From Roseomonas aeriglobus (GTDB taxonomy: Bacteria > Pseudomonadota > Alphaproteobacteria > Sphingomonadales > Sphingomonadaceae), in contig JAFHKN010000002.1 of NCBI GenBank assembly GCA_016937575.1, positions 558,001-622,000 of the forward strand: DNA of 64,000 nucleotides, in the 5' to 3' direction. Below are positions 1 to 64,000 of this stretch, in pieces. Both the position numbers and the translations under genes were made by a program. Under the pieces are notes generated by a model. It worked only from the letters and a program-made list of their open reading frames with translations. It did no database searches and was not told where the DNA came from. Numbering within the stretch: the stretch's first letter is position 1; each line of letters opens with the position of its first letter.

Positions 1-177
1 AGAAAGGACAGTCCCGGGCACAGTCTGCGGGCGGGATTCCTGATCCAGGCAGGCTGGCAGAACGCCAACCTGTTCGAGATGCGCGAGCATAGCCGCCACG
101 CTTCGCTCGAAAAAGTCAGCGAGTGTGCGTGCGACCACGAGCAGTTTCACAAGTATGCGGCCCAAGGCTTTCTGTGA
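1..177 (+). CDS. Tyrosine recombinase/phage integrase, C-terminal part only (5' end outside window)
   Basis: Reading frame 1 is open from the first base to the TGA at 175-177 and gives 58 residues that match the end of a site-specific integrase. A GHSLRAGF block carries the HxxR catalytic pair, an SRH block carries the third His, and the tail ends YAAQGFL. Enzymes of this family cut and rejoin DNA through a Tyr about ten residues after the SRH block. Here that position reads Cys (S-E-C-A-C-D where relatives have x-x-Y-V-R-D), so the copy may be inactive. The downstream gene starts inside its stop (GTGA overlap). It probably marks one end of an integrated element. The family call is firm; activity cannot be judged from this fragment. 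Confidence 0.8.
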   Translation, partial: RKDSPGHSLRAGFLIQAGWQNANLFEMREHSRHASLEKVSECACDHEQFHKYAAQGFL

Positions 178-416
178 GCGGCGACGTGAGGGCGGCCGGC
201 GCGCATGGCGCGTGGCGGCCGATCGCCGAGCTGCCGGTCGAGCTGAAGGACGGCCGTTACGTGCTGCTATGGGTGCGCGCCCGCCCGCTGGTCGCCTTCT
301 GGGCAAACTACGAGAACGGCGGCGATTGGTCGACCGACGACGGGCTCCGCCCGATGCCTTCCATGTTCGCCGAGCTCGTGCATCCGCGCGGGTCTGGGCC
401 GATCCACGACGCCTAG
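174..416 (+). CDS. Small DUF551-like hypothetical protein
   Basis: This 80-residue protein uses a GTG at 174 that overlaps the integrase stop codon as GTGA, which suggests translational coupling. A longer start at 123 would run back through integrase coding sequence and is less likely. The pattern WRPIAELP, then VLLW, then FWANYENGGDW, then a proline and histidine near the end resembles DUF551-type small phage and island proteins, whose function is unknown. It has no signal peptide or membrane segment. The position directly behind an integrase fits a mobile-element passenger gene. The resemblance is weak and based on spaced Trp and Pro residues only. Confidence 0.5.
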   Translation: MSGDVRAAGAHGAWRPIAELPVELKDGRYVLLWVRARPLVAFWANYENGGDWSTDDGLRPMPSMFAELVHPRGSGPIHDA

Positions 417-558
417 CAGGACGAATGATGCCGCCTTCTCCTCCCTTGTCGGCGAAGACCTTGACCGGCATCGATCATGATCGAGCCGATCGGAAAACGG
501 ACCCGACCCGGGTTCGTACGCCACGGGCGGCCGCGCACAGCGACTCGTCGGTCTCGCT

Positions 559-2197
559 ATGACGCTCGACGGATTTCTCACGGTCCTCGCGCTCGCGGCG
601 GCGATCTATGCCGTTCTGTCCCCCGTTCAGCGGCAGCGCGTGTCACTGACCTGGCGACCTCAGCTGTTGCTAGCCCTGCCCGTGCTGGTGCTGATCCTCG
701 GGTTCGAGCTCTACGACTGGTCGCCCCCGGCGTGCCCGGTCGTGCTTGGCGATATCTGCTCCGTCTTAATCCTCGGCGGCGCGGAAACGGAAGTGGCGCG
801 CAAGTTCGCCTTCCTGCTCGCCTTTGCGTGGCTGTTCGGGGCGGTGACCATTCAAGCTGTCGTCAAACCCACCCTGTCGAGCGTGCCGGCGTTCACGGAG
901 GTCGCGACCGCGCTGATTGACGAGGAACAATATGGCGACGCGTTGAAGCTGGTGGAGCCGCAGATCGGCCTCCTGGCGCGCGCCAGCCGACGGAAGTGTT
1001 TCCGGCAAAGGATGCGCGATTGGCTCGAGGAGTTCGGGCCGACGCCGGAGCACTCGTTCCGGCGCTATCTGCGCCGGTCGGGCCCACGCCGCCACAGCGG
1101 CGAGAACTGGCCCGATTGGGCGGCAGTGCCGGTGCGGTGGCTGGCGCGCTTCGTTCCGGCCGGGCGCCGGGGCGAACGTGCCGCCGGTGACCTTTTTCAG
1201 CTGTTGATGAGCTCGCCTCAGCTGTTCGACTATATTGTGTCTCGCAGACCATACTTCGCACTCGGCTTGGTCCGCGAGCAGGTCTATGGCGGCGCTGACT
1301 TTCTCGAGCGTTTTCCTTGGCGAGCTGATGCGTCGGCCGGGCAGTGCTCTCTATCAAGAGGTCGCCACCAACGACCATTCCGACGGGTTGGTCGGCTACC
1401 ATCTTCCTGCCCGCAATCGTATCCTCCACTTCCTGTTCGCCGATGCCAAGGTCGCTGAGGAGCTGTCGGCGTGGCAGGGCGTGGGCGACTATCTGAAGCG
1501 CCTGCTCAGCGGAGACGAGCGGCCCGATTATTGGGTTTGGCTCAATGGCCGGCCCGATTGGTTCGAGCGGGATCAGATGCGCGACCCGACCTACGTCGGC
1601 ATGTTCTTCTTCGACATCATGGTCAGTTCGGCCGCCAAGCAAGGTGTCGGCTACCACATGTGGCTCTACTACTTCACCTCCTTCGGCGAGATGCTCGAGC
1701 GCGGCTACGATTCGAGCGCTGCCGGCATAGACCGGACTGCCGAGTTTCCGAGCCGCGCCGCCCGCCTGCTCTACGAGCTGGTGAGCCACCTGACTGCTTG
1801 GGTCGGCATGCTGCGGCACCTTCCCGAAGGTGCAGTGCACCGCGGAGTCCCCGACCGACCAGATTACCCGGCCACCATACCCTTCGCTGCGGCCCAGGCG
1901 CTGGGACGCGTGCTCGCGGTAGCGGTCATGTCGCAGAAGGTGGACGACGGGGTGATTCAAACGCTCCACGATGTCGCGATCCGGACGATCAAGGAATTGC
2001 ACCCCGACGAGGGGGATCGGTCGGCTCTCCGCTCTTACTTGATTAACGCGCTGCTGAGCGGCGGTGGGCGAAAGAGCGACCCAGGCTACCTCACGCGGCT
2101 CGCAAAGCTTCTCGATCGGAATGACGACCTGATAGAGTATGAGATCCCCGACTATGTGGCGGCGCTCAACTCGCGGATCGAAGGGACGGATCGATGA
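559..2197 (+). pseudogene. Membrane protein gene with one-base frameshift (unknown family)
   Basis: Two overlapping open frames join into one protein of about 545 residues if one base is removed in the run 1311-1316 (ttttcc). The first frame reads up to ...FLERF and the second continues LGELMRRPG.... The corrected length is a whole number of codons. The N-terminus has three likely membrane helices (about residues 5-25, 34-52 and 85-105), followed by a long mostly helical soluble part rich in Trp and Tyr. I do not recognise the family. It lies 85 bp upstream of a coiled-coil gene and a nuclease-like gene in the same direction, so the three may form one unit. The indel could be a real mutation or a sequencing error in the homopolymer. 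Confidence 0.6.
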
Positions 2198-2282
2198 AGG
2201 AGACGGAGATCAGGAGACAACCGTGGACGTGCCGGCGAGGGCTACCTACGACCGGGTGGCGTGATGAACTGGAAGCAGAGCG

Positions 2283-3005
2283 ATGAGCCTCTACCTCAGC
2301 GAGCACGAACGGTCCGCACTTGCGTCGATCAACTCCAATACGCTGCGCGAGCTGGTTGACGAGGCGGTATGGACCACCCGCTCAAGCGCGCTCCGCGAGC
2401 TCCGACTTGCAAGCTGCGGTGTCTATGTCGCCGAGCGACTGCGGCGTTTCGAACGCGACCTCGACAGCTACGCCAAGGCAAAATCGGCGCAGAAGCGGAG
2501 CGATACGCGCGCGAGGGCGAGCAGCGCCGGGAGCGAACTCGTCCGCGCGCTCCGCGAGATGCAGGACCGAATGGCGACAGAGGACAAGGAGCTCGAGCGC
2601 TTCCGCATCGACGACCTGATTCCGCCGCCCCACCGCCTGCGTGAGCGGATCGAGGTACGGGTCGGCTTCCAATGGCGCGACACCGCCTCGGACTCATGGC
2701 GGTTCGGCAGCATCACATTCGCCCATGACGTCCAGCTGCGCCCCGATTATGAGAAGCCGGTGCCGAAGCGGAAGCCGAGCGCGGCGAAGCAGGATGAGGA
2801 GCGCCAGGACGAGCTCTACCGCCGCTGGGAGGATCTCCGGTCGCGGGCGCTCGGCGCGGTGCGGGAGTTTTTTCAAAAGGGCGGCGATGGCGCCGCGATC
2901 CCCGAGAGGTTCGAAGCGCAGCCCGGAATGCGAAGCCGCTTTCTCGACAATTTCAGCTGCGATTTCTGGCTCGATCGGGCCGCGGCATCCGGCGCGGCGG
3001 GCTAG
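2283..3005 (+). CDS. Hypothetical coiled-coil protein
   Basis: This 240-residue protein of unknown function starts at ATG 2283. Residues about 50-115 are rich in Arg, Lys, Glu and Ala with heptad-like spacing, and residues 160-200 form a second charged helical stretch, so coiled coils are likely. Between them is a short beta-like block (VRVGFQWRD, WRFGSITF). There is no signal peptide and no catalytic motif that I can see. The next gene begins 9 bp after its stop, which points to an operon with the PD-(D/E)XK-like gene and probably the frameshifted membrane protein upstream. A structural or adaptor role is only a guess. Confidence 0.65.
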   Translation: MSLYLSEHERSALASINSNTLRELVDEAVWTTRSSALRELRLASCGVYVAERLRRFERDLDSYAKAKSAQKRSDTRARASSAGSELVRALREMQDRMATEDKELERFRIDDLIPPPHRLRERIEVRVGFQWRDTASDSWRFGSITFAHDVQLRPDYEKPVPKRKPSAAKQDEERQDELYRRWEDLRSRALGAVREFFQKGGDGAAIPERFEAQPGMRSRFLDNFSCDFWLDRAAASGAAG

Positions 3006-3014
3006 GATCGCGCC

Positions 3015-3563
3015 TTGGCCAATATCGAGCTGCATTCCACCCACTCGACCCTCCGCGAGCGGATCGTCGAGCATGTGTTCGTCGGCGAGGCGCTTCGCGC
3101 GTTATGGCGGCGCGGCATCACCGACGTCGAGGTGCTGCGCTCCGAATTTGATGCCCACGGTTACGATCTGGTCATGCGGCGTGGGGCGGTGGACCGCCAC
3201 ATTCAGTTCAAGACCGGCGTGCGGGACAAGCCTGCGCCGGTATCGGTCGGTCGCGCGCTGGCCGAGAAGCCAAGTGGCTGCGTGATCTGGATCTGCGTGA
3301 CGCTCGACCTCGCGATCGGCCCGTTCTGGTGGTTTGGCGGCGGGCCCGGCGAGCCCCTCCCCGATCTCCTGGGGTTCAGGAACCCGAAGCGCAACGGCCG
3401 AAACAAGGCCGGCGATCGGCCACCGCGCAGGAACCACAGCAAAGTGCCGACGCGTTACTTCAGCCGAGTGGACGGGATCGACGCCATCCTGGAGATCCTC
3501 TTCGGCCCGCTTCCGGTCGGGTCGGCACCAGCGGTGCCGGAGGATGCACGTGACGCCGCCTAG
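3015..3563 (+). CDS. PD-(D/E)XK-like hypothetical nuclease
   Basis: The 182-residue product starts at TTG 3015, 9 bp behind the coiled-coil gene. Its first half looks like a restriction-endonuclease fold: helix RERIVEHVFVGEALRALWRRG with Glu15 and Glu19, then HGYDLVM with Asp51, then HIQFKTG with Gln64-x-Lys66, which matches the D...(E/Q)xK core. Proteins with this core often bind or cut DNA. Residues 90-108 form a strand plus WWFGGGPG. The C-terminal third is basic (RNPKRNGRNK) and could bind nucleic acid. The stop codon overlaps the end of the converging GIY-YIG gene by four bases. Nuclease activity is inferred from the motif only. Confidence 0.6.
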   Translation: MANIELHSTHSTLRERIVEHVFVGEALRALWRRGITDVEVLRSEFDAHGYDLVMRRGAVDRHIQFKTGVRDKPAPVSVGRALAEKPSGCVIWICVTLDLAIGPFWWFGGGPGEPLPDLLGFRNPKRNGRNKAGDRPPRRNHSKVPTRYFSRVDGIDAILEILFGPLPVGSAPAVPEDARDAA

Positions 3564-4414
3564 TTGCGATTAAGCCCCATCTCGCGGCTCTGGAGCTTAT
3601 CCTTCCAGCGCGCTTCGAGCGCCATCAGCTCGGTGTCAGCTGCGGCCGAGCCGACCGTCTCCAGAACCGAGCCCCGGTAGTCGCTCGCCTCGCGGCTCTT
3701 GAGCGCGACGTTGCCGCCATGGCCAGTGACGAAATAGTCACGCCACCGCGCGAGGAAGCCACCGCCGCCCGACCCCAGCCCGACATATCGCTCACGCGTG
3801 CGCGGGCACGTCAGCAGATAGATGCCGCGGGTTGCGGCGAGGGCCGCCCGCCAGCCGGCCGGGATCGTCTCGATCTCGGCGCGGTTGAGGATGAGCGCGT
3901 CGAAGCCTGGGAGCTCATCCTCGCTGAAGCTGCGCCGCAGCTCGACGACCGGCTTGCCCGCGCGCGCGCCGTCGACCCGCTGCACCCATTGCCGGTAACC
4001 GCTGCCCCAGGCGATTCAGAGGCGGCCTACATAGTCCGCCAGCGCCGGCATGGGCGCGAGGCGATAGAGATTGCAGCTGCCGCCCGGCTCGGGCCGGCCG
4101 GTGATCGGATGCGGTCGTTCTTCGGGCAACGGTCCGACCAGCTCGGCGCTGTACATTCCCACGAACAGCGTCTCGGTGCTGCCAGGCAGGCCGACGAACG
4201 AGGCCCAAATTGGCGCGCGGAGGTCCGGCTTGTCGCCGAACGCCTGCGTTTCCTGATAGGCATCGAAGCGGGGGCGCTGCTCGCGCCACAGCGCGTAAAG
4301 CGATGGGAAGGCGGGGTAGCGTCCGTCCTTGTGGCGCAGCAGCCGCACGTCGCGGCGGGCAAGCCCGGCGCTGTCGAGGAGCGTGGTGAAGGTCAGCGGC
4401 GGCGCGGCGGTCAC
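3560..4414 (-). pseudogene. GIY-YIG nuclease family protein interrupted by an in-frame TGA
   Basis: Translation from GTG 4414 gives 132 residues, then a TGA at 4018-4016, and the same frame continues for 151 more codons to 3560. The two halves read as one protein. The first half (LLRHKD.RYPAFPSLYALWR, then FVGLPGSTETLFVGMY) is a typical N-domain. The second half carries the nuclease core RGIYLLTCPRTRERYVGLG, a FLARWRDYF block with the catalytic Arg, a Glu near LMALEARW, and the usual tail SREMGLNRN. The stop falls between YVGRL and IAWGSGYRQW. The GTG overlaps the upstream gene's stop as GTGA. Either the gene is dead, the TGA is a base error, or two fragments are made. Confidence 0.75.
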
Positions 4415-4917
4415 CGCTCGGCTCCATGGCGGTGCTCGCGGTCCAGCTCGGAGAAGTCCGTCAGCGCGTCGCACGCCATGCAATGGTACATCCAGCTCGC
4501 CTCCTGAAAGTGCATGCCGCACATGCAGCCGCAGAACGGGCAGCATTCCTCGAGTTCGAGATCGCCCCATTCCCAAACGCCAAGATATTCAGGGACCGCG
4601 TCTCGGTCGTAGCCGGTGATCTCGAAGGCATCGGTGTTCTTGGCGACATAGCCATCGACGCCGGCGCGCGACAACATCGGCAGCGCGTCCGCAGGCTCAA
4701 TCGCGAACCACTCGCCGGAGAGCCTGCGGGTCGCGAAATGGGCGTGAAGCGCGCGCTCCAGCGCGTGATCATCCGCGGCGTTGATCCACCCCACTACTGC
4801 GAGCGCGACGGGGTTGCCGGTCTGGAGGTCGCGGCGGCGCTTCTCGATGTTCCGCGCCCGCCCGATCTTCGTGAAGACGCGGTCGTTCTCGACCTGCGAG
4901 ATGAAGTAAACAGCCAT
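4411..4917 (-). CDS. Mug113/T5orf172-type GIY-YIG domain protein with Cys-rich tail
   Basis: This 168-residue protein starts at ATG 4917. Residues 1-73 (VYFISQVENDRVFTKIGRARN, LQTGNP, ALHAHFATRRLSGEWF) match the Mug113/T5orf172 branch of the GIY-YIG superfamily, which is common in phages and islands. Catalytic residues present include Tyr4, Arg20/22 and Glu69. The C-terminus has seven cysteines between residues 125 and 149 (CCPFCGCMCG and CMAC), which looks like a zinc ribbon. Its stop overlaps the start of the second GIY-YIG gene as GTGA, so the pair is translationally coupled. It is divergent from the nuclease run that begins at 5032. DNA cutting is expected from the family but not shown. 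Confidence 0.75.
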   Translation of the reverse strand: MAVYFISQVENDRVFTKIGRARNIEKRRRDLQTGNPVALAVVGWINAADDHALERALHAHFATRRLSGEWFAIEPADALPMLSRAGVDGYVAKNTDAFEITGYDRDAVPEYLGVWEWGDLELEECCPFCGCMCGMHFQEASWMYHCMACDALTDFSELDREHRHGAER

Positions 4918-5031
4918 CGATCAGAATCCGTGGCCTGCTCCTCCCAACACCTTCATAATGGCGTACTCTGCGCCGATGTCGAGCACGCCGCTGCCGTTGA
5001 CAGTCGGGGACCCGCCCGTTCAGCTCGCGGG

Positions 5032-5724
5032 ATGTCCGCTGCCCGCCTCCGCGAGATCGTCAATGTCGCCATTCCCCGGCTGTTCGAGCAGATCCGGGGT
5101 GGGCGCATCGTGTGCGAGAGCGAGGCAACGCTCCAGCTCCATCTCGGCCGCATCATCGCCACGGTCGGCGATCTTTATCTGGTGAGCGAGCGCGAGACCT
5201 TCTCGATCGAACTGGAAAAGCCGCTTCGGGGCGGTCGCGAAAAGCGCGGGCGGATCGACATCTGGTTTCAGCTGACCTTGACCGACGGCACGGTGACGCG
5301 CTGCGCGATTGAGCTCAAGTTTTTCAAGGAAGCGAACCGCCGCGAACCGAACAACCGCTACGACGTCTTCAAGGATATCGCGCGATTGGAACGGTGCAAG
5401 GATGTGGCCGACATCGCCTTCATGCTGGTCGGCACGGACCATCAGCATTATATCTCCCGTGCGAGCTACTCCAAGAACACGGCTGATTTCGATATCCGGC
5501 ACGGGGCGAACTACCGGGCCGGAACGCGCCTCGAATATCGGACCAACGCCCCCTACGATGTGCCGATCACGCTCGCTCACGACTACGAATTCAGATGGGC
5601 GGAACTCCCGGACACGCATTACCACGGCAGGACACTTCACTTCCTGCTAGTCGAGGTGTCTCCGGATCAGGAGATCGAGCCGGCGACAGTCCCGACGCCC
5701 GCTCAATCATTCCAGTCGGCATAG
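5032..5724 (+). CDS. PD-(D/E)XK nuclease-like protein, first gene of the 5.0-10.7 kb run
   Basis: The 230-residue product starts at ATG 5032; the frame is open further upstream, but that part lies antisense to the Mug113-type gene and does not look coding. The core is RGRIDIWF (Asp76), then CAIELKFFK (Glu94-x-Lys96), with an upstream helix ESEATLQLHL offering Glu31. This is the classical D...ExK arrangement of restriction-like nucleases. The later part (NNRYDVFKDIARLE, ADIAFMLVGTD) also fits the fold. There is no transmembrane segment. The caspase-like gene starts 47 bp after its stop in the same direction, so they are probably co-transcribed. Role and substrate are unknown; a defence effector is one reasonable idea. 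Confidence 0.65.
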   Translation: MSAARLREIVNVAIPRLFEQIRGGRIVCESEATLQLHLGRIIATVGDLYLVSERETFSIELEKPLRGGREKRGRIDIWFQLTLTDGTVTRCAIELKFFKEANRREPNNRYDVFKDIARLERCKDVADIAFMLVGTDHQHYISRASYSKNTADFDIRHGANYRAGTRLEYRTNAPYDVPITLAHDYEFRWAELPDTHYHGRTLHFLLVEVSPDQEIEPATVPTPAQSFQSA

Positions 5725-5771
5725 CTCGATGCACATTGCCTCGTGCGGCGATTGCGGGAAGAACCAGGCTC

Positions 5772-6359
5772 ATGAGCAAACTCAAGAGCGTCTATATCGT
5801 CGAGTCTTTGGACCCGAAGGACTTCTACGAACGCATGCTCGACGGCCACGCCGCCAACGAGATCCTGCGCATCCTGGGGACGAGGACCGAGTATCGTGTC
5901 GCCTTCACCCGCAAGCTCGCGCGCAGGGCGATCGCGGAAGCGGCGCGCGGCGACTACGAGGTCCTGCACTTCTCCTCGCATGGCAACAGCGAAGGGGTGT
6001 TCCTGACCGACGAAAGGTTTCTGACCTGGGCCGAGTTCGTGGAACTGATCCGGCCCGCGGCAGGCGCGGACAAGGCGCTGGTTATGGCGACCTGCGGTGG
6101 CGGCGATAAAGCGCTGACAAAGGCGCTGACTGCCGCCGGCGTCGTCTTCGGCTGGGTATTCGGGTCGACGGCGGACTCCGTCCACTTCTCGGATAGCTGC
6201 CTCGCCTGGTCGATCCTCTACAACCGCCTCTACGATTACGGTCTCAAGCGAGAAAAGCTCAAGATGACGCTCAAGGCGATCAACGCCGCCATCGTCGGCG
6301 ACTTCGTCTATCGGCGATGGACCGGTAAGCGATATCGTCGCTTCCCCGCAAAGGCCTAG
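5772..6359 (+). CDS. Small caspase-like (CHAT-like) protein
   Basis: This 195-residue protein starts at ATG 5772. It has the strand-His-Gly and strand-Cys layout of clan CD peptidases: VLHFSSHGNSEGVFL with His70-Gly71, and ALVMATCGGGD with Cys108. A later block GVVFGWVFGSTADSVHFSD matches the substrate-side strand seen in caspase-like island proteins. The whole length is essentially one domain, with no sensor repeats attached, unlike TPR-CHAT fusions. The next gene begins 3 bp after its stop, so it is coupled to the second nuclease-like gene. In known prokaryotic systems such proteases are activated by a partner and cleave host or effector proteins. Here that is inference from fold and neighbours. 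Confidence 0.65.
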   Translation: MSKLKSVYIVESLDPKDFYERMLDGHAANEILRILGTRTEYRVAFTRKLARRAIAEAARGDYEVLHFSSHGNSEGVFLTDERFLTWAEFVELIRPAAGADKALVMATCGGGDKALTKALTAAGVVFGWVFGSTADSVHFSDSCLAWSILYNRLYDYGLKREKLKMTLKAINAAIVGDFVYRRWTGKRYRRFPAKA

Positions 6360-6362
6360 CAC

Positions 6363-7475
6363 GTGCCGCTGTTCTCCCATCGGTTCACCCCCGCCTCCGC
6401 CTCCCCGCTCGGCACCTCGGTCGACCTGACGGTGCAGGAGGTCGAGGACGCGGGGCTGCGCGAGGTCCTGCAAACCCCCGGCGTGGCGCTCGGCAATTGG
6501 GGCCTGCTCAGCGCGCTGCTCCATCCCGGCAGCAGCCACTTCCTGTTCCACGCGCCGCTCGGCCAAGCCCGCGAGGTAAAAACCGCGGTCTCGGGCCTGT
6601 TCGGCCGCTTCATCGCCCGCGCCTACGCCACCCGCTACCTAGGATACTCCCACTTCGTGCACATCACCAAGCCGCCAATGATGCTGAGCGGCGCCATGAA
6701 TGGCCTCCTGCGGCGTACGCCGCGGTTCCCGTCGGGCGACTTGCCCGACTGGGTGACGTGGGGTGCCGGCGCGGGTCTCGGCATCGTCGAGGCGAAAGGT
6801 TGCCATGACCAGGGCAGCCCCGCCGCCGCGCTGGAGCGCGCGCGAAAGCAGGCGCTGCGGGCGGAGATCACGGTCGGCGGCCGACCGGCGACGTTCAAGC
6901 GCTTCGCCATCGCCACACGCTGGGGATATGCGACGCCGACGCGCACCCAGCCGATGCTCTGGGTCCACGACCCCGTCGCCGAGGGCGGTGAAAGCCCGGA
7001 GGCTGCCGCAGCGCTCGCGCTCGGTGTTGCCCGCTACCACGCTGCGCGCCTGCTCGCGCCGCTCGGCTACCAAGAACTTGCCGATCAGCTGCTTGGCCTG
7101 GCGCGCGACCCGCTCCCCGCCAGCCGCAACCGTCGCCAGCGGCGCGGTCGCGAGGTTCTGGCCGAAGCGCCTGTGTTCGAGATGGACGACGTCGAGGGCG
7201 CGGCCGGCGAAGCGTTGCTCGGCGCAGTCGTGGTACGCGGATCGAAGCTGGCGCCGGCCGACCTGTCGCCATCCGACCGAGAAACGCTGGAGCGGCTCGA
7301 CCTGAACCCGACTTTCGTCGGCATCGATCGCCAGGAGGTCAAGCGGCTGATCGAGGGCGAAACGACACTGCCCGCGCCACCTACCGACGCGCAGCGTGTT
7401 CTCGTAGGGGACGATGGCGCCGGCGGCCGCGTCGTTCGGCTCGGGAGAGACGGTGGGACTGTCCGGCTCGTCTGA
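6363..7475 (+). CDS. Hypothetical protein with PD-(D/E)XK-like motif
   Basis: The 370-residue product starts at GTG 6363, three bases after the caspase-like gene. Around residues 128-147 it reads LPDWVTWG...LGIVEAKGCHD, giving Asp129, Glu143 and Lys145, the ordered residues of a D...ExK nuclease. The helix that follows (AALERARKQALRAE) fits the fold. Residues 50-105 are hydrophobic with aromatic residues and may form a substrate or partner surface. The C-terminal 130 residues are charged and less structured. I do not recognise the family beyond this motif. A 177 bp gap follows it, so the downstream hydrolase may have its own promoter or a longer leader. Confidence 0.6.
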   Translation: MPLFSHRFTPASASPLGTSVDLTVQEVEDAGLREVLQTPGVALGNWGLLSALLHPGSSHFLFHAPLGQAREVKTAVSGLFGRFIARAYATRYLGYSHFVHITKPPMMLSGAMNGLLRRTPRFPSGDLPDWVTWGAGAGLGIVEAKGCHDQGSPAAALERARKQALRAEITVGGRPATFKRFAIATRWGYATPTRTQPMLWVHDPVAEGGESPEAAAALALGVARYHAARLLAPLGYQELADQLLGLARDPLPASRNRRQRRGREVLAEAPVFEMDDVEGAAGEALLGAVVVRGSKLAPADLSPSDRETLERLDLNPTFVGIDRQEVKRLIEGETTLPAPPTDAQRVLVGDDGAGGRVVRLGRDGGTVRLV

Positions 7476-7652
7476 TCGCAACCCGGTGGCAGGGCACGAC
7501 CGGACCTCTGCCGCTCCGGCACCGGTGACGCCGGGAGATTGAAGAGTGGCGGGGGTGTTCGGTTGGGATGGCGTTATGTTCGATGGCGGACCATCGACGT
7601 GGTGTAGACGCGGAGGAAAAGTGACGAGGCAGACCTTTCTCGAGCGCAACTT

Positions 7653-9131
7653 ATGCGCGGCGGGATCATCGCAGTGATCGACGAAGGGGCCGCGCGGCTC
7701 GCGCTGTGCAACCTCATGCACCGGCTCGCTCGTCGCTACCACGAGGCGGCGCGGGCGATCACTACCGATCACCTGAAGCCGCTGTTCGAGCGCTGGAGCG
7801 AGGCGCGCGCATTGCTGGCCGCCGCAACCGGGCTCGAACCTGCCGAGGACGACGCGCTCGCGGCAGCCGAGACGGCGGACGTCGCGGCGCGAGTGGCTGC
7901 GGGACGCAACGCGCTGGTGGAGCTGATCCGGGCTGGTGAGGCGGAGCTTCGCGACACCGCCGAGGACGCACGCAGCGCCGGCATCGCGGCGGACCTGCTC
8001 TACCGGATCGACGCATCGCTGGCCGAGGTCAGCGACGACCTCTTCCGCGAACTCGGCACCCTGCGCGCCACCTGGGAGCCTGCGCCGGGGCGGTATGAGC
8101 GCTCCTTCGGGCTCGGTCGCATGACCACTGGTATCCCCGGACTGACCCAGCCGCAGTCGCGCATCTTCGACCTTTGGTACGCCACCAACCGGCGCGCGAT
8201 CGTCCAGCAGGACAAGGTCGTCGGCTACGGCGCCGAGCGCGACGCGGAGACCCATCTTGGCCGCTGCGGCGTTATCATCCCTCAGGCGCACGAGATCGGC
8301 TCGACCGGCTCGCCGTGGTGGCGGCGGCTCTCGCGCGGTGACGATCGGCTGAGCATCGACAGCATCGATCCGGCAGAACCCGATGACTATTGGGCAAGCC
8401 TTGTCGATCGCGTCGGGGCCGAAGCCGGTCCGGGCGATGCCGTCGTGTTCCTGCACGGTTACAATGTCAGCTTCGATGGCGCCGCGCTCCGGGCCGCGCA
8501 GATCGGGGCCGATCTCGGCCTTACCGGTCCAATGGCGTTCTTCAGCTGGCCGTCGCGCGGCCGGATCCTGTCCTACGCGATCGACGAAGCTGCCATCGAG
8601 GCGAGCGAGGCGGCGATCACGCAGTTCCTCGTCGATGTCGCCACCAGGAGCACCGCCGCCCGGGTCCATCTCGTCGCCCACAGCATGGGCAATCGCGGGC
8701 TGCTGCGCGCGGTCAACCGCATCGCTGGGAAGGCCGCGGATCGAGCGGCAAAGCCCTTCGGTCAGATCATCCTCGCAGCTCCGGACGTCGACAGCGACCT
8801 GTTCCGCGATCTCGCCGGCGCCTACGGCGAGGTCGGCACGCGCACCACCTTGTACGTGTCCGCAGCGGACCTGGCGATTCGCTGCTCGCGCCTGTTCCAC
8901 GGCGCCGCCCGCATCGGTTTCACGCCGCCGGTGGCGGTGATCGACGGGATCGACACGGTCAACGTGACCAACGTCGACCTGACGCTGCTTGGCCACGGCT
9001 ATGTCGCGAGCTGTCGTCCGGTGCTCGGCGACATGCAGCAGCTGCTGGTCAACGACCTGCCGCCGCCCCAGCGCGCCTTTCTTAAAGAGATCGCCGGCGG
9101 CGGCACGCGGCACTGGGAGATCGCCGGCTGA
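7653..9131 (+). CDS. Alpha/beta hydrolase, DUF900 (COG4782)-like, with helical N-domain
   Basis: The 492-residue protein has a helical N-terminal part (1-150, rich in Ala, Glu and Arg) and a C-terminal serine hydrolase domain. The hydrolase motifs are clear: VVFLHGYNVSFDGA (about 264-277), MAFFSWPSRGR, the nucleophile elbow VAHSMGNRG with Ser344, and LAAPDVDSD as the acid region. DUF900 proteins are esterase/lipase-like enzymes whose substrates are mostly unknown. There is no signal peptide, so the protein is probably cytoplasmic. The start ATG 7653 is the first good one but lacks a strong ribosome site. The HEXXH gene starts 41 bp downstream. Lipase-like domains do occur as effectors in defence loci, which is only a suggestion here. 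Confidence 0.75.
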   Translation: MRGGIIAVIDEGAARLALCNLMHRLARRYHEAARAITTDHLKPLFERWSEARALLAAATGLEPAEDDALAAAETADVAARVAAGRNALVELIRAGEAELRDTAEDARSAGIAADLLYRIDASLAEVSDDLFRELGTLRATWEPAPGRYERSFGLGRMTTGIPGLTQPQSRIFDLWYATNRRAIVQQDKVVGYGAERDAETHLGRCGVIIPQAHEIGSTGSPWWRRLSRGDDRLSIDSIDPAEPDDYWASLVDRVGAEAGPGDAVVFLHGYNVSFDGAALRAAQIGADLGLTGPMAFFSWPSRGRILSYAIDEAAIEASEAAITQFLVDVATRSTAARVHLVAHSMGNRGLLRAVNRIAGKAADRAAKPFGQIILAAPDVDSDLFRDLAGAYGEVGTRTTLYVSAADLAIRCSRLFHGAARIGFTPPVAVIDGIDTVNVTNVDLTLLGHGYVASCRPVLGDMQQLLVNDLPPPQRAFLKEIAGGGTRHWEIAG

Positions 9132-9172
9132 CACCCCATGTTGGCGGGCCGCCTTCTTCTTGATCGTCGATC

Positions 9173-10465
9173 ATGCCCATTCGTTCGTCCATCCTGTTCC
9201 CGAACACCTCCGCTCGCGCGGCCTACTCGCCGCGCGAGATCATTGTCCACATCGAGGAGGAGTTCGATCCCGCGCGCGCCGACGAGGCCTATCGGCGCGA
9301 CTGGTTTGAGGCGCACCTTCCCGTCCTCGTCCACGAGTTCCAGCACGGTCTCGACCATGTCGGCACGGTCGCCGGGCGCGAGCTGCTGACCTGCCTCTCG
9401 GACGCCCATTTCGGACTGGAGAGCAAGCTGGCTGGCGACAGCAGTCAGCTATGGCGGTTGGCGGCCCTTCGCGACGCCGAGCGGCGGTTCGACCGAGGCG
9501 CCTATTTCCACGAATATGACCCCGACTATCGCTGGCTGACGCCGCGGCTGCCGCGATGGCGCTGGGAATCGTCGGTCGGGCTGGCGTTCGATCACGCCGG
9601 GCGCTCCGACGCGGCTGAGCCCATCTACTTCCTGCGGTTCACCGACGTCGACCAGAACCGCTTCGTCTCACGCCAGCCGATCACGGCCGCGGCCCTGTTC
9701 GAGACCAGGGCGATGTTCGTCGAGCTGGAGCACGCGGCGCTGATCGCCTTCCGGGAGGCGCAGGGCGATGAGGAGCGTCTGAGCGCGTTCGGCCGCGATC
9801 AGGCCCGGACCTTCTACGATCCTTCGCTGACCCTCTATTCCGCGCCGGCCCATCTCGCCGCGAGCCGGTGCGGCGACGGCGATCCGCTGACGGCGTACCG
9901 CATCGCCGCGCATGCTGCCGGCGTCGTCCTCAACCTCGCGCCCGACCTCGATCTCGACGTAAGGATTCCGGACGTCTTGCGCGACGAGCGCGGTATGGAG
10001 CGCCTGCAGCAGCTTGTCGCCCGGCGAGACCCTGGCTTCCTGTTCGTCGTCCTGATCTCGGCCGCTCCGCGCTACGACGGCGACACCGATTGCTGGCTGC
10101 GCGATGCCTTGGCGGCGGCAAACTTCCCGCCACTGGACGCGATCTACGAGGCGGCGCTCGGGCACCTCGCCTATCCGAGCGTCCGCCACGGCACGCAGTT
10201 CGACATGATCTACTTCGAGGGTTGCGCCGCCGGCCACACCAACGCCGCGCGCACCCGGCCCACCCGCGGGCTCCTGGACGTTCCGACCATGAGCAGGCTG
10301 AACACCGTCGAGGGACCCTTTGCCCTGCCCAACTACTTCGCTGGCGACCGAGCGCTGGCGCCTCCGTGCGCCTCGATCCTTGAGGCCGATCGCCAGCGCG
10401 AGGCGGTGGAAGGTGCCGCGGTACTGAGCAGCCAAATGGCGGAGTTCCTGGCGGCGTGCCGTTAG
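9173..10465 (+). CDS. Hypothetical protein with HEXXH metalloprotease-like motif
   Basis: This 430-residue protein begins at ATG 9173. Residues 54-58 read HEFQH, the zinc-binding HEXXH pattern, inside LPVLVHEFQHGLDHVG, with further His62. The preceding segment VHIEEEFDP and the following helix fit a minimal zincin core, but the third ligand is not obvious. The rest (about residues 90-420) is a helical region that I do not recognise. It has no signal peptide and no membrane helix. It follows the hydrolase gene by 41 bp and precedes a truncated gene by 39 bp, so it is part of the same co-directional run. Peptidase activity is inferred from the motif alone. Confidence 0.65.
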   Translation: MPIRSSILFPNTSARAAYSPREIIVHIEEEFDPARADEAYRRDWFEAHLPVLVHEFQHGLDHVGTVAGRELLTCLSDAHFGLESKLAGDSSQLWRLAALRDAERRFDRGAYFHEYDPDYRWLTPRLPRWRWESSVGLAFDHAGRSDAAEPIYFLRFTDVDQNRFVSRQPITAAALFETRAMFVELEHAALIAFREAQGDEERLSAFGRDQARTFYDPSLTLYSAPAHLAASRCGDGDPLTAYRIAAHAAGVVLNLAPDLDLDVRIPDVLRDERGMERLQQLVARRDPGFLFVVLISAAPRYDGDTDCWLRDALAAANFPPLDAIYEAALGHLAYPSVRHGTQFDMIYFEGCAAGHTNAARTRPTRGLLDVPTMSRLNTVEGPFALPNYFAGDRALAPPCASILEADRQREAVEGAAVLSSQMAEFLAACR

Positions 10466-10504
10466 CCGGCTGCCAGCGCCCGCGCGTGTGCTAGTCCGCG
10501 CCCG

Positions 10505-10752
10505 ATGCGTTGCTCGCTGACCCGCGATGAGGTTGCCGCCCTGGTCCGGCGCGATGTCGGTCGGATCGGCGGAGGGGCCCTGAGAGCAATCCGCGCCGTG
10601 GTCGCGGAAGTCGCGGCGGCCGACGCCGGCGCCGACACGTCGAGCGAAAGCTCGCAGCTGCTGCGCTCGATCGCATTGAGGTTGTCGCCGCTGGTCGAGG
10701 AGACGGCCGCCACCCGATTGCAGGAAGTGCCGTTACTCGCGGCCGTCGGCGC
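10505..10752 (+). pseudogene. 3'-truncated gene at the end of the 5.0-10.7 kb run
   Basis: From ATG 10505 about 83 codons read as a helical protein fragment (MRCSLTRDEVAALVRRDVG..., LRSIALRLSPLVEE, LQEVPLLAAVGA) with a strongly GC-rich third codon position, like real genes here. After about 10750 the same frame simply reads the antisense of the recombinase gene and ends at 10870. The natural explanation is that this gene lost its 3' end when the recombinase-bearing DNA joined at about 10750. It starts 39 bp after the HEXXH gene and so was probably the last gene of that operon. I do not recognise the product. Confidence 0.45.
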
Positions 10753-11271
10753 CATGGCGTTGCGATACCGCCCGCCCTTGCCGCGCTCGACCCGGAGCAG
10801 CATGCGCTTGCTGTCGATGTCACGGACCTTGAGGGCGGCGACCTCGGCCGCGCGCAGTCCCGCACCATAGGCGACGGACAGCGCCGCCTGATGCTTGAGG
10901 CACGTGGTCGCGTCGAGCAGCCGCGCCACCTCGTCCCGGCTCAGCACCACCGGCAGCTTGCGCTCATGCCGCATCCGGACCAGCTTGCGCGCCAGGTCCG
11001 GCCGGTCGAGCGTCTGCGTGAAGGAGAACCGCAGCGCCGACACGATGGCGTTCATGGTCGGCGCCGGCACATCCAGTTCGCCTTGCTCGATCTGGAAGCG
11101 CCGGACGTCCTCCGCCGTTGCGGTGTCCGGTAAGCGCCCTAGGAACGTCGCGAACCGGCCGACATCGCGGATGTAGTTGCGTTGCGTCTCGCGGCCGAAG
11201 CGCCGTATCTCCATCTCGTCGATGAGACGCTGGCGTAGCGGGCTGACGGCAACAGGAATGAGGGTGGTCAT
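10753..11271 (-). pseudogene. XerD-type tyrosine recombinase, 3'-truncated
   Basis: From ATG 11271 about 173 residues match a XerC/XerD-like recombinase. There is an N-terminal SAM-like DNA-binding domain (RRFGRETQRNYIRDVGRFATFL, LRFSFTQTLDRPDLARKLVRM) and the first part of the catalytic domain (YGAGLRAAEVAALKVRDID with the first catalytic Arg, then ERGKGGRYRNAM). The homology stops dead at RNAM (10753). The frame stays open to 10462 but encodes a Ser/Thr/Ala-rich sequence without the HxxR, H or Tyr motifs. The gene is therefore a fragment and cannot be active. Genes of this type often accompany IS91-like transposases or integrative elements, but no transposase is seen here. Confidence 0.75.
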
Positions 11272-11275
11272 GGCA

Positions 11276-11296
11276 GGACTCCTTCTGGTGGAGTCC
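11276..11296. repeat. Perfect 7-bp inverted repeat upstream of the recombinase fragment
   Basis: GGACTCC, a 7-base spacer, then GGAGTCC forms a perfect stem of seven pairs. It begins 4 bp upstream of the recombinase start codon at 11271, where it could bind a repressor (for example the recombinase itself) or fold in the leader RNA and hide the ribosome site. Nothing else in the sequence decides between these. Confidence 0.5.
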
Positions 11297-11870
11297 CGAT
11301 GCTCTGCCTGCCTCCTGCCGCGCTCAATCGGCGCGCAACGCTCGTTACATTACCTCAACCGTGCCCCGCACGCCCCTCCCGCGCAGCGGGTTCGTGCTTC
11401 CACCAGCGGCAGGCGTTCGAGCCCCCTGCCCTCACTGCTGAACGAACGGCAGCTTACCCCGGTGGGTCGCCCGAAACCGGCCAGGCCGCTCTCCACCCAA
11501 TTTTGTCCGTCGGCTTCGATGCATGGGTAATCGGTTCCGGCATCTGCTCAAGGATATCAGCTGCCGGAACAGAAGCCTGACGTGAAAGCGACGGCCGGCT
11601 CCTTACATCGTCGGTAGGATTCGCCCGCGCCATGCTGGTTGCATGATTGCTCTGAAGCTCAGTTCCGTATCGGGAAACCGACAGACTCCCGCACTTAGTG
11701 TCGCAGGCCGAATTAGGCGGGGGAATGCTGTCCTCGATTGCCTTCCCACTGCGCGAGCGGTGGAAAAGGGGCCCATTGCCCGAGCGGGACCAGAGACACT
11801 TAACATCGAAAGCCTGTCGAGCGACTTCATCGGAGAGCGATTTTTGTTTTTGGGGCGGGGGGCGCAATAA
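11297..11870. other. Non-coding stretch before the relaxase, with a 9-bp inverted repeat (candidate oriT or promoter region)
   Basis: No convincing gene is present in this stretch of almost 600 bases between the recombinase fragment and the relaxase. The main structure is an inverted repeat: GTTCCGGCA at 11534-11542 and TGCCGGAAC at 11562-11570, extendable inward by CTG/CAG. Relaxase genes often lie next to their transfer origin, so this region is the natural place to look for oriT, but I see no recognisable nick sequence. The last part (about 11840-11870) is T- and G-rich and should hold the relaxase ribosome-binding region. Confidence 0.4.
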
Positions 11871-14816
11871 ATGAATTCGCCTTCGTCGAATTCGGGCGGC
11901 TCCGCCGGCCCTGTCCTACCCCCGCCCCCGCACGAGTTCTTCGTCGTCCGGCCGGACGGCAGTTGCACCCCTGCAACTGCAAAGACGCTGGGAGAGGTGC
12001 TTAAACAGCACCGCACCGAAGCCCGCAAACAAGCTAGGATCAAGCGCCACGAAAAGGCCGTTGAAATCCAGATGGCGAACGAGGATCGCGCCGCGGCACG
12101 GCGTCTGCTGCAAGAGCTGGCGGAGACGGAGCGTGACGCGATCCGCTGGGCGGCGCGACTACGGGTTCGGGTCAAACCAGAGCCGCCAAAGAGCCGCACA
12201 TCGAGTGTGCTCAAACGGGTGACGATCACGCCGACGCGCATCAAGGGCCCATCATCGCTGCGCGCCGCATCATCATGGGTGACCGACGATTACGGCAGGC
12301 GCGGTGTTATCTGGCAACAAAGCTATCTCGGTCGCAAGTCGCCGAACTTCTACCGCGGTGCTGCGCGCGACAACTGGGAATATGAGGTTCGCGACGAGGC
12401 GGTGCTGCTCGATGCGGCCGGCGAGCCCGTCATCATCTCGAACATGGGCGAGGACTGGGTCGAGATCGGCGCAGCCTGGCAGGCGCTGGAGGATGCGAGC
12501 ACGCGCAAGAACGCCAAGATCCAGATCCGCGCAATCGCACCGTTCGATGCCGACGCGAGTGAGGAGGAGACGATCGCCGCGCTCCGCCATTTCTCCAAGA
12601 CCGTGCTCGAGCCGCTCAATCTGCCGTACTCGGCGGTGATCCACCGCGCGCCCGATGGCGGCGACGAGCGCAACCGCCATCCGCATATATCATTCTCACT
12701 GCGCCCGATGCGACGGGTCGAGGCCTATTGCTGGGAGGTGGCCGACGAGGTGCGCGGTGAGCTCGACGGTCGCGACGGCGTGCAGATGCTGCGTCACCTG
12801 TGGGCGCACGCGATGTCGGAAGCTGCCGAGCAGGCGCGCAGCAACCGTCGCTACACGGGCCTTGGCTACGGTGCGCGCGGCTTGCCGTTCGAGGCGGGCG
12901 AACATCTCGGCGAAGCTAGAAGCGCGATGGCTCGGCGCGGTGAGCTTGTCTGGGCGCATGAGCGCAACCGCATCAAGAGCGCGCGCAACGCCGCACGCCG
13001 CGCGATCCGCGACGCCGACCGGAAGATCGCTGCGCTGACCAAGGTCCGTGATGCCGCCGTAGCCAGCATGTCGGCGCGAAGCGAGGGCAGCATGCGCACG
13101 CGCATTGTGAGTTCTGCGCAGCCCCACATTTCATCGGCGCGGCTGAAGAATTCCAGCCGCAGGCAAGCTAATGTAGAGATGCTGACAGTGTCGAGCGTGT
13201 CGGCCAAGACGCCACCGCTCGTGGCATCGACCGTCGGGTCGGAGAGGGAGCCGGACCGCCGCGTTCCGCTTGTGGCGAGCCAGAAGCCGCGCGTTGGTCC
13301 GATGCCGATGAAGCTTGCGGCAGACGTGGAGCGCTTCCAGCGAATGCCACGGCGCTCGATCTGCTCGCTTCAGAATGAGGCGGTTCAACCGCTGGTCACA
13401 TCACGCCAACCAGAGCCGCCGGCCCGCTTGATTCAATCGAAGCCGGCAGCTGCCCCGGCCGAGCTGAAAGTTGCGAGGGCGATCGGGGAGCGGTCACCGC
13501 CGCTGCTCGCCTCGCGTGTCGATGCCGGCTTGGTGCCGACGTTATCCGTGCGCGCGAAAGTCGCCGGGAAGCTCAAACCGCCGCTCGTGCCCTCGTCGCG
13601 GGCCTTACACACAGATCTCAATATCGCCGCCAAGATCGACGAACTGCTCCACGCGCTCTCCGCCGCGCGTGTCGAGCGCGACAATATGCGCGTCATGGTG
13701 CAGGATCGTGCGATTGCGGCCGACCGCTCGATCGCACAGCAGTCTGAAAATTCGCCCTCTGCGTCGATGGAACGAGCGCCGGTACCGCCAGCACGGCCGC
13801 GATCATCGCCGCCAGTCGGGGCCGTATCGATCGGCAGTCAGCGGCGGCGCTTCAGCCGAAGCTGGGCGTCAGACGATCGACATATCATACCGACGCGCGC
13901 GGAGCTGGAAACGCGCTACTGGCTGGAAGCGCATCCCCGGATGCCGTCCAAGGCGAACGGTACTCGTCCCCTCGATGCCGCCGATCGTCTTCAGCTCGAC
14001 CGGATCCATACCCGCGACGTCTATGTGGCCGACTATGGTGGCGAGGCAGCCCTCACCATCGACGGTGCCAAAGCACACGCGATGGGCATATCCGATGAGT
14101 GGCTTGCTCGACCTGAAATCCAGCAGTCACTCGGCGACATTCGGGCCGAGCAGCAGAAGGTGGTGACGGCACTGCTGAGCGAGGTCGATCTTCGGCCGCT
14201 CGATTTCGCACGGCACGGCATTCGTGCTTGGCCGCGTGACCTGGACCCGGATCAACTCAAGCGTCTCGACCGTTGGGCGGCAGACGATGGTTTTCAGCGT
14301 GACACGTTTGGCATCGAGCAGCGCATCCAGGCCGCGCACAACGAGCGCGAGCGTCGAGCCCGGGAGGCCACAGCGAGGAATATCACTCCAGCCAAGCCCG
14401 CCGCGGCTATCCCGGATGGGTTTGGCGGTTGGAATAGCACGCCGGCGCCACCGTTCACTGGTGAGCACCCGACGGTTCGAATGATTGCCTTCGATCGCAA
14501 GACCGGCAAGCCCACCAACCAGTTGTTGATGCTGCTCGATCTGGCGGCGACGCATCCGCGCCGCATCGTCTTCGCCACCGACGGTAAGTTAACGGCGACA
14601 CAAGGCGCCCCGGCGCTGATGCTGCCCTTGCTGCACGGATGGCGGCATGACCAGCGTGTCGCCGATCTGGTCGTCGCCACCGTTCGCGCCAGCCGTGAAG
14701 CAGGGCAGCCGGCATGGCCACCCGAGATGTTACCAGAGATGCGGGCCTACCATGCCCGTAGCTCGCAACATCCGGGTCGCGCACTGATCGATTGGAGCAG
14801 CGGACCCAGCCGGTAA
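11871..14816 (+). CDS. MobA/MobL-family relaxase with long C-terminal extension
   Basis: The 981-residue protein starts at ATG 11871. A charged N-terminal extension (1-130) is followed by a relaxase domain at about residues 135-350. It includes NLPYSAVIHRAPDGGDERNR and then HPHISFSLRP with the metal-binding His270 and His272, and a late block YTGLGYGARGLPFEAGEHLG typical of MobA/MobL proteins. Such proteins nick the transfer origin and lead the strand into a recipient cell. The middle (400-650) is low-complexity, rich in Ser, Pro and Arg. The C-terminus (660-980) is folded but unrecognised and may hold a helicase- or primase-like partner domain. No mating-pair genes are in the window, so the element is probably mobilisable rather than self-transmissible. 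Confidence 0.8.
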   Translation: MNSPSSNSGGSAGPVLPPPPHEFFVVRPDGSCTPATAKTLGEVLKQHRTEARKQARIKRHEKAVEIQMANEDRAAARRLLQELAETERDAIRWAARLRVRVKPEPPKSRTSSVLKRVTITPTRIKGPSSLRAASSWVTDDYGRRGVIWQQSYLGRKSPNFYRGAARDNWEYEVRDEAVLLDAAGEPVIISNMGEDWVEIGAAWQALEDASTRKNAKIQIRAIAPFDADASEEETIAALRHFSKTVLEPLNLPYSAVIHRAPDGGDERNRHPHISFSLRPMRRVEAYCWEVADEVRGELDGRDGVQMLRHLWAHAMSEAAEQARSNRRYTGLGYGARGLPFEAGEHLGEARSAMARRGELVWAHERNRIKSARNAARRAIRDADRKIAALTKVRDAAVASMSARSEGSMRTRIVSSAQPHISSARLKNSSRRQANVEMLTVSSVSAKTPPLVASTVGSEREPDRRVPLVASQKPRVGPMPMKLAADVERFQRMPRRSICSLQNEAVQPLVTSRQPEPPARLIQSKPAAAPAELKVARAIGERSPPLLASRVDAGLVPTLSVRAKVAGKLKPPLVPSSRALHTDLNIAAKIDELLHALSAARVERDNMRVMVQDRAIAADRSIAQQSENSPSASMERAPVPPARPRSSPPVGAVSIGSQRRRFSRSWASDDRHIIPTRAELETRYWLEAHPRMPSKANGTRPLDAADRLQLDRIHTRDVYVADYGGEAALTIDGAKAHAMGISDEWLARPEIQQSLGDIRAEQQKVVTALLSEVDLRPLDFARHGIRAWPRDLDPDQLKRLDRWAADDGFQRDTFGIEQRIQAAHNERERRAREATARNITPAKPAAAIPDGFGGWNSTPAPPFTGEHPTVRMIAFDRKTGKPTNQLLMLLDLAATHPRRIVFATDGKLTATQGAPALMLPLLHGWRHDQRVADLVVATVRASREAGQPAWPPEMLPEMRAYHARSSQHPGRALIDWSSGPSR

Positions 14817-15040
14817 GCCGGAGATGGCGAAAAGCATGAATCGCAGCGCCTCGCATTACCCCGCGAACCGACCCGTCTATGGTCGTCGCGGGAAAACCCG
14901 CACCGTGGCGCGGGTGGGTGCCGAAGCGCGCGGCGCCCGGCAGCAGAGGCCAGATCAGCAAGATGAAGAAGTGATCGGGAAGGGAAAGGGGAAAATTGGC
15001 GAACGCCTGCCGGCGCCGCCGACCCTGGAACTTTCCGATC

Positions 15041-15065
15041 CATGCGCGCGACGCTCGCGCGCATG
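15041..15065 (+). repeat. Perfect 11-bp stem-loop upstream of the exonuclease gene
   Basis: CATGCGCGCGA, loop CGC, then TCGCGCGCATG gives eleven perfect pairs with a three-base loop. It lies 10 bp before the AAGGA ribosome site (15076-15080) of the exonuclease gene. It is followed by TCCTTT but has no long T-run, so it is not a textbook terminator. Similar hairpins precede the next two genes. The rest of the 272 bp gap after the relaxase holds nothing recognised. Confidence 0.7.
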
Positions 15066-15088
15066 TCCTTTATCCAAGGATCTGCATC

Positions 15089-15928
15089 ATGCGATCGATC
15101 TATCCGCAGCGTCCAAGCGACGAACATGCGACCGAACATGTGGTCTGTTTCGACATCGAAACGGTGGTTGATGAGGAGCCAGCCGATGGGAGCTTCCCGC
15201 CATGGCCGCGCCATAAGCCAGTTGCAGCGTCGTTTCTCAGCGCCGACTGGCACCCTGACCATCGGTACGAGTTCAGGCTCGACACGCTTATCTGCGTACC
15301 CGGCGAGGAGGCCGGATTCTACGCCGGCGTTGACCGGCTGCTGCGAAAAGGAGTGACCAGCGTTTCGTTCAACGGGCGCGGGTTCGACCTGCCCGTGCTG
15401 CAAATCCAGGCGATGGCTGCGGGGCAGTTCGCTGTCGATGGTCTTAGCCACCACACCCACGCCCATCGCTATGGACCGCATCACTGCGATCTCGCGGATC
15501 AATTCTCCGGTTATGGCGGAACGCGCAGGGTCGGCTTGGCGGAAATCTGTGCGGCACTCGATATACCGGTGAAGACCAACACGCACGGATCGGATGTTGG
15601 CGAGCTTTGGCGCGCTGGCGATACAGGCGCGATCAAGCGGTACGTCGAGGAGGACGTCGTCGCGACCTACCTCGTCTGGCTGCATTGGGCGGCGTTCCGC
15701 GCTAGCGAGGAACACCGGATCGCCGAGCCGCTTGCCGACCTCTCCGCATGGCTTGAGTCCGTGTCTGAGCTCGAGCACCTGCACGGGTTCGCGACCTGCC
15801 GCCCCGCGCTCTGGGCTCGGCCGCGGGCTCTGCGCCAACGCACGAGCCGCGCGCTGATCGACGCCGAGCGGCGTGTGCGTCAGGCAGCCGACGAACGCGC
15901 GTTCGCCGGCGAACGACCCATCTTCTGA
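15089..15928 (+). CDS. Predicted 3'-5' exonuclease, PolB-like DEDDy type
   Basis: The ATG at 15089 sits 8 bases behind AAGGA, which decides the start over an upstream in-frame codon. The 279-residue protein shows all three exonuclease motifs of the DEDDy family: CFDIETVVD (Asp22, Glu24), SVSFNGRGFDLPVL (Asp100) and RYVEEDVVATYLVW (Tyr185, Asp189). It resembles predicted exonucleases related to the proofreading domain of DNA polymerase B, without a polymerase part. Carried by a mobilisable element, it may trim or protect transferred DNA, which is inference. A degenerate relative is encoded just downstream. The C-terminal 60 residues are Arg-rich. Confidence 0.8.
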   Translation: MRSIYPQRPSDEHATEHVVCFDIETVVDEEPADGSFPPWPRHKPVAASFLSADWHPDHRYEFRLDTLICVPGEEAGFYAGVDRLLRKGVTSVSFNGRGFDLPVLQIQAMAAGQFAVDGLSHHTHAHRYGPHHCDLADQFSGYGGTRRVGLAEICAALDIPVKTNTHGSDVGELWRAGDTGAIKRYVEEDVVATYLVWLHWAAFRASEEHRIAEPLADLSAWLESVSELEHLHGFATCRPALWARPRALRQRTSRALIDAERRVRQAADERAFAGERPIF

Positions 15929-15980
15929 CCGACCCCGCCGGTCGCTGACCGGCGCTCTCAACTCAACTGACGCACCTGAC

Positions 15981-16003
15981 GCTGCCGACCGATGGTCGGC
16001 AGC
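15981..16003 (+). repeat. Perfect 10-bp stem-loop upstream of the degenerate exonuclease gene
   Basis: GCTGCCGACC, loop GAT, then GGTCGGCAGC is a perfect ten-pair hairpin with a three-base loop. It ends 17 bp before the AAGGA ribosome site at 16021-16025. Its size and its placement relative to the gene match the hairpin at 15041-15065, although the stem sequences differ. Confidence 0.7.
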
Positions 16004-16033
16004 GCGGTCGCGCACGTCTGAAGGACAAGCACC

Positions 16034-16645
16034 ATGACCAATGACATCTGCCGTTTCGTCTCGCTCGCCATCACCACGGTCGATACTCCCGCCGCTACCG
16101 CAGGCACGACGCCCGCTATGACCCATGTGGCGGCGATCGGTATCTTGATCGCCGAGCGCGATGCCGAAGATCGATGGCAATTCTCGCTTCGGCACCACGC
16201 GGTCGGCGCGGGCGAAGGTGAAGCAACGCTGCTCGCCTGGGCCGCCCATGCGATGCCTGCCACCGGCATCGTGATCGGCTGGCAGCTCACCGAATCGATC
16301 GTCATGCCGCTGCTCGGAGCGGGCAGGGACGTCGAGCCCGAAATCGCTCGCTTGTTTCTGGATCGGCTCACCACGCTGGTCACTACGCCTAGTGTCGATC
16401 TGGCCATCGCGCACGGCGGTGCGGCCGCACCGGCCTTCGCGGATGTCGTCGCTAGATACGGCATCGACCTCGTGCCGATGTCAGATACCCAAATCGAGAG
16501 TGCTTGGGCGTTTGGAAACATCGATGTGCTGCGCGCCGACGTCGCGCAGCGCGCGACCGCTGCGTGGCGACTTTGGCTCGCGGAGTCGAACGGCGCGGGT
16601 GCCGCGGCGCTTGCCGCGTTCGAAACCTGGATCCGCCGCGCATAA
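16034..16645 (+). CDS. Degenerate PolB-like exonuclease paralogue
   Basis: The 203-residue product starts at ATG 16034 behind AAGGA. Its layout follows the exonuclease encoded upstream, but the catalytic residues are gone. FVSLAITTVDTP stands where the intact copy has CFDIETVVD, GWQLTESIVMPLL where it has FNGRGFDLPVL, and VLRADVAQRATAAWRLWL where it has YVEEDVVATYLVWL, so only the last Asp remains. It is therefore probably a non-catalytic relative that could bind DNA or pair with the active copy. The alignment is made by eye and is moderate. There is no signal peptide or membrane helix. It is co-directional with the neighbours and about 100 bp from each. Confidence 0.55.
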   Translation: MTNDICRFVSLAITTVDTPAATAGTTPAMTHVAAIGILIAERDAEDRWQFSLRHHAVGAGEGEATLLAWAAHAMPATGIVIGWQLTESIVMPLLGAGRDVEPEIARLFLDRLTTLVTTPSVDLAIAHGGAAAPAFADVVARYGIDLVPMSDTQIESAWAFGNIDVLRADVAQRATAAWRLWLAESNGAGAAALAAFETWIRRA

Positions 16646-16705
16646 CTCAACCGGTTCGCAGCTTAGGATCACCAGACCCCGCGGCATCACGCGTCGCGGC
16701 GACAG

Positions 16706-16721
16706 CGGCCATCGTCGGCCG
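16706..16721 (+). repeat. Short stem-loop upstream of the MobA/MobL-like gene
   Basis: CGGCC, six bases, then GGCCG forms a five-pair hairpin about ten bases before the GAGAGG ribosome site of the gene at 16747. It is weaker than the hairpins at 15041 and 15981 and is listed mainly because it sits in the same place relative to its gene. Confidence 0.35.
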
Positions 16722-16746
16722 AACCAGCAAGAGAGGAAAAAACCTA

Positions 16747-17373
16747 ATGACGACGCTCTACCACGTCCGCCCGTTCAACATCCGCTACCCCGTGCGCGAG
16801 CACGCCGGGCGGTACACGCCCGAATTGCTCAGGACCCACCGTACCGCGCGGGCCAGCTGGCTCTACGTCAATCGTTTGCACGGCATTGACGATTACGGTC
16901 CAACGCCGGACTGGTCGCTCCGGGACGATCTTGTCGCAAGCGGCCGATGCGGACCGCAGCGCGCCAACATTCCGGCGCTCGACGGGATCAGGCTCTGGAC
17001 ACAGGCAGACCAACACGCCGCACTGTATCGACCCGATGAACCGGTCTGCGCGCACGCGGTTGGCTCACTCCCGCTTCACGAGGGGAAGGACGGTTGGCGC
17101 AACCTGATCGAGGGGTTCTGCGAGGACCACATCGCCAGCCAGGGCATGATCGCCGATTGGGCGATCCACTACCGGCCGGAAGAGGACAGGGTCGCGGAAA
17201 TCCTGCCCCATGTCCACCTGCTGATCACGACGAGGGTGTTCGATCCGGCGCACACGGATGTCGGACGCGTTCGGCAGACGTGGGTCCGCACCGACCGAGC
17301 GCGCAAAACGATGAGCGAGAAATGGTGGGCCCATACCGGGCTATTTCCAAAAAGTTACGCGCTGGCTGCATGA
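16747..17373 (+). CDS. Small MobA/MobL-like protein (single relaxase-type domain)
   Basis: The start is ATG 16747 behind GAGAGG. The 208-residue protein carries, near its end, MIADWAIHYRPEEDRVAEILPHVHLLITTR. The HVHLLIT pattern (His155, His157) with His141 matches the three-histidine metal site of MobA/MobL relaxases. The tail WVRTDRARKTMSEKWWAHTG also fits that family, in which a Tyr/Arg-rich segment follows. It has no helicase or other extra domain, unlike the 981-residue relaxase upstream. It could be an accessory relaxase for a second origin, or a remnant. It is the last gene before the 17381-17409 hairpin and thus probably the last gene of the element inside this window. Confidence 0.65.
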   Translation: MTTLYHVRPFNIRYPVREHAGRYTPELLRTHRTARASWLYVNRLHGIDDYGPTPDWSLRDDLVASGRCGPQRANIPALDGIRLWTQADQHAALYRPDEPVCAHAVGSLPLHEGKDGWRNLIEGFCEDHIASQGMIADWAIHYRPEEDRVAEILPHVHLLITTRVFDPAHTDVGRVRQTWVRTDRARKTMSEKWWAHTGLFPKSYALAA

Positions 17374-17380
17374 CGTTTTA

Positions 17381-17409
17381 AGAGGGGCTGCGTTTTGCGC
17401 GGCCCCTCT
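17381..17409. terminator. Twelve-pair hairpin between converging genes, likely terminator
   Basis: AGAGGGGC-T-GCG, loop TTTTG, then CGC-G-GCCCCTCT pairs over twelve positions with one T-G wobble. It lies 8 bp after the MobA/MobL-like stop codon and between genes that converge, so it can end transcription from the left. No T-run follows on either strand, so termination strength is uncertain. The remaining bases to 17545 hold nothing I recognise; the edge of the mobile element probably lies here. Confidence 0.6.
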
Positions 17410-17545
17410 CCACTTGCTCGGCTGCGACATGAATCAGAAGCGTTCGCTTCCAATTCTAGCGCCGACCCCGGCCTCATGAACTTTTACTAGAATTGTTTTG
17501 GCGCAGCCACATCGTGAACGAGCCTAATTGATGGCGAGATCGCAG

Positions 17546-18424
17546 CTATTTTGCGGTGAACTCGCTTGTTGTCGTGATCACGGTATCGCGCGCGCGCAAA
17601 TGGTCGATCTCGGCCTGTCGCTTGGCGAGGTAGAAATCGCGCCGGGCGGCGTAAGGATCGGCCGACGCACGTATGGTCTGCAACTGCTCGTCGAACTCGG
17701 CGCGATGGTCCAAGATCGTGATGGTTCGGGCCGGTATCGTGTACGCCGGCGTCCTGAGCGGTTTGATGAATGACAGCGGCAGCGCAGCATGGTCAAAAAT
17801 GTTGCCGACCAGGTCGCGCGCTGTGGTCGGGCCGATCAGCGGCAGGAAGAAGAACGGACCCGGCTTGATCCCGTAGAAGCCCATCGTGTTGGCGAAGCCG
17901 TTGCGGCGGCGCGGCAGCTTGAACGCCCCGCGCTTTGCCATGTCGAACAGCCCGGCGACGCCGATCGTCGTGTTGACTGCGAAGCGACCGACGGTCTCGG
18001 CAGCCTTGCCGGGCTTGCCTTGAAGCAGGAAGTTCACGGCCACGACCGGTTCGTGCAGATTGTAGCGAAAGTTGCGCAGGCCGCTGCGGATCGGGCTTGG
18101 CATCTTGTGCGCATAGGCCATCGCGACCGGTCCGAGCACTGCATCGTCGACCGCCTGCGCGGCGGCGAAAGTCTTCGCGTTGACCGCTTCCAGCGGATCG
18201 CCGCGTGCGGCGCTGCGTCGCGCCTGGACGACGATGTCGCTTTCGTCGTTCGTGGGATCGGGCGATGGGCTGGGCGGCGATGCGGGGGGAGATTGCTGCG
18301 GGAGATCCGCGACGGGCGCGGCCGGGGCTGGGGCGCCGGCGTTGATCTCCGGCACGGGCGGGATCGCCGGGGGCGCCGTCTGGAGCGCCAGCGCCAACGG
18401 TGCCGCCAGAATGAAGACGCTCAT
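17546..18424 (-). CDS. mlaA: MlaA (VacJ)-family protein of phospholipid transport
   Basis: MlaA removes misplaced phospholipids from the outer leaflet of the outer membrane and passes them to MlaC. The 292-residue protein carries the family core from about residue 70: YNLHEPVVAVNFLLQGKPGKAAETVGRF, NTTIGVAGLFDMA, NTMGFYGIKPGPFFFLPLIGPTTARDLVG. A hydrophobic N-terminus (MSVFILAAPLALALQ) serves as a signal peptide, but there is no Cys, so the lipobox of classical VacJ lipoproteins is missing. A Pro/Ala-rich linker (residues 16-60) follows. The start overlaps the stop of the upstream phosphatase-family gene as ATGA. Other mla genes are not in the window. Confidence 0.9.
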   Translation of the reverse strand: MSVFILAAPLALALQTAPPAIPPVPEINAGAPAPAAPVADLPQQSPPASPPSPSPDPTNDESDIVVQARRSAARGDPLEAVNAKTFAAAQAVDDAVLGPVAMAYAHKMPSPIRSGLRNFRYNLHEPVVAVNFLLQGKPGKAAETVGRFAVNTTIGVAGLFDMAKRGAFKLPRRRNGFANTMGFYGIKPGPFFFLPLIGPTTARDLVGNIFDHAALPLSFIKPLRTPAYTIPARTITILDHRAEFDEQLQTIRASADPYAARRDFYLAKRQAEIDHLRARDTVITTTSEFTAK

Positions 18425-19422
18425 GCGTCGCCTCCGTTTCGCGGGGTCCGCACGGCATAGTCGGCAATATAGCCGATGTGGTCGGACAGCATCGCCCCGT
18501 CCGGCTCGCGGCCGAAGGGCACCCGGATCGCCGTCACGGCAATGCTCGTCCGGGTGCCCGACCGGAAGAACTGCCAGTCCTTCGCGCGCAGCATCGACAG
18601 TACGGCGTCGCGCTGCAGGCTGAGCCCGCGCGCCGCGGCGCCGCGGAGCGCGGATCCGGCGAAGCCCGTGCGCGCGACGACCGCCGCCAGCACCGCCCGG
18701 CGGGGCGCGGCGGCGCCGACGTTGAAGTCGCCGCCCGCGATCAGCGCGAGGTGCGGGTCGTGGACTGCACGAATGAACCGTCCGAGCGCCTCGGCCTGCA
18801 GCGCATAGGCGCGGTCGGCCCGCGCGTCCGAGACGCCGGAGGCGCCACGGCTGTTGAGATGGGTGTCGAGGACGTCAACCGCAGTCGCGCCGATTCGTAC
18901 CCGCACCAACACCGCGCCCTTGTTGGCCAAGCAGTCGTACCCGGCGCAGGCGGCAGTCGGAAACGCCAGCCGGCGGACCGCGATGATCGGGAAGTCCGAC
19001 GCGATCTGGAGCCCGCTGCCGGCCAGCCTGCCCTCGGTTTCGCCCTTCCACCACGTTCCGGAATCGCGCGGCGGTCCCGAAACCGCAGCCGTATCGACCC
19101 GCGGCCCGTCGACGACGTACCGATAGCCCGCCGAGGCCGCCATCGCCCGCGCCTGGTCGGTGAAGGCTTCCTGGAGCAGGACGATGTTCGGCGCATGCCC
19201 CTGCTGCCGCAACCGGCGCAGCCGGTCGCCGATCGCCTCGGCCGCCGCAACGCGCCCGATGGCGATGGGCCACGGCAGGCCCTTCACATTGTAGGTCAGC
19301 ACCGACAGAGCGCCGTCGAACCGGACGGCGCTTGGGACCGTCGGCGGCATCGGCGGCGGCGCGGCGCCGCCCGTCGCGGCGAACGCCCCCGCGGCTATCA
19401 TGGACTTGCGAAGGTCGATCAC
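18421..19422 (-). CDS. Endonuclease/exonuclease/phosphatase-family protein (sphingomyelinase-like)
   Basis: The 333-residue protein has the metal-dependent phosphodiesterase motifs in order: SVLTYNVKGLP, VLLQEAF (catalytic Glu), DTHLNS, GGDFNVG and LSDHIGYIADY (Asp-His). Family members include DNase I, inositol phosphatases and bacterial sphingomyelinase-like hydrolases. The N-terminus (MIAAGAFAATGGA) can act as a signal peptide, so export to the periplasm or beyond is likely. ATG 19422 follows GGGAGC. It is translationally coupled to mlaA by a four-base ATGA overlap, which ties it to envelope lipid turnover. A substrate such as a phospholipid or sphingolipid head group fits the context but is not shown. 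Confidence 0.8.
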   Translation of the reverse strand: MIDLRKSMIAAGAFAATGGAAPPPMPPTVPSAVRFDGALSVLTYNVKGLPWPIAIGRVAAAEAIGDRLRRLRQQGHAPNIVLLQEAFTDQARAMAASAGYRYVVDGPRVDTAAVSGPPRDSGTWWKGETEGRLAGSGLQIASDFPIIAVRRLAFPTAACAGYDCLANKGAVLVRVRIGATAVDVLDTHLNSRGASGVSDARADRAYALQAEALGRFIRAVHDPHLALIAGGDFNVGAAAPRRAVLAAVVARTGFAGSALRGAAARGLSLQRDAVLSMLRAKDWQFFRSGTRTSIAVTAIRVPFGREPDGAMLSDHIGYIADYAVRTPRNGGDA

Positions 19423-19501
19423 TGCCCGCTCCCTTGAGGCTCGAAACTGAGACGGCGCGGCGGCGGAGAACCGCAGGTCGATCGTGGCGGAATTGCGGCG
19501 A

Positions 19502-19999
19502 TCAGTCCGGGCGGAACGTGAACAGCCCGTGCCGATAATTCAGAACGATGCGCGCCGGGGTGGGTCCCGCGCCGATCGCCACGCGGGCCGACGCGGCGGC
19601 GGGCTTGGCCCAGCGCAGCTTGGGGTTGCCGGTGAAGCCGATACCGTCGACCGACAGGCCGAACTTGCGGTCGGCATCGCGGTCATGGAGCAGGCTAACG
19701 GCGTAGGTGCCCGCGCGTGGCGCGCGGATGCACAGGTGGACCGGGCCGGTGGCGGGCACCGGCGCCTCGACCCGCGCGAATGCTTTCCCCGCGGCGACCA
19801 GCGCGTTATCGTCGGCCAGGAAATCGGCGTCGTTGTCGGGGTAGAGTTCGAGCTTGAGCAGCCCCTTGCGGTCGCGCAGCCCGGCGACTTCGACGACCAG
19901 CGACGGCCGCGTCTCGTTCGTCCGGCAAGCGCCCGCAGCCTTGCCGAGATCCGGCGACGACGTCAGCTGCGCGCTGGCCAGCAGCGTGGCGATGATCAC
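19502..19999 (-). CDS. DUF2141 secreted protein
   Basis: The GTG at 19999 overlaps the upstream membrane gene's stop as GTGA and gives 165 residues. The short hydrophobic start (MIIATLLASAQL) is a signal peptide. The rest is the beta-rich DUF2141 fold: LVVEVAGLRDRKGLLKLELYPDNDADFL, then AGTYAVSLLHDRDADRKF, then GIGFTGNPKLRWAKP. DUF2141 proteins are common in sphingomonads and their function is unknown. A longer start would read through the preceding gene and is rejected. It is the last gene of an overlapped set with a flippase-like protein, a glycosyltransferase and a deacetylase, which suggests an envelope polysaccharide or lipid role. Confidence 0.8.
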   Translation of the reverse strand: MIIATLLASAQLTSSPDLGKAAGACRTNETRPSLVVEVAGLRDRKGLLKLELYPDNDADFLADDNALVAAGKAFARVEAPVPATGPVHLCIRAPRAGTYAVSLLHDRDADRKFGLSVDGIGFTGNPKLRWAKPAAASARVAIGAGPTPARIVLNYRHGLFTFRPD

Positions 20000-20937
20000 C
20001 GCGCGCGATCCGGCGCTACGAGCGCGGCAGCCGCCAGCGTCACGCCGACGACCAGGTGCGCGGCGAGCATCAGGCTGGCCATCACCGCCATCGCCGCGGT
20101 GACGTCGGCATCGCGGCCGAGCAGCAGCAGGGTCAGGCCGGAGAACAGCACGTCCTTGTTCGGCAGCAGCGGCAGACGCGACAGCATCAGCCGCACCGTC
20201 GCCAGCGCCAGCCACCACGACAGCGCGATCCCCGGCAGCAGCAGCGACCACATCGTCGCGATCACTCCGATCGACAGCAGGATGCGGCCGACGTGGATGC
20301 CGAAGATCGTGCGCAGATGGCGGCGCTCGAGCGAGAACAATCGGCCGCGCAGGGCGAACACCGCCAGCGACGAGGCGACGATGACGAATACCGAGACCGT
20401 GAAGGTTCGCGCGACTGTGTCGCTGACGATATGGACGAGCAGCGGCGCGGTCGCCGCCATCATCACCAGCGTGGCGATGTTACCCGCGAGCGCGGAGAGC
20501 ACCGCGACGTCCTTGATCGCGCCGAACGGCGATCCGGTCAGCCCGGCGTGGCGCCGCGCCCAGAGGTAGAACTGGGCCTCTCCCGAATAGCCGAGCAGCA
20601 CTTCGTTCGCGACTTGCTTACGCAGTAGCGGCACAATGCCGAGCGGCGGCAGCGCCCACAGCTGGCGGAAGATCACCCATTCGGACGCGGGGCCGAGCAG
20701 ATAGGCGGCGGCGAATACGATCCAGAAGGCGGGCGCGGCCGGCACCCGGTCGACGATTCGCGCGAGATCGAACCCGCCGATCGCGGTGCCGACCGCCGCC
20801 AGCATCGCCAGCGACAGGCCGGCACCGGCCCAGCGCGCAATACGCTCGCGCTGGGAATCCGACCGGAGCGGTTCGAGCGCGTCGCGCATCGCCGCCGTGA
20901 CCGCGGAATTCGGTTGCTCGATGGTCTGAACGTTCAA
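19996..20937 (-). CDS. Multi-spanning membrane protein, lysylphosphatidylglycerol-synthase-TM/flippase-like
   Basis: A TTG start at 20937 overlaps the glycosyltransferase stop (TTGA), giving 313 residues. After a soluble 40-residue start there are six to eight hydrophobic helices (about residues 45-62, 72-92, 140-160, 170-195, 215-235, 240-262, 275-300). The loop NEVLLGYSGEAQFYLWARRH resembles the conserved region of the LPG-synthase transmembrane family, whose members move or build lipid-linked molecules. Tight coupling to a glycosyltransferase and deacetylase suggests a role in moving a glycan or glycolipid. The assignment to the family is by shape and a few residues only. Confidence 0.55.
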   Translation of the reverse strand: MNVQTIEQPNSAVTAAMRDALEPLRSDSQRERIARWAGAGLSLAMLAAVGTAIGGFDLARIVDRVPAAPAFWIVFAAAYLLGPASEWVIFRQLWALPPLGIVPLLRKQVANEVLLGYSGEAQFYLWARRHAGLTGSPFGAIKDVAVLSALAGNIATLVMMAATAPLLVHIVSDTVARTFTVSVFVIVASSLAVFALRGRLFSLERRHLRTIFGIHVGRILLSIGVIATMWSLLLPGIALSWWLALATVRLMLSRLPLLPNKDVLFSGLTLLLLGRDADVTAAMAVMASLMLAAHLVVGVTLAAAALVAPDRAR

Positions 20938-22082
20938 GTCAGGGCTTTCTTGATCGTGGCAGGGCTGGGGATCGTCGATCGGGCATTTTCGCAGGCGGTG
21001 TCGAAAGCGGCGAGATACGCGCCCGCCGAGGCTTCGATGGTGAATCGCTGCGCCTGCGCGTGCGCTGCCGGGTCGATGCGGGTGCAGCGGCGCGCGGCGG
21101 CGATCGCGACGGCCAGCGCGTCGGCGTCGCGCGCGACGATCCGTCCCAGCCGGCCGTGGTCGAGCACCCCATCGACCCCGGGTCCGCAAGCGGTCGCGAC
21201 GATCGGCAGGCCGCAGGCGAGCGCCTCGACCAGCACCGCCGGCACGCCCTCGTAGGCGGACGACAGCAGGTAGATGTCGTGCTCGGCTAGCCGCGCGGCG
21301 GCGTCGGCGACATGGCCGGCGAAGGTCACGCGGCCCGCGATGCCTAGGTCGGCAGCCAGCGCGCGCAGCCGCGCCTCCAGCGGGCCGCCGCCGTAGATGG
21401 TCAACCGGTCGGCGGGGGTCGACCCACCGGCGAATGCCGCCAGCATCAGCGGATAGTCCTTCTGCGCCGCCAGCCGGCCGATCGCGACGAAGCGGCGGCC
21501 CTCCTCCGGCGCGCGGACCGCACGCGGCGGACGTGGCGCAATCTGGGCCATCGAGATCGCCGGATCGGGCACGACGGCGTAGCGGACCGCGCCCACGCCC
21601 GCGCGGACGTCGGCAACCATCGCCTCCTCCATCACGATCCAACGGTCGATGATGCGTGCCTGCACCCGCAGCCACAGCCGCCAGGAAAGGCGCGCCGGGG
21701 CGGGCAGGTCGCGCCGAGCGACGTCGTTACTGATCTTGGCGACGACCGGCGGGCAGGCGCGGCCGAGCAGCAACTTCATAGCCACCGCGACAATCGTGTA
21801 GGTACTACCCGCACAGAACAGCACGTCGGGGCGGTGCCGGCGGATCGCCGCGGGCAGCGTGACGATCATCCACAATGTCTCCCACCACCCCGAACCGAAC
21901 CGCGGCTGCCGCGGCACGTCGTAGGCCAAACCGCTCGCCAGCTCGGCGCGCAACGGTCCGTCCTCTCGGCCCATGAACAGCGGCGCCTCGACCCCCAGCG
22001 CCCGCCAGTGCGCGACCAGCCGCAGCGCGACACGCTCGACCCCGCCGGGCTCGAAGCTGTGGAGGAAGGTCAGGACGCGCAT
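20934..22082 (-). CDS. Glycosyltransferase family 4 (GT-B fold)
   Basis: The start is ATG 22082, within the last 13 bases of the deacetylase gene. The 382-residue protein opens with MRVLTFLHSFEPGGVERVALRLV, the usual nucleotide-sugar fold start with a GGVER motif. It contains RRFVAIGRLAAQKDYPLMLAAFA and later the donor-site block SSAYEGVPAVLVEALACGLPIVAT with the E...E pair (EGVPAVLVE) of GT4 enzymes. It should transfer a sugar from a nucleotide donor to a growing glycan or lipid at the inner face of the membrane. It forms one overlapped unit with the DUF2334 deacetylase, the flippase-like protein and DUF2141. The sugar is unknown. Confidence 0.88.
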   Translation of the reverse strand: MRVLTFLHSFEPGGVERVALRLVAHWRALGVEAPLFMGREDGPLRAELASGLAYDVPRQPRFGSGWWETLWMIVTLPAAIRRHRPDVLFCAGSTYTIVAVAMKLLLGRACPPVVAKISNDVARRDLPAPARLSWRLWLRVQARIIDRWIVMEEAMVADVRAGVGAVRYAVVPDPAISMAQIAPRPPRAVRAPEEGRRFVAIGRLAAQKDYPLMLAAFAGGSTPADRLTIYGGGPLEARLRALAADLGIAGRVTFAGHVADAAARLAEHDIYLLSSAYEGVPAVLVEALACGLPIVATACGPGVDGVLDHGRLGRIVARDADALAVAIAAARRCTRIDPAAHAQAQRFTIEASAGAYLAAFDTACENARSTIPSPATIKKALT

Positions 22083-22867
22083 GGCGCGTCCTCGACCAGG
22101 TCGGCGTAGCGGCTGACCGCCCGCCCGCGGGCGAGGCGGCGCACGGTCGCCTCGATGCTGTGGAGGATCACACGTTCGGTCACGTCGCCCGGATGCACCC
22201 CGACCCGCATGATCCGCGGGGTCGGCAAGACCCGCGCGGCGGCGGCGACGGCGAGCGACGATGCCATCCGGCCGGGAGTGCGGCTGGCCCAGGTGATGAC
22301 CGGCGAGCGCGCCAGCGTGCGGCCCGTCGCGGGCTCCCACACCCGCCAGTGATCCTCGGCAATCGGCATGCCGGTGTCGGCCAGCGCGGTCAGCGCGCCG
22401 GGGCCATAAAGCCACGCCGGGGCGACGAAGCCCGCAACCGGGCGCCCGATGACGTCTTCGATCAGCGCGCGTCCCTCGGCGATGCTGCGCGTCGCCTGCT
22501 CGACCGTCAGGCCCAGGAACTCGCCCTCGCCGGCGGTCATGTGTCTGGCCTTCATCCGGGTGAGCCACGCGCGGTGCTGGTGCCGGTCGCGGTGAAGCAG
22601 GCCGTGGAGAAACATCTCGACGCCCCCCTCCGCCCAGTGCCGCAGCCGAGCGGCGAAGCCCGATCCCGGCACGATCGGCGAATTTCCCCAGAAATTGGGA
22701 ACGACCAGCATCGCCACCTGCGTCGCCCCTGCGGCGGCGATCAGCTCGCCGAGCTGGTCGACTTCGCTCTCGTGGCGTGGCGCCACGTCGTGGATCGCGA
22801 CCAGCAGCCGGCGCGGATCGCGTTCGGTCGGCGCATTCTCGGCGAGCAGAGGGGGTGCGTGCGTCAT
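22070..22867 (-). CDS. Polysaccharide deacetylase-like protein (DUF2334)
   Basis: The 265-residue protein carries LLVAIHDVAPRHESEVDQL near residue 20, with the HD metal pair, and FLHGLLHRDRHQHR around residue 87, with the HxxxH-like second site. It also has GFVAPAWLYGPGAL, which matches the third region of NodB-like and DUF2334 deacetylases. These enzymes remove acetyl groups from polysaccharides using a metal ion. There is no signal peptide, so it may act on a cytoplasmic or lipid-linked intermediate. Its end overlaps the glycosyltransferase start by 13 bp. The pair probably builds and modifies the same glycan. Confidence 0.82.
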   Translation of the reverse strand: MTHAPPLLAENAPTERDPRRLLVAIHDVAPRHESEVDQLGELIAAAGATQVAMLVVPNFWGNSPIVPGSGFAARLRHWAEGGVEMFLHGLLHRDRHQHRAWLTRMKARHMTAGEGEFLGLTVEQATRSIAEGRALIEDVIGRPVAGFVAPAWLYGPGALTALADTGMPIAEDHWRVWEPATGRTLARSPVITWASRTPGRMASSLAVAAAARVLPTPRIMRVGVHPGDVTERVILHSIEATVRRLARGRAVSRYADLVEDAPCAS

Positions 22868-22919
22868 GGCCGTAGGACGACGAGCCGCGTTGCAACCGCA
22901 GATGCGCTGCCGATTTTTC

Positions 22920-25217
22920 TTAGAAGGCCCGCGAGAGCGACACGCTCAGCGTCCGCGGCCGCGCCGGCGTATATTGCCGGGCATCGCGAACCGAGAACGG
23001 GTTTCCGAAGGCGAAGCTCGCCGCGCGGGTGTCGAGCAGGTTGTCGATATCGAGGCGCCCGACGAGCGGCCCTCGGGTCAGCGTCGCGCCCGCGCGCGCG
23101 ATGGCGAATCCGCCGAGCCGGCGGTCAAGGCCGTCATCGAAGCTGAGCCGCGATGCGCCCTGAAGATTAATCGCGATGAACGGCAGCAGTCGGGTACCGC
23201 CCAGCCTGAACGCTCGGCTGAGCTCGATCCGCCCCGCGGCGTCGGGCACCACCGGCAGGCGGCGATCTTCCGGCAGGTCCGCGCCGTCGGGCGCACGGGT
23301 TAGCCGCGGGCGCTGCAGCGTCACGCCGGTCCGCAGTCGCCACGCGCCGCGCCACCAGTCGATCGCCAACTCGGCACCGACTATATCGGCGTCGCCAGCG
23401 TTGCGCGTGGCGATCAGGCCGTCGGGCAGCAAATAGTCCGACTGTACGTATTTCCAGATCGACCGGAACAGCCCGCCGTCGATCGCCAGCCGGCCGCGGT
23501 CGAGCGACAGCCGCATGCCGAGGTCGAAGCTGCGCATCTCGTCGGCATCGTAGCGGCCGCTCTCGGTGTTCGACGGATCGATCCCCCCGGGGCGGAACGC
23601 GGTCCCGAACCGGGCATAGACGACACGTCCGGACACGATCTCGTAGGACAGCGATGCGCTGGGGGTGATGCCGACGATCGCCTTCGTCGTTGCGGCAATG
23701 CCGCCCGCCTCCTCTTCTAGCTCGTCCTCGGTGGTCGTGCGGAACAGGCGTGCACCGAGCGACGCGCGCAGGCGGCGCGTCAGCGGCAACGCACCGTCGG
23801 CAAACGCGGCCGCCTCGGTCACGCGGCGGTGCAGACGGAAGATCGGCGCCGAGACGAGCGACACCGCCTGCAAGTCGCCCGACGCCTGCGTCGTCGCTGC
23901 AAGATAGGACGCGCCGACCAGCCACGAGAACGCGGTTCCGTCGCCCGAGGACAGGCGGACCTCCTGGTCGAACACGCGGTATGATCGGCGGTCGCGGTAG
24001 GCGCGCGCCGCGCCGGCGGGCCTGGTCGAGGCGTCGTAGATGTCGTTCTGATCCTGCCAGCTGTGCGCGGTCGCGATCGTCAGGATCGGCGTACCGATCG
24101 GGCCGGAGACGGTGCCGTGGACCAGCCGCAGCCGCGTGTCGCGCGGCTCGCGGATCGGCAGCGAACGTCCGATCTCCTCGCCGCGGCGGTCGACATACTG
24201 GCTGTCGCGCGTGGCGATCTGCTGCGCCGCGCCGCCCACGTCGACCGTCCAGCCCGCGGCGGGGGCGACGCGCAGTGCCGCGCGCGCGCCGAGCGTCTGC
24301 GACTGGTTGATGTTGCGCCGCCCGCCGGTGTCGTCGATCCAGCCGCCGTCGAGTGCCGCATAGCCGACCAGGCGGACCGCCGCGGCGTCGCTCGCGAGCG
24401 GCAGGTTAAGCACCCCCTCCGCCTCGCCGCCGGGCCCGCCGCCGCCGATCGCCGAGACGCCGAACCGCGCCGTGCCTTCGACCGCGCCGAGCACCGGGCG
24501 GTTGGTGACGATGCGGTACACCCCGCCCAGCGCGCCGGTGCCGTAAAGCGGGCCCTGCGGCCCCTTCAGAAGTTCAACCCGCGCGATGTCGACCAGCCGC
24601 AGCCCGGGCTCGGCGGCGTCGTAGGTGATGCGCGCGTCGTCGAGCTGGACGCTGACGGTCGACTGGCTGAAGCCGTTGAACGGGCTGTCGGCGACGCCGC
24701 GGATGAACGGCCGGTCGCGTCCCGGCCCCAGGCTGGTCAGCGTCAGCCCGTCGACCCGCGCGGCGACGTCGTGTGCGCTCCGCGCCGCGCCCGATGCGGC
24801 GGCATCGTCGGGGACGTAGATCGAAACCGGCGCAGCGACACCCGACAGCGCCTCCGACTGCTTGCGCGCGGTGACGACGATGTCGGGCGGAACGGTCGGG
24901 GGATCGGCGAGTTCGGCAGCGCGGCGGCGGACCAGGCGGAAGACGGTCGGTCCCACCTGAACCACGCGGACCGGGGCGCCGTCGACCAGTCGTTCCAGCG
25001 CGCGGCGGATCGGCATCCTGCCCGACACCCGGCGTGCGGCGATCCGCGGCAGGCCGGGGTCGGTCGCCACCGATGCGCCGGTCTGCGCCGACAGTGTCGC
25101 CAGCGCGTCGGACAGGTCGCCGGGGGGCAGGTTCACGCGGTATTCGGCATCCCGGGCGGCGGCGGGCAGTGCCGGCAGCGCGCTAGCGGCGAGCGCCGCT
25201 GGCCAGACGCGCCGCAT
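22920..25217 (-). CDS. FecA-type TonB-dependent receptor with signalling (STN) domain
   Basis: The 765-residue protein starts MRRVWPAALAASALPALPAAARDA, a signal peptide. Residues about 25-95 form a secretin/TonB short domain (YRVNLPPGDLSDALATLSAQTG, then GRMPIRRALERLV), which in FecA-like receptors talks to a FecR anti-sigma factor. The plug domain follows (VTARKQSEALSGV, DRPFIRGVADSPFNGF, RVELLKGPQGPLYGTGALGGVYRIVTN), then the beta-barrel ending with Phe (LSVSLSRAF). It imports a ligand across the outer membrane. Its first 35 bp lie within the end of the FecR gene, and an ECF sigma gene precedes both, so it is expected to control its own expression. The ligand, probably a ferric chelate, is unknown. 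Confidence 0.9.
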   Translation of the reverse strand: MRRVWPAALAASALPALPAAARDAEYRVNLPPGDLSDALATLSAQTGASVATDPGLPRIAARRVSGRMPIRRALERLVDGAPVRVVQVGPTVFRLVRRRAAELADPPTVPPDIVVTARKQSEALSGVAAPVSIYVPDDAAASGAARSAHDVAARVDGLTLTSLGPGRDRPFIRGVADSPFNGFSQSTVSVQLDDARITYDAAEPGLRLVDIARVELLKGPQGPLYGTGALGGVYRIVTNRPVLGAVEGTARFGVSAIGGGGPGGEAEGVLNLPLASDAAAVRLVGYAALDGGWIDDTGGRRNINQSQTLGARAALRVAPAAGWTVDVGGAAQQIATRDSQYVDRRGEEIGRSLPIREPRDTRLRLVHGTVSGPIGTPILTIATAHSWQDQNDIYDASTRPAGAARAYRDRRSYRVFDQEVRLSSGDGTAFSWLVGASYLAATTQASGDLQAVSLVSAPIFRLHRRVTEAAAFADGALPLTRRLRASLGARLFRTTTEDELEEEAGGIAATTKAIVGITPSASLSYEIVSGRVVYARFGTAFRPGGIDPSNTESGRYDADEMRSFDLGMRLSLDRGRLAIDGGLFRSIWKYVQSDYLLPDGLIATRNAGDADIVGAELAIDWWRGAWRLRTGVTLQRPRLTRAPDGADLPEDRRLPVVPDAAGRIELSRAFRLGGTRLLPFIAINLQGASRLSFDDGLDRRLGGFAIARAGATLTRGPLVGRLDIDNLLDTRAASFAFGNPFSVRDARQYTPARPRTLSVSLSRAF

Positions 25218-26127
25218 CGCCTTCCTTCCTGAGCGTTAGGCCGGTCAATTGGGCCAGGCTGCCCGCCATCGCGTCGCGGCTGCCGACCGCGATGACGCCT
25301 GAGAAACGACGCGCAGCGACGTCGCGATCGACTGTCAGCGGGGCCCCGGTGAAGCGCGCGATGTCGCCGGCGACGAGCGCCAGCGGCGCGCCGTCGTACA
25401 CCAATGGCCCGCGTCGCCACGCCGCGACCGCCGCCGGGCGGACGGTGCCGATCTGCCATTCGGCCGCGGCGGCGGACGCGGTCAGCGACTGACCGGCGGC
25501 CACGGTCGTCTCGCGCCCGCCGCCCGCCAGCGCGACCGCGACCTTGCCCTCGGACACCGCGACCCGCACTGCGTCGCCAGTCGACGAGACCTCGAACACC
25601 GTGCCGATGTCGCGCACCTCGTACGGTCCGGCGCGGACGATGGTGGGGTTGGCGGCGTTGTGGCGGATGGTGAAGACCGCGCGGCCCTGCAGCAGGATCG
25701 GATCGCTGCGCGCGGTGCTTACGCGTATCAGGCTGCCCGGATCGAGCGCGATCGACGACCCGTCGGCGAGCTGCACCGCGCGGCCCTCGCCCGCCGGGGC
25801 GCGGTGATCGGCGTAGCGCGGCCCCGCGTCGGGAGCCGGCGTTTGCCATGTGAAGACCGCCGCCGCCGCAACTGCGGCCGCCGCGGCCGAGCCCCAGCCG
25901 AGCCACCGGCGCGAAGACCGTGGCGCGACCTCGGCCGCCGGGGCCGTCAGGCTGCGCAGCAGGTCGCGCGACCGGTCGATCCGCGCGTCGAGCAGCGCCA
26001 CTTCGTCATAGGCGGCGCGGTGGCGCGGGTCCGCCTCCAGCCAGGCGGTGAAGCCGTCCCAATCCATGTCCTCGCCGGCCTGCGCCGCGTGCCATTCCGC
26101 CGCTCTCTGTTCGATATCCTCGCTCAT
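25183..26127 (-). CDS. FecR-family anti-sigma regulator
   Basis: The ATG at 26127 gives 314 residues. The N-terminus (EDIEQRAAEWHAAQAGEDMDWDGFTAWLEADPRHRAAYDEVALL) is the DUF4880 region that binds the sigma factor. One membrane helix sits at about residues 75-93 (GWGSAAAAAVAAAAVFTW). The periplasmic FecR domain follows (GEGRAVQLADGSSIALDPGS, GRAVFTIRHNAANPTIVRAGPYEVRDIGTVFEV), and then a C-terminal STN-like segment. It passes the signal from the loaded receptor to the sigma factor. The gene lies 68 bp after the sigma gene and overlaps the receptor gene by 35 bp, the usual fecIRA order. Confidence 0.9.
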   Translation of the reverse strand: MSEDIEQRAAEWHAAQAGEDMDWDGFTAWLEADPRHRAAYDEVALLDARIDRSRDLLRSLTAPAAEVAPRSSRRWLGWGSAAAAAVAAAAVFTWQTPAPDAGPRYADHRAPAGEGRAVQLADGSSIALDPGSLIRVSTARSDPILLQGRAVFTIRHNAANPTIVRAGPYEVRDIGTVFEVSSTGDAVRVAVSEGKVAVALAGGGRETTVAAGQSLTASAAAAEWQIGTVRPAAVAAWRRGPLVYDGAPLALVAGDIARFTGAPLTVDRDVAARRFSGVIAVGSRDAMAGSLAQLTGLTLRKEGDAARLASGARR

Positions 26128-26195
26128 GCCCTGTTCGCGGACGCGTCGCCGCATCCTCCCTGTGTATCGCTGAGACGCCGCCGTTCCGCCAAACC

Positions 26196-26768
26196 TCAGC
26201 CCCTTAACGCGCGGCGAAGGTGGACCATCGCAAGCGCGATATGCTTTTCCACCCCGCTGCGGCTGATGCCGAGCCGTGCGGCGACCTCGGCGTGGGGCAG
26301 CCCGTCGAGCTTGTGGAGCCGGAAGGCGCGCCCCGCCGCCTCGGGCAGCGCGGCGATCGCCGACGCCAGCAGCGCGGTCTCCTCGCGCTCGATCAGCGTC
26401 GCCTCCGCGTCCTTGGCCGGGTCGGCCGGTTCGGGTCCGGGGATCGGCGCGCGCGCTCCCGCCGCCCAGTCGCTCTCGCGCGCCGCGCGGCGCTTCCTCG
26501 CGGTGACGCGGTCGAGCACCAGGTTCTGCGCGGCGCGATAGAGATATGCGCGCCCGTTTGCGACCGGCCCGATGTCGGCCGCCTGGATCCGGATCCACAG
26601 CTCCTGCAGCAGGTCCTCGGCCTCGGCGGCATCGCCGACGCGCGCGGTCAGGAAGCGCAGCAATTCGCCGCGCCGCTCGACATACACCTGCGCCAGCCCC
26701 CCGGGCGCTGCTTCGGCTGTCAGCCCTTCCACGTCGAAAGCTGTGCACGGCGCGCGCGCTGCCGACAA
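26196..26768 (-). CDS. ECF (FecI-like) sigma factor
   Basis: The 190-residue product has sigma region 2 (LAQVYVERRGELLRFLTARVGDAAEAEDLLQELWIRIQ) and region 4 (ALPEAAGRAFRLHKLDGLPHAEVAARLGISRSGVEKHIALAMVHLRRAL), with the helix-turn-helix in the second. Region 3 is absent, as in all ECF sigma factors. It should direct RNA polymerase to the receptor gene when FecR signals. The start at TTG 26768 is uncertain; a GTG about 35 bases downstream is an alternative that keeps region 2 whole. The gene is divergent from the glycosyltransferase at 26845 across 76 bp. Confidence 0.88.
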   Translation of the reverse strand: MSAARAPCTAFDVEGLTAEAAPGGLAQVYVERRGELLRFLTARVGDAAEAEDLLQELWIRIQAADIGPVANGRAYLYRAAQNLVLDRVTARKRRAARESDWAAGARAPIPGPEPADPAKDAEATLIEREETALLASAIAALPEAAGRAFRLHKLDGLPHAEVAARLGISRSGVEKHIALAMVHLRRALRG

Positions 26769-26844
26769 GGGTGGATCGCGGCTGCGGTTCGGCCGGCCCG
26801 CGGCGTCTCAGCAATGGTCGGAATCACGATGGAGCGGATTGCCG

Positions 26845-28008
26845 GTGAGGATCGTCGACGTCAGCGCATTCTACACCCCCCATGGCGGCGGCGTGAAAAC
26901 CTATGTCGAGCGCAAGCTGATCACCGCCGCGGCGCGCGGACACGAGATGGTCGTCATCGTGCCGGGGGAGGCTGACGAGTCACGCGAAGTCGCGCCAGGT
27001 GCCATTCTTGCGTCCGTCGCATCGCCGACGCTGCCAATCGACCGCCGCTACCGCTATTTCGGGGACGAGGCGGCGCTGCACCGCGCTATCACCGCTTGGC
27101 GGCCCGACGTGCTGGAGGCGTCTTCGCCATGGTCGAGCGCTTCGATGGTCGCGCGCTGGCCAGGCAGCGCGCCGCGGTCGCTCGTCATGCATGCGGACCC
27201 GCTGTCGGCCTATGCCTATCGCTGGTTCGGGCGGGTCGCCTCGATCGCGACGATCGACCGGCGGTTCGACCGCTTCTGGCGGCATTTGCGGCGGTTGGAC
27301 GCAGCATTCGACGCGGTCGTGTGCGCCAGCGCCGATCTGGCGAACCGGCTGGCAGCAGGTGGGCTGCGGAACACGGCGACGATCCCGATGGGGGTTGAGC
27401 CGGGCATGTTCTCGCCACGCCGGCGCGATGCGCGCGTTCGCGACGAGCTGCTCGCCCTCTGCGGGCTCGATCCCTCGGCGACATTGCTCGCCGGCGTCGG
27501 CCGCTACTCGCCCGAAAAGCGCTGGGACATGGTTATCGACGCGGCGGTCGCGGCGGGCGTGACGACACCCGTCGGGCTGGTGCTGATCGGCGACGGCCGC
27601 AGCCGGCGGTCGCTGGTCGTCCAAGCGTCGGGATCGCCGCACGTCGTTGTCGGCGACGCCATCCGCGACCGCGCTGCGCTGGCGACGCTGATGGCGAGCG
27701 TCGACGTGCTCGTCCACGGTTGCGAGGCCGAGACCTTCTGCATGGCGGCGGCGGAAGCGCGAGCCAGCGGCACGCCGGTGATCGTCCCCGATCGCGGTGG
27801 CGCGGCCGATCACGCCGACGATCCGTCGAGCCGTCGCTACGCCGCGGCCAAGGTCGATGCGCTTCGCGAGGCGATCGTCGGGCTCGCCGACGCGCCGCGC
27901 CCCCGCACCTCCTCCCTGCAGACACCTGTCCGAACCATCGACGCCCATTTCGCCGACCTGTTCGGATTATACGCCGGCTTCCATGTGCCGCTGCGCGAGG
28001 CGGCGTAA
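26845..28008 (+). CDS. Glycosyltransferase family 4 protein
   Basis: GTG 26845 follows GGAGCGG and gives 387 residues. The N-terminus VRIVDVSAFYTPHGGGVKTYVERKL is the GT4 acceptor-side start with a glycine loop. Further motifs are ATIPMGVEPGMFSP, AGVGRYSPEKRWDMVIDAAV, VLIGDGRSRRSLV and CEAETFCMAAAEARASGTPVIV, the last holding the E...E donor site. It probably adds a sugar (mannose-like in many relatives) to a lipid or glycan. It lies 8 bp upstream of an LptF/LptG-family permease gene, so the two are probably co-expressed and may serve the same surface molecule. It is unlike the first glycosyltransferase in sequence. Confidence 0.88.
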   Translation: MRIVDVSAFYTPHGGGVKTYVERKLITAAARGHEMVVIVPGEADESREVAPGAILASVASPTLPIDRRYRYFGDEAALHRAITAWRPDVLEASSPWSSASMVARWPGSAPRSLVMHADPLSAYAYRWFGRVASIATIDRRFDRFWRHLRRLDAAFDAVVCASADLANRLAAGGLRNTATIPMGVEPGMFSPRRRDARVRDELLALCGLDPSATLLAGVGRYSPEKRWDMVIDAAVAAGVTTPVGLVLIGDGRSRRSLVVQASGSPHVVVGDAIRDRAALATLMASVDVLVHGCEAETFCMAAAEARASGTPVIVPDRGGAADHADDPSSRRYAAAKVDALREAIVGLADAPRPRTSSLQTPVRTIDAHFADLFGLYAGFHVPLREAA

Positions 28009-28016
28009 GCACACAA

Positions 28017-29168
28017 GTGCGGACGATCGATCGCTACCTGTCGGGCATGCTGCTGCGCGGCTATGCGACGGTTGTCGTCGCGATCGTCGTCATGCTGGCG
28101 CTGGAGAACTTGCCTCGGCTGTCGAAGGCGTTCGAGCATGTGTCCGCGCCGCTGCCCCTGCTCGGCGCATCGCTCCTGGCGCTGCTGCCCGAGTATCTTG
28201 CGATCGCCAATCCAGTCGCGATCTATCTGGCGACGGCGTGGACGATCCGCTCTCTGACGCTGCGCGGGGAGTGGCAGGTGCTCGCGGCGACCGGCATGCG
28301 GCCGGCGCGCGCGATGATGATGCCGGTTTTCGCTGCGACACTCGCGACCGGCCTCCAGCTCGCGGTCCGGGCGGACCTTCAGCCGCGCGGCGAGCGACGA
28401 CTCGATTCGCTTTTGACCGCGGCTCGCGTCGGCGCCTTTGGCATCGACATCCCGCTGGGCCGCGTCGTCGCGGTCGCCGAGGACACCGACCTGCTGGTCG
28501 AACCCGGCGTCGATAGCGGATTTCGCGCGTTCATCCGGCACGGGGCCCAAACGATGACCGCCGAACGTGCCGAGATCTCGCGCGATGCCGACGGAGCGCT
28601 GGTCGTCCTGTTGACTCAGGGTCGCCTGGTCGTAAGCAATGAGGGGCAACTACGCGCGACGACGTTCGGCCGGCTTACGCTCAAAATCGATGATCGCACG
28701 GCCGCACCGCCCGCGGTTTCCCCGGCCGATCGCATGGACCGCCTGACGTTCACCGAGTTGTGGCCGCTGATTGCCCACGAAACGGCACGCGGCGGTCGCG
28801 CGCCCGCGACCTCGTCGCTGCTGGCGCGGGTTCAGAATGCGCTGTTCTGTTTGGCGCTGCCGTGGTTGGCGCTCGCCTTCGCGGTGCCGCCGCGCCGCAG
28901 CGCGGGCGGACCGGCGATCCTGCTCGGAGTTGTCCTGATCGTGGTGAACCTGCGGACGAGCGCGCTGGTGGAGCAGCTCTTCTCCGACATGCCCGTCGGC
29001 TCGGCCGCGGTGCACGTGGGGGCCTGGGTGCTCTGTGTCGTCGCGCTGATCCGCACCGTGTCGTCGCGCGAAGAGGGTGCCGTCGACCGCCTGATCGGCG
29101 ACATCGGGGCTAAGCTGGCGGCGTTGCGGTCGCCGCGCTCGCGACGCTTGTCGCCGGTGCTCGCCTGA
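28017..29168 (+). CDS. LptF/LptG-family permease (single gene)
   Basis: The 383-residue protein (GTG 28017) starts TIDRYLSGMLLRGYATVVVAIVVMLALENLPRL, the first helix typical of LptF/LptG. It has further helices at about 48-75, 95-120, 290-310, 318-335 and 345-365. Between helices 3 and 4 is the periplasmic beta-jellyroll (MTAERAEISRDADGALVVLLTQGRLVV). LptF and LptG work as a pair with LptB to extract lipopolysaccharide from the inner membrane. Here only one permease gene is present, directly behind a glycosyltransferase, so it may form a homodimer or pair with a distant partner. It converges on tonB with a 3 bp gap. Confidence 0.82.
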   Translation: MRTIDRYLSGMLLRGYATVVVAIVVMLALENLPRLSKAFEHVSAPLPLLGASLLALLPEYLAIANPVAIYLATAWTIRSLTLRGEWQVLAATGMRPARAMMMPVFAATLATGLQLAVRADLQPRGERRLDSLLTAARVGAFGIDIPLGRVVAVAEDTDLLVEPGVDSGFRAFIRHGAQTMTAERAEISRDADGALVVLLTQGRLVVSNEGQLRATTFGRLTLKIDDRTAAPPAVSPADRMDRLTFTELWPLIAHETARGGRAPATSSLLARVQNALFCLALPWLALAFAVPPRRSAGGPAILLGVVLIVVNLRTSALVEQLFSDMPVGSAAVHVGAWVLCVVALIRTVSSREEGAVDRLIGDIGAKLAALRSPRSRRLSPVLA

Positions 29169-29171
29169 CCC

Positions 29172-29843
29172 TCAGCGCAGCACGAACGGGATTTCGACGA
29201 GCCCGCGAACCCGCGCCGGCACCCCGCCGATCAGCGTCGGAGTCCAGCGCCAGCGGCGCACCGCCGACCGGGCGGCATCGTCCAGCCGGTCGGAGCCGCT
29301 AGAGCGGCGAACCGATATCTCCTCGACCCGGCCGTCGACGCTCAGGCGGACGTCTAGCAGCACCGTCCCCTGCTCGTGCGCGCGTCGCGACGCGATCGGA
29401 TACCGCGGCGGCGGCGCAGAAACGATGTTCGCGGTCAGGTCGCGCGACACGTCGCCCGGCGGCGCGGGCGGTCGCGGCGGGGCGGGGTCGGGCGAGCGCG
29501 GCGCGACGACCGGCGGTGCGGGTGGCGGGGGAGTGTCCGGTGCTTTGTCGACGACGATCGGGGGCGGCGGTACGGGCACTGCCACGCGGGGTGTCGGGGC
29601 AACGACTTGCGGCGGCGGCGGTGGGGCGCTGATCGGCTCGAGCGGCGGCGGGGGCGGAGCCAGGCGTACGTCGAACGTCGCCAGCCGGGTCTGCGCCAGC
29701 TGACGGATCGCATCGGGTGGCGCGAGCATCAGCACCGCGAAACCGGACGCATGCAGGGCGGCGACCAGCACCAGTGCCCGCCAGCGAGGCCGAGCGGGAA
29801 CATAGCGCTCGCGCGGCGCCGCTCCCGCCCCTTCGCCGTCCAT
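29172..29843 (-). CDS. tonB: TonB-family energy transducer
   Basis: ATG 29843 shares one base with the receptor stop (TGATG), giving 223 residues. A membrane helix at about 22-40 (ALVLVAALHASGFAVLML) is followed by a long proline-rich spacer (PPPPPLEPISAPPPPPQVV and repeats, residues 58-140). The TonB C-terminal domain comes last (IASRRAHEQGTVLLDVRLSVDGRVEEISVRRSSG, then AVRRWRWTPTLIGG). It carries proton-motive energy from ExbBD to outer-membrane receptors. Coupling to the siderophore-type receptor gene suggests a dedicated transducer for that receptor. No exbB or exbD is in the window. Confidence 0.92.
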   Translation of the reverse strand: MDGEGAGAAPRERYVPARPRWRALVLVAALHASGFAVLMLAPPDAIRQLAQTRLATFDVRLAPPPPPLEPISAPPPPPQVVAPTPRVAVPVPPPPIVVDKAPDTPPPPAPPVVAPRSPDPAPPRPPAPPGDVSRDLTANIVSAPPPRYPIASRRAHEQGTVLLDVRLSVDGRVEEISVRRSSGSDRLDDAARSAVRRWRWTPTLIGGVPARVRGLVEIPFVLR

Positions 29844-32125
29844 CAGAACTGCGCGGTAAGCCCCGCCTTGAACGCCGTCGGCGAGCCCGGCGAGAGGTTG
29901 GTGTTGCTGTTCGCGTTCAGGAAATAGCGTTCGTTTAACACGTTCTCGAAATTGACCTGCGCCCGCAGGCTGTCGCTGATCCGGTAGAACAGCGCGGCGT
30001 CGAAGCGCGTGAAGGGATCGAGCCGAACCAGATTGTCGGTCGCGGCGAACCGCGCGCCCTGATGGATCACGCCGACGCCCAGCCCAAGGTCGCCGATGTC
30101 GTATCGGGTCCACAGCGACGCCGAATGCTTCGGCACGTTGGGCAGGCGCTTGCCCGCAGTCACGCTCGCCGAGATGGCTCGGGTAAACTCGGCGTCGATG
30201 TAGGTGTAGGCGCCCATCACGCTCCAATCGGGCGTGATGTTGCCCGCCGCGCCCAGCTCGAACCCGCGCGACCGCTGCGCGCCGCCCAGCGTGTTGCCGA
30301 GCGCGGCGTTGTTGGGATCTATGGGCACGATCACGTTGTCACGGTCGAGCTGGTAAAGCGCCGCGCTGACGTTGAGGTCGGACAGCACGTCCCACTTCAC
30401 GCCGATCTCGTAGTTGTCGAACTTCTCCGGCGCCAGGCTGGCGGTGTTGACGTTAAGCCCGGCCAGCTGGTCGCCCGCGCGCGGCTGATAGGTCCGCGAG
30501 TAGGCGCCGTAGATCGACGCGGTCTCCGCGGGCTTCAGGATGAGGCCCAAACGCGGCGACCACAGAGTGTCGGTCGTCTCAAAGAACGCCGGCGTCGTCA
30601 CCGGCGGGGTGCCGCTGGTGCGGAACGCAGCGCTGCGGCGGTCGTCGAGCTTCACGTTGAAATGGTCGTAGCGGATGCCGGCGATGACCTGCAGCCACGG
30701 GGTCAGCTCGATCTGGTCCTGCGCGTAGACGCCGACGACCTTGGCGACACTGTAGTTGTTGCCGCTCGACGCGATCTGGCGCCAGATGACGTCGGGACGG
30801 CGGATGTTCGGCGCGGTCACCGGAACGAAGATCGTCTGCACCCCCGTCGCCGACTGTGCGGTGGGGAAGAAGCCCTCGAAGCGGATGTTGTCGGTGGTCT
30901 GACGCCCGAGTTCGACGCCGGCGAGCAGCGTGTGATGGATGCTGCCGGTATCGACCTCGGCGTTCAGGTCGGTCTGGCTGAACAGGTTCTTGCGGCGCTG
31001 CGCGTTGTCGTAGGCCGAGATCTGGACGACGGTGCCCGGCGCGTAGGTACCGACGGGCAGGCCCGGCGCCTGGGTGGCGGTCGCGCTGTTGGTCAGCGCC
31101 GTCGCGTTGATCGTGCCTGGAAACACGTTGCGGTAGAACTTGTCATAGTCGGCGTAGCGCAGCTGGCTGCGGATCGACACGGCGTCACTGAAGCGGTGCT
31201 CGATCGCGCCGGTCACCGCGTCGGTGTTGGTGTTCGTCGGGCTGTTCTCGGGGTCACCGAACACGGTCCGGCGGCTGGTCTCGAACGGGCCGATCACTTG
31301 CGTCGCGGTGATGCCGCCCATCCGGGCCTGCGCCGGGATGCCGCGCTCAGCGGTGCGGTCGTCCTGGAAATGCTCGTAGCCGAGGCGGAAGGTCGTGTCA
31401 GTGCCGAGCTTCAGCGCCAGCGTAGGGTTGACGCCCCAGCGATCAAAGCGGCCGTCATCGCGAAAACTGCCCGCATTCTGGAACACGCCGGTGACGCGCA
31501 CGGCCGCGGCATCGCTCAGCACCTGGTTCACGTCGCCTTGCAGGCGGACGTAGCTGAAGCTGCCGCCCTCGACCCGCGCCTCGCGGCCCGACGTCCAGTC
31601 GGCCTGCTTGGTGACGCGGTTGATGATGCCGCCTATCCCGCCGCGGCCGAAGATCATCGCGTTCGGACCCTTGAACACCTCGAGCCGGTCGATGTTGTAG
31701 AGGTCGCGGTAGGTCTGAACGTCGTCGCGGACGCCGTCGACGAAGAAGTCGCCGGTCGTCGAATTGCCGCGGAAAACCAGCGTCTCGCGGTTATTCTCGC
31801 CTTGCGCGGTGGTGACGCCGGGGATGTAGAGGATCGCCTCGCCGATGCCGTTCGCCGCGCGGTCTTCGATGTTGCGGACGGTTACGACACTCACCGACTG
31901 CGGCACGTCGACCAGCGGCGTGTCGGTCTTGGTCGCGGTGGTGCTCCGGCTCGCCTTGTAGCTAGTCTGCGCCTCGCTCTCGTCGATCGCGGTGTCGCTG
32001 ACAGTCACCGAGCCGAGTACGCGTTCGTTCTGCTGATCCACGGTCTGCGCCGCTGCCGAAGGCGTAACGATTGCGGCCGAGATGGCGAGCAGGCTTGCCT
32101 GCATCACCCGAACAGAGAGTGGCAT
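29843..32125 (-). CDS. Catecholate-siderophore-type TonB-dependent receptor
   Basis: The ATG at 32125 lies six bases behind GGAG and starts a signal peptide (MPLSVRVMQASLLAISAAIVTPSAAAQ); a longer upstream frame lacks such a site. The 760-residue protein has a TonB box region, a plug (DTPLVDVPQSVSVVTVRNIEDR, GETTLVFRGNS-like VFRGNSTTGDFFVDGVRDDVQTYRDLYNIDRLEVFKGPNAMIFGRG) and a barrel ending PTAFKAGLTAQF. The plug pattern matches Fiu/FhuE-like receptors for catecholate siderophores. Two Fur-like palindromes lie just upstream and tonB follows directly. It probably imports a ferric siderophore; the exact ligand is unknown. Confidence 0.9.
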   Translation of the reverse strand: MPLSVRVMQASLLAISAAIVTPSAAAQTVDQQNERVLGSVTVSDTAIDESEAQTSYKASRSTTATKTDTPLVDVPQSVSVVTVRNIEDRAANGIGEAILYIPGVTTAQGENNRETLVFRGNSTTGDFFVDGVRDDVQTYRDLYNIDRLEVFKGPNAMIFGRGGIGGIINRVTKQADWTSGREARVEGGSFSYVRLQGDVNQVLSDAAAVRVTGVFQNAGSFRDDGRFDRWGVNPTLALKLGTDTTFRLGYEHFQDDRTAERGIPAQARMGGITATQVIGPFETSRRTVFGDPENSPTNTNTDAVTGAIEHRFSDAVSIRSQLRYADYDKFYRNVFPGTINATALTNSATATQAPGLPVGTYAPGTVVQISAYDNAQRRKNLFSQTDLNAEVDTGSIHHTLLAGVELGRQTTDNIRFEGFFPTAQSATGVQTIFVPVTAPNIRRPDVIWRQIASSGNNYSVAKVVGVYAQDQIELTPWLQVIAGIRYDHFNVKLDDRRSAAFRTSGTPPVTTPAFFETTDTLWSPRLGLILKPAETASIYGAYSRTYQPRAGDQLAGLNVNTASLAPEKFDNYEIGVKWDVLSDLNVSAALYQLDRDNVIVPIDPNNAALGNTLGGAQRSRGFELGAAGNITPDWSVMGAYTYIDAEFTRAISASVTAGKRLPNVPKHSASLWTRYDIGDLGLGVGVIHQGARFAATDNLVRLDPFTRFDAALFYRISDSLRAQVNFENVLNERYFLNANSNTNLSPGSPTAFKAGLTAQF

Positions 32126-32145
32126 TGAAATCTCCAACGACGTAA

Positions 32146-32192
32146 TTGCGAATGCTTCGCAAACGCGCTTCAGCTTTACGCGAACGATTCGC
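32146..32192 (-). promoter_or_regulatory. Twin Fur-like palindromic operators upstream of the siderophore receptor
   Basis: TTGCGAATGCTTCGCAA at 32146-32162 is a perfect palindrome with 7-base arms and a 3-base centre. GCGAACGATTCGC at 32180-32192 repeats the same arms (5 bases, GCGAA/TTCGC). The centres are 32 bp apart, about three DNA turns. They lie 21-67 bp upstream of the receptor start. The shape and sequence resemble alphaproteobacterial Fur boxes, so iron repression of the receptor and tonB is likely. Confidence 0.6.
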
Positions 32193-32248
32193 AACCCCGC
32201 TTGGTACTGGGTGATTGAATTGTATTTCGGCCGTATAGTTTTGGTAAT

Positions 32249-33580
32249 CTAGCTGCTGGCCAGTTCGACGAAGACCGTGAAGCCCGGCCCGGAGCCAAGG
32301 CGTGCCGACCCGTGATGGGCAGCCGCAATCGCGTAAACCAATGCAAGGCCCAGCCCATGCCCATCGGTCGAACGGCTGCGTTCCGATCGGCTGAACCGCT
32401 GGAAAAGGCGGCCAGCGTCGGCCGGATCGACGCCGGGGCCATCGTCGCTAATCGTCAAGGTGACGCCGCTCGCGCTGTTCCGCAGCGCGACCTCGATCGT
32501 CGTCCCCGCAGGCGTATGCCGCAGCGCGTTGTCGAGCAGGTTGCTGGCAAGCTGGAGCAGCAGCCGCCGGTCGCCCGGGACGGCCACGTCGCGGTCGATC
32601 GACGCGAGCAGACGATGGCCGCTCACCTCGGCATCCGGCCGATAGGTTTCGACGAGCTCGGCGATCGCCTCACCGAGTGCCACGTCGCGAAAGTGGCGTC
32701 GAACACCCATTGTCTCGACCTCGGAAATCCGCAGCAGGGCGGCAAAGATCTCGAGCAGTTCGCCGGCCTGCGCCGATGCCGCCGCGATCGCTTCTCGGCA
32801 GCCGCCGTCGTCACGGGTGGCGAGCGCCTCGTCGAGCCGGTTGTTGAGGCGCGTGAGCGGCGTCCGCAGGTCGTGCGCGACGTCGCTCGACACCTGCCGC
32901 AAATTTTCCATCAGCGCGGCGATGCGATCGAGCATCTGGTTGAGCGTCGTCGAGACGCGGTCGAACTCGCTGCCCGACCCGTCGATCGGCATCCGGCGCG
33001 ACAGGTCGCCGCCGATGATCGCCAGCGCGGTCGTGTCGATGCGCTTCAATCGGCTGCGGGTGACGGCGCCAACGGTCCAGGCGCTGGCTACGCCGAGCAG
33101 CAGGATGGCGCCGAACGCCAGCGAGAACAGCAGCGTCAGTTCGCGGTCGGTCTCGTACAGCAGATCGCGATCCGCCGCCACGACGAGCCGGCCCCCGCCG
33201 GGAATCGCGGTGGTCAGCGACTGCGCGACGCGCCCGTCCGAATGATGGAGGAACTCCTCGTACCCCAGCGTGGCGGGAACGACGGCGTCGAGGGACCCGG
33301 CCACACGCCGCCCGTTCGCGTCGACTAGGATGTAGCCGAGGTGATCATAGCCCGCGATCGGCTCGCGCCGCCGGATCGCGGCGGCGACCGCGGCCAGCCG
33401 GTCGGCGCCGGGTTCCGACAGCAGCGCACGGGTCTCGGTCGCGGTGCGATGGTCGAGTTGCTCCTCAAGCGCCTCGTGCGTGACCTCATAGGCGGCAGCG
33501 CTGATGACGAGCGTCGCCAGCGCGAACAATGCGCTGACCATCGCCGCCAGTCCCGATGTGGATCGCCACCAGCGGCGCAT
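32249..33580 (-). CDS. Sensor histidine kinase of the first efflux operon
   Basis: The 443-residue kinase has two membrane helices (about 10-31 and 148-172) around a periplasmic sensor of 115 residues. After the HAMP linker comes the phosphorylation site SSDVAHDLRTPLTRL with His236, and then an ATPase domain with N-box LLDNALRH, G1 DDGPGVD, F-box FQRF and G2 GHGLGLALV. It senses an envelope signal and phosphorylates the regulator encoded just upstream, whose stop overlaps its start (TGATG). It ends the operon adaptor, pump, outer-membrane factor, regulator, kinase. The kinase of the second efflux operon is similar in plan, including the SSDVAHDLRTPLTRL site. Confidence 0.92.
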   Translation of the reverse strand: MRRWWRSTSGLAAMVSALFALATLVISAAAYEVTHEALEEQLDHRTATETRALLSEPGADRLAAVAAAIRRREPIAGYDHLGYILVDANGRRVAGSLDAVVPATLGYEEFLHHSDGRVAQSLTTAIPGGGRLVVAADRDLLYETDRELTLLFSLAFGAILLLGVASAWTVGAVTRSRLKRIDTTALAIIGGDLSRRMPIDGSGSEFDRVSTTLNQMLDRIAALMENLRQVSSDVAHDLRTPLTRLNNRLDEALATRDDGGCREAIAAASAQAGELLEIFAALLRISEVETMGVRRHFRDVALGEAIAELVETYRPDAEVSGHRLLASIDRDVAVPGDRRLLLQLASNLLDNALRHTPAGTTIEVALRNSASGVTLTISDDGPGVDPADAGRLFQRFSRSERSRSTDGHGLGLALVYAIAAAHHGSARLGSGPGFTVFVELASS

Positions 33581-34254
33581 CAGCCGCCGCGGATCATGTA
33601 GCCCGCGCCGCGGATCGTCTCGATCGCGTCGCTGTCGAACCCGGCATTGAGCTTCGAGCGCAGCCGGCTCAGGTGCGTCTCGACGATGTTGGTCTTCGGA
33701 TCGAAGTCGAAATCCCAGACGCGTTCGAGCAGCATCGTCCGCGTCATCACCCGGTGCGGGTTGCGCATCAGTTCGGCCAGCAGCGCGAACTCGCGCGGCT
33801 GCAGCGTGATGCGCTGCCCGGCCCGGGTCACCGCACGACGTTCCAGATCGAGCTCGATGTCGCCGACGACCAGGCGATTGGGTTCGACATGGGCGGCGGG
33901 GCGGCGACCCAGCGCGTTGATCCGCGCGGCGAGTTCGGAAAAGGCGAACGGCTTGACCAGATAATCGTCGGCACCGCCGTCGAGGCCGTCGACGCGGTCC
34001 TCGATGCTGCCCATCGCGGTCAGCATCAGGATCGGCGCGGTCGTTCCGCCGGCGCGCAGCATCCTGACCATCGCCAGCCCGTCGATGCCGGGTAGCATGC
34101 GATCGACCACGATCGCGTCGAAGTCCTCGCCGGTCGCCTGGAACATGCCGTCGCGCCCGTCGACCGCCGCGACTACGGTGTGCCCCGCCTCGCTCAAGCC
34201 GCGCACGATGAATTCGCGGGTCTCGGTGTCGTCCTCGACGATCAGGATCCTCAT
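33580..34254 (-). CDS. OmpR/PhoB-family response regulator of the first efflux operon
   Basis: The 224-residue protein has a receiver domain (MRILIVEDDTETREF, phosphorylated Asp51 in VVDRMLPGIDG, Lys in DDYLVKPFAF) and a winged-helix DNA-binding domain (LQPREFALLAELMRN, then TNIVETHLSRLRSKLN, then IRGAGYMI). It lies 9 bp behind the outer-membrane factor gene and overlaps the kinase gene by one base, so it is in the pump operon and probably controls it. Its best relative in the window is the regulator at 48887, which has nearly the same receiver and DNA-binding signature. Confidence 0.93.
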   Translation of the reverse strand: MRILIVEDDTETREFIVRGLSEAGHTVVAAVDGRDGMFQATGEDFDAIVVDRMLPGIDGLAMVRMLRAGGTTAPILMLTAMGSIEDRVDGLDGGADDYLVKPFAFSELAARINALGRRPAAHVEPNRLVVGDIELDLERRAVTRAGQRITLQPREFALLAELMRNPHRVMTRTMLLERVWDFDFDPKTNIVETHLSRLRSKLNAGFDSDAIETIRGAGYMIRGG

Positions 34255-34263
34255 GGCACCACC

Positions 34264-35634
34264 CTAGCGCGGACCGGGGGCGGACTGCCAGCCACCGCCG
34301 AGCGCACGGAACAGCGCGACCTGGCCCTGCGCGACGAGCAGGTCGGACTGCGCCTTCTGCAGCGCCGCTGATGCCCGCGCACGCTCGGCGTCGATCCTGA
34401 GCAGCGGGGCGGCGTCACCCAGCCGGACGCGCGCGGCGGAGCGGCGGGCGTAGGCGTCGGCTTCGCGCACCGCGGCGGCCAGCGCGGCGCCGCGGCGGAC
34501 TTCGGCGTCCTGCCCGGCGAGTGCGGTCTCGACCTCGCGCAGGGCGCGCAGCACCGCGACGTCCCACGACCCGAGCGCGGCGCGTTCGGTCGCGCGCGCC
34601 TGTTCGAGCCGGGTGCGCGCCGGCGCCTGGTTGGGGAACGCCCAGGACACGAACGGCGTCGCGGTGGCTACAAGGTTGCCGGTCAGCAGGCCTATCGCTC
34701 CCCCTAAGTTGACGCGCGGGTAGAGATCGGCGCGGGCGACGCCGATCCGCGCTGCGGCGGCAGCCAGGCGGCGCTCGGCCTCGCGGATGTCGGGGCGGCG
34801 CAGCAGCAGCGCGGTGCCGTCGCCGACCGGAAGCTGGCCCGAGATCTTCGGCACGGTCGTGCAGGTCAGGTTCCATGTGCGCGCCTCGGCCGGCGGGCGG
34901 CCCTGGAGTGTCGCAAGGCGGTAGAGCGCGTTGGCGCGCGCCGCCTCGAACGTCGGCAGCGTCGCGCGGGTGCTCTCCAGCACGTTGACGGCCTGCGACA
35001 CTTCGAGCGGGGATACCTCGCCGGCGCGCAGCTGGTCGCGGACGGTTTCGGTCGCGCGTTCCTGCGCGGCGACGACGCTGCGGGCGACCGCGGCGGCCTG
35101 GTTGGCGCCGCACAGGTCAACATAGGCGAGTACGGTATCGGCGACCACCGCGACGCGCAGGCCATCGGCGGCTGCGGCACTTGCGTCCGCGTCGGCCGCG
35201 GCGGCGAGCGCGCCCGAGCGCAGCCGCCCGAACAGGTCGGCGTCCCAGCTGGCGGTCAGCGCGATGTCGTAGTCGGTGGCGGGGACGTTCGAACTGCTCG
35301 GCTGGCCGGCGGTGTTGTCGACCGTCAGCCCGCTTTCGATGTTGGTCGTCGGCAGCCGCGCCGCGCGTGCCTGGCGCAGTGCCGCGCGGGCGCCGTCGAG
35401 GTTGGCGAAGGCGACCCGCAGGTCGGCATTGGCGGCGAGGCTCGCCTGGACGAGGCCGTCGAGCACGGGATCGCGGTACAGCCGCCACCAATCATCGGGC
35501 ACGGGTGCGATCGACGCGGTGGGCAAGCCGGCGAACGGTCCGGTCGCAGCCGGCGGGGCGGCCGTCGGCGGGGGCGGTGGAGCGGTCATGCACGCGCCGA
35601 CAAGCAGCGCAGCGAGGGGGGCGAGGCGCTTCAT
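34264..35634 (-). CDS. Outer-membrane efflux lipoprotein, NodT/OprM type
   Basis: The 456-residue protein has a lipoprotein signal ([17 protein letters not shown], Cys15) and two outer-membrane-efflux repeats. The NodT start pattern [48 protein letters not shown] is clear, and the repeat returns at about residues 260-440 ([32 protein letters not shown]). It forms the trimeric exit channel for the RND pump encoded just upstream, whose stop it overlaps by four bases. The final helices are Ala/Arg-rich as usual. Confidence 0.93.
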
Positions 35635-38600
35635 GCCGGGACTCCCGCCAGCGGCGAATCGGGGGCCGGCTTCTCCCGCCCAAAGCGAGCGTAGAGCGCC
35701 GGCATCAGGAACAGGTTGAGGGCGGTCGACGAGACCAGGCCGCCCAGGATGACTATCGCCATCGGGTGCTCGATCTCGTGCCCCGGCGCGTTGCCGGCGA
35801 CGATCAGCGGCAGCAGCGCAAGGCCGGCGCAGGCGGCGGTCATCAGGATCGGCACCAGCCGCTCCTCCGCCCCGCGCAGGATCAGGTGGGGGCCGAAATC
35901 CTCACCCTCGACCCGGCGGAGGTGGTCGTAGTGCGACAGCAGCATGATGCCGTTCCTCGCCGAAATGCCGATGACGGTTACGAAGCCGACGAGGGACCCG
36001 AGCGACAGCACGCCCCCGGTCAGCGCGACGCCGACCACCCCGCCGACCAGTGCGAACGGCAGGCTGGTCGCAACCAGCGCGGTGATCCGGGTCGAGCGGA
36101 ACTCCAGCCACACGAGCAGCAGGATGCCGACGAGGCACATCAGCCCGATCGTCCATAATTTCTGGCGCGATTCCTTAAGCGCGGCATATTCGCCCAGCAC
36201 CTGCGGGTGATAGCCGCTGGCGAACGGCACCTTGGCGACCGCCGCCTCGACCCCGCGCGCGACCGAGCCGAGGTCGGCGCCCGACACGTTCAGCGTCACG
36301 TCGATGCGGCGCTGGCCGTTCTCGCGTTTGATCTCGTTCGGCGCGGGAACGACGCGGATGTCGGCGACGTCGCGCAGCCGGACCGGGGCGCCGGCTGGGG
36401 ACTGGATCATCATGTCGGCGATGGCGTGGCGATCGCCGCGGATCGCGGGCTCGCCCCATAGCGCGACGTCGAACGACTTCTGATCGCGGTAGATCTCGCC
36501 CAGCTTCTGCCCGGCGACGAGCGTCTGCGCCTGGCGACGGACCTCGCCCGGCGTGAGGCCAAAGGTGGCGAGGTCCGCCGCGCGCGGGCGGATCTGGATC
36601 TGCGGCACGAGCACCTGCTGCTCGACCTTCAGGTCGGCGACGCCCTGGATGCCGGCGACACTCGCCTTCACCCGCTCGGCGGCGGCGCGCAGCTCGACCT
36701 GGTCGGGGCCGAAGATGCGAACGACCACGGTGGCGCCAGCGCCCGACAGCACTTCCTTGATGCGTTCGCGCAGATACGTCAGCACGTCGCGGAACAGCCC
36801 CGGATAGCCCTCGATCACTTCCTTGATCTTCGCCACGCTGGCGTCGTAGTCGGCCGCCGGGTCAAGGCTGATCCACAGCTCGGTGAAGTTCGGACCCACT
36901 ACCTCGTCGGCAGCTTCGGCGCGGCCGATGTGCGCGCCGAAGTTGCGGACGCCGGGGATGGCGCGGAGCTCCTTGGACACCTTGATCGTGATGCGGTCCA
37001 TCGCCTCGATCGAGGTTCCGGGCTTCTCGACCCAGTGCATCAGGAAGTCGGTCTCGCGGAAATCGGGCAGGAACTGGTCCTTGAACGTCGAGTACCCCAC
37101 GCCCGCGAGCAGTAGCCCCGCAGCGACGACGCCCATCGCCAACCCCGGCCGCGCGATCATCCGCGGCAGCGTGCCCGCGTAGCGGCGCTTGAGACCGGCG
37201 ACGAGGCGGGTGTCGCGCTCCTCCTTCACCGGCGCATTCGGCAGCAGGAACAGGCACATTGCCGGGGTGACGATCAGTGCCACGAGCAGCGACATGCCGA
37301 TCGCCAGCACATAGGCGGTGGCGAGCGGCTGGAAGAAAGTGCCCGCCACGCCGCCCAGGAAGAAGATCGGCAGGAACACCAGCATCACGATCAGCGACGC
37401 GAACACCACCGCCGACCGCACTTCGAGCGAGGCGGCGAGGACGACGTCGAACGCCGGCTTCGGATCGGCCGATTCGCGGTTCAGGCGCAGGCGGCGCGCG
37501 ATGTTCTCGACGTCGATGATCGCGTCGTCGACCACTTCGCCGAGTGCGATGACGAGGCCAGCGATCACCATCGTGTTGATCGTCGCACCCGACCACAGCA
37601 GGACCAGCCCCGCGCCGAGCAGCGACAGCGGGATCGCGACGAGACTGATCGTCGCCTGCCGCCAGTCGCGGGTGAACACGAACAGCACCACCGCGACCAG
37701 CACACAGCCGATCGCCAGCGCGCGCGTCAGATTGTCGATCGACTTCTCGATGAAGGTGGCGGGGCGGAAGATCGTGGTGTCGATCTTCACGTCCTTCAGC
37801 CCGGGCTTGAGTTCGGCGATCGCCGCCTCGACGTCCTTGGTCAGCTGCAGCGTGTTGCCGGTCGGCTGCTTCTCGACGATCAGCATGATGCCGGGGCCGT
37901 CGTCGATGATCGCGTTGCCGATCGGCGCGGCGAAGCCTTCGGTGACGCGGGCGACGTCGCCGACGCGAACCGGGGCGTCGCCCGCAACCTTGACGACGGT
38001 GCGCGCCAGGTCGTCGGCGGACTGCACCGCGCTCGCCTGCTGCACGGCCAGCCGCTGCGTGGGGGTATCGACGAAGCCGCCGCCGCCGACCAGCACCGCG
38101 TCGCCGGTCGCGGTGCGCAGTTCGTTAAGGGTGACGCCCGCCGCGCGGAGCTTGTCGGGGTCGGCGAGCACCTGAATCTGGCGGTCGCGCTGGCCCCACA
38201 CGGCGACGTTGGCGACGCCGGGGACCGCCATCAGCCGCGGCCGGATGGTCCAGCGGGTCAGCTCGCTCAGCTGCATCTGGTCGAGCTTCTTGGACGAGAT
38301 GCCGATCTTCATCGCGCGGCTGGTCGACGACAGCGGCGGCAGCATGACCGGTGGTCGCGCCGCAGTGGGCAGTCGGCCCTGCACCTGGGTCACGCGCTCC
38401 TGCACCAGCTGGCGCGCGCGGATCACGTCGGTGCCGCGATCGAACAGGATCGTCACCGACGAGAGGCCGAGCACCGACTTCGAGCGCAGCGTGGCGAGGT
38501 CGGGGACGCCGTTGACCGCGGTCTCGATCGGCACGGTGATCAGGCTCTCGACCTCCTCGGTCGACAGTCCCGGCGCCTCGGTCTGGATCTCGACGATCGG

Positions 38601-38732
38601 CGGCGCGAATTCGGGAAACACGTCGAGCGGCACATCGGTCGACGCGCGCACGCCCAGCACGACGAGCAGCGCAGCGAGCGCGAGGACGAGGACGCGCTGG
38701 GTCAGCGCGGCGCGGACGATCCAGGTCAGCAT
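35631..38732 (-). CDS. RND efflux pump inner-membrane protein (CusA/CzcA-like)
   Basis: The ATG at 38732 (TGATG overlap with the adaptor gene) gives 1033 residues, the family length. The first helix is [21 protein letters not shown], followed by [36 protein letters not shown], a signature of heavy-metal-type RND proteins. The central helices carry [18 protein letters not shown] with charged residues for proton relay, and the second half has [23 protein letters not shown]. It pumps substrates from the periplasm or inner membrane outward with adaptor and channel. Metal export is suggested by sequence type but not proven; organic substrates are possible. Confidence 0.92.
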
Positions 38733-39745
38733 CAGTGCGCGACGCCGAATTCGGTGCCGAACAGCTCGGGCGCGCCGTCGGTGACGACCGCGTCGCCGCG
38801 CGACAGCCCGCGCGCGACGATCGCGCGGCCGCCCGCGGTCGACGCGACGTCGATGCGGCGGCGCACGAAGGCGTTCGCGGCGGTGCGGACATACACCCAC
38901 TCGCCACCGTAGATGTCGCTGACGATCGCCGCGACCGGCACCGAGATGCCCGCCTGTACGCCCCCGCTCAAGGGGAGGGCGACGGCGACGCGCTGGCCGA
39001 CGCGGTAGGCGCCGTCGCGGTTGTCGATCGCGAAATACAGGTCGACCGTGCCCGCGGTGGCGTTGGCCGAAGGCGGCGCCTGCACCGGGCGCGCGGCGCG
39101 CGGCGTGCCCTCGACGCCGAGCGGACGGACCTCGACCCCGCGCCCGCGCTCGACTGCGGCGACGTCGGTGCCGGAAACGGACACGCGTACCCACAATGTC
39201 CGCTGGCTGCCGAGCGACGTGATCGACGGCCCGAGCAGCCGCCGTTGCGCCACCGCCGCATTGGTGGCCGCCTGCGCGGTGGCGAGCGCCGCCGCCGCCT
39301 CGTCGCGCGCCCGGACGCTGCCCGCCTCCTCGCGGATCAAAGCTTCGGCGCGCCCCAGCGCGATCCGCGCGAGCGATACCTGTGCACGTGCCCGCTCGAC
39401 CTCACCGTCGGCGGCGACCTGCTGCGTGCCGAGCTGGGCGATGTTGCTGAGCGAGCTGGTCGGCACCCCGCCGGCGGCGTTGGGCACGACGATCTCGCCG
39501 CTGGTCTCGCGGCGTGCTGTCGCACTGCCCTCACCGACGCGAACGATCGCGATGCCAAGCCGCTGCTGCGCTTGTGGCGTGAGCGTGAGTTTCAGCAGAT
39601 CGGTCTCATGCGCCACAACCTCGGTGTGAGCGGCCTTCTCCGCCGCCTTCGGCTTTTCGTCACCGCAGCCCGTGAGGAGGACGGATGTCAGGACGACAAT
39701 GGAGGGAAGCGGCCGGAAGCGGCGGCGTATGCGCGGTCTGGTCAT
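38732..39745 (-). CDS. RND periplasmic adaptor lipoprotein
   Basis: The 337-residue protein has a lipobox ([14 protein letters not shown]). An N-terminal barrel segment ([37 protein letters not shown]) is followed by a coiled hairpin ([22 protein letters not shown]...). Then come a beta-barrel region ([30 protein letters not shown]) and the membrane-proximal end ([22 protein letters not shown]). It bridges the pump and the outer-membrane channel. It is the first gene of the operon, so the promoter should lie between 39746 and 39926, where an ATTGGGATTTTGTATAG sequence is found on its strand. Confidence 0.92.
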
Positions 39746-39791
39746 GTCCGGCCGCTAGCGCCCAGGCATCGCGCCGTGCTTTCCGGCGCTA

Positions 39792-39805
39792 TACAAAATC
39801 CCAAT
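39792..39805 (-). promoter_or_regulatory. ATTGGGA motif upstream of the first efflux operon
   Basis: On the minus strand ATTGGGATTTTGTATAG lies about 50 bp before the adaptor start. ATTGGGA recurs upstream of PepSY, two PAP2 genes and DedA further right. TTGTATAG could serve as a -10 element. The adjacent non-coding stretch 39746-39926 holds no gene. Confidence 0.35.
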
Positions 39806-39926
39806 CTGCCAGTCGCGGTGTTCCGTTTTCGACGATCGGCCATGTTTTGATGCGGGCGCGCATGCCGCATTTTTGTCGAACGAACGGGTTTCCGGTCCAC
39901 GAGTTGTCCAGACCCCGGTCGATCGC

Positions 39927-41044
39927 CTATCGGTCGCGAGATGCCGGCGAATCCCCCGACGGGCCATGATACTGGGCGTCCGCGACCCGCTCCAACCACG
40001 TCACGGTCTTTCCGTCCTGCGCCTCGGCGATGGCGACGTGCGTCACGTCGCTGTCGCGGGTTGCACCATGCCAGTGCCGGACGCCCGGGGGGGAGTCCAG
40101 ACCACGTCTCCGGCGCTCATGACCCGCACCGGTTGGCCTTCGGCCTGCACCCATCCGCGACCCGATGTTACGACCAGAAGCTGGCCGAGAGGATGGGTGT
40201 GCCAGTTGCTGCGCGCACTCCGGCCGAACGCAACGGTAGCGCCACCGAGGGCAGCGCCGCCGCTTCCCTTGAAGGCGGAAGCCACCGTTACGGAGCCGGT
40301 GAAGGTGTCCGCCGGCCCTGCCCGGGGATCCGTCCCGGGCCGGTGGATTTCCAATCGACCTGTCGGTGTCTCGTCCGTTATCGTCTCGCCAAATGCGCGT
40401 ACGGCGGCCACGGCCTTGGGCCAGCCGGCGTAGAAGGCGAGGTGGGTCAAGGCTTCGGCGATTTGCGGCCGGGTCAGCCCATTTTCGATCCCGCGCCGCA
40501 GGTGGGCGGGCAATTGCGCCGCGTCGCCGGTCGCGGCGTACGCAATGATGGTAACTAGGCGACGGTCGCGCGGAGTCAGATCGCCCCGTTGCCACAAATC
40601 GTCCAGGAGCACGTCTTTCGTGAGTTGAGCGAGCTTCGGCGCGAATGGTCCGATCGTGGTGTCGACCGATCGCGCTTCCGCGGTAGCGGAGGACGAAACG
40701 GGTGACGGCGCCGGGGCGGGCGCCCGCAACGTCGCCATATCGACCTTCCGCTCCGCAAACGCAGGCTCGATCGCATCGAGTGCCGACACGGCGTTCGGCC
40801 ACCCCGTGTAGAAGGCGAGGTGCGTGACCATGGCTGCGATCTCGCCAGGTTTCAGGCCGTTATCGAGCCCGCGTCGAAGATGATTGGGAAGCTGCGCCGC
40901 CTTGCCCGTGGCGATCAGGGCCGATAGCGTGACGAGACTGCGATCACGCGGGCTGAGATCGGGGCGGGCCCACACGTCGCCGAACAGTGTGTTGTCGGTG
41001 TAGTCGGCCAATCCAGGTGCGATCGCCTGCATGGTCTTTGGCAC
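39927..41044 (-). pseudogene. Carboxymuconolactone decarboxylase/cupin fusion gene with frameshift
   Basis: Two CMD domains (about residues 15-95, SPRDRSLVTLSALIATGKAAQL; and 135-220, TPRDRRLVTIIAYAATGDAAQL) are followed by a cupin (WHTHPLGQLLVVTSGRGWVQAEGQ, AGDVVWTPP). At the run of seven G at 40087-40093 the frame slips. The first frame stops at 40043 after ...RASGTGM, while another frame continues correctly as GVRHWHGATRDSDVTHVAIAEAQ to 39927. The run is one base short, or two too long. Such fusions are small oxidoreductase- or decarboxylase-like proteins often found near stress genes. Without correction the second cupin motif is lost. The start (GTG 41044 or ATG 41032) is uncertain. A sequencing error is as likely as a real mutation. 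Confidence 0.75.
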
Positions 41045-41245
41045 GACCGAGGGAAGGGCCCGCGGTGAAGCGCCCTACGCGAATACGGCAGTCGAAACGA
41101 TGCAAGGGGTGACCGCGACTGCACTAGCTGGCTTCACCGATCACCGCCTATTCGGGCGTCGACCGGCTCGCCATCTCGAACGCACGTGGATTTCGTTTCC
41201 AGGGTCGCTGATTCAACATCGCGAGATAAGCGGCTCGCATGGCGA

Positions 41246-42163
41246 TCAGGTTACCGGCGCGTCGTAGCATTGCCGGATTGACCGGTCGCGCAGGCCCCGC
41301 AGGGTCGTGGGGCGCTCGCCCGCGCCGGTCAGCGGCACGAACATGATGCCGCCAAGCGAGCAGCGGTCGAGCGTCCCGTCGGCGCGTTTCTTGACCACCA
41401 ACAGCAGTTCCTGCGCGGTGCTCGGCCCGATGGGAATGATCATCCGCCCGCCGACCTTCAGCTGGTCGATCAGTGGCTGCGGGATTGTCGCGGCGCCAGC
41501 GGCGACGATGATCGCGTCGAACGGGGCCTTGTCGGGCCATCCGGCAAACCCATCCCCGGCGCGGACCGTGACGTTGCGGTAGCCCAGCCGGCGCAGGCGC
41601 GCCCCCGCCTGCTTCGCCAACGGCTCCACGATCTCGACCGACCATACCGACCGCGCGAGCGGCGACAGCACCGCGGCCTGATAGCCCGATCCGGTGCCGA
41701 TATCGAGGACGTTGGCGTCCGCCGGCAGCCGCGCCGCCGCGGTCATCAGCGTGACGATATAGGGATCGGAGATGGTCTGGCCGTAACCGATCTCGAGCGG
41801 CGTCGTCAGATAGGCATAGGGCTTGGCGGCATCGGCGACGAATCTTTCGCGCGGGATGGTCGAGACGACATTCAGCACGCGTTCGAGCCCGTCGTCGTCC
41901 GCCTGTGGGCTGGCTTCGCGGATGCCGGCGCGGATCTTCTCGACCATCGTCCGACGCGCGTCGGCGTAGCGGTCGGCGGCTGCGACGACTGGGGTGGCGA
42001 CGAGTGCGAGCGCGAGTATGATGTGTCGGACGCCAAACCAAGTCGGTTCGCCCTGAGCTTGTCGAAGGGCTGCCCTTCTTCGTGCCGCGCGGACCCTGCC
42101 CAGAAGAAGGAGCGGTGCTTCGACGGGTTCAGCACGGACGGGGAGGGGGTCAGGCCGGCGCAT
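41246..42163 (-). CDS. pcm: Protein-L-isoaspartate O-methyltransferase with REP-derived N-terminal extension
   Basis: The enzyme core is clear: NVVSTIPRERFV, PYAYLTTPLEIGYGQTISDPYIVTLM, the SAM site VLDIGTGSGYQAAVLSPLA, and VGGRMIIPIG. The enzyme repairs damaged Asp/Asn residues by methylating isoaspartate. A segment IILALALVATPVVAAAD looks like a signal peptide, so this copy may act in the periplasm. The only in-frame start before it is ATG 42163, which overlaps the pump gene by 14 bp. The roughly 38 codons between are translated from a REP repeat pair (RAEPVEA...RQAQGEP). Otherwise the first start is ATG downstream at MVEKIRAG, after the signal segment. It is the last gene of the second efflux operon. 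Confidence 0.85.
   Translation of the reverse strand: MRRPDPLPVRAEPVEAPLLLLGRVRAARRRAALRQAQGEPTWFGVRHIILALALVATPVVAAADRYADARRTMVEKIRAGIREASPQADDDGLERVLNVVSTIPRERFVADAAKPYAYLTTPLEIGYGQTISDPYIVTLMTAAARLPADANVLDIGTGSGYQAAVLSPLARSVWSVEIVEPLAKQAGARLRRLGYRNVTVRAGDGFAGWPDKAPFDAIIVAAGAATIPQPLIDQLKVGGRMIIPIGPSTAQELLLVVKKRADGTLDRCSLGGIMFVPLTGAGERPTTLRGLRDRSIRQCYDAPVT
42046..42139. repeat. Inverted pair of sphingomonad-type REP sequences
   Basis: The left arm (42046-42070) contains CCTGAGCTTGTCGAAGGGC. The right arm (42115-42139) contains the related GTGCTTCGACGGGTTCAGCAC in opposite direction (both about 25 bases). Between them CCTTCTT and AAGAAGG also pair, so the whole 94 bases can fold into one long hairpin. 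Repeats with GAGCTTGTCGAAG are widespread in sphingomonad genomes. This copy lies inside the 5' end of pcm. Confidence 0.8.
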
Positions 42164-45100
42164 CGCGGCGCTCCTCCGCGGGCGATAGCCCGACGATCGC
42201 CGCCGGCAGGAACAGCAGCACCAGCGGCACCGCGGCGGTGAGGCCGAAGATGATCGCGGTCGCCAGCGGCTGCTGCAACCCGGCGCCGCGGCTGAGGCCC
42301 AGTGCGAGCGGGCTGAGCGTCAGGATAGCGATTAGCGCCGACATCAGAATCGGGCGCAGGCGCTTCGACGCCGCCTCGCGTAGCGCGGTCAGCGTCACCG
42401 GCGCGTCGCGGTCGATCTCGGCCAGGAAGAAGATCACCAGCTCGGTGACCATCCCCACCACCATCGTCAGCCCCATCAGCGCCGAGATGTCGAGCTCGAT
42501 CCCCGTTACCCACAGTCCGCCGAGCACCGCCGCCGCAGACAGCAGCACGGTGGCGATCGCCGCCGCGGTCCAGGCGATGCGTTCGAACAGGAAGGTCAGT
42601 AGCAGCGCGGTCAGCAGCAGTGCCGCTGCGAACACCATCGACAGGTCGGCGAAACTCTGCTGCTGCTGTGCGTAGAGGCCGCCATAGTCGACGCGGATCG
42701 ACGCCGGCAGGTTCAGACCCGAAACGGCGGCGCGGACGTCCTTCATCGTCGATCCCATGTCGCGCCCCTCCAGCCGCGCGGTGACGGCGATGAAGGGGGC
42801 GAGGTCTTCGCGCGTCAGCTGTTTCTGCCCCGCCGAGATCGAAACGGTCGCGATCTGGTTGACGCGGACGACATGGCCGTCGGGTGCGATGATCGGCAGG
42901 CGGCCGATGTCGTCGGCGCGCGAACGGAGCGCGGCGGGGGCGCGGACGCGGACCTGGACCAGCTGCTCGCCGATCCGCACCTGCGTCGCCTGCGCGCCGC
43001 CGACCAGCGCGCCGAGCTGGGCGGAGACGGCCGACGGATCGAGCCCCTGCTGCGCGGCGCGTGCGGGATCGACGCGGATGGCAATCGCGTCGCCGGCGAC
43101 GCGCAGGCCGTCGACCACCTCGACGACGCCGGTCACCTTGCCGATCGCCTGGCCCACCCGCTTGGCCGACGCCTCGAGCTGCGCCGTATCGTCGCCGAAA
43201 AGCTTGACCTCGATCGGCTGCGGCACCGCGGTCAGGTCGCCGATCAGGTCCTCCATCAGCTGCGCGGTCTCGATCGTCAGGCCGGGGACCTTCTCCTCGA
43301 CTTGGGCACGCACGTCGGCCATCACCGCATCGATGTTGCGGCGCGATCCCGCCTTCAGCCGGATGAAATAGTCGCCCTCGTCCGCCTCGGTCAGCCCGCC
43401 GCCGAGCTGGACGCCGGTCCGCCTGGAATAGCTCGCCACCTCGGGCGTCGCGGTGATGATCGTCTCGACCTGGCGCAGCAGCCGGTCGGTGTCGCTGAGC
43501 GCGGCGCCCGGCTTCGCCTGGTAATCGAGGATGAAGCCGCCCTCGTCCATCTTGGGCATGAAACCCGACGGCACGTGGCTCCACGCCAGCCAGCCGAGCA
43601 GCGCCATGGCGAGGCCGAGGACGATCGCGAACAGCCGCGGCCGGACGAGCGCGCGGTCGGCGACGCGGTCGTAGCCGCGGCCGATACGGTGCATGAAGCC
43701 CCCGGCGCGCTCCGCCGCCTCGGCATCCTTGTCGCGCAGCCAATAGGCCGAGACGAGCGGGATAACGAAGCGCGAGTAGATCAGCGACAGCCCGAGCGCG
43801 GCGACCATGGTCAGCGCCAGCGCCTTGAAGAAGCCGCCCGTCACCCCGCTGATGAAGGCGAGCGGCAGGAACACGACGATCGTCGCGGTGGTCGAGCCGA
43901 CCAGCGGCGTGCCCATCTCGGCCGCCGCGGCCAGCACGCCGGCGACGCCGCGCGCGGTGCCCTCCTGCATCCGCCGCATGATGTGTTCGAGCATCACCAC
44001 CGCGTCGTCGACGACCAGCCCGACCGCCGCGGCCATGCCGCCCAGCGTCATCATGTTGAAACTCATGCCGAGCGCGAACAGGATCAGGCAGGTGCCGGCG
44101 AGCACTGCGGGCAGCATCAACCCGGTGATGACCATCAGCCGCCCCGATCGCAGGAAGAGGAACAGCACGGCGCCTGCGAGCACAGCGCCGAGCAGGATCG
44201 CGTCGCGCACCGCGCCCGAGGCGCCGGTGATGAGCTCCGACTGGTCGTAGAAGGTCGTCACCTTGACGCTCGGCGGCAGGCCGAGCGACTTCAGCCGCGC
44301 GTCGACGTCGCGGACGATCTGCACGCTGTCGCCGCCCGGCGTCTGGCGGACGTTGACCAGCACCGCGTTGCGCCCATCGGAGGTGACGCGGGTATAGGCG
44401 GGCTGCGCGGCCGGGCTGACCGTGGCGATCTGGCCGAGCGTAACCAGGCCGGCGCCGGTCGTCGCGCCCGCCTTGATCGGCATCGCCTCCAGGTCGGCGA
44501 TCGAGGCGATGCGGTTCTGCGTCAGCGCCAGGTAGAGCCGGTGGCGGTCCTCGATCCGGCCGATGCCCTGCACGTCGTTCCCTTTGCCCAGCGCGGTCGC
44601 GACGTCGGCGAGGCTGAGGCCCAGTGCCTGCGCGCGCGCCGGATCGACCTCGACCACGAACTCGCGCGGGGCGCCGCCGAGCACATCGACCCCGGCGACG
44701 CCCGCGACGGCGGTCAGCGCCGGCCGCACTTTCAGTTCGGCGAGCTGGCGTAGCGCCTGACTGTCGAGCGATGGCGACGTCAGCGCGATGCCGAGCGCGG
44801 GGAAGATCGTCGGGTCCGATCGCCGCACGTCGAAGCGCGTGCCCGCGGGCAAGTCGGGCAGCACCGTCGCCAGCGCGCCCTGCGCGGCGAGCGTCGCCGC
44901 CACCATGTCCTGCCCCCAGGGGAAGTTGAGCGACACCTCCGCGGTGCCGCGGCTGGTGGTCGCGCGGATGCGCTCGACGCCCGGGACGGCACGCAGCGCG
45001 ATCTCGATCGGCCGCGTGATCTCGGCCGCCATCTGGTCGGCATCGCGGTCGCCCGCGTCGACCGAGACGACGACGCGCGGATAGTCGATATGCGGGAACA

Positions 45101-45200
45101 GCCCGACCGGCAGCCGCGTCGCCGCGACGACGCCGCCCAGCGTCAGCAGGATCACCGCGAGCATCAGCGCGCGGGCGTGAGCGGCGAGTCCGCGGGTCAC
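42150..45200 (-). CDS. RND-family efflux/transport inner-membrane protein of the second operon
   Basis: The 1016-residue protein has the RND plan of twelve helices with two large periplasmic loops. It starts ARALMLAVILLTLGGVVAATRLPVGLFPHIDYPRVVVSVDAGDRDADQMAAEITRPIE. Helix 4 carries GLVVDDAVVMLEHIMRRMQEG with the paired Asp of proton relay, and the second half has GLTMVVGMVTELVIFFLAEID. It resembles the branch of heavy-metal/multidrug RND pumps without a clear substrate. It overlaps the adaptor gene by four bases (ATGA) and runs 14 bp into pcm. It is not a close copy of the pump at 35631. Confidence 0.9.
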   Translation of the reverse strand: MTRGLAAHARALMLAVILLTLGGVVAATRLPVGLFPHIDYPRVVVSVDAGDRDADQMAAEITRPIEIALRAVPGVERIRATTSRGTAEVSLNFPWGQDMVAATLAAQGALATVLPDLPAGTRFDVRRSDPTIFPALGIALTSPSLDSQALRQLAELKVRPALTAVAGVAGVDVLGGAPREFVVEVDPARAQALGLSLADVATALGKGNDVQGIGRIEDRHRLYLALTQNRIASIADLEAMPIKAGATTGAGLVTLGQIATVSPAAQPAYTRVTSDGRNAVLVNVRQTPGGDSVQIVRDVDARLKSLGLPPSVKVTTFYDQSELITGASGAVRDAILLGAVLAGAVLFLFLRSGRLMVITGLMLPAVLAGTCLILFALGMSFNMMTLGGMAAAVGLVVDDAVVMLEHIMRRMQEGTARGVAGVLAAAAEMGTPLVGSTTATIVVFLPLAFISGVTGGFFKALALTMVAALGLSLIYSRFVIPLVSAYWLRDKDAEAAERAGGFMHRIGRGYDRVADRALVRPRLFAIVLGLAMALLGWLAWSHVPSGFMPKMDEGGFILDYQAKPGAALSDTDRLLRQVETIITATPEVASYSRRTGVQLGGGLTEADEGDYFIRLKAGSRRNIDAVMADVRAQVEEKVPGLTIETAQLMEDLIGDLTAVPQPIEVKLFGDDTAQLEASAKRVGQAIGKVTGVVEVVDGLRVAGDAIAIRVDPARAAQQGLDPSAVSAQLGALVGGAQATQVRIGEQLVQVRVRAPAALRSRADDIGRLPIIAPDGHVVRVNQIATVSISAGQKQLTREDLAPFIAVTARLEGRDMGSTMKDVRAAVSGLNLPASIRVDYGGLYAQQQQSFADLSMVFAAALLLTALLLTFLFERIAWTAAAIATVLLSAAAVLGGLWVTGIELDISALMGLTMVVGMVTELVIFFLAEIDRDAPVTLTALREAASKRLRPILMSALIAILTLSPLALGLSRGAGLQQPLATAIIFGLTAAVPLVLLFLPAAIVGLSPAEERRDAPA

Positions 45201-46216
45201 TTGGTACGCACCTTCATGCCGTCTTCGACCGCGGTGCCGCCTTGCGTGACGACCAGCTCGCCGCCGCGAACGCCCTTCAGAATCGCGACGCGGTCGCCCT
45301 GGCTCGCCCCGACGGTCACGTCGCGGCGATGCGCGACGTGGCCGGTGATGACGTATACGTACGGCTGGCCGCCCTCGTCGAGCAGCGCGGCATAGGGGAC
45401 GGTCGGCACGTCGCTGTTGGTGCTGACCGCGACGCTGCCGGTCAGCGTCTCGCCGACGCCGATCCCGACCGCGGCGGGAATACGGACATAGACCGCGGCC
45501 AATCGCGTCGTCGGATCGACCACCGGTGTGACCGTGTCGACCGGCACCGCGAACGCCGCGCGGCCCTTCGTGCCCTCGATCGTGACCGTAGAGCCGCGCT
45601 TGAGGGCGTGCGCCACCGCCGGATCGGCGCCGAACCGGCCACGCAGGTCGCCGGGGCGGGCGATCGTCGCGATGACCGCGCCGGCCGCGACGATGTCGCC
45701 GGGGTTGACCGGGATGGTCTCGACGAAGCCGGCCGACATGGCGCGCAGCGTCAGTGCGCCGGTACGCCCCCCCAGGCTGGCGCGGGTGGCGTCGGCGGCG
45801 GCGGCGGCGGCGCGCGCGGTCTCGACCTCGGCGTTGCCGACCAGCCCGTCGGCGCGCAGCCGCTGCGCGCGGGCGAGCGCGGCGTCGGCGGCGCGGGCGT
45901 CGCTCGACGCCTTGGCGAGATCAAGCCGGGTCGTCGCGCTGGGCGAGAGCTGCGCGATCACGTCGCCCGCCGCGACCTGCGTACCGACCGGCGCGACAAT
46001 CCGCGCGACGACCGCCTCCGCCGGCGCCGAGAGCGTCGCCTTCGCGCCCGCGCCGCCCTCGGCGATGCCGTAAAGGGTGACGCTTTGCGCCAGCGCACCT
46101 TGCTGCGCGCGCGCCAGCTTGACCAGCGCGACCGGGGTCGGGGTGGCCTGATCGGCGGGGGCATTGCCCGAGCAGGCGGCGCACGCCAGCAGGGCGAGGA
46201 GGGGGAGGTGTTTCAT
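45197..46216 (-). CDS. RND periplasmic adaptor lipoprotein of the second operon
   Basis: The ATG at 46216 overlaps the outer-membrane factor's stop as ATGA and gives 339 residues. A lipobox signal (LPLLALLACAACSGNAPADQ) leads to the adaptor domains: KATLSAPAEAVVARIVAPVGTQVAAGDVIAQL (lipoyl part), an Ala/Arg-rich hairpin (residues 100-145), VETIPVNPGDIVAAGAVIATIARP, and the beta-barrel region VPTVPYAALLDEGGQPYVYVITG. It joins the pump encoded downstream to the channel encoded upstream. A longer frame upstream is antisense noise and is not used. Confidence 0.92.
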   Translation of the reverse strand: MKHLPLLALLACAACSGNAPADQATPTPVALVKLARAQQGALAQSVTLYGIAEGGAGAKATLSAPAEAVVARIVAPVGTQVAAGDVIAQLSPSATTRLDLAKASSDARAADAALARAQRLRADGLVGNAEVETARAAAAAADATRASLGGRTGALTLRAMSAGFVETIPVNPGDIVAAGAVIATIARPGDLRGRFGADPAVAHALKRGSTVTIEGTKGRAAFAVPVDTVTPVVDPTTRLAAVYVRIPAAVGIGVGETLTGSVAVSTNSDVPTVPYAALLDEGGQPYVYVITGHVAHRRDVTVGASQGDRVAILKGVRGGELVVTQGGTAVEDGMKVRTK

Positions 46217-47553
46217 CGGGGCCAGCCTTCCATCGGTGTGCCGGTCAGCAGTTCGAGCGCGATGGTCTGTTCGGACAGGTCCTGTTCGGCCTGCGCCAGC
46301 AACGCGCGCTTGTCGCGGACCGCCTGTTCGGCGGTCTCGGCGGTGGCTGGGGCGAGGTCGCCGCGGTTTGCCGCGCGGCGGCTGGCGGCGGCGAAACGCT
46401 CCAGCGCGGGCAGGTCGCGCAGTATGGCGTTGCGCTGGCGCCGCGCCACCGCGATGCCGCCAACCGCCGCAGCGATCTCGGCGCGGGTCTGGAATAACCG
46501 ACCTTCGTACTCGGCCTTCAGCGCCTCGCGCGTGGCGTTCTCGACCGCAATGCCGCCGCGGTTGCGGTTCCACAGCGGCAATGTGAAGTCGATCGCCGGG
46601 CCGACCAGCGTATTGCCCGCCGAGTCGCGATTGGCGTTGATCGTCAGCCCCAGCGTCGGGAACTGGTTCAGTACCGCGAGCCGCGTCGCCGCCTCCTGCG
46701 CATCGTAGCCGGCGCGAAGCGCCTGCAAGTCCGCGCGCTGCTCGCGGGCGAGCGTGAACAGCGCCTCGGCGGCCGGCGGATTGGGCGGCAGCGGGGTGGG
46801 AGCGAGGACCAGCGGGTAAGAGGGCGGCAGGCCGATCAGCCGAGTGAGCTCGAACCGCGCGGCGGCCAGGTCGCGCTCGGTAACGCGCAGCCGATCCTGC
46901 GCGTCGAACGCGCCGACTCGCGCGGCCTGGACCTGATCGGCGGCCAGGTCGCCGCGCCCGGCCGCGCGCAGCGTGCGGTCGAGCAGCGACCGGGTCGCGT
47001 CGCGGCTGGCGGCGTTGTTGGCTACTGCGCGCTCGAGTTGCTGGATTCGTACCGCTTGTATTCTCGTCTGCCCCGCGACCTGCCATTCGGCCCAGGCGAG
47101 GTCGAGCCGCACCTGTTTCGCCTGCGCATCGGCCTGCGCCCGCCGCGCGCCGCGGGTGCGCAGCGCATTGATGTCGATCGCCAGCGCATTGGCGAGGTCG
47201 AGCAGCGGATCGGGTCCTGCGACCACCTTGCTCACGCCGGTGCTGAACGTCGGATCGGGCAACAGTCGCGCCGAGAATGCCTGTGCATCCGCCACACCGG
47301 CGCGCAGCCGCTGCGCCTTCAGGTCGGGATTGGCGATCACCGCGAGCACCGCGATCGCATTGGCGTCGAGCGGCCGGGTCAGGTCGATCGCGACCGGCTT
47401 CAGATATGGTTGATCGATCGCCGCGCCATCGCGCGCCAGGATCGCGGCGACCGGCGGGCTCAGCACAGCTTCGTCGACGGTAGCCAGCGGGCGCGGCGTG
47501 TAACTCGCGCACGCGGTAGTGGCGAGAGCGGCGAGCAGGGCGAGCCACTTCAT
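46213..47553 (-). CDS. TolC-family outer-membrane efflux protein of the second operon
   Basis: The 446-residue protein has a lipoprotein-like signal (LALLAALATTACASYTPRP, Cys15) and the two-repeat helical structure of outer-membrane channels. Repeat 1 covers about residues 70-240 (NPDLKAQRLRAGVADAQAFSARLLPDPTFS) and repeat 2 covers 270-430 (RADLQALRAGYDAQEAATRLAVLNQFPTLGL). It differs from the NodT-type channel at 34264 and resembles CzcC-like proteins. It overlaps the kinase gene stop and the adaptor gene start by four bases each, so translation is coupled through the operon. Confidence 0.9.
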   Translation of the reverse strand: MKWLALLAALATTACASYTPRPLATVDEAVLSPPVAAILARDGAAIDQPYLKPVAIDLTRPLDANAIAVLAVIANPDLKAQRLRAGVADAQAFSARLLPDPTFSTGVSKVVAGPDPLLDLANALAIDINALRTRGARRAQADAQAKQVRLDLAWAEWQVAGQTRIQAVRIQQLERAVANNAASRDATRSLLDRTLRAAGRGDLAADQVQAARVGAFDAQDRLRVTERDLAAARFELTRLIGLPPSYPLVLAPTPLPPNPPAAEALFTLAREQRADLQALRAGYDAQEAATRLAVLNQFPTLGLTINANRDSAGNTLVGPAIDFTLPLWNRNRGGIAVENATREALKAEYEGRLFQTRAEIAAAVGGIAVARRQRNAILRDLPALERFAAASRRAANRGDLAPATAETAEQAVRDKRALLAQAEQDLSEQTIALELLTGTPMEGWPR

Positions 47554-48890
47554 CGTTCGAATTTCGGCAGCAGGATGGTTACTCCCAACCCAGGATGATT
47601 GTCGCCGATCCGCATCGTGCCGCCGTGCGCGGCGGCGATCGCCGACACCAGGTTCAGGCCGAGGCCATTGCCTGGAGTCGACCGGCTGTTGGTCAGCCGA
47701 ACGAAGCGACGGGCGATGCGTTCGCGATCGGCTTCGGGAACACCTGGGCCGTCATCGACGACGCATAGCCGGATGTCTCTACCTTGGGAATCGGCGAGCA
47801 GGATAATGGCGGTGCCCTCGGGTGTATGCGCCTGTGCGTTGTCGAGCAGGTTGATCAGCGCCTGCGCGATCAACTCGCGATCGCCGTTCACCCACAAGGT
47901 CTCGTCCACGTAGCAATCGAGCGTCCGTCCGCCGTCGACGATGGCGGGTGCGTAGGTATCGCCGATGTCGCGCGCCAGGACGGCGACGTCGACCGGGGCG
48001 AACGACCGTTCCAGCCCCCGCCCCTCGACTTCCGAGATGCGCAGGATCGCCCCGAACAGCGTCAGCAGCGCGTCGCTTTGCCGAACCGCGTCCTCGAGCC
48101 GGGCGGGGTCCGCCGGGTGTGCGAGCGCGGATTCCAGCGATGTCCGTAGCCGGGTGAGCGGCGTGCGCAGATCGTGCGCCACGTCGCTCGACACTTGCTG
48201 CAGGTTTTCCATCAGCTGCGCGATCCGGTCGAGCATCGCGTTGAGCGATGCTGCCAGCGCGTCGAATTCGTCGCCGCGCGGTCCGACAGGCATGCGCCGG
48301 TCGAGATCGCCCGCCACGATCGCCTGCGCCGTACCGCTGATCCGCGCCAGCCGCTGCCGCAGATAGCCGCCGAGGATCAGCGCGCCGGCGATCCCGAGCA
48401 GCAGCACCGCGACGAACGCGACGCCGAACAGGATCAGGATCGTGCGGTCGATCCGTTCGAGCGGTTCCGAATCGACCGCCACTACCAGCGTCCGCTCGCC
48501 GGGTAGCAGGCGGGCGAGCGCGCGCGCCGGATCGGCGCCTTCCTCGGGATCGCGGAACAAGATGTCGCTCCACCCGAGCGCCGGTCGCGGCGTGTCCAGC
48601 TGTCCGGCGACCCGCCGGCCGCTGCGGTCGAACACGGCATAGGCATAGCTGCGGCCGACGCCGCCGGCTTCGCGCACGGCGATCGTCTCGGTCAGTTCCC
48701 GCCAGCCCTCGGTAGCGAACGCCCTCGAGAGTTCGGCGCTTTCCTCGGCGATGCCGGCGTCGCGCTGCCGTCTGAATTCGGAGTCGGCGGCCAGGTAGAC
48801 CGCGACGCCCAGCGCGACGATCGCCAGCGCGAACGCCGCCGAATAGGCGAAGGCGATGCGGTACGCGGCGCTCGACCGCACGCCGGTCAT
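47550..48890 (-). CDS. Sensor histidine kinase of the second efflux operon
   Basis: ATG 48890 (ATGA overlap with the regulator) gives 446 residues. Two membrane helices (about 12-33 and 150-176) enclose a periplasmic sensor. The HAMP region is followed by SSDVAHDLRTPLTRL with His239, N-box LLDNAQAHTPEG, G1 DDGPGVPEAD and G2 NGLGLNLVSAIAAAHGG. It responds to an envelope signal, perhaps linked to the PepSY protein encoded first in the operon. The arrangement kinase then outer-membrane factor, adaptor and pump is the reverse of the first efflux operon, where the pump genes come first. Confidence 0.92.
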   Translation of the reverse strand: MTGVRSSAAYRIAFAYSAAFALAIVALGVAVYLAADSEFRRQRDAGIAEESAELSRAFATEGWRELTETIAVREAGGVGRSYAYAVFDRSGRRVAGQLDTPRPALGWSDILFRDPEEGADPARALARLLPGERTLVVAVDSEPLERIDRTILILFGVAFVAVLLLGIAGALILGGYLRQRLARISGTAQAIVAGDLDRRMPVGPRGDEFDALAASLNAMLDRIAQLMENLQQVSSDVAHDLRTPLTRLRTSLESALAHPADPARLEDAVRQSDALLTLFGAILRISEVEGRGLERSFAPVDVAVLARDIGDTYAPAIVDGGRTLDCYVDETLWVNGDRELIAQALINLLDNAQAHTPEGTAIILLADSQGRDIRLCVVDDGPGVPEADRERIARRFVRLTNSRSTPGNGLGLNLVSAIAAAHGGTMRIGDNHPGLGVTILLPKFER

Positions 48891-49561
48891 GTCCCGTGCA
48901 TCCGGTAGCCGACGCCACGCACCGTCTCGATCGGGTCGCGGTCGAATCCTTCGTTCAGCTTGGCGCGCATCCGGCTCAGGTGGCTCTCGACGATGTTGGT
49001 CTGCGGGTCGAAATGGAAGTTCCAGACGGATTCGAGGAACATCGTGCGTGTGACGACGCGGCCGGCGTTGCGCATCAGTTGCTCCAGCAGCGAAAATTCG
49101 CGCGGCTGCAGCCGGATCTCGCGCCCGCCGCGCCGCACCTCGCGCGTCAGCAGGTCGAGCGTCACGTCGCCGACCGCGAACCGCGTCGGCACGTCGCTGA
49201 TCGGCGGCCGGCGTAGCAGCGCGGCGATGCGCGCCGCCAGCTCGGCGAACGCGAATGGCTTGACCAGATAGTCGTCCGCGCCCGCCTCCAGCCCCGCCAC
49301 GCGGTCGGCGATGCCGCCCAGCGCGGTCAGCAGGATGACGGGCGTGTTGATGCCCGCCGCCCGCCACCGCCGCAGCACCTCGACGCCGTCGATGCCGGGC
49401 AGCATCCGATCGAGCACGATAACGTCGAACGGTTCGACGGCGCCGGCATGCAGTGCGTCATTGCCTTCGGACACGCGCGACACAGCGTGGCCGAGCTCGC
49501 TCAAGCCACGCTCGACGAACCCGGCCGTGCTGTCGTCATCTTCGGCGATCAGGATGCGCAA
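48887..49561 (-). CDS. OmpR/PhoB-family response regulator of the second efflux operon
   Basis: The TTG at 49561 is chosen because GGAGG lies nine bases upstream; a longer frame would overlap the PepSY gene. The 224-residue protein has a receiver (LRILIAEDDDSTAGF, Asp51 in VLDRMLPGIDG, Lys in DDYLVKPFAF) and a winged helix (LQPREFSLLEQLMRN, TNIVESHLSRMRAKLN, VRGVGYRMHG). It is coupled to the kinase gene by ATGA. It probably regulates its own operon and perhaps nearby PAP2 and DedA genes that share an upstream ATTGGGA motif, which is inference. Confidence 0.93.
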   Translation of the reverse strand: MRILIAEDDDSTAGFVERGLSELGHAVSRVSEGNDALHAGAVEPFDVIVLDRMLPGIDGVEVLRRWRAAGINTPVILLTALGGIADRVAGLEAGADDYLVKPFAFAELAARIAALLRRPPISDVPTRFAVGDVTLDLLTREVRRGGREIRLQPREFSLLEQLMRNAGRVVTRTMFLESVWNFHFDPQTNIVESHLSRMRAKLNEGFDRDPIETVRGVGYRMHGT

Positions 49562-49580
49562 CCGCTCGGTCCTCCAGCGG

Positions 49581-49871
49581 TCAATCGGCCTTGCCGAGCG
49601 GTTCGACGACGCTCTCGACGATCTTGCCGGTGTTCGCATCGACGCCGACTTCGTGGTTCTTGTTGCCCTGGCGGATATCGAAGGAATAGCGCCAGACGCC
49701 GTTTTCCTTTTCGTACTCGGCCTTAGTCACCTTGCCGGGCGCGGTCTTCAGCGCGATCGCGCGCGCCTGAGCGATCGTCAGCTTCGCCTTGGGTCCCGCG
49801 GCGGTGCCCGCGTGGGCGGTGCCGGCGACTGCAGCGGCGAGCGCTGCAAGGGCAAGAAATGCCTTCTTCAT
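49581..49871 (-). CDS. Periplasmic PepSY-domain protein
   Basis: The start ATG 49871 lies behind GAGG with good spacing; an ATG three codons earlier is possible. The 96-residue protein has a signal peptide (MKKAFLALAALAAAVAGTAHAG). One PepSY domain follows (LTIAQARAIALKTAPGKVTKAEYEKENGVWRYSFDIRQGNKNHEVGVDANTGKIVESVVE). PepSY domains often inhibit or modulate proteases or sensor systems outside the cytoplasm. As the first gene of the regulator-kinase-pump operon it may modulate the kinase or be a small stress product of it. The regulator starts 19 bp downstream. Confidence 0.9.
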   Translation of the reverse strand: MKKAFLALAALAAAVAGTAHAGTAAGPKAKLTIAQARAIALKTAPGKVTKAEYEKENGVWRYSFDIRQGNKNHEVGVDANTGKIVESVVEPLGKAD

Positions 49872-49913
49872 ATCAATCATCCTCGTTTCGCCCGGAATAG
49901 GCGAGGCCCGTTT

Positions 49914-50654
49914 CTACCCGCGCCCACTTTGCGTGGATGTTGCGCCCGGTATCGCTTTTCCCAATGTTCCCGCGTGGCGAAGCGTCCGGCGTCCCCGCGC
50001 CGCCGCCATCAGCAGCGCGCAGGTGATCGCCCACGCCGCCCCGACGATCCAGCCCGCCAGCACGTCGGTCGGCCAGTGGACGCCCGCCACGACACGCGAC
50101 GCGCCGATCAGTATCACCAGCAGCAGCGCGACGACGAGCAGGTACGCCCGCTGCGCCCGCCGCTCCGCCTCGCGCGCCAGCACGACCGCGATCGTCAGGA
50201 ACACAACCGCCGAATTCATCGCATGCCCGCTCGGAAAGCTGGCCGAGTTGGTCGTGACCAAATGCTCGACGACGTCGGGCCGGCCGCGTTGGAAGAAGGC
50301 CTTGAGCGCGGTCGTCATCAGCCCGCCCAGACTGGTCGCGGCAACCAGGTAGAGGGCCGTGGTCCATCGTCTTCCGGCGGCGAAATAGCCCGACACCGCG
50401 GCGACGAGCACGATCAGCGTAACGTTGTTGCCGATCGCCGTTAGACCCAGCATGACCGCTGTCGGGCCTTTGCCGCCAAGAAACGATCCGCGCGCGGCGC
50501 GCAGCAGCGCCGCGTCGAACGCAGGAACCTCGCCCTCGCCGATCTCGGACCCGAGCTTGGCGATCACCAGCAGCGCGATACCGACCAGCAGGAAGCCCGC
50601 CAGCCCCAAAACCTCGGGCCTGCGGCGGGCGAGCGCGGCCAGCCGCCCGATCAT
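49914..50654 (-). CDS. PAP2-family membrane phosphatase
   Basis: The 246-residue protein has five to six helices and the three phosphatase motifs: KAFFQRGRP (motif 1), SFPSGHAMN (motif 2, His) and SRVVAGVHWPTDVLAG (motif 3, Arg, His, Asp). PAP2 enzymes remove phosphate from lipids such as phosphatidic acid or undecaprenyl pyrophosphate at the outer face of the inner membrane. The start ATG 50654 overlaps the stop of a 15-codon leader frame (ATGA). Its last 40 codons are unconserved and carry the ATTGGGA motif that precedes PepSY. The substrate is unknown. Confidence 0.9.
   Translation of the reverse strand: MIGRLAALARRRPEVLGLAGFLLVGIALLVIAKLGSEIGEGEVPAFDAALLRAARGSFLGGKGPTAVMLGLTAIGNNVTLIVLVAAVSGYFAAGRRWTTALYLVAATSLGGLMTTALKAFFQRGRPDVVEHLVTTNSASFPSGHAMNSAVVFLTIAVVLAREAERRAQRAYLLVVALLLVILIGASRVVAGVHWPTDVLAGWIVGAAWAITCALLMAAARGRRTLRHAGTLGKAIPGATSTQSGRG
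49956..49966 (-). promoter_or_regulatory. ATTGGGAAAA motif upstream of PepSY
   Basis: On the minus strand CATTGGGAAAA lies about 90 bp before the PepSY start, inside the 3' end of the PAP2 gene. It matches the motifs at 50769 and 52489 over ten bases and suggests one shared regulator. Confidence 0.4.
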
Positions 50655-50698
50655 GCCCGGCGGACGCCGGCGAGGGCTGGGGTCAGCTGGCTATTCAT
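50651..50698 (-). CDS. Fifteen-codon leader frame coupled to PAP2
   Basis: ATG 50698 is preceded by AGAGAGGA at good distance and encodes MNSQLTPALAGVRRA. Its TGA overlaps the PAP2 ATG. The PAP2 gene itself has no visible ribosome site, so translation may depend on this short frame. No regulatory codon run (such as repeated amino acids) is present. It may be only a translation-coupling device. Confidence 0.4.
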   Translation of the reverse strand: MNSQLTPALAGVRRA

Positions 50699-50768
50699 GA
50701 CGGTCCTCTCTCGCTGCCCTGACCATCCTGGGTCGCCGGCGCGCCTTCGGCCAGCGCGGGCCCGCGAG

Positions 50769-50784
50769 ATTGGGAAAATACAAT
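50769..50784. promoter_or_regulatory. ATTGGGAAAATACAAT motif upstream of the PAP2 leader
   Basis: A 16-base sequence with ATTG/CAAT ends, 71 bp upstream of the leader frame. It matches the site at 52489 in 15 of 16 bases. Both precede PAP2-family genes. Confidence 0.5.
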
Positions 50785-50793
50785 GTTCGCGGG

Positions 50794-51099
50794 TCACGCT
50801 CCGAGCGCGCCGGCGGCGTGATCGCGATGCATGGCCAGCACATTCTCGACGCTCACATTCGAACCGTCGAAGCAGTAGACCAGCACCAGCCGCGCGTTGG
50901 CGGCGGCGAACCATCGGTGCGCTCCCGGCGACATCAGCCGGTCGCCCGGACGCGGCTCGGTGCGCCCCCGCAAGCCCATGATGGTGCGGTGGACGTCACG
51001 CTGATCGGTCTCCGACAGGCCGTCGAGCGCGGCGAGGACCGCGTCGTCGATGCGCAGCGACCGCAGATTCAGCCGCGCCGCCAACGCACGACTCTCCAT
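50794..51099 (-). CDS. Small hypothetical protein, possibly RelE/ParE-like
   Basis: The 101-residue product starts at ATG 51099, inside the last 31 bp of the DedA gene. The order is a helix (DAVLAALDGLSETDQRDVHRTIMGLRGR), then a beta-rich part (GAHRWFAAANARLVLVYCFDGSNVSVENVLAMHRDHA). The strand pattern HRWFAAANARLVLVYCFDG resembles the core of RelE/ParE-type toxins, where an Arg-rich beta sheet binds ribosome or gyrase, but no antitoxin gene is beside it. It could equally be an unrelated small protein translated with DedA. Confidence 0.45.
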   Translation of the reverse strand: MESRALAARLNLRSLRIDDAVLAALDGLSETDQRDVHRTIMGLRGRTEPRPGDRLMSPGAHRWFAAANARLVLVYCFDGSNVSVENVLAMHRDHAAGALGA

Positions 51100-51665
51100 A
51101 CATAGGCGACGACGATCACGACGATGATGCCGGTCGAGATCGGCCCCACGTAGTCGTCGACGTCGGCATATCGGCTGCCGAGCAGCATGCCGGCTCCGGC
51201 CAGCACCGCGGTCCATCCCGCCGTCCCGATCGTCGACCAAATCAGGAAGCGGGGCCAGGGCATCTTGAGCAGGCCGGCCGGCACCGACACGATCGACCGG
51301 ACGGTCGGCACCATGCGCCCCAGGCAGACGAACGCCGCGCCCCCCTTCTCGAACGCGCCCCGCCCGCGCTCGACGTCGTCCCAATCGATGGTCAGCCAGC
51401 GGCCTAAGCGGTCGATCAGGCCATGCAGCCGGTCGACCCCCAGTGCACGGGCGACGGCATACCAGGCGATGTTCCCTGCCATCGCGCCGACGGTACCCGC
51501 GGCCACGACCCCGACGATCGACAGCGATCCTTGGCCGGCCTGCATCCCCGCCAACGGCATGATGAGTTCCGACGGTATCGGTGGGAACACCGTCTCGGCG
51601 AGCATCAGCAGCGCGATGCCGGCATAGCCGAGACCGGACACCAGCTGTTCGATCCAGGACCCCAC
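51069..51665 (-). CDS. DedA-family membrane protein
   Basis: The 198-residue protein has the DedA signature: LLMLAETVFPPIPSELIMPLAGMQAG near the start (Glu and Pro in the re-entrant loop), GAMAGNIAWYAVARALG, and FVCLGRMVPTVRSIVSVPAGLLKMPWPRFLIWSTIG with the conserved Arg residues. DedA proteins flip undecaprenyl phosphate or related lipids and are needed for envelope stability and antibiotic resistance. It lies between two PAP2-family genes, which fits a shared role in lipid-carrier recycling. Its upstream region (51666-51870) holds an ATTGGGA motif and no gene. Confidence 0.92.
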   Translation of the reverse strand: MGSWIEQLVSGLGYAGIALLMLAETVFPPIPSELIMPLAGMQAGQGSLSIVGVVAAGTVGAMAGNIAWYAVARALGVDRLHGLIDRLGRWLTIDWDDVERGRGAFEKGGAAFVCLGRMVPTVRSIVSVPAGLLKMPWPRFLIWSTIGTAGWTAVLAGAGMLLGSRYADVDDYVGPISTGIIVVIVVAYVWRVVRWRRG

Positions 51666-51771
51666 GGCTAATGCAACGCGCGCAGTGGCCGGGGTCGGAA
51701 GCGGCGTCCGAACAGATCAGAACGGCTAGACTTTGAACAGCTATCCACCTCGCAGCCGATAGCCGTCCGAG

Positions 51772-51778
51772 ATTGGGA
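51772..51778. promoter_or_regulatory. ATTGGGA motif upstream of DedA
   Basis: GAGATTGGGAGATTATTTCC lies about 107 bp before the DedA start. It shares the ATTGGGA core with the sites near the PAP2 genes but not the right half, so it is a weaker match. Confidence 0.3.
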
Positions 51779-51870
51779 GATTATTTCCGCCGCTATACCG
51801 TAGCCGGCCGCGGCCTCGTTTGCTCGATCCGCTGCGTGCCTATCGATGCCGGTGGTCCGCAGGCCTAGCG

Positions 51871-52419
51871 TCAGAACTGCGCGCTCAGCAGAAGACCGCC
51901 GCTCCTCCCATCTCCCCACGGAAGCACACGGACGGTTGCGTCGCGCCTGGAAGTGATGAGGAAACCCGACGCTTCGCCGATCGCGGCTCCGGCGACGACG
52001 TCGTACCAATGATGCTTGCGCGCTTCGACGCGAGCGACGCCGACGAAGGCGGCGACGGCCTGTGCCGGTATCCCGACCTTCCAGCCGTATCGGTTGTGCA
52101 GCGTCGCGGCGGCAGCGAAGGCGGTGCTGGTATGACCGGAGGGAAAGCTCTTTCGGTTGCTGCCGTCGGGTCGGCGTTCCGGGAAACTTTCCTTCAGCGC
52201 CGCGGTGACCGCGAACGCCGCGCCGACGCTGCCGCCCGCTTGCAGCGCGCCGTGCCAATCGTGCTTCGCCGCCGGCACCCCAAGCGCGGCGACGATCAGC
52301 ACGTTACGCGCGACCGTGCTGGCATCGTCCCATCCGCCGGTGTCGCGCGCCGCGGCAGGCTGCGCGACGACCGTGCCCAGCAACATTATTCCGGAAAGCC
52401 GGCCAAGCGTCCGCATCAT
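51871..52419 (-). CDS. Exported PAP2-superfamily phosphatase
   Basis: The start ATG 52419 (or the next codon, also ATG) follows GGAGAG. The 182-residue protein has a signal peptide (TLGRLSGIMLLGTVVAQPAAARD). The PAP2 motifs come next: KESFPERRPDGSNRKSFPSGHTSTAFA and GVARVEARKHHWYDVVAG. Only one or two further hydrophobic helices are seen, so it is a small soluble or weakly bound periplasmic enzyme, unlike the multi-spanning PAP2 protein at 49914. It probably removes phosphate from lipid pyrophosphates or lipid A-like substrates. The final residues (LLLSAQF) end in Phe, as in outer-membrane proteins, so outer-membrane placement is possible. Confidence 0.85.
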   Translation of the reverse strand: MMRTLGRLSGIMLLGTVVAQPAAARDTGGWDDASTVARNVLIVAALGVPAAKHDWHGALQAGGSVGAAFAVTAALKESFPERRPDGSNRKSFPSGHTSTAFAAAATLHNRYGWKVGIPAQAVAAFVGVARVEARKHHWYDVVAGAAIGEASGFLITSRRDATVRVLPWGDGRSGGLLLSAQF

Positions 52420-52488
52420 CGCTCTCCATCGCCGATCCCGGCGTCCGCTGACACAGCTTCGCCGGGGAGGCCATCCGCACGGCGGGAC

Positions 52489-52504
52489 ATTGGGAAAACA
52501 CAAT
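52489..52504. promoter_or_regulatory. ATTGGGAAAACACAAT motif upstream of the second PAP2 gene
   Basis: This 16-base site lies 70 bp before the PAP2 start and differs by one base from the site at 50769. Its ends ATTG/CAAT form an inverted repeat with an 8-base centre. Confidence 0.5.
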
Positions 52505-52574
52505 CTTCGGCGATCGTCCACCGGTCCGGAACGAGCAGTGTGGTGGTGGCATTCCACCCTGCCGCGTGTTCCAG

Positions 52575-52985
52575 CTAGAGGCCTAGGCCTCGATGTTCCG
52601 CATCGATGGGCCGGCATAGGCCGGTCGCCGCATCGGTCCGGTCCGCGTCGATCGCGGCGTAGGTCCAGAATATCCGCGCTTCGTGAAGGGTCGACGGGTT
52701 GCTGAAACCATGCGGCAGGCCGGCGGGGATGAAACTCACGTCGCCGGCGCGCAGGTCGTGCTCGATCCCGTCGATCTCCGCCACGGCATCGCCCGAGATT
52801 ACCAGGACGCTCTCGTCGCAGTTGTGCCAGTGGCGCGGCACGGCGGAACCCGGCGCCAGGATCGTCACGCCGTTCAGGAAGCCGGTCGACCCGGTGCCGC
52901 GGTCGACCAGCGGTACGGTGGAGATGCCGCCGCCGCGGTCATGGCGCGGCAGGTCGTCGGTGCGAAGAATGCGTGGAGCGGTCAT
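52575..52985 (-). CDS. Cupin-domain protein
   Basis: ATG 52985 overlaps the dehydrogenase stop as ATGA and gives 136 residues. The cupin motifs are present: GSAVPRHWHNCDESVLVISGDAVAEIDG (HxH and Glu metal ligands) and DVSFIPAGLPHGFSN (Pro, Gly, His). Such small cupins bind a metal and may be isomerases, oxygenases or sugar-acid binding proteins. Translational coupling to the isocitrate/isopropylmalate-type dehydrogenase suggests that it acts on the same carbon source. The 155 bp before the next gene (52420-52574) hold the ATTGGGA site only. Confidence 0.85.
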   Translation of the reverse strand: MTAPRILRTDDLPRHDRGGGISTVPLVDRGTGSTGFLNGVTILAPGSAVPRHWHNCDESVLVISGDAVAEIDGIEHDLRAGDVSFIPAGLPHGFSNPSTLHEARIFWTYAAIDADRTDAATGLCRPIDAEHRGLGL

Positions 52986-54043
52986 GGCGCGAGCGCGGCG
53001 ATGAGGGCAGCGGCAAACCCGCTGGTCGTGCCTGAACCCCCGACGTCCGGCGTGCGTGCCCCGGGATCGTCCAGCGCCCGATCGACGGCGCGCTCGATGC
53101 CGGCCGCCGCCTCGCACAACGCCGTCCGCTCGTCCCGCCGGCCGCGCCAGTCGAGCAGCATGGCGGCCGAAACGATCAGCGACGTGGGATTGGCGATGCC
53201 GCGGCCGGCGATGTCGGGCGCCGAGCCGTGCTGCGCCTGCGCGACGCAGATGCCGTCGCCGATGTTCAGCGACCCGCCGAGGCCAAGGCCGCCGGCCAGT
53301 TCGGATGCCTCGTCCGAAAGGATGTCGCCGAACATGTTGGTGGTGACGATCACATCGAAGCGCGCGGGGTCGCGGATCAGCAGCGCGGCGGCGGCGTCGA
53401 CAATGACCTCGTCCAGCGTCACATCGGGAAAATCCGCCGCGACCGCGCTAACCTCGCGCAGGAACAAGCCATCGGTCATCTTGAGGACGTTGGCCTTATG
53501 CACTGCAGTCACCTTGCGCCGTCGTCCGCGCGCGATCTCGAACGCCGCCAGGGCGACGCGGCGGCAGGCGGCGCTGGTGATCTTGCGCACCGACAGCGCG
53601 GTGTCCGCGTCGGTCATAAATTCGGGGATGCCGGCGTGCATGTTACGGTCGGCGTAGAAGCCTTCGGTCGCCTCGCGGACGATCACCACGTCGATCGACC
53701 TGCCGAGCGGCGACAGACACGCGCGCGTGCGGCACGGGCGGATATTGGCCCCCAGCGCGAACTGCGTGCGGAGCCTGCCCGACGGGTTGATCCCGCCGCG
53801 CTCGGGCGGCGGGTAATCGTAATGCGACACCGGGCCGAGGATGACGCCGTCAACCTGCGGCACCCGCGCCAGCACCGCGTCGGGCAGGGTGGTGCCGCTC
53901 GACGCCAGGCTGGCCAGGCCGATCTCGGCGAGTTCGATATCGAGCCGCAGCCGCCAGCGCGCGTCGGCCGTCGCCAGCACGTCGAGCGTGGCGTCGGTAA
54001 TTTCGGGCCCGATGCCGTCGCCGGGGAGAACTAGGAGCTTCAC
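52982..54043 (-). CDS. Isocitrate/isopropylmalate dehydrogenase-family enzyme
   Basis: The 353-residue protein starts at GTG 54043. It has LVLPGDGIGPEITDATLDV at the start, VIVREATEGFYAD, and the catalytic Lys in VTAVHKANVLKMTDG. The Asp-rich metal site is VIVDAAAALLIRDPARFDVIVTTNMFGDILSDEAS. The family oxidises 2-hydroxy acids such as isopropylmalate, isocitrate, homoisocitrate or tartrate with NAD and decarboxylates them. The loop ERGGINPSGRLRTQFALGANIRP differs from biosynthetic LeuB, and the gene is not in a leu operon. Its neighbours (receptor, CitMHS transporter, TctDE-like pair) suggest use of an external di- or tricarboxylate. Confidence 0.85.
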   Translation of the reverse strand: MKLLVLPGDGIGPEITDATLDVLATADARWRLRLDIELAEIGLASLASSGTTLPDAVLARVPQVDGVILGPVSHYDYPPPERGGINPSGRLRTQFALGANIRPCRTRACLSPLGRSIDVVIVREATEGFYADRNMHAGIPEFMTDADTALSVRKITSAACRRVALAAFEIARGRRRKVTAVHKANVLKMTDGLFLREVSAVAADFPDVTLDEVIVDAAAALLIRDPARFDVIVTTNMFGDILSDEASELAGGLGLGGSLNIGDGICVAQAQHGSAPDIAGRGIANPTSLIVSAAMLLDWRGRRDERTALCEAAAGIERAVDRALDDPGARTPDVGGSGTTSGFAAALIAALAP

Positions 54044-54093
54044 GGGCGCTCTTGTCCGGCGACGGCAGGGGGGAGGTCAAGGGGCGCGGGAGG

Positions 54094-57000
54094 TCAGAAC
54101 CGCGCCTTCGCGCCGACGAAGAACGTGCGGCCGATGATGTCGTAGGTCGCTGAGTCGGTGGTCAGCGGCTGGCCACTGACGAACGGCGGTGCCTTGTCGC
54201 CGATGTTGTTCAGCCCGAACGAGAATTCGAAGCGGTCGTCGACCCGGAAGGCGGCGTTGGCGTCGAAGTAGCTGTAGCTCGGGACTCCGGGCGTCGTCGA
54301 CGCCGGATTGGCGACGCGATCCTGATGGATCATCTTGTCGATGAAGCGCCAAGTACCGGTGATGCTGAACGGCCCCGAGCTGTAGCCGACTGAGGTGTTC
54401 GCCTTCCACGTCGGGTGCGAGATCTGCGGGCTGACGGACGAGTTGCCGATGCTGCCGGCATAGTCGAGCACCGGCGAGCCCGGCAGCGACGAGACCTTGA
54501 AGTCGAGCAGGTAGGTGACGACCGCGTTCAGCCGCAGCGATCCGGCATTCGGTGACATGCCCAGCGCGTCGAGGCCGAAGCCCCAGTCGAGCTGCGCATC
54601 GACGCCGGCGGTCTTGTAGGTCGCCAGATTCAGCGCGCCTTCACGGGCGAAAGAGATCGCCCCCGACGCCCGGTCGCGCGACACGATCTGCTGGCAGAAC
54701 ACGTTGGTCGGCGAGTAGGTCGGGTTGCTGACGCCGTCGCTGTTGAAGCAGCGCGGGATGATCGTCGTCAGCGTCAGCGTGCCGATCGCGTCCTTGATGC
54801 TGATGTTGTAGTAATCGACCGAGAAATTGAGCGTGCGGAACAGCGGGCTGGCAAAGCGCGGGGTGAGGACGCCGCCGATCGTGTAGCTGTTAGCGCGCTC
54901 CGGCGTCAGGTTGGGGTTCCCGCCCGACGATCCGAACGCGGTGTCGTTGACGTAGGTGAAGGTAGGGTAGATCGACGCCGGTACGCCCTGCGCGATGCAC
55001 AAGGCCTGGACCTGCGCGGCGTTGGCGCCAGTACGGAACACGCTGCGGCTGTCGCACGGATCGCCCGCGCCCGGAGGCGCGCCGATCGCGTTGGCGCCGG
55101 TCAGCGTCGGTGCGAACAACTCGCCCAGGCTCGGCGCGCGGATCGCCTTCTGATAACCACCGCGCAGGAGTAGCGCGTCGAACGGCTTGTAGCTGACGTC
55201 GCCCTTGTACGCGCTGACCCCGCCGAAGCCGGTATAATCGGCATAGCGATAGCCCAGGTCGACCGTCAGGCTCTTGCCAAGGATCCAGTTGCGAAAGATC
55301 GGCACGGAGAGCTCGCCGAAGACTTCCTTGACGATCTGGCGACCGCCGGTGGGACTCGAATTGTCGAACGACGGGGTGTCGCCGCGGATGAGCGCGGCGT
55401 CGGGCTGGTAGCTGAAGCTGTTGTTCTTGTAGTCGGCGCCGATCGCGAAGCTCAGGTCGCCGCCGGGCAGCGCGAACAGCGGGCCGCTGACCGTCGCCTC
55501 AACGATCTTCTGGCTGGTGCGGTTGAAGTTGTTGTTGTTGCGCACAGCATATTCGCGGCATGCCGGACTGAGCGTCTGCACCCCGAACGGGTTGAAAGCG
55601 AAGCCGCGGCAGGTGCCCGACGGGCCGGTGTAGTTGGCGGTGCCGTCGACGATCGACTGGAAGGCGGCCTTGCTGACGTCGTTGAACTGGACGTTGATGA
55701 AGTTGGTGCGGCCGAGCGAGCCGTAGATGTCGAAGTTGAGCGCGGTGCCGGGCAGCTTGCCACGCGCGCCGAACACGCCTTGGTAGACGTCATATTCGAA
55801 CGTCTGCGAGCGCGCGCCGGCGAAGGTCAGCAGCTTGGTGAGCGCCAGCGGCGCGGTCGACGGCACCGGCCGCGAGGCGAGCAACGCCTGCAACCCGGCG
55901 TTTCCGGTCACGAACGGGCTGTTCAGCGGAACGAAGAAATACTTGCCCGGCCCCGACGATCCCGGCGAGCTGCTGTCGCGGCCGCTGGAATGCATGAAGT
56001 TGAACATGCCGTAGACGGAGACGTCATCGGCGATCTCGAAATCGGCCTTGGCGAGCGCGTTGTACTTCTTGAGCGGCACTTGGACCGAAAAATAATTGCC
56101 GTTGGCGATCGCCACCTGTCGACAGTTCGCGGTGATCTGCAGGCCGAGCAGGCCTTGGCTCAATCCGCGGTAGTTCTGGACGCAGTTGGTGCCTGCGCTG
56201 GTGGTGAAGATCGTGCCGTCGGTGTTGACGCCGATCGCGCCGGTGTAGGCGCCGGTGCCGGTCAGCGGCGTCGTGCCGGGATAGCCGGCGAGCACCGCGT
56301 TGACCGCGGCGAAGGTCGGCTGCGAGCCGAACTGGCCCGCCTCAATGATTCCCTCGGGCGGACGCGCCAGCAGTCGGATGTTCTGAAAGAACGCGCGCTC
56401 GGCGCCGGTCACCGCGGCGCGGTCGGCGTATTCGAACGCGAGCATCGCATTGCCGCGCTTGTCGGCGAAATCGGCGCCGATCAGCGCGGTGACCTGATTG
56501 GTCGCGGCATCGCCCTGCGTCGTGCCGCCGTGGCGGCCGGTCAGCTCGACCCCGGTGAACTTCGAGCGCAGCTTGAAGTTGACCACGCCGGCGATCGCGT
56601 CCGAGCCGTAGGTCGCCGACGCGCCGCCGGTGATAACCTCGACGTTGCCGATCATCGAGGTCGGGATGGTGTTGAGATCGATCGAGCCGTTGGGGTTCGA
56701 CGCGATCAGCCGGCGCCCCTCGAGCAACACGAGTGAACGGTTCGAGCCGAGGCCGCGAAGATCCGAATAGGATTGCCCGCCCGAGAAGCCGGTGCGCGCC
56801 TGGACGTCGCCGACCTGGCTCAGGCCCTGTGCCGCAGAGAACTGCGGCAGCTGGCCGATCGCGCGGTCGAGCGTCGGCTGGCCGGCCGAAGCGAGCGCCG
56901 ACTGGTCGACGGTGACGATCGGGCTCGACGACTGATAGTCGCGCCGCGCGATACGCGAGCCCGTGACGATGATGTCCTGCGTCGCGGCCTCGTTGGCGGC

Positions 57001-57210
57001 CTGCGCCTCGTCGGGTGGCGGGGCCTCGGCGCCCAGTCCGACCGGAACCGCGCCGGTCTGGGGTGCGGTCTGCTGGGTCGGGGTCGGCGTGTCCTGCGAG
57101 AAGGCCGGGGCGGCGACGAGCAGCGCGGCCAGCGCGGCGGTGCCCAGCGTCAGGCGCGATGCGCCGCTCGCGAGCGCGCTCTTGTGATCGGAATGTCCCC
57201 GCATGGCCAT
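54094..57210 (-). CDS. Large TonB-dependent receptor (carboxylate locus)
   Basis: ATG 57210 lies behind GGAGGGG; the frame continues upstream without a better site. The 1038-residue protein has a signal peptide (residues about 18-40, LGTAALAALLVAAPAFSQ). A plug domain (IIVTGSRIARRDYQSSSPIVTVDQ, DLRGLGSNRSLVLLEGRRL, EVITGGASATYGSDAIAGVVNFKLRS) is followed by a barrel that ends TFFVGAKARF. The pattern belongs to a receptor type abundant in sphingomonads and xanthomonads that often takes up carbon compounds rather than iron. It lies 50 bp upstream of the dehydrogenase gene and 85 bp downstream of the AbrB-like gene, so it probably serves the same pathway. Confidence 0.9.
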   Translation of the reverse strand: MAMRGHSDHKSALASGASRLTLGTAALAALLVAAPAFSQDTPTPTQQTAPQTGAVPVGLGAEAPPPDEAQAANEAATQDIIVTGSRIARRDYQSSSPIVTVDQSALASAGQPTLDRAIGQLPQFSAAQGLSQVGDVQARTGFSGGQSYSDLRGLGSNRSLVLLEGRRLIASNPNGSIDLNTIPTSMIGNVEVITGGASATYGSDAIAGVVNFKLRSKFTGVELTGRHGGTTQGDAATNQVTALIGADFADKRGNAMLAFEYADRAAVTGAERAFFQNIRLLARPPEGIIEAGQFGSQPTFAAVNAVLAGYPGTTPLTGTGAYTGAIGVNTDGTIFTTSAGTNCVQNYRGLSQGLLGLQITANCRQVAIANGNYFSVQVPLKKYNALAKADFEIADDVSVYGMFNFMHSSGRDSSSPGSSGPGKYFFVPLNSPFVTGNAGLQALLASRPVPSTAPLALTKLLTFAGARSQTFEYDVYQGVFGARGKLPGTALNFDIYGSLGRTNFINVQFNDVSKAAFQSIVDGTANYTGPSGTCRGFAFNPFGVQTLSPACREYAVRNNNNFNRTSQKIVEATVSGPLFALPGGDLSFAIGADYKNNSFSYQPDAALIRGDTPSFDNSSPTGGRQIVKEVFGELSVPIFRNWILGKSLTVDLGYRYADYTGFGGVSAYKGDVSYKPFDALLLRGGYQKAIRAPSLGELFAPTLTGANAIGAPPGAGDPCDSRSVFRTGANAAQVQALCIAQGVPASIYPTFTYVNDTAFGSSGGNPNLTPERANSYTIGGVLTPRFASPLFRTLNFSVDYYNISIKDAIGTLTLTTIIPRCFNSDGVSNPTYSPTNVFCQQIVSRDRASGAISFAREGALNLATYKTAGVDAQLDWGFGLDALGMSPNAGSLRLNAVVTYLLDFKVSSLPGSPVLDYAGSIGNSSVSPQISHPTWKANTSVGYSSGPFSITGTWRFIDKMIHQDRVANPASTTPGVPSYSYFDANAAFRVDDRFEFSFGLNNIGDKAPPFVSGQPLTTDSATYDIIGRTFFVGAKARF

Positions 57211-57295
57211 TTCTGGTCCCCTCCACGTTTCTATTTCGCTGCCGGTCCTGATGGCCGACGATGCCGTTCTAAGCGGCTTTGCTGTCACCAACCTG

Positions 57296-58327
57296 TCACC
57301 GCATCGACCGCGCAGCGAGACGTGTCGCGAGCGCCGGACCGATCGCCATGACCATCAGGAACCGCACGACCTGCAGCGCCATGACGAACGGTGCGTCGGC
57401 CGCGCTGGTCGACGCGATCACCGCCACCGCGTCCATCCCGCCGGGGCTGGTGGCCAGATAGGCGGTCAGCGGATCGACGCCGGCGTAGCGCACCAGCAGC
57501 CACGCCATCGCAGCCCCGAACGCCAGCAGCGTCGCGCTGGCCAGCGCCAGCCGCGGCAGCGCGCGGGCGGAAGCCGACAGCGTCTCGCGCGTGAAGCCCA
57601 GCCCGATCCGCCAGCCGATGACGATATACGCCGGAATCATCAGCAGCCGCGACGGGCTGACCCGTGCGACGTCGAGCAGGTTGAGCAGCGCGCCGACCGC
57701 CATTGCGCCCATCAGCGCGCCCGCCGGCAGCCGCGACCAGCGTCCGACGAGCGCGCCTGCGCTGGCCACCGCGGCGGTCAGCGCCAATGCGGCGGGATCG
57801 ATCGCGTGGCTCCACGTCGCGACCATCGGCGTGCGCGCGACGTGTCCGGTGAACGCCAGCGCGACGGCGGAGGCGAGTGCGGCGACCATCACAACGCGCA
57901 GATAGACCATCACCGCCACCAACCGCGCGTCGGCGCCCCACGCCTGCGCCATGATGACCATCGCGGTCGCGCCGCCGGGGCTCGACCCCCAAATCGCAAC
58001 CGTGCCGGGCACCACCCGCCACTGCGCAAGCAGATAGCCAAGCAGCCCGCTTGCGGCGATCGTCGCGGCGGATACGCCCAGGAACAGCGCCCAGTCGCGC
58101 GCCAGCGTCGCGAAGATGCCGGGCGCGATGGCGTGCGCGATCAGGCAGCCGATCAGCGCCTGCGCCGCGGTCGACGCCGCGCCGGGCAGCTTCGCTTCCA
58201 TCCCCCCGACGGCCGCGGCGATCGCAGCGAGCATCGGCGCGAGCAGCCAAGCGGCGGGCAGCCCGGCGAGGTCGAGCACCAGCGCCAGCAGCACCGACGC
58301 CGCACCAAGCAGCGCCCAACGCCGCAT
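57296..58327 (-). CDS. AbrB-family membrane protein
   Basis: ATG 58327 lies 5 bp after the CitMHS stop and gives 343 residues. Two repeats with many helices are seen. The signature GTVAIWGSSPGGATAMVIMAQAWGADARLVAVMVYLRV appears in the first half and is echoed in the second (YLATSPGGMDAVAVIASTSAADAPFVMALQVVRF), which is the duplicated core of the AbrB/COG3180 family. Members are poorly known and are often encoded beside tricarboxylate transport genes. A transport or export role in the carboxylate locus is likely, but the substrate is unknown. Confidence 0.85.
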   Translation of the reverse strand: MRRWALLGAASVLLALVLDLAGLPAAWLLAPMLAAIAAAVGGMEAKLPGAASTAAQALIGCLIAHAIAPGIFATLARDWALFLGVSAATIAASGLLGYLLAQWRVVPGTVAIWGSSPGGATAMVIMAQAWGADARLVAVMVYLRVVMVAALASAVALAFTGHVARTPMVATWSHAIDPAALALTAAVASAGALVGRWSRLPAGALMGAMAVGALLNLLDVARVSPSRLLMIPAYIVIGWRIGLGFTRETLSASARALPRLALASATLLAFGAAMAWLLVRYAGVDPLTAYLATSPGGMDAVAVIASTSAADAPFVMALQVVRFLMVMAIGPALATRLAARSMR

Positions 58328-58332
58328 GGGCC

Positions 58333-59712
58333 TCACGGCGTAGAGTAGAAGGGGAAGACGCCGATAAGCAGCGATACCAAAGTGAACACCACGAAAGATC
58401 CCAGCGCCCATTTGAGCGTGAAGCGCTGATGCTCGCCAAGCTCGATCCCGACGAAGCCGACGAGCAGATAGGTCGAGGCAACGAGCGGGCTCAGCAGATG
58501 GATCTGCTGCCCCATCAGCGCGGCGCGGCCCATCTGCGCGGGCGTGATGCCGTATTGCGCACCGGCCTCCGCCAGGATCGGCAGCATCCCGAAATAGAAG
58601 GCGTCGTTCGAGATGAAGAAGGTGAACGGCGCGCTTAGGAGCGCGGTGATCGGTGCCAGATAGGGTCCGAGCGCGGGGGGAATGTTGTGCGTGACGGTCG
58701 CCGCCATCGCGTCGACCATGTGCGTGCCCGACAAAATGCCGGTGAAGATGCCGGCGGCGAAGATCAGTCCTGCTACCGCCAGGGCGTTGCCCGCGTGCGC
58801 CGTCAGCCGGTCGCGCTGGTCGGCAAGCGAGGGGAAGTTGATCGTCATCGCGACGGCGAAGGCGAGCATGAACAGCACGGCGAGCGGCAGCAATCCCAGC
58901 ACCAGCGCGATCATCAGCGCGGCGGTGAGCAGAAAGTTGAACCAGATGAGTTTGGGCCGACGCGCCTCGACATGGGCGTCGGCGTCCTGCGTCAGGATCG
59001 TCGCGGCGCTGGCGTCCTCGTCGATCGCCTCCTCGGGCAGGCCGGCAAGCCGCGCGCGCTCGTGCAGGCCGAAGCGATAGGCGACGAACAGCACCCACAG
59101 CGCGGTCGCGACCATCGGAACGATCAGCGGCACGAACACCGTCGCCGCGTCGAGCTTCAGCACGCTCATCACCCGCGCGGTCGGCCCGCCCCACGGCAGC
59201 AGGTTCATCACCCCGCCGCTCATGATGACGACGCAGGCGAGCATCCGCACGTCCATCCGCAGGTGCCGGTAGAGCGGCAGCATCGCCGCGGTGGTGATCA
59301 TGTAGGTCGTCGCGCCGTCGCCGTCGAGCGACACCGCCAGCGCCAGGATCGCCGTGCCCATCAGGATGCGCACCGGGTCGCCATGGACGACGCGGACGAT
59401 CGCGCGGATCAGCGGATCAAACAGACCGACGTCGATCATCAGCCCGAAATAGAGGATCGCGAAGACCAGCATGACGCCGGTCGGGGCGAGTTCGCGCACC
59501 CCCGCCATCATCATGTCGCCGAGCCCTGCGGAGAAGCCCGCCAGCAACGCGAAGGCGGTCGGCACCAGAATTAGCGCGATGATCGCCGACAGCCGCTTCG
59601 TCATGATGAGAACCATGAACGTCGCGACCATCGCGAACGCGATCAGCGACAGCAGGTCGTAGTCGGGGGGCAGGGCGGCAGTCACCGGCGAAACGCTCGC
59701 GTGGCGCCGCAA
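58333..59712 (-). CDS. CitMHS-family citrate/metal-citrate transporter
   Basis: The 459-residue protein has about twelve helices. The family blocks are LIAFAMVATFMVLIMTKRLSAIIALILVP near the start, SLDGDGATTYMITTAAMLPLY, MSGGVMNLLPWGGPTARVMS, AGIFTGILSGTHMVDAMA, and SAPFTFFISNDAFYFGMLPIL near the end. CitMHS proteins import citrate or metal-citrate complexes with protons. The start at TTG 59712 is uncertain; GTG 59685 is a good alternative. It lies 78 bp after the kinase gene in the same direction. Together with the AbrB-family gene and the receptor it suggests uptake of a tricarboxylate. Confidence 0.9.
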   Translation of the reverse strand: MRRHASVSPVTAALPPDYDLLSLIAFAMVATFMVLIMTKRLSAIIALILVPTAFALLAGFSAGLGDMMMAGVRELAPTGVMLVFAILYFGLMIDVGLFDPLIRAIVRVVHGDPVRILMGTAILALAVSLDGDGATTYMITTAAMLPLYRHLRMDVRMLACVVIMSGGVMNLLPWGGPTARVMSVLKLDAATVFVPLIVPMVATALWVLFVAYRFGLHERARLAGLPEEAIDEDASAATILTQDADAHVEARRPKLIWFNFLLTAALMIALVLGLLPLAVLFMLAFAVAMTINFPSLADQRDRLTAHAGNALAVAGLIFAAGIFTGILSGTHMVDAMAATVTHNIPPALGPYLAPITALLSAPFTFFISNDAFYFGMLPILAEAGAQYGITPAQMGRAALMGQQIHLLSPLVASTYLLVGFVGIELGEHQRFTLKWALGSFVVFTLVSLLIGVFPFYSTP

Positions 59713-59790
59713 TCAGAAGCTCGGCCCATAACCCTCCCCATGCGCACCGACGTGTCCCGGCGCATTGATCGCTTCTGCCGAATCAACCTG

Positions 59791-61197
59791 TCACGATGCT
59801 GTCACGGGAGCCACGTCGAACGTCGCGACCGCGCGCAGCCCCCGGCCCGACGCGGGTGTTTCCAGCGCCAGCCCTGCGCCGACCGCCGTCGCCAGTGCCT
59901 CGGCGATCGACAGCCCCAGGCCGCTGCCGCGTGACGGATCGCGGTGCAGCCGAGTGAACCGGTCGAAGACGTTGCCGCGCTCCTCGGGCGGGATGCCGGG
60001 GCCGTCGTCCTCAATCGCCACCGCCAGCCGGTCGCCGGCAGCCTCCAGCGCCACACGGACGCTGCCACCGGGCGAATTGTGCTTGATCGCATTGTCGATC
60101 AGGTTGCCGATCAACTCGGCGGTGAGGGTCCGGTTGGTCAGGATCGCCGGCGCACCGGGTAGTCGTTCGAAGGTGAAGTCGATGCCCGCGCGCACCGCCG
60201 CCACGGCATGCTCGGCGGCGGCGGCGGCGGCGATCTCGTTGGCGTCGACCGCGGCGCGCTCGACCCGCGCGGGTTCGGCGCTGTCGGCACGCGCGAGGGC
60301 GAGCAGTTGCACGATCAGATGCTGCAGCCGGTCGCTCGCCTGGTCGATGTCGTCGATCGATTCGCGCGCCGCCGCGCTGCCCGGATCGGCGCGACGCAGC
60401 AACGCGATATGGGTACGCAGGATCGACAGCGGCGTGCGCATCTGATGCGATGCGTCAGCGGTGAAGCGGCGGATGCCGACGATCGCCGAATCGAGCCGGC
60501 CAAGCATCGCGTTGAACGCGCCGACCAAGTCGCGCAGCTCGCCCGGCACCTGATCAAGCGGCAGCGGCGCGAGGTCGGACGCCGCGCGTCGGTCCATCTC
60601 ACCGCGCACGCGGTGCAGCGGCCTGAGTCCCCAGCGGATCGCCAGCGGCAGCAGCGCCAGTGTGGTGCCGATCAGTACCAGCTCGAGCACGATCAGCCCG
60701 GTCAGCAGCCGGTTGGCGATCCGCCGCCGCGCGTCGAGCGTCTCGGCGACCTGGACGATCACGACGCCATCGACCTGCGGCAGCCGCCTTGCCTCCGCCA
60801 CAACCCGCACCGGACGCCCCAGATAGACGGTGTCGCCGAACGCGACGTCCGTGTCGCCCAGCCTCGCCGGCGCGACGTTCGGCAAGTCGTGATAGCCCGT
60901 CAGCACGCGGCCGCGGTGGCGCACGCTGTAGTAGACGTTGTCGCGGGCGGCGTCCTCGAGCATGCCGAAGATCGCGGGCGACAGGTTAAGCCCGATCGCA
61001 CCGTCCTCGACCGTCAGCGAATCGACGATCGCGCGCGACGCTGCGCTGAGGATGCGGTCGTTGACGGCTTGGACCGACTGGTCGATCACCCATGCGCCGC
61101 CTACTCCTAGGATCAACGCCAGCGACAGAACCGGGATTACCATCCCGCGCAGCATCCGCGCGGCGATCGACCGAGCCTGCCGCGGCATTTGGGTCAC
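59791..61197 (-). CDS. TctE-like sensor histidine kinase
   Basis: The 468-residue kinase has membrane helices at about 20-40 and 163-188. Between them is a periplasmic domain of the two-component-sensor-kinase N-terminal type (ILSAASRAIVDSLTVEDGAIGLNLSPAIFGMLEDAARDNVYYSVRHRG...), typical of TctE-like kinases that sense tricarboxylates. Downstream are HAMP, FTADASHQMRTPLSIL with His251, N-box LIDNAIKHNSPGG, G1 DDGPGIPPEE and G2 GSGLGLSIAEALA. It is coupled to the regulator by an ATGA overlap. A periplasmic binding protein encoded divergently could deliver the signal. Confidence 0.9.
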   Translation of the reverse strand: MTQMPRQARSIAARMLRGMVIPVLSLALILGVGGAWVIDQSVQAVNDRILSAASRAIVDSLTVEDGAIGLNLSPAIFGMLEDAARDNVYYSVRHRGRVLTGYHDLPNVAPARLGDTDVAFGDTVYLGRPVRVVAEARRLPQVDGVVIVQVAETLDARRRIANRLLTGLIVLELVLIGTTLALLPLAIRWGLRPLHRVRGEMDRRAASDLAPLPLDQVPGELRDLVGAFNAMLGRLDSAIVGIRRFTADASHQMRTPLSILRTHIALLRRADPGSAAARESIDDIDQASDRLQHLIVQLLALARADSAEPARVERAAVDANEIAAAAAAEHAVAAVRAGIDFTFERLPGAPAILTNRTLTAELIGNLIDNAIKHNSPGGSVRVALEAAGDRLAVAIEDDGPGIPPEERGNVFDRFTRLHRDPSRGSGLGLSIAEALATAVGAGLALETPASGRGLRAVATFDVAPVTAS

Positions 61198-61862
61198 TGC
61201 GCGTCCAGCACGTAGCCGAGCCCTCGGATCGTGCGAATGCGCGGGCCGTCGGGCTCGAGCTTGCGCCTGAGCCGCGCGACGTAGACCTCGATCGCGTTAG
61301 GCGCGACCGCTTCGTCGTACCCGAACACTTCCGACGTCAGCCGGTCCTTGTCGACGACCTTGCCGACCCGCGCTGCCAGCCGTTCGAGCACCGCCCATTC
61401 GCGCCGCCTTAGCTCGATGGCGCGGCCAGCGATCGCGGCCGCGCCGCGCGCGGTGTCGATCGTCAGCGTGCCGATCGTCAGGATCGGATCGGCGTCGCCG
61501 CGGGCGCGTCGCAGCAGCGCTCGGATGCGCGCCTCGAGCTCGCTCGGCTCGAACGGTTTGAGCATATAATCGTCGGCGCCCGAATCGAGGCCGGTAAGCC
61601 GGTCCTCAAGCGCATCGCGCGCAGTAAGGATCAGGACCGGCACCTTGTTTCCGCCCGCGCGCAGCCGGCGAAGCACGTCGAGTCCCGTCATTCCGGGCAA
61701 GCCCAGGTCGAGGGTCACCAACGCATACGGTTCGTCGGTCGCCATCGCCCACGCCACCTCGCCGTCCGAGGCGATGTCGACCGCGTGGCCCGACTCGCGC
61801 AGCGTCGCCGCCAGCCCCCTCGCGAGTGGTACGTCGTCCTCGACCAGCAGGATCCGCGCCAC
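61194..61862 (-). CDS. TctD-like response regulator (OmpR family)
   Basis: GTG 61862 follows AAAGGAGG closely and gives 222 residues. The receiver has RILLVEDDVPLARGLAATLRESGH, Asp52 in VTLDLGLPGMTG, and Lys in DDYMLKPFEPSELEARI. The winged helix ends AIEVYVARLRRKLEPDGPRIRTIRGLGYVLDAQ. It is paired with the TctE-like kinase and is divergent from the binding-protein gene across 110 bp, so it likely controls both directions, and through the left side the transporter operon. A longer upstream frame reads the intergenic region and is not used. Confidence 0.92.
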   Translation of the reverse strand: MARILLVEDDVPLARGLAATLRESGHAVDIASDGEVAWAMATDEPYALVTLDLGLPGMTGLDVLRRLRAGGNKVPVLILTARDALEDRLTGLDSGADDYMLKPFEPSELEARIRALLRRARGDADPILTIGTLTIDTARGAAAIAGRAIELRRREWAVLERLAARVGKVVDKDRLTSEVFGYDEAVAPNAIEVYVARLRRKLEPDGPRIRTIRGLGYVLDAQ

Positions 61863-61972
61863 CCTTCCTCCTTTGCCCCCGCGTTGACTCGGCCCAGCTA
61901 TACGGCGACTCTCTCTGATGGGCGATATCGCGTCGACAGGCGTCCGACGACCGAACCGGGAGGGTATGGCGC

Positions 61973-63064
61973 ATGCTAGCGTGGAGAGGAGGACGATGGC
62001 TACTTCCTGTCGCCCTCGCCGTCGCCGCGCTGCTGGCGGTCGCGGCATGGCAACTCGTGGCGGCCCTGAGCCGCGATGATGTCGCTGCCGCGGCGGATCG
62101 CGAGGGTGTGGTCGAGATATGGTCGACGACAGATCTCGACCGGGTGAAGGACCTGCTCGCAGACTTCCGCCGCCTGCACCCCCGCATCAAGGTCGTCTAT
62201 TCGGACGTGCATGGTAGCGACCTGCAGACTGACTTCCTCCGCGCCGCGCGTGGCGGCGGCGGTACCGCCGATCTGCTGTGGAGTTCCGCTATGGACCTGC
62301 AGATCAAGCTGGTGAACGACGGTCATGCGGCCACGTATCGCTCGCCCGAAGCGGCTAATTTACCCGATTGGGCGAAGTGGAAGGACCAAGCCTGGGGCAT
62401 CACCGCCGAGCCGATAGTGATTGTCTACAACAAGCGGTTGATCGCGCGCGATCAGGTGCCGACGAGCCATATCGGCTTGCGCAAATTCCTGGAAAGCGGC
62501 CCGGCCGACGGGCGCCGGGCGGTCGCGACCTACGATATCAGCCGATCAGCCGTGGGGTATTTGTACCTTTCGCAGGACGAGCAGGCCTCGAGCGACGTGT
62601 GGCGGCTGGTCCGCGCGATGGGCCGCGACCGGCTCAAACTCTACACGTCTGCGGAGGACATCCTGCGTGACGTCTCGGCCGGCAGCGCGGCGATCGGCTA
62701 CAACATCGTCGGTTCCTATGCGCTCGACGAAATGTCGAGGCACGCGGATCTCGGCGTCATCATGCCGCAGGACTATACGTTGGTGATGTCGCGGATCGCC
62801 ATGATCCCGAACCGCGCGCGGCACCCGGCGGCGGCGCGGCTGTTTCTCGATTTCCTGCTTTCGAGAAGCGGACAGCGCCGGCTGGCTGAACACCACATTA
62901 CGCCAGCGCGAAGCGACGTGATCATTCCCGCGCAGCTGCAGACGCCTGCGGTGCCGCTACGCGCGATCCGCGTCGGGCCGGCGCTGCTCGTAACGAACGA
63001 CAGACTGACTCGCTCGCATTTCCTGGCGCTGTGGCGACAATCACTATCACCCAGCACGTTGTGA
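61973..63064 (+). CDS. Periplasmic ABC-type solute-binding protein next to TctDE-like pair
   Basis: The ATG at 61973 lies behind GGGAGGG. The 363-residue protein has a membrane anchor or signal (residues 8-32, GRWLLPVALAVAALLAVAAWQLV) and a type 2 binding-protein fold (VEIWSTTDLDRVKDLLADFRRLHPRIKVVYSDVHGSDL, GTADLLWSSAMDLQIKLVND, AEPIVIVYNKRLI, GYNIVGSYAL). The fold is like iron- or organic-anion-binding AfuA/FbpA proteins. No ABC permease or ATPase gene is near, so it probably serves as a co-sensor for the kinase rather than for transport. This use is inferred from position. The divergent 110 bp to the regulator gene should hold both promoters. Confidence 0.85.
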   Translation: MLAWRGGRWLLPVALAVAALLAVAAWQLVAALSRDDVAAAADREGVVEIWSTTDLDRVKDLLADFRRLHPRIKVVYSDVHGSDLQTDFLRAARGGGGTADLLWSSAMDLQIKLVNDGHAATYRSPEAANLPDWAKWKDQAWGITAEPIVIVYNKRLIARDQVPTSHIGLRKFLESGPADGRRAVATYDISRSAVGYLYLSQDEQASSDVWRLVRAMGRDRLKLYTSAEDILRDVSAGSAAIGYNIVGSYALDEMSRHADLGVIMPQDYTLVMSRIAMIPNRARHPAAARLFLDFLLSRSGQRRLAEHHITPARSDVIIPAQLQTPAVPLRAIRVGPALLVTNDRLTRSHFLALWRQSLSPSTL

Positions 63065-63202
63065 CGCGCACCGGCAGTGACTGCCTATCCACAGCAGACT
63101 TGGTGTCGGCGGCTCTGTGCTCAGACATCAAAGCGATCGCAACCCTGCTAAATTTCAGCTGTATGAACAAAAATTTCCCAATGATTTGAGTGCCCATTTG
63201 GG

Positions 63203-63236
63203 TGGTGCACGGGGCACCATTTCCGGTCGAAACCGG
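63203..63236 (+). repeat. Two short hairpins upstream of the NDUFA12-like gene
   Basis: TGGTGC, loop ACGGG, GCACCA (63203-63219) and CCGGT, loop CGAA, ACCGG (63223-63236) follow each other, about 50 bp before the NDUFA12-like start. They could end transcription from the binding-protein gene or fold in the leader of the next gene. There is no T-run. The rest of 63065-63284 holds an ATTGGGA core on the minus strand (63176-63182) and nothing else I recognise. Confidence 0.35.
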
Positions 63237-63284
63237 GGCACACCATCGCTTGCGCGCCCCCGTGCCGCCCGCTAATCCCGCGCC

Positions 63285-63677
63285 ATGGGCATCAACCTCA
63301 ATCCCTTCACCTGGTGGAACGGCGCCACCATCGGCACCTGGTTCGGACTGCGCGGCAAGTCCGCGGTCGGCGAGGATGCGCTTGGCAACGTCTATTACGA
63401 GGGTGGGCGCGACACCGCGGGTAATCCGCGGCGCTGGGTGATCTATTCGGGATCGAACGATGCCAGCCGCATCTCGCCCGAATGGTTCGGGTGGTTGCAC
63501 CACCAGATCGACGACGTGCCCGATCGCGCGCTGCCGCCGGCGAAGCCGTGGGTGAAGCCCGCAGTGCCAAACCTGACCGGCACGCCGCTTGCCTATCGCC
63601 CGGCCGGCGCGCTGGAGAAGGGCGGCAGGCGGGCGTCGGCGACCGGCGATTATGAGGCATGGACGCCCGACGCATGA
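63285..63677 (+). CDS. NDUFA12 (B17.2)-like NADH:ubiquinone oxidoreductase accessory protein
   Basis: The 130-residue protein carries the family pattern GTWFGLRGKSAVGEDALGNVYYEGGRD, then NPRRWVIYSGSNDASRISPEWFGWLHHQIDDVPD, then PWVKPAVPNLTGTPLAYRPAGAL and YEAWTPDA at the end. This accessory subunit of respiratory complex I is found in alphaproteobacteria and mitochondria. The start ATG 63285 gives the normal N-terminus. Its stop overlaps the DUF2155 start as ATGA, the order commonly seen in this class. It is not part of the main nuo operon. Confidence 0.93.
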   Translation: MGINLNPFTWWNGATIGTWFGLRGKSAVGEDALGNVYYEGGRDTAGNPRRWVIYSGSNDASRISPEWFGWLHHQIDDVPDRALPPAKPWVKPAVPNLTGTPLAYRPAGALEKGGRRASATGDYEAWTPDA

Positions 63678-64000
63678 CGCGTGCGCGCTGGCTGGGCGTG
63701 AGCGCGATCGTGCTCGCGGGCGGCGCCGGCGCGTGGTTGGGCGGTGAAGGCCTGATCGCCGCCGTCCGGGGCACCGCGGCACCGACCGCCGCGACCGGGA
63801 GTGCGCCGACGCGCTCGGCCGCGCCCCAGCCCGCTGTCTCCGCTGCCCGGAGCCAGCCCAAGGCAAACCCGGTGCCCAAAGCGACCGCGGCCGGTGAAAC
63901 CCCGATGGCCGAGCGTGTTGCGATCGTCGGCTTCCTCAACAAGCGCAACGGCCAGGCGCGCGACCTGGTGATGAAGCCGGGGCAGGCGTACCGCGTGGGC
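63674..64000 (+). CDS. DUF2155 protein, 3' end outside window
   Basis: ATG 63674 overlaps the stop of the NDUFA12-like gene (ATGA). The 109 codons present encode a membrane or signal segment (residues 4-28, ARWLGVSAIVLAGGAGAWLGG). A Pro/Ala/Thr-rich linker follows, and then the beginning of the DUF2155 domain: ERVAIVGFLNKRNGQARDLVMKPGQAYRVG. The function is unknown; the protein is exported and is regularly encoded next to the complex I accessory gene in alphaproteobacteria. The gene runs past the right edge of the window. Confidence 0.85.
   Translation, partial: MTRARWLGVSAIVLAGGAGAWLGGEGLIAAVRGTAAPTAATGSAPTRSAAPQPAVSAARSQPKANPVPKATAAGETPMAERVAIVGFLNKRNGQARDLVMKPGQAYRVG

What the first reader, a model, noticed from the sequence alone, without database searches (positions are those of the whole stretch)
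5032..10752. Nuclease, caspase-like, nuclease, hydrolase and HEXXH genes in one run: candidate undescribed defence system
Five complete co-directional genes and one truncated gene lie with gaps of 47, 3, 177, 41 and 39 bp. The motifs are D76/E94xK96; H70 and C108; D129/E143xK145; a Ser344 nucleophile elbow; and H54EFQH. Combining two restriction-type nuclease motifs with a clan CD protease fold, a lipase-type hydrolase and a zincin-type motif in an island behind an integrase is typical of defence or toxin loci. I know no named system with this order. The defence role is inference.
Basis: partly seen in the sequence, partly recalled or inferred. Interest (0 to 1): 0.75.

Follow-up and report, generated by a model that had tools for sequence, protein, structure and literature searches.

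The report
Travelling block of undescribed defence genes
A run of five intact genes (two nucleases, a caspase-like protease, a hydrolase and a metalloprotease) lies in a 14-kb stretch of DNA shared by two related bacterial species; it looks like a cargo of separate anti-virus genes with changing partners rather than one five-gene machine, though the caspase and the nuclease beside it may work as a pair.

Summary
In detail: five intact co-directional genes, with gaps and motif residues as stated. The named residues of the caspase-like protein, the 370-aa nuclease and the HEXXH protein are conserved in the relatives aligned. In 41 distinct loci of 4 kb or more outside the genome, each of the five families was found without the other four. 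The one exception found is a sister species with a 98.9% identical 14.15-kb block (window -2654 to 11497) at another place. Between the copies the five genes show 29 synonymous and 16 non-synonymous changes, i.e. purifying selection. The block holds matches to known and candidate defence genes. So it is transferable defence cargo of mostly undescribed families, not a widely conserved system. The best internal link is caspase plus nuclease: in 4 of 9 genome loci the caspase is followed by an Mrr-like nuclease, and here another nuclease lies 3 bp downstream. That resembles published Canu caspase-nuclease systems (PMC12799240), but with a bare caspase and a PD-(D/E)xK-type, not MBL-fold, nuclease. 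Activation of the nuclease by the protease is inferred, not shown.

The parts
1..11497 (.). Part inside the window of a 14,153-bp block (from -2654, i.e. G000:C2 about 555,346, to 11497) shared at 98.9% identity with another species of the genus (G586) at a different place
   Evidence: different flanking sequence on both sides
3560..4414 (-). UzuA-like defence gene in two ORFs (4016-4414 and 3560-3985), broken here; also in two ORFs in the sister block
   Evidence: pieces searched apart
4411..4917 (-). T5orf172/MUG113 protein, weak match (9.6e-8) to defence candidate PDC-S57
5032..5724 (+). nuc1: 230-aa putative PD-(D/E)xK nuclease (D76, E94xK96)
5772..6359 (+). casp: 195-aa bare caspase/CHAT-like protease (H70, C108)
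6363..7475 (+). nuc3: 370-aa putative PD-(D/E)xK nuclease (D129, E143xK145), 3 bp after casp
7653..9131 (+). abh: alpha/beta hydrolase (DUF900) with about 165 extra N-terminal residues; Ser344
9173..10465 (+). hexxh: 430-aa putative zinc metalloprotease (H54ExxH58, third ligand perhaps E177)
10505..10752 (+). possible truncated ORF, not confirmed as a gene
10752..11271 (-). 5' part of a tyrosine-integrase gene lacking its 3' part

Best explanation
The run is part of a transferable 14-kb defence cargo block present in two species of one genus. It is a composite, most likely of at least three units rather than one five-gene system: nuc1; casp with the nuclease beside it (nuc3); and the abh and HEXXH genes. 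Most likely mechanism (inferred): on infection the caspase-like protease is switched on, cuts a partner protein, most simply the neighbouring nuclease, and frees it to degrade DNA and stop phage growth, perhaps at the cost of the cell. The hydrolase and the metalloprotease are separate effectors or modifiers acting in the same abortive-infection style. Shown: intact conserved genes, the same block at different places in two species, purifying selection, defence setting, exchange of partners. Inferred: protease-to-nuclease activation, DNA as target, the trigger, the division into units.
For: Block of 14,153 bp at 98.9% in a second species with other flanks; pooled 29 synonymous and 16 non-synonymous changes over about 1,325 and 3,826 sites in the five genes, dN/dS about 0.19 by simple counting. 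None of 41 other distinct loci of 4 kb or more has two of the families. casp is followed by an Mrr-like nuclease 64-90 bp downstream in 4 of 9 genome loci. In 199 family genomes the full-length nuclease at 71% identity or more occurs in 2, which are the 2 other casp genomes, and there is no match in the own genome. nuc3 directly follows HipA in 6 of 17 loci and a HipA remnant in a seventh, and AbiJ in 3, two of these near-identical plasmids. Published precedent: in Canu a caspase activates a downstream pro-nuclease (PMC12799240).
Against: casp-nuc3 adjacency itself was seen only in this block. In one of the four casp/Mrr-like loci (Mesorhizobium) both genes are frame-broken. The Mrr-like nuclease also occurs without casp: 58% identical in Rhizobium with another upstream gene, about 40% in two plasmids with opposite-strand genes upstream, 32% in Aliarcobacter. 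In the other 5 of 9 loci no nuclease was recognised just downstream of casp. I recognised no gating insertion in nuc3, but had no means to test for one. Metagenome contigs that carry nearer relatives (nuc3 up to 81%, hexxh up to 80%) could not be read, so a rarer nuc3-abh-hexxh unit is not excluded; those three genes also share a higher GC (0.69-0.71) than nuc1 and casp (0.61-0.62).
Confidence: 0.55

Rival explanations
1. Five separate single-gene (or solo-capable) defence effectors packed side by side, with no functional coupling between casp and a nuclease.
For: Each family occurs without the other four elsewhere. casp stands beside an integrase in Sphingobium and, as I read the translations by eye, among nucleoside-metabolism genes in Azospirillum. 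One nuc3 relative lies among housekeeping-like genes by my reading of the ORFs. nuc1 relatives lie without the others in five loci, one a weak piece.
Against: The casp plus Mrr-like nuclease pair is found in four genomes; nuc3 directly follows HipA or AbiJ in 9 of 17 loci plus one HipA remnant, so these proteins do tend to have partners; the casp-nuc3 gap is 3 bp.
Confidence: 0.3
2. One rare five-gene defence system.
For: Same strand, mostly short gaps, kept together with purifying selection in two species. Caspase and alpha/beta-hydrolase pairings are known in VMAP ternary systems (PMC7159879, passages seen).
Against: The two copies are 98.9% identical, so they count as one origin. No other locus examined holds even two of the families. 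No relative was found in the viral collection (38-41, four families) or in phage records (128-130, three families).
Confidence: 0.12
3. Genes for competition or maintenance of the mobile element (toxin-antitoxin-like) rather than phage defence.
For: The block sits in an integrative-element-like setting: serine recombinase, a weak ParB-like match and a ThiF-family gene upstream, relaxase downstream (90-92). nuc3 relatives pair with HipBA.
Against: I saw no small antitoxin-like partner in the run. Neighbours of single-gene relatives include restriction, AbiE, Zorya, PD-T7-3-like and SIR2 genes.
Confidence: 0.1
4. Decaying leftovers of several systems with no present function.
For: The same block holds a broken UzuA, a truncated integrase and a gene at 559-2197 that is split here but one open frame in the sister.
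Against: All five ORFs are intact in both species; pooled dN/dS about 0.19.
Confidence: 0.04

Closest known systems
Canu (caspase-nuclease) systems, KaeCanABC (PMC12799240)
   Same: A caspase-family gene with a nuclease gene downstream, in defence islands; the same logic is proposed.
   Different: In KaeCanABC, CanA has an Ig-like domain and forms a complex with CanB, and CanC is an MBL-type gated nuclease; here a bare 195-aa caspase-like protein and PD-(D/E)xK-type nucleases, with no gene between casp and nuc3.
Caspase plus alpha/beta-hydrolase pairs of VMAP ternary systems (PMC7159879)
   Same: A caspase-like peptidase and an alpha/beta hydrolase lie close together.
   Different: One gene lies between them here, and I recognised no vWA, MoxR or VMAP gene in the gene lists of the two blocks (by eye; only part of those genes was scanned with Pfam).
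HipBA and AbiJ modules
   Same: nuc3 relatives are the gene directly downstream of HipA (4-bp overlaps in L046, L061, L064, L078) or of AbiJ.
   Different: Neither hipA nor abiJ is next to nuc3 here.
Mrr-type restriction endonucleases / VRR-NUC and other PD-(D/E)xK nucleases
   Same: The casp-linked nuclease has a GVDV...QCK signature; nuc3 has PDW...EAKG and a predicted core that looks of that type.

Membership tests
Canu | caspase-fold protease with conserved His/Cys dyad | tested here: met
   H70 and C108 invariant in 34 sequences; weak CHAT and C14 matches below cut-off; the fold itself was not modelled
Canu | Ig-like domain on the caspase (CanA) | tested here: not met
   195-aa protein in which the conserved region covers nearly the whole length; no Ig match in Pfam at E up to 1 (4)
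Canu | MBL-type gated nuclease downstream (CanC) | tested here: not met
   nuc3 has no Pfam match at all at E up to 1 (4); its invariant motif and weak matches point to PD-(D/E)xK (47, 60, 83)
Canu | caspase cleaves and activates the nuclease | not testable with these tools
   needs biochemistry
PD-(D/E)xK nuclease superfamily (nuc3) | conserved D...ExK site | tested here: met
   D129, E143, K145 invariant in 31 sequences
PD-(D/E)xK nuclease superfamily (nuc3) | superfamily core fold | tested here: inconclusive
zinc metalloprotease, HEXXH type (hexxh) | HEXXH plus a conserved third ligand | tested here: met
   H54, E55, H58, E177, E184 invariant in 9 diverse sequences; which residue binds zinc is inferred
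zinc metalloprotease, HEXXH type (hexxh) | known zincin fold | tested here: inconclusive
   good model, pLDDT 90.1 (68), no informative PDB match
DUF900 alpha/beta hydrolase (abh) | profile match above cut-off and Ser in a nucleophile elbow | tested here: met
   142.5 bits against cut-off 20.5 (4); AHS344MG
A single five-gene system | gene order recurs in unrelated genomes | tested here: not met
   none of 41 other distinct loci with two of the families; only one near-identical block in a sister species; metagenome contigs not tested

The most novel reading that the evidence does not exclude
casp and the nuclease next to it form a minimal two-gene caspase-activated nuclease system in which the nuclease slot is exchangeable: an Mrr-like nuclease in other Sphingomonas and a Mesorhizobium, nuc3 here. 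It would be a second, independent bacterial version of the caspase-activated DNase idea, built on PD-(D/E)xK nucleases instead of Canu's MBL-type nuclease and without a sensor or Ig domain, while nuc3 is a portable nuclease that also serves HipA kinases and AbiJ.
Probability: 0.22. Interest if true: 0.75.

Novelty: new variant of a known kind. Interest (0 to 1): 0.5.

Why it matters
If right, caspase-to-nuclease wiring arose more than once in bacteria with unrelated nuclease folds, which would make the eukaryotic caspase-activated DNase one case of a general design. It also gives three little-described families (the bare caspase, nuc3 and the HEXXH protein) with conserved active sites, and a 14-kb natural block in two species that can be tested as a unit and gene by gene.

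Tried and rejected
Rejected: one conserved five-gene system; decay. Led nowhere: PADLOC on the five genes gave only a chance-level hit of nuc1 to Tin (E 0.044, 5); NCBIfam gave chance-level hits for nuc1 and abh and none for the other three; viral contigs for casp, hexxh, nuc3, nuc1 (38-41; abh not searched) and phage records for casp, nuc3, hexxh (128-130) gave nothing; PDB sequence search gave nothing for casp and two chance rows for hexxh, nothing for the Mrr-like nuclease; Foldseek and VIA gave only noise-like rows for hexxh. HEXXH profile in 385 class genomes: own genome only. nuc3 profile in 372 class genomes: own and 2 others. The ends of the shared block, searched for repeats of 11 bases within 100 bases of each end, gave one 11-base inverted match in the own genome, outside the block, and none in the sister. 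A caspase upstream of the plasmid copies of the Mrr-like nuclease was looked for with the casp profile and not found. Not met in print, as far as searches go (open-access library; listings, plus passages of three papers): a PD-(D/E)xK caspase-nuclease pair or a HipBA plus nuc3 module. In the HipA paper PMC8262856 the word 'nuclease' does not occur in the main text. Supplements of PMC12799240 were not read. Limits: contexts of metagenome proteins could not be read; the even draw of 199 family genomes did not contain G586, which the genus search found, so rarity figures are for the samples drawn. Many gene names in my gene lists are my own reading of translations, not tool output.

Full report
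WHERE IT IS. The window is G000:C2:558001-622000 of a 4.28-Mb genome. Upstream of the window lie a serine recombinase gene (window about -15431), a gene with a weak ParB match, a ThiF-family gene and others that I recall as PRTRC-cassette-like, then an AAA_13 gene matching defence candidate PDC-S06; downstream lies a MobA/MobL-type relaxase at 11871-14816 (90-92). The run is therefore inside an integrative-element-like island.

WHAT IS THERE. nuc3 has 231, of which 120 were listed and 30 aligned with the query; D129, E143 and K145 are invariant. hexxh has 16 including itself; H54, E55 and H58 are kept in the 15 of 16 rows that reach that part, and are invariant with E177 and E184 in a set of nine that includes plasmid relatives from Rhizobium, Sphingomonas, Priestia and two cyanobacteria.

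DO THE GENES TRAVEL TOGETHER? In 199 genomes of the family per search, own genome included, casp is in 3 (18), hexxh in 1 (19), abh-like proteins in 21, matching mainly over the DUF900 part, nuc1 in 5, one of them a weak piece, nuc3 in 3 (23). Apart from the own genome no listed genome has two of the five. Profile and sequence searches of all 83 sequences then held (window and loci) found, outside the own genome, no locus with two of the families; merging duplicates by hand these are 41 distinct loci of 4 kb or more (casp 12, nuc3 17, nuc1 5, hexxh 5, abh 2), some cut by contig ends, plus 19 abh loci of 2.0-3.8 kb that are too short to tell.

THE EXCEPTION. A later search of 25 genomes of the genus with the nuc3-abh-hexxh DNA found one other species (G586) with the whole stretch at 99%; 12 further genomes had only matches of 61 bases or fewer. 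Reading it showed a shared block of 14,153 bp at 98.9% identity, from window -2654 to 11497, holding PDC-S06, UzuA pieces, the T5orf172 gene, all five genes and the integrase piece, with unrelated sequence on both sides. In the sister the block lies next to a 1570-aa gene that matches PDC-S37 and Hhe and has no match in the own genome. Between the copies nuc1, casp, nuc3, abh and hexxh have 3/4, 4/2, 8/3, 6/3 and 8/4 synonymous/non-synonymous changes; pooled 29/16, dN/dS about 0.19 by simple counting. nuc1 alone (0.42, 7 changes) says little.

PARTNERS ELSEWHERE. casp: in Sphingomonas YR710, S. pruni, S. oligoaromativorans and Mesorhizobium sangaii an Mrr-like nuclease follows 64-90 bp downstream; in the Mesorhizobium copy both genes are frame-broken. 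In Sphingomonas 3P27F8 a PD-T7-3-like gene follows, in Sphingobium an integrase, in Azospirillum a gene I read as metabolic; the Azospirillum and Luteimonas copies share a small upstream gene (54% over 97 aa); the ninth locus is cut by its contig end. Matches to known or candidate defence families near casp include AbiE, a IIG restriction gene, PDC-S73 and SIR2/ThsA-like genes; 2 neighbours scanned, both from Sphingomonas YR710, gave none. In a tree of 12 casp copies the window copy falls in a 6-member clade (97/97) with the four nuclease-linked copies and the 3P27F8 copy; the order within it is mostly open. In 199 family genomes the full-length Mrr-like nuclease (94% and 71%) occurs in the 2 other casp genomes; 6 further genomes have weaker, partial matches of at most 37% and the own genome none. 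Against a strict pair, relatives of the nuclease occur without casp on Rhizobium, Agrobacterium and Aliarcobacter plasmids. nuc3: it directly follows HipA in 6 of 17 loci, a HipA remnant in one (L063, which also has a PD-T7-3-like gene 12 bp downstream), and AbiJ in 3, two of them near-identical; a distant relative lies downstream of ZorD. hexxh: downstream of a NACHT protein with a sub-threshold Mrr match in Rhizobium etli, and between a JukA match and a NERD-UvrD gene on a Sphingomonas plasmid.

READING. The run is a defence cargo block with parts that elsewhere keep other company. The tightest link here (casp-nuc3, 3 bp) has the same layout, protease then nuclease, as the casp/Mrr-like pair. 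The closest known system is Canu, where a caspase complex turns a downstream pro-nuclease into an active DNase (PMC12799240: parts 1-2 of 6 of the text and passages seen). Two features of Canu are not met here (Ig-like domain on the caspase, MBL-type nuclease), so this is 'works like', not 'is a'. Caspase and alpha/beta-hydrolase co-occurrence is known in VMAP systems (PMC7159879, passages), but I recognised no VMAP component here. Protease-to-nuclease activation, the trigger and the outcome for the cell are inference.

Noticed in passing
   Followed up: partly
L005:5445-9269 (Rhizobium etli plasmid): A NACHT protein with a sub-threshold Mrr match followed 21 bp later by a relative of the HEXXH protein: a candidate sensor plus metalloprotease pair.
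   Followed up: no
L054:9630-10582 and L056:157-1069: Distant casp copies (about 41%) in Azospirillum and Luteimonas share a small upstream gene (54% identical over 97 aa).
   Followed up: partly
window 559-2197: One 545-aa ORF in the sister block is split into two overlapping ORFs here; an intact copy exists in G586.
   Followed up: no
L105:1482-6191: In the sister species the shared block adjoins a 1570-aa PDC-S37/Hhe-type defence gene with no match in the own genome.
   Followed up: yes
L063:7989-10493 and L050:10001-11947: PD-T7-3-like genes (41% over 165 aa) lie directly downstream of nuc3 in one locus and of casp in another.
   Followed up: partly
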